Position numbers and translations under genes: made by a program. Positions 1 to 40,014 of a DNA stretch of 40,014 bases are shown piece by piece. The notes under the pieces are model-generated. The model did not search any database and was not told the DNA's origin. It saw only the letters and a program-made list of their open reading frames with translations. Positions within the stretch are counted from its first letter, which is position 1. Every line of letters starts with the position of its first letter. Where the stretch lies: IMG/VR virus record IMGVR_UViG_3300028198_000007, positions 1-40,014 of that record; one strand, written 5' to 3'. The stretch is from a virus.

Positions 1-1403
1 CTGATACATTTAATAACTTCAACAGTTCCTGTATCAATTCACTTGATGGCTTGACCGTACTTAATGATTCTACTGATACTTCATCTGATACATTTAATAA
101 CTTTAATAGTTCCTTTATCAATGCACTAGATGATTTAACAGAACTTAATGATTCTACTGATACTTCATCTGATACATTTAATAACTTTAATAATTCCTGT
201 ATCAACTCACTTGATGACTTGATCGTACTCAATGATTCAGTAGATACCTCATCCGATACATTTAATAACTTTAATAGTTCCTGTATCAATGCACTTGATG
301 ACTTGACAGAACTCAACGATTCTACTGATACTTCATCCGATACATTTAATAACTTTAATAGTTCCTGTATCAACTCACTTGATGACTTGACAGAACTCAA
401 TGATTCTACTGATACTTCATCCGATACATTTAATAACTTTAATAATTCCTGTATCAATGCACTAGATGATTTAACATCACTTAATGATTCAGTAGATACC
501 TCATCTGATACATTTAGTAACTTTAATAGTTCCTGTATCAACTCACTTGATGACTTGACAGAACTCAATGATTCTACTGATACTTCATCCGATACATTTA
601 ATAACTTTAATAATTCCTGTATCAATTCACTTGACGATTTAACAGCACTTAATGATTCTACTGAAGTTTCATCTGATACATTTAATAACTTTAATAGTTC
701 CTGTATCAATTCACTTGACGATTTAACAGCACTTAATGATTCTACTGAAGTTTCATCTGATACATTTAATAACTTCAATAGTTCCTGTATCAACTCACCA
801 GATGACTTGACAGAACTTAATGATTCTACTGAAGTTTCATCCGATACATTTAATAACTTCAATAGTTCCTGTATCAATTCACTTGATGACTTGACAGAAC
901 TTAATGATTCTACTGAAGTTTCATCCGATACATTTAATAACTTTAATAGTTCCTGTATCAACTCACTAGATGATTTAACAGAACTTAATGATTCTACTGA
1001 CACCTCATCCGATACATTTAATAACTTCAATAGTTCCTGTATCAACTCACTTGATGACTTGACAGAACTTAATGATTCTACTGAAGTTTCATCTGATACA
1101 TTTAATAACTTTAATAGTTCCTGTATCAACTCACTAGATGATTTAACAGAACTTAATGATTCTACTGACACCTCATCCGATACATTTAACAACTTCAATA
1201 GTTCCTGTATCAATTCACTAGATGATTTGACAGAACTTAATGATTCTACTGAAGTTTCATCCGATACATTTAATAACTTTAATAGTTCCTGTATCAATGC
1301 ACCAGATGACTTGACAGAACTTAATGATTCTACTGAAGTTTCATCCGATACATTTAATAACTTTAATAGTTCCTGTATCAACTCACTAGATGATTTAACA
1401 GAA
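1..1403 (-). repeat. 84-nt (28-residue) tandem repeat array
   Basis: Sixteen complete 84-nt units occupy 60-1403, and a partial unit at 1-59 continues past the window edge. Each encodes a 28-residue unit reading SLSSVKSSSELIQELLKLLN then VSDEVSVE on the minus strand. Two versions alternate, with VSDEVSVE or VSDETSVE, and a few units carry A, P or G changes. The DNA copies are nearly identical, which suggests recent expansion or gene conversion. Each 28-residue unit resolves into two diverged 14-residue units like those found elsewhere in the same gene. Confidence 0.95.
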
Positions 1404-3157
1404 CTTAATGATTCGGTACTTTTATCTGAGGAAGACATCCTTAATAAAGAATCTTCTGTAAATATGTCTGACGATATTAAAGATAATATGTTTTTATTAA
1501 ATACATCATCAGATTCTAATATATGTAATATATCACTTATATCTATAGTTGATGATTCTAATATACTTAATATATCACCTGTATCTATAGTTGATGATTC
1601 TAATATATGTAATATATCACCTGTATCTATAGTTGATGATTCTAATATACTTAATATATCACTTATATCTATAGTTGATGATTCTAATATATGTAATATA
1701 TCACCTGTATCTATAGTTGATGATTCTAATATACTTAATATATCACCCTTAGTAATGACTGATGATTCTAATATACTTAATATATCACCTGTATCTATAG
1801 TTGATGATTCTAATATACTTAATATATCACCCTTAGTAATAACTGATGATTCTAATATACTTAATATATCACCCTTAGTAATGACTGATGATTCTAATAT
1901 ACTTAATATATCACCTGTATCTACAGTTGATGATTCTAATATACTTAATATATCACCCTTAGTAATAACTGATGATTCTAATATACTTAATAAAGTCTTA
2001 CTACTTATACCCGACAACTCAAGTATATTAATTATATCATCTTTAACTATGGCAAAAAAATCTAATATAGAAATCAATTCACGATTACCAACTGACGCAC
2101 TACTTAACGACAACAAAATCTCAGACTTATTAAATTCTGATGATTCAAAAATATGTAACAAACTTTGATTTACTATCTGATTAGATTCTATGACATCCAT
2201 CAACGCCAATTTATCAATACCAGAAATTTCTAAAACACGAATTATCTCAGATTTTTTGATGTCAGATCCGACTATCAAATCAATCAGTTGGGTTTTGTCA
2301 ACGAGTTTTAAGTCTAATATTTTTAATAAGATTGCAGAGCTGAGGGATAAAGATTGTACATCAGCGATAATGTCAGATTTTGACAACGAGAGCAGGGACA
2401 AAATTGCTGCGTGGATTGTCTGTGGCAGGAATTGGGCATCAAGAGCGGGGGGAAGGGAATCACTATCAACATTTTGGAAATTTAACATCGGGGTGATGTC
2501 GGATTTAGAAACGTCAGATGAAGAAAAAACATTTAACAAATCAGATTTGTCTATGTCAGATGATTCTAATATATTTAATAAATCATCTTTATTAATAGAT
2601 AATGATTCTAATATATTTAATAAATCATCTTTATTAATAGATAATGATTCTAATATATTTAATAAATCACCTTTATTAATAGATAATGATTCTAATATTT
2701 GTATTAATTCGGTTTCAGATATATCTTCACGTGAAACTGTTAATAGTTTTATTAATGTTTGTATTAATTCTGATGTGGGATTAGTATTAAATATCTTAGA
2801 TGTTTTGACAGCACTAAATAAATTATCTACTAGTGATGCACTTGTATCCGGAACATCAAAAATACCAACATTCCACGTTACATCGGTATCGAATATCTGA
2901 AGTATATATGTATTAATAACATTAGTTGGTATATTATTAACTACGAGTTTTAAAGTATCATTATTGTCAATGATAGCAGTATTCCCAACAGAAATGTCAT
3001 TATGAATTAATACACCGTCAGTAAACGTTATATTAACTGAGGTGGACAGTCCGCTAACTATAATAATATCTGATTCAATATCACCAGTACCCGATGGTGG
3101 TATATCTAATAGCTGTATAACATCAGAAAAAATAAATATATCTCTAATATCTGCCAT
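1..3157 (-). CDS. Giant 14-residue-repeat protein, 3' end beyond window
   Basis: The frame is open from an ATG at 3155-3157 to the left edge, at least 1052 codons, with no stop. The start has a good Shine-Dalgarno (AGAGGT on the minus strand, 3163-3168). Residues 1 to about 105 look like a small beta-sandwich (IIIVSGLSTSVNITF ... VTWNVGIFDVPD), a type I associate with phage and surface fibres. From about residue 110 the chain is built of 14-residue units of the form x-x-h-I-x-K-x-D-I-L-x-I-L-E, for example SSVITKGDILSILE. Some units are degenerate, some nearly identical, and beyond residue 580 they are fused into 28-residue units such as SSVKSSSELIQELLKLL. The units probably form short helices in a solenoid or rod. 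It lies directly after the tail-fibre block and has its own late promoter, so I infer a virion fibre or adhesin. I do not recognise the family. Confidence 0.85.
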   Translation of the reverse strand, partial: MADIRDIFIFSDVIQLLDIPPSGTGDIESDIIIVSGLSTSVNITFTDGVLIHNDISVGNTAIIDNNDTLKLVVNNIPTNVINTYILQIFDTDVTWNVGIFDVPDTSASLVDNLFSAVKTSKIFNTNPTSELIQTLIKLLTVSREDISETELIQILESLSINKGDLLNILESLSINKDDLLNILESLSINKDDLLNILESSDIDKSDLLNVFSSSDVSKSDITPMLNFQNVDSDSLPPALDAQFLPQTIHAAILSLLSLSKSDIIADVQSLSLSSAILLKILDLKLVDKTQLIDLIVGSDIKKSEIIRVLEISGIDKLALMDVIESNQIVNQSLLHIFESSEFNKSEILLSLSSASVGNRELISILDFFAIVKDDIINILELSGISSKTLLSILESSVITKGDILSILESSTVDTGDILSILESSVITKGDILSILESSVITKGDILSILESSTIDTGDILSILESSVITKGDILSILESSTIDTGDILHILESSTIDISDILSILESSTIDTGDILHILESSTIDTGDILSILESSTIDISDILHILESDDVFNKNILSLISSDIFTEDSLLRMSSSDKSTESLSSVKSSSELIQELLKLLNVSDETSVESLSSVKSSGALIQELLKLLNVSDETSVESLSSVKSSSELIQELLKLLNVSDEVSVESLSSVKSSSELIQELLKLLNVSDETSVESLSSVKSSSELIQELLKLLNVSDEVSVESLSSVKSSSELIQELLKLLNVSDETSVESLSSVKSSSELIQELLKLLNVSDETSVESLSSVKSSGELIQELLKLLNVSDETSVESLSAVKSSSELIQELLKLLNVSDETSVESLSAVKSSSELIQELLKLLNVSDEVSVESLSSVKSSSELIQELLKLLNVSDEVSTESLSDVKSSSALIQELLKLLNVSDEVSVESLSSVKSSSELIQELLKLLNVSDEVSVESLSSVKSSSALIQELLKLLNVSDEVSTESLSTIKSSSELIQELLKLLNVSDEVSVESLSSVKSSSALIKELLKLLNVSDEVSVESLSTVKPSSELIQELLKLLNVS
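1509..2012 (-). repeat. 42-nt (14-residue) tandem repeat array
   Basis: Eleven clear 42-nt units plus one diverged unit at the right edge. On the minus strand each encodes variants of SSTIDTGDILSILE, SSTIDISDILHILE or SSVITKGDILSILE. The variants are shuffled along the array rather than grouped, as expected from unequal recombination between copies. All units keep the reading frame of the minus-strand gene. Confidence 0.95.
2559..2705 (-). repeat. Second 42-nt tandem repeat block
   Basis: Three nearly identical 42-nt units and part of a fourth encode SLSINKDDLLNILE on the minus strand, with one Gly for Asp variant. They use the same 14-residue pattern as the 1509-2012 array but a different sequence, so this block was amplified independently. 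Confidence 0.9.
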
Positions 3158-3177
3158 ATTTACCTCTTTTATTAATC

Positions 3178-3204
3178 AAAAAAAAAGGGGGTGTAAACAC
3201 CCCC
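3178..3204 (-). terminator. Strong intrinsic terminator after the 2024-residue gene
   Basis: On the minus strand a perfect 7-bp stem (GGGGGTG / CACCCCC, loop TTTA, 3187-3204) is followed immediately by nine T residues (3186-3178). It sits 34 nt past the stop of the 2024-residue gene and 21 nt before the start of the repeat gene. It also lies a few nucleotides downstream of a late promoter box, so it may form the 5' leader hairpin of the next transcript as well. Confidence 0.9.
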
Positions 3205-3221
3205 TCTCTCTACTTTTTATA

Positions 3222-3229
3222 TATTTATA
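3222..3229 (-). promoter_or_regulatory. T4-type late promoter box for the repeat gene
   Basis: TATAAATA on the minus strand, matching the T4 late promoter -10 consensus. It lies between the stop of the 2024-residue gene and the start of the repeat gene. If T4 spacing applies, transcription would start near 3216, just before the hairpin at 3204-3187. Confidence 0.6.
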
Positions 3230-3237
3230 TAAAAATA

Positions 3238-6200
3238 TTATGAAATATTTTTCCTATCAATATTATCAGAATATTCTGGTCTAATAGACCCACCGTTAAT
3301 CTGAACAAAAATCCTCATTCCAGATCCAAATGGTTTAGTTGAATATGTACCAACATATATTCTACGATCTACATGAGATTTCTGATTAAGAACACCAGCA
3401 ACGGTACTATAACCCAATAATGTGTCATAATCCGCAGAAGGTAAATGCCATGAATATGGACTTCTAAATGTCAATTTATCACCATTACCTGAAACCGATA
3501 TCGCCGCATCATCTAAACTAGGATCGGTTGCAAGTGAACTGTGCATTTCATCTAAATCATATTTCTCATTTCCTGATTGTCCAACTTCAGTATATCCACC
3601 TTGTATTGATGAATCCGCACCAGAATAACATATCATATCCATTTCGGAAGCAGGATATATATATCGTTGACTAGCCATTGGTGTTGGAAAATTAAATACA
3701 AATGATTTATCTTGTGTTATTGATAATTGTTCCAAAGGATTAATAATAGCAGGACTATCTATCTGTGGTAATATCGCAGATACATGATAATCCCATGGTT
3801 TTAACACATCAGCCTCACGAACAACAAATCTAAATATACCTTTACCAAACTTATGTAAATCTGTCCAAGAATCTGGCATATCGCGATCTTCTGCAAGTTT
3901 TATCATATAAGAATTTTGTACAGAAACATCTTCTGTACTATAATTCTGATATTTCATAGTGACAATCGTACCATTATCTACTTCATAACGTAAATATAAC
4001 AAATCATTATAATATATATAAGAATTCAATGAAGTTCCTTGGAATGTGTAATCTTGTGGAAATACAACTTTACCATCAACTATAAAATTAACATCACTAG
4101 TTGGTACCATTTCAAGTTCTTGATTATTAACAGTAACTGTCAATCTGGCAAGATCTTTAACTGGTTTTGAGTTATCACCACCCAATCCATATGGATTAAC
4201 ATACACTCCACCATTACCAGCACCTTTCCATTGATATTCAACACCAAACCCAAATACTTTACTTGGACCATCAACACCAACAACTGATTGCTGAATTACT
4301 CCCACTCCGGAAACATCAATTACCGTCAGGTTTGATGTTACAAAACCATCGCTGCTAAATGAAACTCTAATAGACTGAACACCCATATTATCTTGAAACG
4401 TAGTCCAAGTAAATATCCCGGCATTAAAAGCAACACCAGCGTTTTGAATATCAATATTACCGCTCAAGCTTGATATTAATAATTCACTTAACGTTACAAC
4501 ACCATCACCAGCACCAATTACTTCGTGTTGACTTCCATCAAGCATGGTAAACGTGACTTTAATCTCATCGGTTGCCGTCATTACTGTTATTAATGGATGT
4601 GAGGTCAATACCTGTACTGCATTATGAGTACCAACAACAGGATCTACTTTTAATTTAGATAAATCAGAAGTTAATGGATGTAATCTGTCTACATCTAAAC
4701 CAGTTACATTATATGTAGTGAGTGATCCATCAAATTTAATAAATTTTAGATACTCAGATTCATTCAAACTAACCCCACTTTTTGGTACTTGTTTTATAAT
4801 AGTATCAAACATAGAAGGGTTTAGTTCTAATAAAGACGAATTAACAGATGTATTATATTCATCAACAACCAGATTACCACTCCCATCATCCATTGATTTT
4901 AATTCATACACCCATATTCTAAATGGATCTAAACCTTGTATTGCTGGACCTAATTTTTTATAATCCGCAACTGCTAAGTTAACCATCATCACTGGATCAT
5001 AAGAATTGATAATAGCATCATACTTAAATCCAGTTTTACCTATAACACGTTCCATAGTTCTTATAAACTCGCTAGACTGATCTAGATATTCTGGACGATA
5101 ATCAGTTGATCTATCAAACTCTATTTTATGAAGTCCGATTGTGTTAGATTTTGCCTCTCCCACACTGGTTGATGGTATTGGAACTACAAGACTATCCCCA
5201 CCATCTACTGGTGTGGCTGTAAATGTATCACCAACCGCCCAAGTGCCGATAGATCTACTACTGTTCAAACTATCATTGTCTTCTACTGAACGTGACGGAG
5301 CATTCATCCACCATACATCAAACAAAGAAGATGTGGCATCTTTCTTAAAATACGGATTACCAACTGTAGTATCTAAATATTTTGTATTTAATCCGTGAGA
5401 TAATCCAAGACCAACACCATGAACACCACCTTCAGTATGTAATATTTTATGACTTACATCGGAGATAACAGCACTTGGTAATGCTGCAAAATTATAAAGA
5501 ACATCAGAACCAGCATTTACACTGCCATCATGGTAAGAAGAATCCCTAAACTGAGTCCCTTTAAAATATCTACCTGGCACAACACTATTAAGCATAGTTG
5601 TTATATTAACCACAGTCTCTAAATCAACAGAAAGTTTTCTACCAGAAACATCATATATAGCTTCCTCTTGCAACCCCTCAATAGAAGTTAATGTAGAAAA
5701 TTCTGATGCATAAAATGAACCATCTTCACCAGCAACAGCATTTGGTGTTGTTAATACACTCTTAAAAAAGTTTTGACTAACATCAGAAAATTCTTCTGGA
5801 CGTTTTGCTGGACTATATACACAATGAACTGGACTTTTACCATCTTCCATTTCTACCGCACCAGAAGTTTGATCAGCATGTCGTTGTACAACAAACCATG
5901 CATAATCATCATCTTGGTCAATAGCACCCTGATCACCAATAAAAAATGCAGTACCATGATCCGTACATGTCAATCTATATGACATTGGATATGAATTTTC
6001 CACATCAAAGTTAGTTTTACCACGTCTATTAAAGAATGGCTCTTTAACTTTATTACTGTGTGATTTTAAATCATAATGAACTTCACATAATTCGCCTGGT
6101 AATCTAGAACTAGAACCCTTTATACCATCTCTACCTTGAACTCTGGTTAAAGTACCATCTTCTAATATTTGATATGCAGTTGCTACGTATATAGTCAAAC

Positions 6201-9200
6201 TTGCATCAGTATCATTATATTGAAATTTAATTCTCCATTTTTGCGGTTTTCTAATATTAGAAATCGCATGAGGGTGTCCTAAATTACCTGGCAATAATGA
6301 CTTACCTGGAACTATATCTGCAAGTGATGACAATAAATCAGTACCTTTTTCCGAATCAACAATAAAAGTACTACCAATTCTTGAAATAGCGTCAGCAACT
6401 TCAAAATGACTCTGTTGATTGTATGGATAAGGTGTAGGTAAAGGACTATATGTATCAGTAGGAGCTTGTACGACACCAATTGTTTGTCTTCCTGGATATA
6501 CCAGTTGATACGGTTGTGTTTCCAAATCCTCTTCATTTAAAAATATACCCCATTCTCCACTTTCAAACCAATTTGAAGTAGGTCCTGGTGATTTAATACT
6601 AAAGGTGGTAGGTGTTCGCAAATCATTATTTAAATGTTCTACATGACGACTATCAGTACTATTTATATCTCCTTCTGGTCTAAACCCACTTATTATTTCA
6701 AATATAGGTTCTGCCATGAAATCCCTTTTAATATTTGAAATGGAATATTGAAATGCTGATGGAACATATGGAACACTAGAAGTATCACCAGGAACAAGAT
6801 CACCATAAAAATCAATAATTTGAATCTCAGGGTTGGCAAGAATAGCTGCCGCGGTATATGAAGCATCGGGGGTGACTTCATCTGGAATATCAATTTCTGC
6901 CTGATAATCACTATGAAATGGTGATTTTCTAAATGAAACATTAATATCATCAACTAAAGCTTTAATACCAGCACTTGAGTTTTGCCAAGATCCAGGAGTT
7001 TCTTCATATACCGTTACTAATGCAAGACCATCCACCGATAAATCAAAAGTATCAGCACCAGATCCACCAGAAGTTAAATCTGGTATATAATAACGTTTAG
7101 CACTAATATATAATTCATATAATGATGCATCACTGTACGTCACTAACCGACCACTAAGATATCTAAAACTACTTGATTTTAATGGAGTTGTAAATTCTTT
7201 TAATATAGTAACAACCGCAACTTCCTGTGTTTCTGATACTGATTCGTGTCCTACTGGAAGTGTTGTTATTTCTTCATAGTGAACAGTCAAATTTTGTGCT
7301 GACATTGCTAATGGAAAATTACCAGCTTCATCAATAGTTACTTCAATAACTGTATATTTATCTCCATCATCATCAGATACTTTTGCTCTTAAAAGAGCAC
7401 TGGTCGATGTTGGATCATCAGAAGTGACACGAACCGTATAAGTAGTTATCGCACCGGATTCATCAACAGCAGGAACGAATCCATAACCTGCATTTAATAT
7501 ACCACCATTACCAGTAGTGACTACTAATTCTAATAAATTATTCGCAATATTAATATCAAATTCTGGATTTAGTCTAAGATTGGCGGTTGATTCTAATGCA
7601 GTTATAATAGCTTCACCAGCACCACCTCGTTCACGTATTGTTTTACCAACATCGTCAGCCACCCAACTACCAGCAGCACCAATTTCCGAATCAAATGGCA
7701 TATATGCAATTCTACCATTACCCGGAGTTAACTGTGTTAATGCTATACGTGTTCTTTGTTGATTTATTTCTGACCAATTTTCCGTATATCTATTACCATA
7801 TGGGTGCAAACATAAATCGGTTGCCAACTGTTGTAACAATCCATGTTCATATTCTGGATAATCTACAGGATTTATAAAATATTTTAAATCTAATGTTCTA
7901 AAATCTGACTGTGATGTTAAAAATGACACAAATCCAAATGGATGTGACTCTGTTGGATGCGAGAATAAAAATTCACCACCACGATATACATTATCTTGAG
8001 GAAATCTTGATAATGATAATGTACCAGACGATCCACCAGATTTCCCATTAACTGACATAAGTTCTATATCTTGTAATGACACATCTGGTTTCTTTTCTAA
8101 CATAACAGTTCCATAAATATTTTTCTGAATTACAGACCAATCAAAATATGGAGGTATTGTATCATAAACAGTCGTATCATACGACGAACCACCATTAACA
8201 AGGGTTAAAGAAGATCTATCTAAAATGTATCTAGATTCAATGATATCTGGAATATCCGCTCTAATTGACTCAAATGTATCATTAGGTCTTGGATACTGTT
8301 CCCACTGATGTTGACCAGATGGATAACCTGTAAGACAATCCGCCACAACAGTCACATGAGCACCTGTAGTGGGATCCAGAAATTTTGCTTCAGGAACTGT
8401 TGGTGTTGCAGATACATAACAACCAAAAGGTCTTTCATTTGTGGAAGTAAACCCCATAATCTCGGTATTACTTCTAAATAAATTACACATAGGTATAGTG
8501 CCATCAGGATTAACCACCACATTGACTCTAATTCTAGTACCACTTCTATAAACCCCACCAAACCAAGATAAAACATCAGTAACTAATGGATTTTCCCAAC
8601 TCAAAAGAGGTAAAGGGTCACCCACATTAAATACAGTATCATCATAACCAGTACCACCCGTTATTACGAGGGTAGAAGCTGGGTCATACACACTGTTGGA
8701 AGGTATAACACCTATATTTATGTAATATGCTTTAGAAACAATCAAATCCATTGAATTTGATATACTATCTAATACTTTTTTTGCTACATCTTCACCATTA
8801 TCATTAACCAACAATACCGTAGGTGACAATTCAATAATTTGTTCATTTAAAAGAAAATCATTAAAGGGGGTATCTACCGATAACGGTAGATTCGAAATTG
8901 ATTCTTTTGCTAACTCAAAATCATATTCAAATGTTGCGTAATTCTGTTCTATTACATCAAAATTAAATGTGGCATGTGAAGTATTAGTATTAACGGCACC
9001 AGATAAAAATGCACCATCTACTCTTAAATTTGACCAAGTACCTTTCATAGATTTATCAAATAATCCTTCTGTCGTCGCATTAACAGAAGTTATATCATGT
9101 GGTGATCCTGGATTTATTGAAAACACTAACTCCGGCAATTGTGAAATTGTTACTGAATTTAATCCGGTGCCACTTAAAGAAACGTGTTGATTATATCTAG

Positions 9201-9312
9201 GCTCGGTCATAGTTGTAATTTCATTTCTTGCGATAGAAAAACCCGCCGAAACAAAATCATTCCCTAATCCTTTTTTATGTTTTTCTATATTATGTTCTAG
9301 CGAAGTTGCCAT
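3238..9312 (-). CDS. Giant virion/tail-fibre-type protein, 2024 aa (paralog family)
   Basis: Start ATG at 9312 has an AGGAG Shine-Dalgarno and a late promoter box just upstream. The N-terminus (GFSIARNEITTM) matches that of the 1780-residue neighbour (GYSIQRNEIITI), and both carry a D-(L/M)-C-(L/I)-x-PY motif further in. The family central block is near residues 1040-1190: KWRIKF, a GELCEVHYD motif, YPMSYRLTCTDHG, DQDDDYAWFVVQRH, PVHCVYSPAKRP. The C-terminal block is near 1826-1905: FRFVVREADVLKPWDYH, EQLSIT, FVFNFPTPM. About 640 residues of unassigned, probably beta-rich sequence separate the two blocks. No signal peptide or membrane segment is apparent. Context points to a tail or baseplate-attached structural protein; the exact role is unknown. 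Confidence 0.85.
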   Translation of the reverse strand: MATSLEHNIEKHKKGLGNDFVSAGFSIARNEITTMTEPRYNQHVSLSGTGLNSVTISQLPELVFSINPGSPHDITSVNATTEGLFDKSMKGTWSNLRVDGAFLSGAVNTNTSHATFNFDVIEQNYATFEYDFELAKESISNLPLSVDTPFNDFLLNEQIIELSPTVLLVNDNGEDVAKKVLDSISNSMDLIVSKAYYINIGVIPSNSVYDPASTLVITGGTGYDDTVFNVGDPLPLLSWENPLVTDVLSWFGGVYRSGTRIRVNVVVNPDGTIPMCNLFRSNTEIMGFTSTNERPFGCYVSATPTVPEAKFLDPTTGAHVTVVADCLTGYPSGQHQWEQYPRPNDTFESIRADIPDIIESRYILDRSSLTLVNGGSSYDTTVYDTIPPYFDWSVIQKNIYGTVMLEKKPDVSLQDIELMSVNGKSGGSSGTLSLSRFPQDNVYRGGEFLFSHPTESHPFGFVSFLTSQSDFRTLDLKYFINPVDYPEYEHGLLQQLATDLCLHPYGNRYTENWSEINQQRTRIALTQLTPGNGRIAYMPFDSEIGAAGSWVADDVGKTIRERGGAGEAIITALESTANLRLNPEFDINIANNLLELVVTTGNGGILNAGYGFVPAVDESGAITTYTVRVTSDDPTSTSALLRAKVSDDDGDKYTVIEVTIDEAGNFPLAMSAQNLTVHYEEITTLPVGHESVSETQEVAVVTILKEFTTPLKSSSFRYLSGRLVTYSDASLYELYISAKRYYIPDLTSGGSGADTFDLSVDGLALVTVYEETPGSWQNSSAGIKALVDDINVSFRKSPFHSDYQAEIDIPDEVTPDASYTAAAILANPEIQIIDFYGDLVPGDTSSVPYVPSAFQYSISNIKRDFMAEPIFEIISGFRPEGDINSTDSRHVEHLNNDLRTPTTFSIKSPGPTSNWFESGEWGIFLNEEDLETQPYQLVYPGRQTIGVVQAPTDTYSPLPTPYPYNQQSHFEVADAISRIGSTFIVDSEKGTDLLSSLADIVPGKSLLPGNLGHPHAISNIRKPQKWRIKFQYNDTDASLTIYVATAYQILEDGTLTRVQGRDGIKGSSSRLPGELCEVHYDLKSHSNKVKEPFFNRRGKTNFDVENSYPMSYRLTCTDHGTAFFIGDQGAIDQDDDYAWFVVQRHADQTSGAVEMEDGKSPVHCVYSPAKRPEEFSDVSQNFFKSVLTTPNAVAGEDGSFYASEFSTLTSIEGLQEEAIYDVSGRKLSVDLETVVNITTMLNSVVPGRYFKGTQFRDSSYHDGSVNAGSDVLYNFAALPSAVISDVSHKILHTEGGVHGVGLGLSHGLNTKYLDTTVGNPYFKKDATSSLFDVWWMNAPSRSVEDNDSLNSSRSIGTWAVGDTFTATPVDGGDSLVVPIPSTSVGEAKSNTIGLHKIEFDRSTDYRPEYLDQSSEFIRTMERVIGKTGFKYDAIINSYDPVMMVNLAVADYKKLGPAIQGLDPFRIWVYELKSMDDGSGNLVVDEYNTSVNSSLLELNPSMFDTIIKQVPKSGVSLNESEYLKFIKFDGSLTTYNVTGLDVDRLHPLTSDLSKLKVDPVVGTHNAVQVLTSHPLITVMTATDEIKVTFTMLDGSQHEVIGAGDGVVTLSELLISSLSGNIDIQNAGVAFNAGIFTWTTFQDNMGVQSIRVSFSSDGFVTSNLTVIDVSGVGVIQQSVVGVDGPSKVFGFGVEYQWKGAGNGGVYVNPYGLGGDNSKPVKDLARLTVTVNNQELEMVPTSDVNFIVDGKVVFPQDYTFQGTSLNSYIYYNDLLYLRYEVDNGTIVTMKYQNYSTEDVSVQNSYMIKLAEDRDMPDSWTDLHKFGKGIFRFVVREADVLKPWDYHVSAILPQIDSPAIINPLEQLSITQDKSFVFNFPTPMASQRYIYPASEMDMICYSGADSSIQGGYTEVGQSGNEKYDLDEMHSSLATDPSLDDAAISVSGNGDKLTFRSPYSWHLPSADYDTLLGYSTVAGVLNQKSHVDRRIYVGTYSTKPFGSGMRIFVQINGGSIRPEYSDNIDRKNIS

Positions 9313-9355
9313 TGTCTTTTTCTCCTAATGTTAAACTTATATTTGTTGTTAATTA

Positions 9356-9363
9356 TATTTATA
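9356..9363 (-). promoter_or_regulatory. T4-type late promoter box for the 2024-residue gene
   Basis: TATAAATA on the minus strand within the 62-nt gap between the 1780-residue gene (stop at 9375) and the 2024-residue gene (start 9312). The spacing leaves a short leader carrying the AGGAG ribosome-binding site. Confidence 0.6.
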
Positions 9364-9374
9364 ATAAATTAATT

Positions 9375-12300
9375 TTAAGTAGCAGTGCTAAGTATCCCTT
9401 TACTCACATCAGAATGTCGGATACTAGAACCAGACACCTGAAAAAATATTCTCATACCATTACCATTTGGTAATGTTGATAACATACCTTCATATTTTCT
9501 TTTATTTCTACGCCAAAATTGTCTTTCACCGTTTGGTAAATCATGACTGGCATATGGATATGGGCTAGTATTTAATCCAGTTGGATTAGATGCGGTTCCC
9601 GCTTCATTTGTAAATGCATCAGTTGTAGTACCAGAAGAGTCTCCATATTTATCTATTTCTATATGACCACCATGTGATGAGAAATCTGCACTTGATACAC
9701 AAATCATGTCAAGTTCACTTTGTGGATAATAAAAACGTTGAGTAGTTAATTGTGTTGGAAATGCAAACACAAAATTTCTATCATCAGTAATAGATAATTG
9801 TTCATATGGATTAATAATAGCAAATGAATCTGTAGAATGTTTAGTTGCATCTAAATGATAATCCCATGGTTTTAATACATCTGACTCTCTAACTACAAAC
9901 CTATTAATAGATTTATATGAATCTTCTACTTCTGTAACAAAATCACGGTCTTCAAATATCTTAATCATATAATCATTTGATGGTTTGAAATTACTAAATC
10001 TTATAGAAAATTTAGAACCAGATTTTGGTGCATGTCTAAAATGTATTGTTTTATTAAAGAAATCATAAAAATAAGAATTAGCCGATGTCATATCAGTAAA
10101 TACAACATCACCTGGTAACAACCCATTTAAAATAGGACGATTAGTACTTACAATTAAATGTTTATCAAGAACAATACCGGATGAGCTAATATTTAGTCCA
10201 AAATTGGTCTGTGTAGTTCTATTAAAATAATTATCACCATTTGCCCAAAAAGTCAATCCTTGATTTATACATCTATTATCTATTGATGGGGTTTCTCCAC
10301 GATAGCTGTTCCATACTAATTGTTGATCATCTGGAGCAGAATTCCCAATCACATACATATTATCACCAACTTTATTAACAGGATTGCCAGAATCATCACT
10401 TGAAAATACCGGCAATTTGAACAAATGCTTTAATTCATCTACTGAATTAGCATCTAATGCTTCTAAAAACCTACTTATCGTGGTTGGATCTCCATGTCTA
10501 AACCATTCATCATATGATAATATATATGCACCATTATCTCTTCTAACTACAGCATCATCTAATGATACAACTATAGAATCTAAAATACGTTCTTTATTTG
10601 CAATACTATGTGGTGTTAATATGTCTATTAATGCATCAGAATTTGTTTTCCATTCTGAATATGTATTCTCATCAGTATCCGTTGTTGGTGGAACACCACC
10701 ATCATGCCAAGTATAACTAGCCGCCCTACAAGAGTATGCATCAGATTCTGATGTAATATTACCTGATCCATCCAAACAATGAGATGAATCCTTTGCACTC
10801 ATTTCAAATCTAGACATTCTATCTATTAAATATGGAGGAAATACTAAATTACCAGAATATGAAAACGACTTATTATCAAGTAGTGGTGTTGACCAAACCG
10901 GCGGTTCATATAGATTTTCCATTGTTGGAGTAGACCCCATCACAACCGTATAGCCTGTACCCGTCGATACCACGGCAGTTTTTGATATTAATACACTTGA
11001 ACCAAATGATGGTACTGAATTAAATGATAGATATAATATAGAAGCCATTGATATGGAATTATAATCCTGTTTATTGATTGATTTGGTGGTTCTACTAAAT
11101 GTGAAATACATCTTACCAGTCGCAATATCCACGTTCAACATATCATCATGATATATACTCATAGCTGTTGTATCATTTAAATGTGATGGCAACATATCAG
11201 ATAGTTTAGTTTTTAATTCAGATAATGAGAATTCATACACTTTGACTAAACCAGTGGAATCAGTATATCCGGGAACTTCATCAGAAGCCGGTGTGTGTAA
11301 TACATTAGTAACCGTAATTATATTATCAAGTTCAACTCCTGAATTGGGTATTATAACAAATTTTGGTGTGATAGTAGATACATCGATTGCAGCACCATTA
11401 ATTTTTTTAAAAATTAGGTCGTCTCCTGAAGCAGACACACTCCATTTGGTTGAGTCAGATATAGTGCTCGAAAAAATTAGTGGCACGACATCCGCAGCAG
11501 CATATCCGTTTCCGTTGGTAATTGTGGCTGTTGTAAAATGTACATCCTCAATATAAAACCGGAAAACAGTATTGTCATCACCAGCATCGTATACAGCATT
11601 ACCACCACTAAGGACCGAAGGGGTAACTTTATAAGTACCATCTGATGCTGGAACTGTGGCTACATCTGTAGGTGTGTCGGTATTACCAGAACTATTTTTC
11701 CATACAGCATTACTACCATTCAATTCAGTAGTAAAGTCTAATGAATATGGTGTAGAATCAAACGTGAGAGAAACTAGTGGATTTTCCATCGACACTTGTA
11801 ATATGTCAGTAGATGTCATTTCGAATTCTAAACTAATTTCTGGCCAAGTTGCCCAAGAGGATACAGTTTTAACATAGTTCCAATTATTGTTATTATAATA
11901 TCTAGGAACATCACCAAACCCCTGTAAAGATAAAGAAGTAATATCTCTATTTGTATTAGATGACCTCCAATAATTAGCGTAAGTATTAGACGTTGGGATT
12001 ATCCCACTTTGTAAATTAACATTAGCATCAATATCAAGTGAATTTATAGATGAGGTGTATCCTTTACCAAAAAAATCAATAGAGTTAACTTGTCCATCAA
12101 ATAAAGCATCGCTACTTACCCAATGAGAATAACTAGGGTTAGTATATGATTTACCATCTTTATCATAAATGGTTGGACTTGGACTAAAATCCGTAGTATC
12201 TGCACTTGCATAGTAAGTATTCAACCCCTCAAACGTCTGTGGGCGTTTGGATGGTGAATATAAACAATGAAGTGGGGTTTTATCTGTTATATCTGGTTGT

Positions 12301-14717
12301 CCTGTTAGTTGATTAACATGTCGTTGTACAACAAACCACGCAAAATCATCATCTTGATCCGCAGATGCTTGATCCCATATAAATAAAGACACCCCATGAT
12401 TAGTAGTTGTCAATCTATATGACATTGGATATTGTGGGGCAACGTCATATTTATTTTTAGAAGTACCTCTTCTTAAAAAGTGTGATTTGTTTTTAACTGA
12501 AGTTACTGTAACATTTCTAGAAATAACTGGTTCATGAAATATATCACATAATTCTCCAGGTTCTCTAAATACTGATGTATGTATACCATCAGCACCCTGT
12601 GATCGAGTTATTGTTCCATCATCTTTTAATTGATATTTTGTAGCAATATTAACTTTTAATTCAGAAGTACCATCCAACCACTCAAATCTAATTCTCCATT
12701 TCTGACCTAATGGTGCAGTCCCAGAAAATGCGGATGAAATATAGTCTTTATCACCAGACAATATATCAACACCAGCAGTAGATTCTATTAATACTAAATT
12801 TGATATATTATTACACGATGACAAAACTGATGTGGTACTATTATCAACTGTTTGTGGATATATTAATTTAAAAGCTGGCAAATATGAATCATCAGTATCA
12901 TACTGCAACAAAAAAACATCATTGTCATTAAATGAAGTATTAACAGACGTTGATGGTATTTTAGGTATGGTTAGACTTCCCCTCTGAGTTTCAGTTGGTT
13001 CCGTATATGTCCATGATAAAACATCTGTCGTAAATGAATGATGAGTTCCTTCAATTTCTTGACTTGGTGAAAACCCATTAGGACCGACATATGCACCAAA
13101 TGGCACGTCTAAAGAATGATCCCAATTAAAAGTAACATTAACAACACAATCACCTATATCTTTTACCCACGGAATATCGCTACCACGCAAACCAACGAAT
13201 ATAAACTCCGTATAACGTCTAGCAGTCCCAGAAACCCCAGCAGTACCAATCTCATCTGTGCTTTTTGCATACCATAACTTAGTATCAATAATTCTACCAT
13301 TTATAGAAATATGAAATTCACCATTGCCAAGATCATTCAAAACATAAGGCATATATACACCTATACCGGTATATCCACCCTCTGTTACAGTTCTACCCTC
13401 AGTATACAATGAACTACCGCTAGCATCAAAAGTATGCATGTTAAAGTAAAATGGTGTAGTTGGTCCTGGCTCACTGTCAGTACCATTAACGGGTTCTAAT
13501 TTACATCTAAACTCAAATGAATCATGTCTTATTAATTTCCAAAGTCCTACATTATATGCAGTACTTGACCCACTAGGAATTACACTTTTAACTTTCCTTT
13601 GCGAAACAAAATCACCACCAGCAGCTATATCATCCAAATACCCATTTGCATTTAATGGAACTGTAAATGCACCGGCAACTGCTGCCACAAATGCAACATC
13701 TGAATACGATCCAACCGGAGTATTCCATGCAAATGAAGTCAACACCCAAGATGTTGTGGAGAGGTTATATTTATATATCGTTCCCCAATTATACGTAACT
13801 ATATCCCCTTCATCATTTTCAAGATAAAATGCTACGCCATCAGAGGTAACATCTAAATGTGCAGTAATGCCGGAAAGACCGGCGATGGAGGATCCTAATA
13901 ACGCAGTATTAATTGAATTTAAAATCATATCACAAATACCTTGTTCTCTAACGCCACCAGCAGTATTATCGGTGCTTACGTTGTCCCAAACACCACTAGT
14001 TCCAGGTCCAGTCTGGGGTTCAACAACCTCAAGAACAATTCCATTAATTGTCAGATTAAATTTATGGTATGTGGTTGACAGTGCCTCCCAGTCAGATACA
14101 GAAGCACCGCTAGTTAAAAATTGTTGAGTATACCCAGACTTAGCTGAAGTATTATCACTAGGCATTGCAGTTTCTAAATAATGTTCAGACCCAATTGTTC
14201 TTATTTCTGGAGAATCATATGGATTTATGCACATATCTTTTGCTAACTGATATAATAACCCACCAGAAGAAGACGACCACTGTTCTTGATGTATACGATA
14301 AGAAACTTCTATATGTTCACCTTGTGACGGATGATACCCATTTTTAAATCTAAGTCCGCCAAATGACCCAATAGTTTGTTCAAATGAAACAATACCAAGA
14401 TCAGTATGATTGCCCTCAGAATACATATGATCCTGTTCATCACTAGACCAATATTCTTTTTCTTCATCAATACTACCAATCACAGCAGCAACCGCAGCAT
14501 CGGTAGTGTTTTGAAAATTATTACCCAATGACCTATCCAAAATATATTGTGTTCCATTCACTTTAATATCCCACACCCACGACTTATCAGAAAAATCTAT
14601 CTTTCCCTTTAAGGGTAATATTGTTTCTCCTATACCAATGTGAACTTCTGTGTGTATTTTATGAGGAATAGTTATTATTTCATTCCGTTGTATGCTATAA
14701 CCGCTTGATAAAGGCAT
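9375..14717 (-). CDS. Giant virion/tail-fibre-type protein, 1780 aa (paralog family)
   Basis: Start ATG at 14717 follows an AGGAG Shine-Dalgarno and two late promoter boxes. The N-terminus resembles that of the 2024-residue paralog (GYSIQRNEIITI). The shared central block lies near residues 690-830: KWRIRFEWLD, PGELCDIFHE, YPMSYRLTTTNHG, DQDDDFAWFVVQRH, PLHCLYSPSKRP. The C-terminal block is near 1604-1680: NRFVVRESDVLKPWDYH, EQLSIT, FVFAFPTQL. Residues between N-terminus and central block, and about 770 residues between the two blocks, are largely unlike the paralogs. The segment around residues 390-560 (LIRHDSFEFRCKLEP ... FHISINGRIID) has a lectin-like beta look, but I cannot assign a fold. 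Probably a tail or baseplate-attached fibre. Confidence 0.85.
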   Translation of the reverse strand: MPLSSGYSIQRNEIITIPHKIHTEVHIGIGETILPLKGKIDFSDKSWVWDIKVNGTQYILDRSLGNNFQNTTDAAVAAVIGSIDEEKEYWSSDEQDHMYSEGNHTDLGIVSFEQTIGSFGGLRFKNGYHPSQGEHIEVSYRIHQEQWSSSSGGLLYQLAKDMCINPYDSPEIRTIGSEHYLETAMPSDNTSAKSGYTQQFLTSGASVSDWEALSTTYHKFNLTINGIVLEVVEPQTGPGTSGVWDNVSTDNTAGGVREQGICDMILNSINTALLGSSIAGLSGITAHLDVTSDGVAFYLENDEGDIVTYNWGTIYKYNLSTTSWVLTSFAWNTPVGSYSDVAFVAAVAGAFTVPLNANGYLDDIAAGGDFVSQRKVKSVIPSGSSTAYNVGLWKLIRHDSFEFRCKLEPVNGTDSEPGPTTPFYFNMHTFDASGSSLYTEGRTVTEGGYTGIGVYMPYVLNDLGNGEFHISINGRIIDTKLWYAKSTDEIGTAGVSGTARRYTEFIFVGLRGSDIPWVKDIGDCVVNVTFNWDHSLDVPFGAYVGPNGFSPSQEIEGTHHSFTTDVLSWTYTEPTETQRGSLTIPKIPSTSVNTSFNDNDVFLLQYDTDDSYLPAFKLIYPQTVDNSTTSVLSSCNNISNLVLIESTAGVDILSGDKDYISSAFSGTAPLGQKWRIRFEWLDGTSELKVNIATKYQLKDDGTITRSQGADGIHTSVFREPGELCDIFHEPVISRNVTVTSVKNKSHFLRRGTSKNKYDVAPQYPMSYRLTTTNHGVSLFIWDQASADQDDDFAWFVVQRHVNQLTGQPDITDKTPLHCLYSPSKRPQTFEGLNTYYASADTTDFSPSPTIYDKDGKSYTNPSYSHWVSSDALFDGQVNSIDFFGKGYTSSINSLDIDANVNLQSGIIPTSNTYANYWRSSNTNRDITSLSLQGFGDVPRYYNNNNWNYVKTVSSWATWPEISLEFEMTSTDILQVSMENPLVSLTFDSTPYSLDFTTELNGSNAVWKNSSGNTDTPTDVATVPASDGTYKVTPSVLSGGNAVYDAGDDNTVFRFYIEDVHFTTATITNGNGYAAADVVPLIFSSTISDSTKWSVSASGDDLIFKKINGAAIDVSTITPKFVIIPNSGVELDNIITVTNVLHTPASDEVPGYTDSTGLVKVYEFSLSELKTKLSDMLPSHLNDTTAMSIYHDDMLNVDIATGKMYFTFSRTTKSINKQDYNSISMASILYLSFNSVPSFGSSVLISKTAVVSTGTGYTVVMGSTPTMENLYEPPVWSTPLLDNKSFSYSGNLVFPPYLIDRMSRFEMSAKDSSHCLDGSGNITSESDAYSCRAASYTWHDGGVPPTTDTDENTYSEWKTNSDALIDILTPHSIANKERILDSIVVSLDDAVVRRDNGAYILSYDEWFRHGDPTTISRFLEALDANSVDELKHLFKLPVFSSDDSGNPVNKVGDNMYVIGNSAPDDQQLVWNSYRGETPSIDNRCINQGLTFWANGDNYFNRTTQTNFGLNISSSGIVLDKHLIVSTNRPILNGLLPGDVVFTDMTSANSYFYDFFNKTIHFRHAPKSGSKFSIRFSNFKPSNDYMIKIFEDRDFVTEVEDSYKSINRFVVRESDVLKPWDYHLDATKHSTDSFAIINPYEQLSITDDRNFVFAFPTQLTTQRFYYPQSELDMICVSSADFSSHGGHIEIDKYGDSSGTTTDAFTNEAGTASNPTGLNTSPYPYASHDLPNGERQFWRRNKRKYEGMLSTLPNGNGMRIFFQVSGSSIRHSDVSKGILSTAT

Positions 14718-14742
14718 TATTAACTCCTAAGTTTATTTATTA

Positions 14743-14750
14743 TATTTATA
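14743..14750 (-). promoter_or_regulatory. T4-type late promoter box (proximal) for the 1780-residue gene
   Basis: TATAAATA on the minus strand in the 48-nt gap between the stop of the 2481-residue gene (14766) and the start at 14717. It is 26 nt from the start codon, so the leader would be short but still includes the AGGAG site. Confidence 0.55.
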
Positions 14751-14765
14751 ATTATGCGATATTGT

Positions 14766-17700
14766 CTATATATTTATATCACTATTAAGTATATACTGCG
14801 AATTACTCAACATAAGCACTCGCATTCCATTATTACCTGTTGATTTTAACCCAACATAAACACGCGAATCCACATTGACACCATCTGATTTATAAATGTT
14901 AATGTTCTCTAAAGCACCATCGGCAACAAGAGAACCAGATGTGAAGGCAAAGATGTCCATGTCCTCGTTTGGGTAAATACATCGTGTTCCCGTTAACCTA
15001 GTCGGGAACTTTATTAAGTAATGACCATTTTTGGTAATCACTTGTTGTTCTTGCGAATTGAGAACGGCATCGCTATCAACACTGTGTTTGGTTGCGGAAA
15101 TGTGTCTTTTCCATGGTATATTCATGCTAGTTTCTCTAACAACATACCTCCAAATTTTAGGTTCCATACTATCTATAATTAATGTATCTTCTAAATCAGT
15201 TTTCAATACTAAGGTGACAACATTACCATCAACATCCGTCATAATCTTATCTACTAAAGAATATGAATTCCCATGAAAATCTTCCAACTCTACTATTTCA
15301 GTATCTATAGTTTGTAAATTGCGAGAAGATTCTGAATAATAAATACCAATATCTGATGGATATATATTATCCTTTGAGCAGAAATATAAACAATGGACAG
15401 GGTGTGTATCAAACACACCATTTCCGTCAGTTATTGGCAATCCAGTAATATTATCTACTGTTAATTGTACAGAAAACCAAGCAAAATCATCATAATCATA
15501 TGATAATGTTTCATGTCCAACATACATTCCAATACCATGTTCAGTCATAGTTAATCTATACGACATTGGATATGCACCAGACATATCTGATATATTTTTG
15601 GGATAACGTTTAAACCAACCATTACCACTTTTCTTATTTCTAACTCTATATGCTCTATCTGTTTCTGGTGGTTCATAATATTTAATTTCTAGATTATAGA
15701 TATTATCTACTGATTCATTATTAGTTAATGAAATTGTATTTACACCCGAATCAAACACATTAAATTGTTCTACATTATTATTTATAGATATATAATTGCC
15801 CAGATCTAATATACCTAACATAATTGAATCCACACTTGGAGTATATATCCCATCCACATCAGACATCAAATATATTCCAATAGCAATAATATTTATATTA
15901 TTAAAATCCTTATTTTCTATCCAATTAGAAAATTCAATCGAAGAAACTCCATTTGCAAAATCGGTTATAACAACTTCTGATGACTCTGATGGTATTTTCC
16001 ATACATTATCACCAAATGATGCAGAATACTTTATATCAGTTCCTGATGGTTTAGTTTCATTAATCGTTAATGTTTCAATTTTATGAACACCCACATTTTC
16101 ATCTAACACCAAAAGTTCTGAAATTAAATATTTGTTATTATATAATACAATCGTATCAACCACAACATCCGATGATTCTGTTACATTTAATGTTATTGCA
16201 TTTACTGATGGTGAATTTGTACTATCTGTGGTAGATATATTTAACCTAATATATAACTCATCTTCTGAAACCCCAATCATATAAGAAGACAATTCAGACG
16301 AATTATTTTTATTTGTCCAAGTACTTCCACCATCTGTTGAAATACCATATTTTATACTAGTCCCAGTTGGTATAGTCTCACCAATTGTTATATTATCAAT
16401 CGTTGTGTTTACCAATGATATCGGTGTGTTAGAAATCACATAATTATCTGCATTTAATGGGTATTCTATAGTCGTACTTACCACAACATCAACAAACTTA
16501 GAAACCTCTAAAATAATATTATCCAATCTGGGGGTATGAATCATATCCCCACTCACAAATACTGCCATAATATCTAATGTATTATCTATAGATATACCTA
16601 ATGTATTGTTGCTAGGTTCAATAAAATCATATGACAGTAAATACGATCTAAGTTGATTAGAATTCATCCCATACTCTTTAATATCTTCTATATCTACCGA
16701 CCCTGCAAAATTATACCAACTATTTCTTTGATCAGAAGAAATAATATAACGTATATATGTGCCAGTATAAATATTTTCCTCAATAACAACACTGTCTATT
16801 GACGTTACATCCTGTAATGATATAGATATTAATGATTGAATAACCCCCTCAGATGAATACATTATAGACGTATTACTGACATACTCATTGGCAAGACTTT
16901 TATTTAATATTATAGAATTTACTGAAGGTGTAATTGAACCATCACTACTTAAATATATAGCTATATCAAACTGATTTATATTACTAACATCATATTCATG
17001 TAACCAATTAATCATGTCTGATGAACTAACTCCATTTGCAAAATCAGTAATAATACCATCAGGGGTTGTCCAATTAGACTTCTCATCAAATGATACTGAA
17101 TATTTTATATCAGTACCAAGTGGAATAGTTTCGTCAATTATTATATCATTAATATATGCCATAGTAGATAATGATATAGAATTAATTGTATACATCACAC
17201 CATTAAGAGAATAACTGACATTAGTGCCCACAATAATATCATGTTCTTTTGTCATTTCAAACAATATATTTGTCAGTTCAGAAGTTGATCTATTATCTAC
17301 TGTAGATAATTCTATTTCAACATTCATATATTCTTTACTATTTAAATCATTAATAAAACTGTCACTCATCAAATATGATTCAAATGTTATCATATCATAA
17401 TCTACAGTAGCATCATCATCAAATGAAATACTAATCGTTATATTACTTTTATCTGGTTGATTCTCATATGAAAGAAATGCATTACCAACCGATGTGATAT
17501 TAGATATTAATATTGGTTCATGTTTCATAACACCAGTATTATATACATTAACTGTTTCTGTAAAGGCTATCGGGATTTCATATAAATCTAAAGAAAAATT
17601 ACTAATAGTTGGTGTTTTAGTAACATCTGTGGTAGATAGTTTTATATATAAATAAAACGCATCATAAGCACCTTGATTGTTGGGATCCCCAAACCAGCTG

Positions 17701-20700
17701 TCGTCATCTAACCCGTTATATGCGGGTAATATATATCCATTCGGATTACCATCCATAACTGTTTGGACGAAATTACTGACAGTCAGATGATATGTTCTAT
17801 ATGAATCATCGTCCCAAGTAAAAAACCCAATATAATTAATGGCAGTCCCATCTGGAATATCTTTTGCTAATAATATATTATCGTAACGGTCTAGACCGTT
17901 AGTATTTAAAAGACTACTTATACCAGAATATTTAACAATTACTAGAGTTTCAGTTGGGTATTCAAGTTGTTCCCCAATAACAACATTTGTTCCATGTTGG
18001 ACTTTAAATATTATAGAATTTACGGATGGAGTAATCGTTGTATCGCTGTTCATCCTAATTCTGATACGTATAGGTATAGAATTATCCAAATCTACATCTG
18101 GATGATACGTATCGAAAAAATCAGCAAAATTAAAAGAATTCATTTCAAAGGAATTAACCCCGACACTGCCAACACCTGACGGAATATACCAATCGCCATC
18201 ATTAAAAAATTGAAGACAATATAATATAGAAGTTCCAATGTGGGTGGTATCATCTATTATTATTTGATCAATAATTGCAAGATCAGGAATAATCAATGGG
18301 ATTATTGATTCAACAACAAAGTCACCATTAGGATATGATATATGTGCAGGTATACCAGGTATTAATTGAGCATACAGTGAAAATGGACTTGAACTAAAAC
18401 CACCGCTAGGCAAAGTGGGACTGTCGTGTAATCTAACTTGCAGATTGGTATCGTCTTTCATATGGAATATTCCAACCCAAGAAATATCAAAAACTAAAGT
18501 ACCTTGAACATTTACAGAACTGCCATCGGTCTGATAGATAATGCCATCATATCGCGTATGGGTAAAAAACATTCGCGTATTACTTGAATTCACTTTCAAA
18601 AGGTAGTTCACAACCCAAAATTGGTTATCACGGGTAGTAATCATATACGTATCAGCACCATCAATATTATATTTCGTATCGATCCCCCCCGTACCGCTAA
18701 CAAAACTGTCGATACCCTGCTTCATTATGTTATCATAAATTTCAAATGAATGTTTATAGTGGCCGAGCATATCCCAAGTTTCGGGGGGACCAACTAAAGA
18801 AGTATCCGTTTTTAAATATTTACCACCAACAACAGGATCATAGTTTATATCGACTGTAGTGTCTTGAGTGGAACCCCAAACTATAAAATCACTGATACCT
18901 GCATAGTGGGATGCGTGGAACTTTTTATACGTGTTTTCCTGAAAAATCCAATGTGTATAAAAACGACCACCTCCTGTGAAATTGCCCCAATAGGTGTAAA
19001 TCTGTGACCTAGCGACCCTTGTTTCAACGGATCGGGCGCCCGAAATAAAACCAGAGAGATTGACTGTTCCCAAGTAGACTCGATTATTGTAGTCGTTATT
19101 ATGTCCATAAACTTTATGCCAAGTTCCAATCATACCATTGTAATCATCAACGTCTTTGGCACGAAACCCGTTGTTCATATTGTACCAAGTTATACCTGAT
19201 ATCGATACGGGAGTAGGAAATTGTAAATATATACTACTATTTCCATTTCCGTTGCCACAGCAAGGCCAAGAAAAACTTAATCCAGAAACACCTCTGGGGT
19301 TCTTTTTACTCCATCTTTGATAATTTCCCCTAATTATTTTGGTAGTTGGTATATTGTAAAGGGCAGTTGTGGATTGTCCATCAACGAATAGTGGACTAGC
19401 ATCATATGGCTTATAATGATACCCGTATTTATGTACAACAAACCCCTTTGTTCCTGAACCATACACACAAGAAAATCTACCACCAGAAAATAAAACAATC
19501 GACTGATTATTACCTATACGTGAACGAATATCCTCAATAAGTATCGACTCATTAACACTGACACCAGATCCGGCTGTGTAATGATCATGGGCATGAAAAT
19601 GGCGTCCCATAGAATATAATTTAAGTGGGCGGGAATTATTAGGGGAAGAAGGGTGGGCATCAGTAACAACAAACCACGTTCTTTCTTTTACAAGAGATAT
19701 AAATATAGGATCATATTTAAACACTTGTTTTTCTCTACCTTGTGCCCTATAACCCCATTGTTCCCAAGTATAATGTATATCCTTAGTATAAGACCCCACC
19801 GGCATCTTTGGTTTTCTCTGAAACCAACTTACTTGAAATGGACCATCAGCATCTGTATAAATTTTCATGATATGATCGTTATCATATGAAAGTTGTTGAT
19901 AATCATTGTTACCACACCATAACAACGATTCATAGTTGTTATTGACACTTTTATTTAGCATAGCTAAATTACGCATCTGGATGATAGTCCCATCTCCGCC
20001 TGCCCATACATTCTGAATTCCATACCAACCGGTTACCTCATCAAAATCCTCAGAGTTCTGAGGATGAGATACACTCCAAAAATTTTGAGAATAACTTAGT
20101 CTCCGACTCTTTTCATCTTTAGATGGCATACCATCTGGCACATATGCAAACCCAAGTTGTCCTGAAGTATTCTTTCCAGTTCCATATAAAGTATAATCCG
20201 AAGAAATTGCTAATAAATGTTTATCACCACAAGCAACTTTTCTAATATTTGTCTTTGATAACTTCCAATCTGAATAACTAACTGAATTATTATGACCTAA
20301 TCCTAATTGACCCTCATCATTCTCACCACGAACATATAAATTCCCATTTTCCAATAACATCACCTGAAACTCTAATCCAGATTCAAGTTGTAATATTTTT
20401 TCATTTACATCTATTGCTGGTATCTCCGGGATTTCTTCATTATATGTTCCTAATTTTGATAACACCCCATCATCCACACTAAAGTCTTCATTTTCATCGT
20501 GACCAAAATTAATTTTATCAAATGACCCCCACGTAGTATTATCAATTGCCGCCGTATATTGTGTTTCTAGTATATCCGTCATCACTCCTTTTAAGGAAAT
20601 ACCATTATCATCCCTAGTTACTGCACCACCATTATAAATCACATCAACTGAATTCATATTAAGGGTAATATTTGCTGAATTGATATTATAGTCTGTAACC

Positions 20701-22211
20701 TCTGTAGAAACACCCTTTAAAGAAACAACACCATTTGTTATATTAATGTTATCCGAAATGAATGTCCATTTTGAAGAATCACCAAAGTCAAAATTTAAAT
20801 TGCTTGAACTATACTGTGTTTCAATATCATTAAACACTTCACTAGTTAATGTTGCAACTCCATTATTAATAATGTTTGTTGATGTCCAATCATTTAGATT
20901 ATCAAAATCCCAAGTTATACTAGATGGTATATATTCTATAGAATATTCTTCTACTATACCACTTTTTAATTTAACAGAACCATCACTAAATTCTATATTA
21001 ATAATATCATATGACCAATCTGAACTATTATCGAATGTCCAATTAACGGGGGTTGTTGGTAATGACTGAGATTCTATATTTTCTATTAATTTAGTTTTTA
21101 ATTGAACCGACCCATTTATAATTTCAATGTTATCGTTTGATAATGTCCAATCATTGGGATTATCAAAATTCCATACATTATTAGCACTTGACGTATATTC
21201 TACTCCCATAACATTTTCAATATTAGGTTTTAAATTAATAGAACCATCATTAAATTCTATATCATCTTCAGAAAAAATCCACATTGAAGGATCAAAGGAT
21301 TCCCACCCACGATTCAACTCATTGTATATATACTTTTGTATATAATGCAATTTTCTATTATTATGTGGATTATTAATATCTATATCAACAGTAGTGCCAG
21401 CTGAAACATTTATATCATTTATATTTTCTGTTGGTGAAATGGGTGTTTCTTCTGATGTCTGTGGTAATTGTCGATACGATAATATATCTTCAAATATCAC
21501 ATCTACTAATTGACCATGTGTCCTAACTATATCTCTATTTTTGTGTTGTGTTTGGTTTTCTGCACCACCTATTGTCCCATCATTAAATAATTGAAAAGAT
21601 GTGGCATTATTGACCTTTAACCACCCGTACATTGGATTAGGAATACCAACATCAAATTCCCACGACTCTGTTAAAATATCATTAAAGATATATCCTGGGT
21701 GATTTGTTATTTTTTCTTTTAATTTGTAGTTAGAATCTGAAATGGAATTCCCAATTTCATATGTTGTATATAACAATGAAGTTAATTTGAGATTTAATTG
21801 GTATAGTTCTTCCGCGAATTCTACATCATCGAAATATAATCGTTCTCTTTCATCAAATTCTAATCGCATTCGCCAGACTTGACCGAACATCATTTCATCT
21901 GTAGATTCTAAGACAATAACATGTTGTTTAAAGTCACCGTCAACAATATTAGTAAAATTGGCAGTACCGTCATATCCAGTTGCTGGATATATTAGATTGA
22001 AATATTTCTTTGTTATTAAAGTATCATCTTCAATATTTCGTAATTCATTACCTTCTTCTTTATTACCATTATACATCTGCCAATCTTTAGTCAAATCATC
22101 GACTAAAGATATTAACAGTGATGGAACACTTACATATCCATTATTTGAATTTGATATACCATAATGAGTTAAGTCATCAAGTGATATTGTATTATTATTA
22201 AATACCGACAC
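14766..22211 (-). CDS. Giant multidomain virion protein with RCC1-like propeller, 2481 aa
   Basis: It starts with GTG at 22211, 6 nt after the 783-residue gene. The start is supported by N-terminal similarity to that paralog (TIS..L..YGIS) and a shared WRMR(L/F)EFDERERLY motif. Order of parts: N-terminal family region (1-300); about seven W-x-FD...DW...G-x-V-x-LK repeats of about 42 aa (300-590); RCC1-like propeller repeats (about 604-930: NLYVRGENDEGQLGLG, LYGTGKNTSGQLGF); a discoidin-like segment (about 975-1125: IYLQFPTPVSISGITWYN); seven modules of about 120 aa ending in TPSVNSI-type motifs (about 1300-2147); then the family blocks YPMSYRLTMTEHG (about 2212) and WRYVVRET...PW (about 2354). 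It is probably a large tail or baseplate-attached adhesive protein, likely translationally coupled to the preceding gene. Confidence 0.85.
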   Translation of the reverse strand: MSVFNNNTISLDDLTHYGISNSNNGYVSVPSLLISLVDDLTKDWQMYNGNKEEGNELRNIEDDTLITKKYFNLIYPATGYDGTANFTNIVDGDFKQHVIVLESTDEMMFGQVWRMRLEFDERERLYFDDVEFAEELYQLNLKLTSLLYTTYEIGNSISDSNYKLKEKITNHPGYIFNDILTESWEFDVGIPNPMYGWLKVNNATSFQLFNDGTIGGAENQTQHKNRDIVRTHGQLVDVIFEDILSYRQLPQTSEETPISPTENINDINVSAGTTVDIDINNPHNNRKLHYIQKYIYNELNRGWESFDPSMWIFSEDDIEFNDGSINLKPNIENVMGVEYTSSANNVWNFDNPNDWTLSNDNIEIINGSVQLKTKLIENIESQSLPTTPVNWTFDNSSDWSYDIINIEFSDGSVKLKSGIVEEYSIEYIPSSITWDFDNLNDWTSTNIINNGVATLTSEVFNDIETQYSSSNLNFDFGDSSKWTFISDNINITNGVVSLKGVSTEVTDYNINSANITLNMNSVDVIYNGGAVTRDDNGISLKGVMTDILETQYTAAIDNTTWGSFDKINFGHDENEDFSVDDGVLSKLGTYNEEIPEIPAIDVNEKILQLESGLEFQVMLLENGNLYVRGENDEGQLGLGHNNSVSYSDWKLSKTNIRKVACGDKHLLAISSDYTLYGTGKNTSGQLGFAYVPDGMPSKDEKSRRLSYSQNFWSVSHPQNSEDFDEVTGWYGIQNVWAGGDGTIIQMRNLAMLNKSVNNNYESLLWCGNNDYQQLSYDNDHIMKIYTDADGPFQVSWFQRKPKMPVGSYTKDIHYTWEQWGYRAQGREKQVFKYDPIFISLVKERTWFVVTDAHPSSPNNSRPLKLYSMGRHFHAHDHYTAGSGVSVNESILIEDIRSRIGNNQSIVLFSGGRFSCVYGSGTKGFVVHKYGYHYKPYDASPLFVDGQSTTALYNIPTTKIIRGNYQRWSKKNPRGVSGLSFSWPCCGNGNGNSSIYLQFPTPVSISGITWYNMNNGFRAKDVDDYNGMIGTWHKVYGHNNDYNNRVYLGTVNLSGFISGARSVETRVARSQIYTYWGNFTGGGRFYTHWIFQENTYKKFHASHYAGISDFIVWGSTQDTTVDINYDPVVGGKYLKTDTSLVGPPETWDMLGHYKHSFEIYDNIMKQGIDSFVSGTGGIDTKYNIDGADTYMITTRDNQFWVVNYLLKVNSSNTRMFFTHTRYDGIIYQTDGSSVNVQGTLVFDISWVGIFHMKDDTNLQVRLHDSPTLPSGGFSSSPFSLYAQLIPGIPAHISYPNGDFVVESIIPLIIPDLAIIDQIIIDDTTHIGTSILYCLQFFNDGDWYIPSGVGSVGVNSFEMNSFNFADFFDTYHPDVDLDNSIPIRIRIRMNSDTTITPSVNSIIFKVQHGTNVVIGEQLEYPTETLVIVKYSGISSLLNTNGLDRYDNILLAKDIPDGTAINYIGFFTWDDDSYRTYHLTVSNFVQTVMDGNPNGYILPAYNGLDDDSWFGDPNNQGAYDAFYLYIKLSTTDVTKTPTISNFSLDLYEIPIAFTETVNVYNTGVMKHEPILISNITSVGNAFLSYENQPDKSNITISISFDDDATVDYDMITFESYLMSDSFINDLNSKEYMNVEIELSTVDNRSTSELTNILFEMTKEHDIIVGTNVSYSLNGVMYTINSISLSTMAYINDIIIDETIPLGTDIKYSVSFDEKSNWTTPDGIITDFANGVSSSDMINWLHEYDVSNINQFDIAIYLSSDGSITPSVNSIILNKSLANEYVSNTSIMYSSEGVIQSLISISLQDVTSIDSVVIEENIYTGTYIRYIISSDQRNSWYNFAGSVDIEDIKEYGMNSNQLRSYLLSYDFIEPSNNTLGISIDNTLDIMAVFVSGDMIHTPRLDNIILEVSKFVDVVVSTTIEYPLNADNYVISNTPISLVNTTIDNITIGETIPTGTSIKYGISTDGGSTWTNKNNSSELSSYMIGVSEDELYIRLNISTTDSTNSPSVNAITLNVTESSDVVVDTIVLYNNKYLISELLVLDENVGVHKIETLTINETKPSGTDIKYSASFGDNVWKIPSESSEVVITDFANGVSSIEFSNWIENKDFNNINIIAIGIYLMSDVDGIYTPSVDSIMLGILDLGNYISINNNVEQFNVFDSGVNTISLTNNESVDNIYNLEIKYYEPPETDRAYRVRNKKSGNGWFKRYPKNISDMSGAYPMSYRLTMTEHGIGMYVGHETLSYDYDDFAWFSVQLTVDNITGLPITDGNGVFDTHPVHCLYFCSKDNIYPSDIGIYYSESSRNLQTIDTEIVELEDFHGNSYSLVDKIMTDVDGNVVTLVLKTDLEDTLIIDSMEPKIWRYVVRETSMNIPWKRHISATKHSVDSDAVLNSQEQQVITKNGHYLIKFPTRLTGTRCIYPNEDMDIFAFTSGSLVADGALENINIYKSDGVNVDSRVYVGLKSTGNNGMRVLMLSNSQYILNSDINI
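14771..14778 (-). promoter_or_regulatory. T4-type late promoter box (distal), inside the 3' end of the 2481-residue gene
   Basis: TATAAATA on the minus strand, overlapping the last codons of the 2481-residue gene (NSDINI, stop). The wider sequence TAATAGTGATATAAATA is identical to that around the promoter box upstream of gp8 at 39979, which favours a functional element over chance. Confidence 0.5.
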
Positions 22212-22217
22212 TTGATT

Positions 22218-24569
22218 TTAAGTTCCATGTTCATCTAAATTCACATCAGTATTAAATATCCAATCACCAGACACTAACATACATACTCTCATACCCTTAC
22301 CAAATGGTAATGTCGACCGCAACCCATAATATCTGCGGTGATCTTCTCCTGTTTCTACAGCAGAAGACGTAGCGGCACCAGTGTTATATGAACTCATTGG
22401 TACTGTCGAACCTTCTGCGACGACTTCGGCAGAAGAAAAACAAACCAAATCAATTTCTTCTTTAGGGTACATAAAATTTTGAGTTGTCAACCCTGTTGGA
22501 AATGTTATAACGAATCTATTATCATCCGTTATTGCTAATTGTTCCATTGGATTTATTATAGCATTACTATCTGTTTGATGTGTTGTTGCTGACTTATGAA
22601 CATCCCATGGTTTAAATGAATCATATTCACGTACAACAAATCTCCATATTTTTTTGACTAACATTTCATTTTTCATATAATCTTCTTTATCATATGGATC
22701 CAATATAATTGCATTTTGTCCGTGACTAATACTAAATTCATCCGCCCCTAAAGTGATTTCTTCATTTGCATAAGTATATACTTTTGTTAACTCGTTTGCA
22801 ATTGTATGAGAATCTATAGCATTTTCCGTATAATATATGCCAAAATCAGATGGGTATAATGATTCTCGCGAACAAGAATATAAACAATGAACGGGTGACT
22901 TAGATAATACATCGCGTCTAGTTAACCCTGTATAATTATCAACAAGTCTCTGAGAAACAAACCACGCATAATCATCATCTTGACCAGTACCAGCATCATC
23001 CCATATAGAGAACCCAATTCCACGTTCTGTTATAGTTAATCTATATGACATAGGATTAGATCCTTGACTATTATTACTTCCTAATTTTGGGAATCGTTTA
23101 AACCAACCATTACCCTTTCGTTTATTCCGTGTTTTAAGTGTTATATTATTATTTGCATCATTTGCTTGATATGGAAATACATTTTCCTCAAAATTAATAT
23201 CAACCAATTCGCCTGGTGTTCTAAATATAGATCCATCAACATAAACACCACCACCAGCATGTGACAACGATTCAGTAGCAGTATTCTCTACCATAGAAAT
23301 ACTACCATCATTAAGTAATTGTAATTCAGTTGCAATATTAACTTTCAACCAACCATACATTGGATTTGGTATACCAACATAACCATTTTCAAATCCGGTG
23401 AGTGGTACCATTCCTGTATTATCCGATGATGCAACCATTTTACCATAAGATGCCCACTGAGGTGTGTGTGGAGTATCTGAATCAGTTGTCTCTATCAATG
23501 ATGAGCTCATTGACAAAGTTCCATGAGGGGCATTATTCACGGGATTAGCATCTCCTATTGGAGTGGTCACGAATGTAATATCAGTAATTAAATATTCAGA
23601 ATTAATAATAATATCTCCACCATTAACTAAATTATTAACATCTCCTAAATATTCATATGTTGCTGTGAAAAGATCCTGATTAGATTGATCTGGGTTGTAT
23701 TGTAACAACCAAACAATATCAGATAAGAAATTATTTTCTTGCCGATGAGTATTGGTTTCATTTAAAAAATCGCCATTTGCATCTGCGTTAATTTGAGCAT
23801 TAGTCGGCGAAGAAATCGCATTGGAAGCAGAGTATATCACAGTTTGATCAACCCCATCAGCATCTGGTACAATAAAAGATATATCAAGTGTAAAATCATC
23901 ACCCCAATAATGAAAACCAGTTAATGATATCGTAGCTGTTGTTCGTGATTGACCACCGTACAAAACACCATCCCAAGTATATCCCGGATGACCTTCTATT
24001 GCATTATCTAATTCATTAATATCCGCCCCACTTTCATATATTGGCAATCCTCTAGATTTTCTTTGTCTATTTAACTGTAATAACACCCTTGCAAATTCAG
24101 CATCTTGAGAATATAATCTCTCCCTTTCATCAAATTCAAACCTCATTCTCCATTTTTGATTTATTCCAGAATTAAGTCTAGATTCTGGTTCTAAATCACC
24201 AGTAGTTTCAACTAATAAAACGTGCTGATGTTTAGTATCTCCTAATAAAAGACCAAAGTCAGAATGAGCATAATTGGCAATTCCTGAATATGTTACCGAA
24301 TTAATTGTTTTTTCAACAAAAAAGGATTTTACTATAGCGCTTCCAGATTCATTCATCAAGGCATCTCTTGCATTATAAAGCATAGTCCATGTTCTGGTTA
24401 AGTCTATACTAAGAGTATGCAATAATCCAGACCCTACTTCCAAATTATCGATTGTAGTAAAATTAGACACACCCGTAAAATCAGAAAATCCACTACGTTG
24501 TCTTGATATTCCATAATTTTGTAATGCCGATTCTGATATTGTTGTACCTAATCCGGTTATATGTGGCAT
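22218..24569 (-). CDS. Virion/tail-fibre-type protein, 783 aa (shortest family member)
   Basis: ATG at 24569 with an AAGGATAA Shine-Dalgarno. This is the most compact member of the four-protein family and shows the scaffold most clearly. It has the N-terminal YGIS motif, WRMRFEFDERERLY (about residues 140-155), HPGYTWD, NPMYGWLKV, GELVDINFEE, the central block PMSYRLTITERG with GQDDDYAWFVSQR and PVHCLYSCSRE (about 506-575), and the C-terminal block WRFVVREYDSFKPWDVH with EQLAIT and FVITFPTGL (about 640-715), ending in GLRSTLPFGKGMRV. Its closest relative here is the 2481-residue neighbour, from which it lacks the large insertions. Between the N-terminal and central blocks it has only about 250 unassigned residues. 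Role inferred from context: a tail or baseplate structural protein. Confidence 0.85.
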   Translation of the reverse strand: MPHITGLGTTISESALQNYGISRQRSGFSDFTGVSNFTTIDNLEVGSGLLHTLSIDLTRTWTMLYNARDALMNESGSAIVKSFFVEKTINSVTYSGIANYAHSDFGLLLGDTKHQHVLLVETTGDLEPESRLNSGINQKWRMRFEFDERERLYSQDAEFARVLLQLNRQRKSRGLPIYESGADINELDNAIEGHPGYTWDGVLYGGQSRTTATISLTGFHYWGDDFTLDISFIVPDADGVDQTVIYSASNAISSPTNAQINADANGDFLNETNTHRQENNFLSDIVWLLQYNPDQSNQDLFTATYEYLGDVNNLVNGGDIIINSEYLITDITFVTTPIGDANPVNNAPHGTLSMSSSLIETTDSDTPHTPQWASYGKMVASSDNTGMVPLTGFENGYVGIPNPMYGWLKVNIATELQLLNDGSISMVENTATESLSHAGGGVYVDGSIFRTPGELVDINFEENVFPYQANDANNNITLKTRNKRKGNGWFKRFPKLGSNNSQGSNPMSYRLTITERGIGFSIWDDAGTGQDDDYAWFVSQRLVDNYTGLTRRDVLSKSPVHCLYSCSRESLYPSDFGIYYTENAIDSHTIANELTKVYTYANEEITLGADEFSISHGQNAIILDPYDKEDYMKNEMLVKKIWRFVVREYDSFKPWDVHKSATTHQTDSNAIINPMEQLAITDDNRFVITFPTGLTTQNFMYPKEEIDLVCFSSAEVVAEGSTVPMSSYNTGAATSSAVETGEDHRRYYGLRSTLPFGKGMRVCMLVSGDWIFNTDVNLDEHGT

Positions 24570-24586
24570 AAATTATCCTTATTATT

Positions 24587-24919
24587 CTATTGATTTAAAA
24601 GATTCTCTGGATTTAAAAGATTCTCTGATAATCTTTTACTTTCATCATTTTTATTTGACACAACAACATCATTTCTAAATGATGCCAATGTTGCCGTTCC
24701 CACTCGACTAATATTAGCAACTTCTAACTGTAATATAGGCATCCAAGCAATCGCACATTTCCAATCATCATATTCTTTATTACTATTTTGTGGATCAGTT
24801 CCAATGACCTTTGTATACCACATACATCGATGTATCTTAGGAACACCATTTCCATCATTACGTATTTCTTCACACTCACTACCCAACGGGCATGTCATAA
24901 CTATATCATTCTCTAACAT
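24587..24919 (-). CDS. Conserved small four-cysteine phage protein, 110 aa
   Basis: ATG at 24919 lies 1 nt after the stop of the 760-residue fibre gene, with a GGAG/GAGG ribosome-binding site inside that gene's 3' end. The pattern CPLGSECEE (Cys10, Cys16), HRCMWY (Cys32) and WKCAIAWMP (Cys55) resembles a small family I have met in marine phages as a hypothetical protein; this rests on memory. The four cysteines could bind metal, which is inference. The last residues are the duplicated ENLLNPENLLNQ, produced by an exact 18-nt tandem duplication. It sits between a fibre gene and the paralog family, so it may help fibre assembly or be a minor component. Function unknown. Confidence 0.8.
   Translation of the reverse strand: MLENDIVMTCPLGSECEEIRNDGNGVPKIHRCMWYTKVIGTDPQNSNKEYDDWKCAIAWMPILQLEVANISRVGTATLASFRNDVVVSNKNDESKRLSENLLNPENLLNQ
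24592..24627. repeat. Exact 18-nt tandem duplication
   Basis: The plus-strand unit GATTTAAAAGATTCTCTG occurs twice head to tail within the 3' end of the 110-residue gene. It duplicates six residues (ENLLNP/Q region) without disturbing the frame. Confidence 0.95.
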
Positions 24920-24920
24920 A

Positions 24921-27203
24921 CTACGCCTCTCTCCTACATAATATCATATTACTATATTTAGGTGTAATTGAAGTAGCAGATACTGACCCAGTTAATCCAA
25001 CATACATTCTGTGATTGTGAGAGTGTCCAGAACCAGCATTACTACCTGAGGCGCTAAAACTGTGGGAATGTGACCCTGCATTGGTTGTACTACCACTGAT
25101 ACTGTGAGTATGGTCGCCTGCTGGTCTTATAGTATCTTTCCAATCTTCTAAAAGGAATTCCGCATCATCGGGATATGCGCCAAGTCCATCAATTTGACCG
25201 TATTTACTAAAGTCTTGACGATTATTAGCATAAATTTGGTGTATATGACTCCCTGCTGTGTTTGCCGTGGCGGATATTGAATGAGAATGTGATCCAGCAC
25301 TAGTACTTGAAACACTTACCGAATGACCATGACTCGGCAACTCCGCGATAGACAAAGCATGACCATCGGTTGACCCATTAACCTGAAATGTGTGTGGGTG
25401 TGTGTGGTTAAATATCTCCGTCGCGTGCATTGTACCACTAGTCTGACCACCGCCACGCTGAGTTGATACCCTCAATATAGAATCGTAGACATGAACCGCC
25501 TTACCATCAATATCATAACCTTGCGTTACCAATGTCCACCCGCTAGGTACAGTCGATTGGTAAAATAACATAGTTGTACCATTCCTAAAAGTGTTAGCAT
25601 TTACATAACTTGTTATCTGTGCATTAATATCTGGTTTATTTGAAACATTCGACCAACTAACATCATGGTGGTGTGTTTGTATTATTGTAGTAATATCATC
25701 TTTTATAAATTGAACTCTATCATCTAATGCACTTATATCACTCTTAACATTATTAAATTTAGCTATCTCATTAAGGGCGGATGATGTATATCTGCCATCC
25801 TCAGAAACCCCTATCGATAACTGAGTTGCAGTAAGACGTGTTTCAATATCTGATGTATAATCACGGTCACCCTGTCTAGTTGAAAATAAGTCAATAAATT
25901 TAGAATCATATGATTGCAATACGGTGTACTGATATTCATCACTAAACTTCTTTAACTTTTCATCTATCCTATGTATGTCATCCTTTATAACATTTCCAAT
26001 TGCATATACATTATCAGAGTCAGATGTATATACTCCATTATCACTTAACCCTATATTATCACGAATTACACTAATATGATTAAGGGTATTAATATGCCTA
26101 TCATTTAAATCAAATGAATATCTATCACCACGTTCTCTTGCGATTTTAGCTGTATTTAATTCTGTATCATGTCTATCATTTAATGATTTTAATTTAATAT
26201 CTATATAATTTATATCACTACCAATATTATTGGTAGTTGCATATATATTATCAGAGTCTGATCTATATACACCATCATCATTTAACCCTATATTATCACG
26301 AATTACACCAATATGATTAAGAGTATTAATATGTCTATCATTTAAATCAAATGAATGTTTCTCAACTTGTGCTATTTTATTATATACATATGTGGATTCT
26401 GTATCATGTCTATCATTTAATGATTTTAATTTAATATCTATATAATTTATATCACTACCAATATTATTGGTAGTTGCATATGTATTATCAGAGTCTGACC
26501 TATATATACCCCCATCACTTAATCCTATATTATCACGAATTACACTAATATGATTAAGAGTATTAATATGTTTATCATTTAAATCAAATGAATGTTTCTC
26601 AACCTTATCAATATAACGTTGAAGAGATTCGACTTCTATGTCATGTCTACCATTTAATAACTTTAAGTTAAAATCTAAATCATGTATATCATTACCAATA
26701 TTATTGGTAGTCGCATATGTGTTTGTACCCCAAAAATCTGATAAATATACTCCATCATCATTTAACCCTATATTATCACGAATTACACCAATATGCACAA
26801 CAGTACCATTATATCTATTATTCAATTCTTGTAAAAACACATCAACCTGATGTAAACGTGAATCTAATAGATTAATATCGGTTTTAATATTGTTTGAAAT
26901 ACCATAGAACCTGGTATTTCCTGATTCGTAAATACCAGATTCTGATAATCCTGTATGTATAAAGGCATCATTTTGTCTGCTAGTCAGTTGTTGTATGTTA
27001 ATATCATTCTGATAGACATATTCATAGGTTTCATTAATAGAAAGCACCATGTTCTCTTTTTCATTTGTTCTTAGACTTGACCAATCACCAAACAATTCTT
27101 CTATATATTCGGAATGATCTTTCATTTCGATAGTTTTTATGCGCCATGCATTAAATGTGTCAGTTATTAAAATATCTGACATTTCTGGATAGATAACACT
27201 CAT
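24921..27203 (-). CDS. Short-tail-fibre-like protein with His-x-His tip, 760 aa
   Basis: ATG at 27203 overlaps the upstream TGA (ATGA), with a TTGGAGA ribosome-binding site. Residues 1-60 (TDTFNAWRIKT ... GDWSSLR) match the N-terminus of the 841-residue fibre (TDTFDDWKDKT ... GDWNGLR), the kind of base-attachment start I associate with T4-like cyanophage fibres. Residues about 95-510 hold a repeated shaft motif (IRDNIGL..DGVY), four copies of which are 79-81 residues apart. From about 538 (TTMLFYQSTVPSGW) it becomes a collar/receptor-binding tip with many HxH motifs (HTHPH, HGH, HSH, HIH, HSHNH; about 598-733). In T4 gp12 such HxH motifs bind metal in the trimeric tip. Likely role: host-binding fibre. 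Confidence 0.85.
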   Translation of the reverse strand: MSVIYPEMSDILITDTFNAWRIKTIEMKDHSEYIEELFGDWSSLRTNEKENMVLSINETYEYVYQNDINIQQLTSRQNDAFIHTGLSESGIYESGNTRFYGISNNIKTDINLLDSRLHQVDVFLQELNNRYNGTVVHIGVIRDNIGLNDDGVYLSDFWGTNTYATTNNIGNDIHDLDFNLKLLNGRHDIEVESLQRYIDKVEKHSFDLNDKHINTLNHISVIRDNIGLSDGGIYRSDSDNTYATTNNIGSDINYIDIKLKSLNDRHDTESTYVYNKIAQVEKHSFDLNDRHINTLNHIGVIRDNIGLNDDGVYRSDSDNIYATTNNIGSDINYIDIKLKSLNDRHDTELNTAKIARERGDRYSFDLNDRHINTLNHISVIRDNIGLSDNGVYTSDSDNVYAIGNVIKDDIHRIDEKLKKFSDEYQYTVLQSYDSKFIDLFSTRQGDRDYTSDIETRLTATQLSIGVSEDGRYTSSALNEIAKFNNVKSDISALDDRVQFIKDDITTIIQTHHHDVSWSNVSNKPDINAQITSYVNANTFRNGTTMLFYQSTVPSGWTLVTQGYDIDGKAVHVYDSILRVSTQRGGGQTSGTMHATEIFNHTHPHTFQVNGSTDGHALSIAELPSHGHSVSVSSTSAGSHSHSISATANTAGSHIHQIYANNRQDFSKYGQIDGLGAYPDDAEFLLEDWKDTIRPAGDHTHSISGSTTNAGSHSHSFSASGSNAGSGHSHNHRMYVGLTGSVSATSITPKYSNMILCRREA
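25985..26890 (-). repeat. 237-nt fibre-shaft repeats
   Basis: Four copies of a 79-81 residue unit in the 760-residue fibre. Copies of the DNA encoding VIRDNIGL lie at about 26047, 26284, 26521 and 26764, spaced 237, 237 and 243 nt. More diverged copies of the IGL..xGxY motif extend on both sides. Confidence 0.9.
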
Positions 27204-28135
27204 GTGATTGTCTCCAATATATGTGGATTTTGTTTTATAACTATATAATTATTATTAGTTATGTTTATTGCCGGGTCTATTTCATACCATAAATACATAA
27301 AGGGTTTAACATTTACAACATATGTTGTAGTATTACTGTTAGTAGATACACTAACAGTTGGGTCATATGTTTGTAAATCTATTAAACTATATTCAGTATC
27401 AGACGACCAATTTGTGACCCATATGTCAACATTAGTAATCCCAGGAGTAGGATTATATACCATTATTTCTATATGAAATACTCCCTTCGGTACATTATAA
27501 AATCCTTTTGTTTTTGAAGAAGAATTGCCACTTATTTTATATGATTTTTCTTCATAAAGTGTCGGCTCCCATGTACCAGAGGGTCCATTACCTTGTTTAA
27601 CATATGTTTCAAACACACCACTAGCGTCAGGATTATCCCTAACAAACGTTGGTGGATGGAAAGTTCTATCTTGAACTGCAATTATATCATTACCAGTATA
27701 AGGACCATATGACACAAAATCCGCCACTTTTATAAACAATGTCGTATCTGTAAGGTCTACAGAAGATGTCACATATGCCACAGTTGTGCCATCGGATGTT
27801 CCATCACCACCAACCCATTGTGGATCGACTTGTTGTTGATACACCAACTCTCCAGAGTTGATTATTGATTTGTAACCAATATTACCACTACGAGTATATG
27901 ATACATCATTTTTATAAAACAACATTATATTAAATCTCCACTCGCTATTAGGAAAATCAATTTTCCAAGTACCATCAGCCTGATTACCGGTTGTGCTGTC
28001 TCGTATAAATATATCATTTACTATGTGATGCTTCGTGCTGTCAAAGGAAACTGCGGGGGTTTCAGACATTAAATAAATTTCGTCATAAATACTAGGCAAT
28101 ACTGATTTACTTTTATCAGTGATAAATATAGGCAT
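27200..28135 (-). CDS. Unknown structural-region protein, 311 aa
   Basis: ATG at 28135 lies 1 nt after the stop of the 841-residue fibre and has only a weak ribosome-binding site, so coupled translation is likely. It overlaps the next gene by 4 nt (ATGA). I do not recognise it. The sequence is polar, rich in Ser, Thr, Asn and aromatic residues, and looks beta-rich, with no obvious signal peptide, membrane helix or coiled coil. Motifs include WKIDFPNSEWRFNIMLFY, GTWEPTLYEEKSYKISG and VKPFMYLWYEID. Its position between two fibres sharing N-terminal and shaft motifs suggests a fibre-associated protein, such as an adaptor or accessory subunit. That is inference from position only. Confidence 0.75.
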   Translation of the reverse strand: MPIFITDKSKSVLPSIYDEIYLMSETPAVSFDSTKHHIVNDIFIRDSTTGNQADGTWKIDFPNSEWRFNIMLFYKNDVSYTRSGNIGYKSIINSGELVYQQQVDPQWVGGDGTSDGTTVAYVTSSVDLTDTTLFIKVADFVSYGPYTGNDIIAVQDRTFHPPTFVRDNPDASGVFETYVKQGNGPSGTWEPTLYEEKSYKISGNSSSKTKGFYNVPKGVFHIEIMVYNPTPGITNVDIWVTNWSSDTEYSLIDLQTYDPTVSVSTNSNTTTYVVNVKPFMYLWYEIDPAINITNNNYIVIKQNPHILETIT

Positions 28136-28136
28136 A

Positions 28137-30662
28137 TTATGATACTCTTTTCCACATATATGTTGTTATATATGGTGGCATATTAGTCATAGGATTTCCA
28201 GCACCAACTGGTGATGTTTTATAAAAATTAGCATCTCCAAAACGCACCGTAGATGCTGCATTATATAAAAATTCAAAAACTGACACTCTCCATTCAGTCG
28301 CGTTACCTCTCGTAATAGCCACATCACATTGTGCTTTAGTTTTTGATGTGTCTACCGTCCCATCAGACATAATACAAGCACCCCCATTGGGTTCATCTTC
28401 TGGTAAAAATTCCGTGACACCATTTTGCAACCCATTAATATTCAATTGATTATCACCACTAAATAAATGAGTATGTTTCGGTAAGTTATTTTCAGCAAGT
28501 GTTGTTGACATATCCCCCCCAGTTGAACCATGTATACTACGCCAATCAGTATATTTTTTATCAGTAGACAACAACATGCGCCCTTCAGCATATCGTACCC
28601 ATGTACCAAACCCAAATAATACACTAGGGTCTTCATTATTGTGGGCATTAATATATACAGACCCAACCGGATACATTATTTGGCCAACCAGTATTATTGT
28701 TTCTGATAAGACTTCACTGTCTAATATGGTCTTTTCTGGTTCTTGCCAACTAGTACCACCGGTATGTGCAGTTAATACCTTACCGGCATCATTGATTGTT
28801 GGTGTGGGAGCATGAACACCTGCCGGATGATCTGGATGTATTACTTCATCTGCACTCAATACTCCCTCAGAAGTTATACTTAATCTATCTCCAACCTTTA
28901 TAACCCCTGTGGTTTGGCGGTCAGCTATAAAACCACGGACATCTTCCTCCGACATATGTCTGCTTTGGTCAATTATAATTGACCTCAATGTCGCATCGCC
29001 AACTGTGTACCATATATCACCATCCTGAGCATCTAAATCTCCTGGATTTGGGAAGGATGTCGAAACAGTCCTAGTACCAACTCCGTTTGACCTGTTGTGG
29101 AATCGGTTTTCTAGGGAAAGAAATTTAGCGTTGAATTGAGAATTGGTGGATAGGATATCACTATCAACAGAAGCGATTTTAATATCCAAGGCTGAAATAT
29201 CATCTTTGAGGTTGTTTTCTTTTGCAAATGTATTAACATAATCAGATTGATAAACCCCAGAAGAATTCATACCAATATTGGATTGCATGTCGTCAATTAA
29301 AGAATTAATGCCGGAAATATCCCCTGTGTTTGCTGTAATGCGATACCATTGAGAAGATATTTGTTTGTTTATGTCGGCAATCTCGGCAATATCGGCATCA
29401 TGCTGACTATCAAAATGACTCTTTAGGAAAAGGATATCATCGGCAATTGTATTATTATCCACATCGTTGATAGCATTATAAGACACTCCCGCGTGTAATC
29501 CAACCACATTAGACATTATATTTATAAATCTATCATCTATAGATTTTATATATTTACGATTATCACCAATCGCACCTCTATTATCGTCAATCAGATCATT
29601 AAGTGCGTTGTCTGCCAATCCACGAACATTATCTTCATCTTGAATCATGTTTCGTAGTAATAATATATCATCAGATATACTATTATCATTGCCACTCAAT
29701 GATGTATATACTCCTTCATCATCAAGTCCAATATGTAATAGATATTTAATTAACTTGTTATCATTACGCAATATATTTTTCGTGTTAACTAAAATATTTG
29801 CATCACGTAATTCAAACCCTTTCCTAAATTCTTCAGTATTATCTACAATATCATCATGATTATTTTCAATTAATGATTTTAAATATATAATATCATCAGA
29901 TATACTATTATTATTGTTTGTTAATGATGTATATACACCATTATTAAGTCCAATAGATGTATGATGCGTATTTAAATTATTTAAATTAGTTTCAATTTTG
30001 ATTTTATTAGATAAAATTTCTCTATCATGAGTTGCGAAATCCTTTCTATATTCTACTCTATTCTGTAAAATACTGTCATAATTGTCTATAGTCAATGATT
30101 TTAAATATGCAATATCATCAGTCATTGTTGTTCGTTTTAATACACCATTAACATTTTTATATTCCCTAAGAGCAATATATTTACTATCAGAAAGTCCAAG
30201 TTCATATCTAATTAAATTACTAATATCTGTACTATTCAAATTGATACTTAATTTATTAGCATGTATATTTGCTCGATTTATTTCAACTTGATTATCAATT
30301 AATGTTATATCATCCGATATAACATTTGAATCGGCGTAAACATTCAATGCAGATGGGATATATCTACCAGATGCATCTAAACCTACATGTTTCTTGATGG
30401 TTCGTAAAATCGTTGCGTTATTAGAAATTTTGTCAGAATTTAAATTAATATTAATATCTAATTCATTTACAATAGAAACAATATTATTGGTAGATGCGTC
30501 GTCGCCTTTACCAATAATAGTACGTAACCCATTCCAATCTCCAAAAGAATGTTCTAATATTATTAAATCCTCTAATATTAAATTAGTTTTATCCTTCCAA
30601 TCATCAAAAGTATCTGTGCGTAATACTTTTGATATCTGGTTATAATTATCAGTTATTGCCAT
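28137..30662 (-). CDS. Tail fibre/baseplate protein with gp10/collar-like C-terminus, 841 aa
   Basis: ATG at 30662 with TTGGAGC ribosome-binding site; it overlaps the end of the 75-residue gene by 14 nt. The N-terminus (TDTFDDWKDKT ... GDWNGLR) matches that of the 760-residue fibre. Residues about 90-510 carry diverged copies of the (I/V)GL..xGxY ... N.ISDDI..L shaft motif with coiled-coil-like spacers. A linker region (PNPGDLDAQDGDIWYTVGD, about 545-565) precedes the C-terminal domain from about 657: YPVGSVYINAHNNEDPS, LFGFGTW, GRMLLS, GGDMSTTLAENNLPKHTH, ending NMPPYITTYMWKR. This resembles the C-terminal domain of T4 baseplate gp10 and related collar-type fibre tips. It is likely a baseplate-anchored fibre. 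Confidence 0.85.
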   Translation of the reverse strand: MAITDNYNQISKVLRTDTFDDWKDKTNLILEDLIILEHSFGDWNGLRTIIGKGDDASTNNIVSIVNELDININLNSDKISNNATILRTIKKHVGLDASGRYIPSALNVYADSNVISDDITLIDNQVEINRANIHANKLSINLNSTDISNLIRYELGLSDSKYIALREYKNVNGVLKRTTMTDDIAYLKSLTIDNYDSILQNRVEYRKDFATHDREILSNKIKIETNLNNLNTHHTSIGLNNGVYTSLTNNNNSISDDIIYLKSLIENNHDDIVDNTEEFRKGFELRDANILVNTKNILRNDNKLIKYLLHIGLDDEGVYTSLSGNDNSISDDILLLRNMIQDEDNVRGLADNALNDLIDDNRGAIGDNRKYIKSIDDRFINIMSNVVGLHAGVSYNAINDVDNNTIADDILFLKSHFDSQHDADIAEIADINKQISSQWYRITANTGDISGINSLIDDMQSNIGMNSSGVYQSDYVNTFAKENNLKDDISALDIKIASVDSDILSTNSQFNAKFLSLENRFHNRSNGVGTRTVSTSFPNPGDLDAQDGDIWYTVGDATLRSIIIDQSRHMSEEDVRGFIADRQTTGVIKVGDRLSITSEGVLSADEVIHPDHPAGVHAPTPTINDAGKVLTAHTGGTSWQEPEKTILDSEVLSETIILVGQIMYPVGSVYINAHNNEDPSVLFGFGTWVRYAEGRMLLSTDKKYTDWRSIHGSTGGDMSTTLAENNLPKHTHLFSGDNQLNINGLQNGVTEFLPEDEPNGGACIMSDGTVDTSKTKAQCDVAITRGNATEWRVSVFEFLYNAASTVRFGDANFYKTSPVGAGNPMTNMPPYITTYMWKRVS

Positions 30663-30876
30663 TTATTTTTTGCTCCAATAAAAATTCTAACATTGATTTA
30701 ATTTCTTTCACATCTTGTTTTAAATTAGATATTTCTATCTCACGATCTGATTCAATATTTTTCTTCATAATATATTTAGAATATTCTTCTTTATTTGTAT
30801 TAATAATCGCGTGTGAACTCATATTTCTAGATAACGAAGCATTCCCTTCAACCTTTTTATATTTTAATTCATCCAT
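30649..30876 (-). CDS. Small conserved coiled-coil protein, 75 aa
   Basis: ATG at 30876 is 5 nt after the stop of the 2396-residue gene; no clear ribosome-binding site, so translation is probably coupled. The first half (LKYKKVEGNASLSRNMSSHAIINTNKEEYSKY) fits a small protein type I know from T4-like phages, with a VEGxxxLxRDxxxxAIxNTxxxEY pattern, usually beside structural genes. The second half (IEISNLKQDVKEIKSMLEFLLEQK) is a short heptad coiled coil. No enzyme motif is visible. It may be a minor virion component or assembly factor; function unknown. Confidence 0.8.
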   Translation of the reverse strand: MDELKYKKVEGNASLSRNMSSHAIINTNKEEYSKYIMKKNIESDREIEISNLKQDVKEIKSMLEFLLEQKINGNN

Positions 30877-30881
30877 AATGT

Positions 30882-33800
30882 TTATGAAGTTGCTATAACT
30901 CTTAAATCACGCACCATAGGCACATAAGATGAATTGTCTGCACGTAATACTAATTTTATTCCAAAAGAAGTAAATTCTAATATATCAGATACATCATATT
31001 CAAATTCAAACCATTCATCCTCAGAAACTGATACCATTTTATCAAAATCTGCGAGTTGTGGTACGTTAACGTACCTTAAATGTCTGTAAGAAGATGAATC
31101 CGTCGATTTTGTTTTATAATAAACAGAAATCTCACTTCCAGGTGGTTTATAAACACTTATCATTATACGTAAAGAAGTTGCTGGGTCTTCTAACACCACC
31201 TCTTTAGTAATATATCGACAATCACATGATGCCCCGCCAGGTTCTAGTTCTGATACAAACGCACCATTAGCAACATATCTCCAAGAAGAATCTTCAACCG
31301 GTATCTCTTCTAAAGTATTCTCATCAATATTCCATTCTGGATAATTTATCCTATTAGAATGCATTATTGCACTAAACCTTTTAAGGTCTATTATTGGAGA
31401 AAGATGTTCATCGGTAGATGAAAGGTTTGCAGAAAATTGTAAAGATGGTTGATTTCCAAAAAAATACTCATTTTCATATGAAAATACAGATCTTGTGGAT
31501 TCGTGTCCAAATCCACCACCATCCACCATAATTGAATTCCAATTAAAATCAATAATTCCTGGTAAATTGGTAGAATGTTGAGAAGTACCAGATGTTGTCT
31601 TAAGTAAGTATGAAATATCAGTCCCATTAAATAATAAATTAGTTACAGATGGGTATATAATATCATACATAGTATTAACATATACTCTAGGTAAATTATA
31701 ACTACTAACTCCTTGCAAAGTGAATCTGCCTCCGTTAATAGGTTTTTTTGTAGTTCCTGCTATTAAGGTAGAACGAATAGAATCACTAATACTAACATCA
31801 TCTGGATGATACCATTTATATCTATCCTTACTGACATCTATAGTAAACGAATCTATTGTAGTTGAAATTACTGAATGGACACCATTAAAGTATTCGCCTT
31901 TAATTGAGTTATTATCAGCATCTCCACCATATCTAGATGATTCTCTAACGCCAGTTATTGCGACTAAATTTCTAGTACTATATACTTCACTAACTAAATT
32001 ATGATTCTTCACATAAAAAGTAACCAAACTAGAATGAGGTGTAATCGTTACAGAATTTTCCCGCAAGACAACAGTATTATTAAGATATCCATTAATATCA
32101 GTATGAGTATTTTTAAAAGATAAACGAGATGGTGCCGTTATATCAAATTTAGCACGATATACATTAAACTTTAAATCTTCCATCTGATCAGCAGTCCATG
32201 TTGATGCATTTTGCGATTTAAAAAATACACCAGCATATGGCTGTTTTGATATCTTTCCAGCACCGTCCAATGATTCTTCACCGAGTCTAGATATCCAACA
32301 CGTATAATCTTGAGTATCGGCAAGAATTACAATACAATATTCTTTACCATTCTTTAAAAAGATAGGATAGTCAAATTTAAAATTTGTTGGAATTTCCCCC
32401 TTATCCGCATCCACATTAACATGATTAGACTCTACTTGAACTTGATTACCCAATATAATTTGTCCAGGAAATCCAGCAACAGTATCTCTAATCTGTAATT
32501 TCACAGGAATTTGTGGAGCGGAATCTGCTGGTTTAGATGCAAAGAATAGATCCACAGAAGTAATAAACATACCATTATCTGGTTTAACTTCTATTGTTTG
32601 AGCTAATGGGTCATACCAACCAGTATCCGAAGTATTGGTTCTTCCAGTAAACACGTCATTTGTTACTGTAGTATTTCTTGAAGTATTAGTCTGTACTATC
32701 TTAGCACTTCTAGTCTGAATCACAGTGTCCTGAACATTTACTAACATTCCGGTTGCAGAGTATGTTACTTCTGCTGATGTTCCAGAATCGGTTGAATTAT
32801 TTTGTTGATCGGTTAATCTGAAATCTCTCTCCCCACAACGAAATCGAATAACCTCGGTGTTTGGTATTTCAAATAATCCATCTATATTTCCTTTATTATC
32901 AGTAATTAGTTTTGTTGTTTGTGATTTCACATAACTATATGTACCAATAACAGATGATGTGTTTTGTGATAAAGATACCATCAACAAATCTTCTCCATTT
33001 TCATATATGATATCTGGATTAATATTATCCAACACTATTATTTCAACCTCAGTCTCAGACTTATATAAAATATCAATAAGCCTCATTCGCTTACTAGATC
33101 TAGCACCCTGTAAAAATAATTGTACATCATTTTTTACGGCAGAACGAATGTCAATATCATCAACAAATGATGTCGTTGACGAATACCTAGTAGCTATATT
33201 GGTCATAATAATAGAATTGACAAGAGAACAATATTTAGTAACATTTCTCCCATCAAAAAACGCAAACACTCTAGTATTTGGTTTTAACGCAGTTCCACGA
33301 AATATTACAACTCTTGACCTAATATATGGAATAATCGTAGTATTAAGTTCTCTATCCCCCAATCTTTCAGTTTTAATATCTTCTTTTAGTGTGTTAATAA
33401 CACCAACCTGTCTACTTGTTATTGATGTTGATTGAATCTCTGTAGAAGTAGTTATCCTTCTAATTCCTCTCCCTCTCATCAAGACAGAACTAGAAGACCA
33501 TGATGAAGATTGTCCTGATATCCAAGAGTCTGTTATTTCCCCCCATTTAGTACCAAGTAAATCTAATTGTTCCGCATTTTCTTTAAAATTATCATATTCA
33601 TCACGATTTATTGTAAGATCAGGTAGTCTTTCAACATCTCTCCAATTATCATTTGGTGGATTTAACAAAACATCCCCCCTGAATGTAAATACGGCATAAG
33701 GATTCACATTAACATGTTTAGAACATTTTGGTTGTGTAATTACCAATTCTTCTTCATATGGCATCATTACAAGTCCATCTTCAATCGTATAATGACTTGA

Positions 33801-36800
33801 ATTGTCGTTGTCAAACAAAAGATTAACATTCTTTTCAGAAAATTTTGGTCGTAATATACCAGATTCATAATCTATAGCACACTGATAATCTGGGTCTGTT
33901 ACATCACCAATATTATGTCCTAAAAATGGTTCTACTAAAAATCCATTTTTAAATTTATTATTACCATTAGAATCAGTTATTATCATATCAGTCGTCTCTT
34001 TTTCAAGCAAACTTAAACTAGTATAATATTCCAATTTTGATATACGTGTTTCCAATTTCCGCATATCATCCATTTTATACAATTGATTGTCAACGGCACT
34101 ATATAACACATCTCTCGGCGTTGATGTATACTCGGTTGCTTCCACATTATATAATAACATACCGTCAATAAAAGAACTGGGTAAAATTGGATTTAATGAT
34201 GCATTCCCATATTGAATATTAAACATACCATCGCCACTCAAAAATATTCTATCTTTTCTTTTTAAATATAAACGATAATCTGTAATAATACTAGTACCAC
34301 TTAATGGATACCTAACAGAAAAAGTATTACTACGAAACACATCACCACGCCCAAGTATTGAATTATGTATATTAGTATATATGGAAGATGGTCTAAAATC
34401 CATATATCCAGACAACCGGATTGATTTATATTTTGGAATATCCTCATATAACGTATTACGATACGAATCTACTGTCGCATAATCACCAGAACCATGTTCA
34501 TAATAATCATAAACAACTGCCATTCTTCCTATAACTGGATTTCTCCCACGCTTAAGATTTATTACAGAAATATCATATAATCCATTACGCTGCCCGTCAT
34601 CTAATTCATAATTATCAGTGACATCATATATATTCTTAATTGGAACACCAACTGGTGTTCCATCGGCGTGTGAATCCCCACGTCCCCAATCATAAGGATC
34701 CGTTGGGTCTATGGCAAAATTTATATTATATCGTCGTGTCATTTCGTCAAAAAATGGATTATCCGTTTTATTTGTTGAATATAACGGTTCATCCCACGGT
34801 GCTATACCTTGTCGTTCATAAAAACTCCAAGCATCCGCAGCAAATTTCAAATGTACATTCGTCATTTCGTTAATAAATAATACATTTCCATCTAAATCTA
34901 TACGAAAATAAAGATTTGTCTCTAAAATATCACCACCAGATGCATCTACAGATAAATCATATACCCTTATTTTAATTACATCAGAATGTTTTAGTTGAAC
35001 AGAAGACATTGTAACAATTGCACCACTACTATCTGTCAACTTATTATCAATAAGATACTGGGAATTTGTAATATCTTCATATACATCTAAACCAAAAGTG
35101 GTGCCTATTACACCGGTTAGATCATTTGGTAACCAAGACCTATCATATGTTGTTGGACTATTTGTATCTATACCTGACTTGTCTACTAACGTGTATGGTA
35201 AATATACATTATCACGGATTTTTGATTTAATTTTTTCTATTGCTTCTGTTTTAATTAATGTTATTATTATATTATAATCAACATTAGTCTCAATAGTTAC
35301 ACTTGAACGTAATTTTAATTCTGTAAAATCCTGATTAACTATATATCCATCAGATTCTATTGGAAAACATTTACCGACTCCCGTCTCAGAACCAACTTTA
35401 TATACAATAACCCCCGATGCATCAAACGACATAAATCTATCAAATGAAGTGATAGGTAAAACGAGTTTTAATTCATTAGACCCACCCTCATCTTGAACAC
35501 GTGACTGTTGATTTATAAATGTTTGTTGATATGTATATGACGTATCAATGGTAATAGTACCAGATATATCATCAACATGTCTCACCGTTTGAATATATGG
35601 AGTCTCAAACTCTGCCATACTTCCACCACCATCATTATTAATAACAGTTGCAGAACTAATACGTCCACCATTTTGTGTTTCTATTAAATTTGGATTTCCG
35701 CCGGCATCAAAGGTGCCGCTTGCAGTATTACTCCATTCAACAGAACGGACATGACCACCAGATTTAAATACATCTGAACTAACTGTAGTCCCATCAAAAT
35801 AAGTTGAAGAACCAATATGTTTAACTAATATTGTTTCACCGACTTGATTATATACCATACCCCTAGTTTTAGTATTATCTTGATGTGCTAAAAATATCAA
35901 TGGTTTGACAATGCCACTTTTCACAATATTAGAACCAACCCCCGTTGATGATAATTTATATTGATGTAAAACATTACCACAAAACGACCACACCCCACCC
36001 GTAGTATTAGCAGTTCCTCGTAGTCCTACTGTTGTGTTACTACCGCCAATAGACCTGATATGAGATGCCGTATATTTTGTGGGGGTATTATACATATTGT
36101 TGAATTTTAAATCATAAATATATATTTTAAAAATACCAGATTCTTCTTCTTCTCCATTTGGTGTTGATATATTAGCATTAATGCTAGACAATCCAGTATT
36201 AATAATATTAGGTTGAGTTCCTTGAACAAATTCGACTGATTGTATTTTAGCAGTGCCAACAATATCAACCTTATACGGATTATCTGACAATGGGTCATAT
36301 TCAGTGTCATTCCGTGAAGGATTTTCTACATCTTTCCAATTATATAAATTGCCATCAACAAATGATGTTTCATCATTCGTTAACATGTTAGATATGGTTA
36401 TCAAACCACCACCAGCTGCCCCTAAATTGTCAGTATGTTTTCTAATAGAAAACATCGAAGTTCTTTCTGATATCATAGTACTGAACAAATTAACAGTAGA
36501 ATTTATTTCAGGTAAACCATTAATATCAGATACATATAAATATTTACCAGCTTTATATGACAAATATGCACTATTTCTTTGTATAGTATCGGTAGATCGT
36601 TTATATGGTATAAATACTGTAGTACTACTACTTATTCTATTACCTTTAACATACGCTATACCATTCTCTATACCTATTGCCAAATGATTCCTAAAAACAG
36701 ACATCATTTTATCATGACTTTTCCCTGGATAAAATATTTCAGAAGAAACTATTAAATTTTGTTCTGGATATTTTTCCACATCACGCACAGTTACATGATG

Positions 36801-38072
36801 ATAATGCCCCACCTCATTTACGTCATCATATAAATCTGTATGTTTAAAATGCATAGAAATGAAATCATTCACCGACATAAACGTCCGAAATGCAATATCA
36901 TTTATAGTCTTGATTCCATTATTATCAAATTCGTCAAAATAATTTCTAACATCAAGACTAAAAGACTTTATTGTGAAATTACCAGATTGTTCATATGTAC
37001 GTAATGCCATAATTTCAGAAATTAAAGCATAATCCGTTCTACTAAGTATACGTTCAATTTGTCCATCATTTATAGAAATAAGTTGTATAAAATCATTACT
37101 TACTGGGCTATCATATTCTATTTTTTCCAACAACAAAGAAACTTTATATCTGTCGGCACCAGGTGCATTAAAATTTGGACTACCTTGTGCATTATCATAT
37201 AAAGAAGAATCCTCATACACCGATACAATTTCTTCTATAACACGCAATCCAACCTTATATGTTGGTCTATTAGAATACCAATCCAATGATATTGTCTGAG
37301 CATGAACACCCACCATATTACCACCAACATAATATATACCAGCATCAATATGTGCTAAGGAAGACTTGCCCGTCGGAAATCCGACACTAATGTCTAAAAC
37401 TTCACATTGAAAATTACTTTTAAGTACTGCTGTTTCAATACCACTAGGATCTAGTATATATTGTGGTGATGTGTCTAATATAGAACCGGGTTTATATTCA
37501 TTAACAAACTCTACATCTAATGGTTGCCACGTATGATCTATTTGTGCTTGACATTGACCTTCAGTTGGATATAGTGGGATATCTCCTACTTCAGATAGTG
37601 ACTCAGTATTAGTGTTAGTATTAAGACATTTTCCATTATTAATAAGAGTGCTGCCAGCTATATATTTTAAAAATAAGGTATCATAATATCTATTATCACC
37701 ATCAATACCAGATTCTACATGAATGACTTTCGCCATAATACCATCATCACCCTCACCATATATAGTGGGAGTCTTTATTAAAATCCTACCTAAAAAATCA
37801 TCAACACTATTATATGTGCTATTACCTCCCGCCGTTGATCGTATTTTTATATAATCAACATTAGTGTCAACAGAAGATTGCCCTGGAATTACAATAGAAC
37901 CATCTTTAAACAAATGATCAGAAAGTGATGATATTTGATTTTGTAATATTGATTGTATTTCTATCAATTCCCTGCCCTGAATAGCATATCCAGGTTTAAA
38001 CAGTACCTTTAAAAACCCATCAGTAGATGCATAATCATTATGATAAGGTATAGTATTTAAGTTTATACTCAT
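30882..38072 (-). CDS. DUF4815-type baseplate/tail structural protein, 2396 aa
   Basis: The N-terminus (PYHNDYASTDGFLKVLFKPGYAIQGREL, then IQSILQNQISSLSDHLFKDGS) is the signature of DUF4815 proteins of T4-like cyanophages. Further stretches of the same family appear in order: ISKLEYYTSLSLLEKE and NPDYQCAIDYESG-like sequence (about 1342-1410), DPLAQTIEV ... ITSVDLFFASKP (about 1824-1850), SRLGEES ... KQPYAGVFFKSQNASTWT (about 1930-1960), and a C-terminal region ending MVRDLRVIATS (about 2290-2396). It lies directly after gp8, as expected for the baseplate cluster. It is probably a large baseplate-peripheral or fibre-linking structural protein. The start ATG at 38072 has only a weak ribosome-binding site (GAGAAC). 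Confidence 0.9.
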   Translation of the reverse strand: MSINLNTIPYHNDYASTDGFLKVLFKPGYAIQGRELIEIQSILQNQISSLSDHLFKDGSIVIPGQSSVDTNVDYIKIRSTAGGNSTYNSVDDFLGRILIKTPTIYGEGDDGIMAKVIHVESGIDGDNRYYDTLFLKYIAGSTLINNGKCLNTNTNTESLSEVGDIPLYPTEGQCQAQIDHTWQPLDVEFVNEYKPGSILDTSPQYILDPSGIETAVLKSNFQCEVLDISVGFPTGKSSLAHIDAGIYYVGGNMVGVHAQTISLDWYSNRPTYKVGLRVIEEIVSVYEDSSLYDNAQGSPNFNAPGADRYKVSLLLEKIEYDSPVSNDFIQLISINDGQIERILSRTDYALISEIMALRTYEQSGNFTIKSFSLDVRNYFDEFDNNGIKTINDIAFRTFMSVNDFISMHFKHTDLYDDVNEVGHYHHVTVRDVEKYPEQNLIVSSEIFYPGKSHDKMMSVFRNHLAIGIENGIAYVKGNRISSSTTVFIPYKRSTDTIQRNSAYLSYKAGKYLYVSDINGLPEINSTVNLFSTMISERTSMFSIRKHTDNLGAAGGGLITISNMLTNDETSFVDGNLYNWKDVENPSRNDTEYDPLSDNPYKVDIVGTAKIQSVEFVQGTQPNIINTGLSSINANISTPNGEEEESGIFKIYIYDLKFNNMYNTPTKYTASHIRSIGGSNTTVGLRGTANTTGGVWSFCGNVLHQYKLSSTGVGSNIVKSGIVKPLIFLAHQDNTKTRGMVYNQVGETILVKHIGSSTYFDGTTVSSDVFKSGGHVRSVEWSNTASGTFDAGGNPNLIETQNGGRISSATVINNDGGGSMAEFETPYIQTVRHVDDISGTITIDTSYTYQQTFINQQSRVQDEGGSNELKLVLPITSFDRFMSFDASGVIVYKVGSETGVGKCFPIESDGYIVNQDFTELKLRSSVTIETNVDYNIIITLIKTEAIEKIKSKIRDNVYLPYTLVDKSGIDTNSPTTYDRSWLPNDLTGVIGTTFGLDVYEDITNSQYLIDNKLTDSSGAIVTMSSVQLKHSDVIKIRVYDLSVDASGGDILETNLYFRIDLDGNVLFINEMTNVHLKFAADAWSFYERQGIAPWDEPLYSTNKTDNPFFDEMTRRYNINFAIDPTDPYDWGRGDSHADGTPVGVPIKNIYDVTDNYELDDGQRNGLYDISVINLKRGRNPVIGRMAVVYDYYEHGSGDYATVDSYRNTLYEDIPKYKSIRLSGYMDFRPSSIYTNIHNSILGRGDVFRSNTFSVRYPLSGTSIITDYRLYLKRKDRIFLSGDGMFNIQYGNASLNPILPSSFIDGMLLYNVEATEYTSTPRDVLYSAVDNQLYKMDDMRKLETRISKLEYYTSLSLLEKETTDMIITDSNGNNKFKNGFLVEPFLGHNIGDVTDPDYQCAIDYESGILRPKFSEKNVNLLFDNDNSSHYTIEDGLVMMPYEEELVITQPKCSKHVNVNPYAVFTFRGDVLLNPPNDNWRDVERLPDLTINRDEYDNFKENAEQLDLLGTKWGEITDSWISGQSSSWSSSSVLMRGRGIRRITTSTEIQSTSITSRQVGVINTLKEDIKTERLGDRELNTTIIPYIRSRVVIFRGTALKPNTRVFAFFDGRNVTKYCSLVNSIIMTNIATRYSSTTSFVDDIDIRSAVKNDVQLFLQGARSSKRMRLIDILYKSETEVEIIVLDNINPDIIYENGEDLLMVSLSQNTSSVIGTYSYVKSQTTKLITDNKGNIDGLFEIPNTEVIRFRCGERDFRLTDQQNNSTDSGTSAEVTYSATGMLVNVQDTVIQTRSAKIVQTNTSRNTTVTNDVFTGRTNTSDTGWYDPLAQTIEVKPDNGMFITSVDLFFASKPADSAPQIPVKLQIRDTVAGFPGQIILGNQVQVESNHVNVDADKGEIPTNFKFDYPIFLKNGKEYCIVILADTQDYTCWISRLGEESLDGAGKISKQPYAGVFFKSQNASTWTADQMEDLKFNVYRAKFDITAPSRLSFKNTHTDINGYLNNTVVLRENSVTITPHSSLVTFYVKNHNLVSEVYSTRNLVAITGVRESSRYGGDADNNSIKGEYFNGVHSVISTTIDSFTIDVSKDRYKWYHPDDVSISDSIRSTLIAGTTKKPINGGRFTLQGVSSYNLPRVYVNTMYDIIYPSVTNLLFNGTDISYLLKTTSGTSQHSTNLPGIIDFNWNSIMVDGGGFGHESTRSVFSYENEYFFGNQPSLQFSANLSSTDEHLSPIIDLKRFSAIMHSNRINYPEWNIDENTLEEIPVEDSSWRYVANGAFVSELEPGGASCDCRYITKEVVLEDPATSLRIMISVYKPPGSEISVYYKTKSTDSSSYRHLRYVNVPQLADFDKMVSVSEDEWFEFEYDVSDILEFTSFGIKLVLRADNSSYVPMVRDLRVIATS

Positions 38073-38126
38073 ATGTTAGTTCTCATTTTTATATAGTAAA
38101 TTAATATAGTAAACATCTTGACACAT

Positions 38127-39926
38127 TTAAAATTCAAAAACCACTTTAATATCTTCAATCTGATCTATAGCTCTAGAAACCGGTTGTCTATTCTCAATAT
38201 ATAACACACGTCCAAGTCCTGGTAAAATACATAATGTACGCAAATCAACATTACCAGTACCAGTACTCACGGTTGTTCCAGGATTAGTGGAATATTCTGG
38301 ATGATTTGGACCCCTATATTTATCTTTAACAGCAATTAATTGGGTATCTGCATCAACCGGGTCACTTATAATACTGACTTGTCTAAACACAGACTCATCT
38401 CCATCTACAGGAAACATGGATATGTTCATACTATTTTGCTCATCATATTCCAATTTCATAGATATCATTGCATAATACCCACCCAATTCTTCTACTGGGT
38501 TAAACCCATGTCCGTGTTCTGGTGAAATAATTGACCTTGCTTGACAAATAACAGAAGGTTCTGCAACTTCACCACCCGCATTATTTATATCCAAAGATAA
38601 TCCCAATGGATTTAATGCGACTCTAGTAGAACCAATAATAGTGTATCCTCTTCCCTTGTTAACTATTTTAATAGAATGCACTTCTCCATTAACTACATCG
38701 GCAAAGGCACTGAAGTTTTGCCCATTACCATCATCAAGATATACTATTGGAGCAATAACATAAGAAGTGGCACCTGCTAACTCGCTAGTACTGAATGACC
38801 CTGATAATGTAAATTTAAAACTAGCACTTGTTAAACTACCAGAAGTAAGTGTTCTCCATGCACCACCAGAATCGCCAGTTGTAGTAGTTATTACAAAAAT
38901 ACCATACCCGTTATAATTTAACCCAGTAGTCGTCAAACCACTCAGACCGCTGCTCCACTCATAATTAACAGTATCAGACAATAGTTCATTGGTGCCTTTA
39001 GCAATAGTTATTTTTTTATTATAACCACCACCACCACCATGTGTAGTCACCAACGCATCTGGGTCACTAAGATCATCTGGTAAGATTCTGACATGTTCTA
39101 TTCTTCCCGACTTATTAACATCCATAGCATTTTCTTTAACTGTCCATTGAAGAATATCTGGATTAGATACCGCAACACTTGCGGTGTCAGTTGTAGGTTC
39201 TACCGTGAGAAATTTAACTGGTATATAATCTTTAGTTAAATACTGTAACGCATCAAACAAATAAATAGAATACATATATTTCCACGTATACCCATCATTC
39301 GTATCAAATGGTTTATCCAAATCTTTGATTGTCGGTTTTACTGTTGATGGAACTTTAGACACACCAACCGAACCAACTGTCCATTTAGAATTATTAATAC
39401 ATTTATATACACGATATTCATTATCATGAGACACTAAAACATATCCATTAGGTATAATAGATTCACTTCTATAATCATCATACATTTCATATATTGTGCC
39501 AGACTTCCAATCAACTCTGGGAGCACATAATGTTACTGTATTTGGTTCAATCTTTTTAATCGATGTTAAATTATTAATAACATCAAATGCACCAGATACT
39601 GAATCAGATGGTGTTGGTGGATTTGAATCATCAAACCATGGTATAGAATTGCCTATCCCTAGATACACATTATTATAATGAGACGCCGTATAATATAACC
39701 ACGTTATGTCACCATCATCTAATGCACCAACAAGGTGCGTTGGTCCTGAAACTCCGTTGCTTGTGCCTGACTCACCAATATTAATATATATATTCTTATG
39801 ATAAATAATACTATCGTTCTTATTATATTGTTGACTTGGTGCCCATGGTGATGCACTTAATTTCACGGATTCAATGAATTGTTGGGCATTGAAAATCCTT
39901 AATTTATTTGTTATAATTGCAGACAT
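38127..39926 (-). CDS. 8: Baseplate wedge protein, gp8-like, 599 aa
   Basis: ATG at 39926 with an AAAGGAA ribosome-binding site and a late promoter box 53 nt upstream. The N-terminus (ITNKLRIFNAQQFIESV) and following motifs (GIGNSIPWFDDSNPPTPSD, CAPRVDWKSGTIYEMYDD, YRVYKCINN, DTNDGYTWKYMYSI, YIPVKF) match gp8-like wedge proteins of T4-like cyanophages. In T4, gp8 is part of the baseplate wedge with gp6, gp7, gp10 and gp53. Residues about 26-80 are an apparent insertion between the first strand and the conserved GIGNSIPWFDD stretch. It has a Y..ND.I.Y...IY.....GTS....PTH..G...DGDITW pattern, like small carbohydrate-binding-type modules in phage fibres. It is followed after 54 nt by the DUF4815 gene. 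Confidence 0.88.
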   Translation of the reverse strand: MSAIITNKLRIFNAQQFIESVKLSASPWAPSQQYNKNDSIIYHKNIYINIGESGTSNGVSGPTHLVGALDDGDITWLYYTASHYNNVYLGIGNSIPWFDDSNPPTPSDSVSGAFDVINNLTSIKKIEPNTVTLCAPRVDWKSGTIYEMYDDYRSESIIPNGYVLVSHDNEYRVYKCINNSKWTVGSVGVSKVPSTVKPTIKDLDKPFDTNDGYTWKYMYSIYLFDALQYLTKDYIPVKFLTVEPTTDTASVAVSNPDILQWTVKENAMDVNKSGRIEHVRILPDDLSDPDALVTTHGGGGGYNKKITIAKGTNELLSDTVNYEWSSGLSGLTTTGLNYNGYGIFVITTTTGDSGGAWRTLTSGSLTSASFKFTLSGSFSTSELAGATSYVIAPIVYLDDGNGQNFSAFADVVNGEVHSIKIVNKGRGYTIIGSTRVALNPLGLSLDINNAGGEVAEPSVICQARSIISPEHGHGFNPVEELGGYYAMISMKLEYDEQNSMNISMFPVDGDESVFRQVSIISDPVDADTQLIAVKDKYRGPNHPEYSTNPGTTVSTGTGNVDLRTLCILPGLGRVLYIENRQPVSRAIDQIEDIKVVFEF

Positions 39927-39955
39927 ATTTTATTCCTTTCTGTTAATTTTGTTAA

Positions 39956-40014
39956 TTAATCTATCAACTCTTTTCTATTATTTATATCACTATTATATAC
40001 TCGTTCCATTTTCA
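39956..40014 (-). CDS. Possible 3' end of an upstream gene
   Basis: One minus-strand frame is open from the right edge to a TAA at 39956-39958 and reads KMERVYNSDINNRKELID. The other two minus-strand frames hit stops within 20 to 30 nt. It would place the gp8 promoter inside the 3' end of the preceding gene, as the distal promoter at 14771 lies in the 3' end of the 2481-residue gene. Too short to identify; it could equally be untranslated leader. Confidence 0.35.
   Translation of the reverse strand, partial: KMERVYNSDINNRKELID
39979..39986 (-). promoter_or_regulatory. T4-type late promoter box for gp8 and downstream genes
   Basis: TATAAATA on the minus strand, 53 nt upstream of the gp8 start. 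It is part of a 17-nt sequence TAATAGTGATATAAATA that recurs exactly at the distal promoter of the 1780-residue gene. It is the only clear late box ahead of the block from gp8 through the 2481-residue gene, so it may drive all of them, alone or with promoters further upstream. Confidence 0.6.

Follow-up and report, generated by a model that had tools for sequence, protein, structure and literature searches.

The window analysed here is the whole of a linear contig of 40014 bp, as given in its IMG/VR record. A repeat-protein gene runs off its left end on the minus strand. The features of the locus are as follows.

2..3157, minus strand: repeat-protein gene, ATG at 3157, 1052 codons, free of stops up to the contig end, 3' end missing
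2846..3157, minus strand: Ig-like beta-sandwich head, residues 1-104, AlphaFold2 pLDDT 70-88 for about residues 21-100
1520..2695, minus strand: 14-residue array, residues 155-546, 28 consecutive units, zero indels, register unbroken
1436..1519, minus strand: transition between the two arrays, residues 547-574
2..1435, minus strand: 28-residue array, residues 575-1052, 17 units (2 x 14), DNA period of 84 bp, leaving the contig
2..2168 (frame 3..2168), plus strand: open antisense frame of 721 codons spanning the array, most likely no gene
3163..3167, minus strand: Shine-Dalgarno box AGAGG, identified from the sequence, 5 nt before the ATG
3180..3211, minus strand: intrinsic terminator of the upstream gene, a hairpin closed by a T run, -20.8 kcal/mol, z = -4.95
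3222..3229, minus strand: T4-type late promoter motif TATAAATA, on the upstream side of the terminator
3238..9312, minus strand: upstream neighbour of 2024 aa with a C-terminal phrog_12249 domain ('tail sheath' in PHROGs), conserved beside the repeat gene

Orthologues of the repeat gene were found in two other IMG/VR contigs, at L002:17049-18098 (head 68% identical) and L003:15182-15988 (head 42% identical). Both lie directly downstream of an orthologue of the window gene 3238-9312 (67% and 51% identical, respectively). The three loci share the upstream gene, the terminator and the head, and the 14-residue arrays are individual to each. Searches with several queries for a full-length relative yielded only these two truncated contigs. 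All three contigs terminate within the repeat array. Short reads unable to bridge such an array would have this effect, and such genes would escape notice in short-read assemblies for the same reason.

The first-pass annotation had described a minus-strand frame open for at least 1052 codons with a ribosome-binding site, a preceding terminator and a late promoter. The frame indeed contains no stop between the ATG and the contig end. The ribosome-binding site and the terminator were likewise confirmed, and both recur in the orthologues: a similar AGAGG box is present in L002 and GGGAG in L003, and the terminator hairpin is kept at both loci (z = -5.40 and -3.43, respectively). The promoter stands only in part, as the motif TATAAATA is present, but lies before the terminator and is missing from the matching place in both orthologues. 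The same motif precedes the ATGs at 3157, 9312, 14717 and 39926 by 26-65 nt (motifs at 3222, 9356, 14743 and 39979, minus strand) and recurs before the L002 and L003 orthologues of genes 9312 and 14717. The window as a whole contains no more copies of it than chance would give; what is notable is its placement before genes.

The genes upstream on the same strand encode a baseplate wedge protein (phrog_438), fibre-like proteins and a 2396-aa protein of phrog_358, a family common in T4-like cyanophages. Region 3238-24569 encodes four consecutive giant proteins (2024, 1780, 2481 and 783 aa), each with a C-terminal phrog_12249 domain. The PHROG label of this domain is probably wrong. Pfam finds no sheath domain in these four proteins and the true sheath gene of the isolated phages is separate from the phrog_12249 genes, so that 'tail sheath' is used here as a name only. 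This is a late, virion-structural neighbourhood, the baseplate and fibre block of a myovirus, and the data support the repeat gene as a real, conserved, late-type member of it. Two other structural genes of the window carry repeats of their own: the 2481-aa protein (14766-22211) contains RCC1-type beta-propeller repeats (PF00415, PF13540) at residues about 559-779, and a 237-bp tandem repeat in 3.3 copies (26000-26795) lies inside a tail-fibre gene whose product ends in a His/Ser-rich, collar-like region.

The repeat protein is of very low complexity, acidic and free of cysteine. The consensus of its first array is L-E-S-S-x-I-D-K-x-D-I/L-L-S-I, with positions 1, 6, 11, 12 and 14 fixed as hydrophobic. 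The periodicity at lag 14 is strong even in the most diverged part, residues 127-378 (z = 12.5 against shuffles). The second array is built of a different unit, SSSELIQELLKLLNVSDEVSVESLSSVK, which retains the 14-residue register. TRF reports 42-bp arrays and one 84-bp array of 16.8 copies with 89% matches. Thus the earlier description of the protein as almost nothing but 14-residue units holds for residues 155-546, which fit the pattern I/V-x-K-x-D-I-L-x-I-L-E, but not for residues 575-1052 with their distinct 28-residue unit. The orthologues have 14-residue arrays behind the head as well, of the unit ILESSGIDNKDLLS in L002 (lag 14, z 12.4) and ILESTTLSTIDLSS in L003 (lag 14, z 11.8). L002 then passes from its own array into the same 28-residue unit as the window, SGELIQELLKLLNVSD. 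The unit has been homogenised separately in each lineage, consistent with growth by unit duplication.

Between the 84-bp units, the minus frame has 62 synonymous and 22 non-synonymous codon differences; the corresponding ratio for the plus frame is 54:34. Amino acids are kept while synonymous sites drift, a sign of purifying selection on the 28-residue units. The head is conserved on the minus strand in two independent contigs, with no corresponding frame there on the plus strand. An antisense frame of at least 700 codons survives 9.8% of synonymous-codon reshuffles of the array, so the openness of the plus strand is unremarkable and needs no explanation of its own; as an argument against a plus-strand gene this figure is suggestive, not proof. 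Most likely, the open frame on the plus strand is only a by-product.

The search for further relatives of the repeat covered IMG/VR, 84,980 bacterial and archaeal genomes and 50,697 phage records, and found none. Searches against Pfam, PHROG, NCBIfam, PDB and the phage records yielded no relative beyond low-complexity artefacts. DNA patterns of the 14-mer and the 28-mer matched only the contig of L002 in IMG/VR, besides two unrelated single matches; in bacterial genomes they gave 21 single matches, and those translated (L021, L026, L029, L033) are not repeats. Head searches of the genome contigs and phage records gave no match. Neither did megablast and tblastn runs against phages with the entire protein, a result to which low-complexity masking may contribute. 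Several candidate matches were rejected. The ENT domain (PF03735) reaches 68 bits in total, but its best stretch covers 29 of the 71 positions and recurs along the array, so that repetition inflates the score. Matches of the arrays to Pfam HTH_DeoR and WD-like_fungi, to PHROG families and to designed repeat proteins in PDB are artefacts of repetition or composition. Pfam showed no match to TPR, ANK, PPR, HEAT or PUF, whose units are 30-40 residues long against 14/28 here. According to the first-pass annotation, no described phage fibre family is known to have this unit. In this respect it holds, as the unit matches none of the searched families; however, the gene is no orphan, and its architecture has counterparts.

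The first of these concerns the small beta-type head, whose earlier description proved correct: AlphaFold2 models it as an Ig-like sandwich, and it is conserved in L002 and L003. No solved relative was found by sequence, and a fold search of PDB with the first model gave generic Ig-like matches only, none at E <= 0.001. In BFVD the top match of the head model is a nameless viral protein of 1330 aa, apparently NCTB BN7874_240 as judged by its length. The first 19 matches include proteins of JA11 (1320 aa), SNUABM_5 (1315 aa) and PaBG (925 aa).

Proteins with the phrog_12249 domain were found in the jumbo phages NCTB, Lu11 and HRDY3 and in Erwinia and Dickeya jumbo phages. In the isolates the phrog_12249 gene is adjoined each time by a gene for a 'hypothetical' protein of 990-1433 aa (1330-1433 aa in NCTB and Lu11). 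This adjacency was checked in NCTB, Lu11, HRDY3, AD1, Yoloswag, JA11, Yen9-02 and PaBG, and for the window gene 3238-9312. The counterparts of the repeat protein are as follows.

NCTB: BN7874_240
Lu11: gp244
HRDY3: XDJ15035
Dickeya phage AD1: gp149
Yoloswag: gp148
JA11: gp140
PaBG: O152_gp224

A head profile was built from the three metagenomic proteins (window, L002 and L003). In whole-genome searches it matches the counterpart in Lu11 (E 4.4e-5) and NCTB (E 0.006); AD1, Yoloswag, JA11, Yen9-02 and PaBG gave no direct match. Conversely, a profile of the isolate domain run against the window, L002 and L003 matches only the three repeat proteins (E 2.5e-4, 3.8e-6 and 1.1e-3). Reciprocal profile searches gave E = 1.4e-4 for NCTB BN7874_240 and 3.1e-4 for Lu11 gp244. 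Alignment of the head with the isolate domain by hhalign gave P = 2.9e-8 and 95% probability, somewhat biased because the isolate segments were picked by eye, which does not affect the whole-genome searches with the head profile. By these profile matches, NCTB BN7874_240 and Lu11 gp244 contain a domain homologous to the window head. On weaker evidence, an Ig-like domain is present in HRDY3, AD1, Yoloswag and JA11 (isolate profile) and in PaBG (fold match, no profile match).

The sequences behind this domain are periodic as well. The period is 15 residues in Lu11 (z 9.8), HRDY3 (z 7.2) and PaBG gp224 (z 10.8) and 16 residues in AD1 (z 5.2) and Yoloswag (z 5.9). The signal is borderline in JA11 (z 3.1), significant only in a sliding scan and ambiguous overall in NCTB, and not significant in Yen9-02. 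Among the strongest 14-18-residue signals in a scan of 170 ORFs of these loci, proteins at this position occur disproportionately often, although a few further fibre-like ORFs, as well as frames antisense to repeats, score too. No mention of a 14-16-residue periodicity in these proteins was found in the literature searched. Further repeats were seen in individual proteins. An 18-residue repeat of the type SQLSEQVLIRE precedes the Ig-like domain in Lu11 gp244 (L005) and in HRDY3 (L006), at residues about 750-900 (z 6.8 and 8.1). PaBG O152_gp224 (L012:41898-44870) contains, at residues about 713-907, some 13 units of 15 residues with a conserved A-x-Y/V start, perhaps a fibre shaft of beta type; no report of these units was found in the literature.

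The isolate proteins are not full-length orthologues of the window protein. They have large N-terminal regions before the Ig domain (discoidin-like or Gly-rich in Lu11 and HRDY3, as read by eye), whereas the window protein starts directly with this domain. Their repeats are shorter, irregular 15/16-mers, as opposed to the long regular 14/28-mer arrays of the window, with which they share the period, not the sequence. The repeat sequences also differ among the phages, and the PaBG units look more beta-like. The C-terminal part of the isolate proteins, about 70 residues, ends in GG, whereas the window, L002 and L003 contigs stop inside the repeats. In Lu11 and HRDY3 the order of the phrog_12249 gene and the repeat gene is reversed compared to the window. 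We propose a single family, defined by an Ig-like head and a shaft of 14-16-residue repeats. Of the cases seen, the window protein is the longest and most regular, and it represents an extreme form of this unnamed family that is specific to its lineage. The type of gene is already present, unnamed, in known phages; the repeat unit itself is new to the searched families.

AlphaFold2 places one 10-residue helix in every 14 residues of the first array, with a break every 14 (pLDDT about 40). In the 28-residue array, helices of 11 and 8 residues alternate per 28 residues, giving a helix-turn-helix unit (pLDDT 37). As pLDDT over the repeats is 37-45, the packing of the repeats is not given by the model, and the model of the 28-residue array was left out of the fold search. 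Short helices in each unit are therefore a low-confidence prediction. The new rod or solenoid fold suggested in the first-pass annotation is plausible but unproven.

One alternative is a fibrous shaft of a different type, in which the 14-16-residue repeats assemble into an oligomeric beta structure or a coiled coil and not into stacked helices. The shafts of adenovirus fibres are an example: there, 15-residue repeats form triple beta-spirals. The 15-residue period of Lu11, HRDY3 and PaBG and the alternation of Y/V with polar residues in the PaBG units are consistent with beta structure, 14 and 28 are multiples of seven as in coiled coils, and the helix prediction, made for a monomer, is of low confidence. 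However, the period of the triple beta-spiral matches Lu11 and PaBG, not the window, whose units are predicted (with low confidence) to be helical. They also read as an amphipathic helix, with hydrophobic residues at i, i+1, i+3 and i+4, and the hydrophobic moment of the segment SELIQELLKLLN is maximal at 100 degrees. A continuous coiled coil is disfavoured by the break between the predicted helices every 14 residues. For the window protein we consider such a shaft unlikely.

The protein might also be a non-virion one, a fibre-assembly factor or an intracellular scaffold encoded in the structural block by chance. Helical repeat proteins often serve as binding scaffolds, and a terminator separates the repeat gene from the upstream gene. 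On the other hand, the place downstream of a phrog_12249 gene is kept in the three related contigs as well as in NCTB, AD1, Yoloswag, JA11, Yen9-02 and PaBG. Moreover, an Ig-like head is a typical feature of phage surface proteins, and the very low-complexity, acidic, Cys-free composition also speaks against this role, which seems quite improbable. It is hardly credible that part of the array arose in assembly, or that the plus-strand frame is the real gene: all three contigs end in the array and 721 plus-strand codons are open, but the many synonymous changes between units are not those of one collapsed unit, their ratio to non-synonymous changes favours the minus frame, and the orthologues retain that frame behind the conserved head with different 14-mers.

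On balance, the gene probably encodes a fibre or appendage protein of the virion of an unclassified, probably jumbo, myovirus, consisting of an Ig-like head and a rod of stacked short-helix repeats. The data establish the gene, its repeats and coding strand, the orthology, the head homology and the locus, and the short helices are a low-confidence prediction. We infer the rod shape, the location in the virion and a function in adsorption or as a tail hair; the display on the virion, which the first-pass annotation had also proposed, is suggested by gene context. Most likely, the Ig-like head attaches to a tail component of a nearby gene or caps it; it would serve as a joint to the tail or as an oligomerisation knob. 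Both kinds of unit would fold as short amphipathic helices stacking into a long rod. The number of repeats would set the rod's length, and unit duplication together with selection on the protein would maintain this length. Beyond the contig end, a C-terminus for receptor binding or capping would follow.

Some data on virion proteins are available for PaBG. The virion band gp261 has a mass of 35.2 against 34.8 kDa in a match to O152_gp225 (PMC7412058). Given the neighbouring band numbers and the mass, this band is probably the phrog_12249 protein O152_gp225. The homologous gp224, of about 108 kDa, is missing from the visible bands of the PaBG virion table (PMC7412058). PaBG gp215, the 'long tail fibre' found in virions, was considered as a homologue and rejected, as by coordinates and mass it is O152_gp271, encoded beside the true sheath.

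Hairy-tailed Myoviridae include the Lu11, Y3, JA and AD1 phages, and the proteins of the hairs are stated to be unknown (PMC6143709). The same is stated for the hairy tail of the Rak2-like phage CBB (PMC5259590). Several phages with the homologous locus belong to the hairy-tailed group, whereas the window phage is known from sequence alone. One possibility is that the proteins of this locus are the tail hairs of hairy jumbo phages, and that the window shaft is a new, minimal alpha-solenoid built of 14-residue helix units, with the number of copies setting the hair length. This prediction is rather doubtful, and a baseplate-borne fibre would fit as well as a tail hair. Still, the locus provides a concrete shared candidate family for the hair-like appendages of several jumbo phages, to which no protein has been assigned (PMC6143709, PMC5259590). 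Its marks are the Ig-like head, the shaft of 14-16-residue repeats and the phrog_12249 neighbour, and the isolates in question are Lu11, AD1, JA11 and Yoloswag.

The units of known alpha-solenoids are 30-34 residues long in ANK, 34 in TPR, 31-36 in PPR, about 40 in HEAT and about 36 in Pumilio (PMC11514114). The window protein has tandem short helices, as predicted, in common with these families, and differs from them in a unit of 14/28 residues compared to at least 30 and in giving no profile match. If the 14-residue helical unit folds as predicted, it is about half as long as the known alpha-solenoid units and would be a simple natural ruler for rod length.
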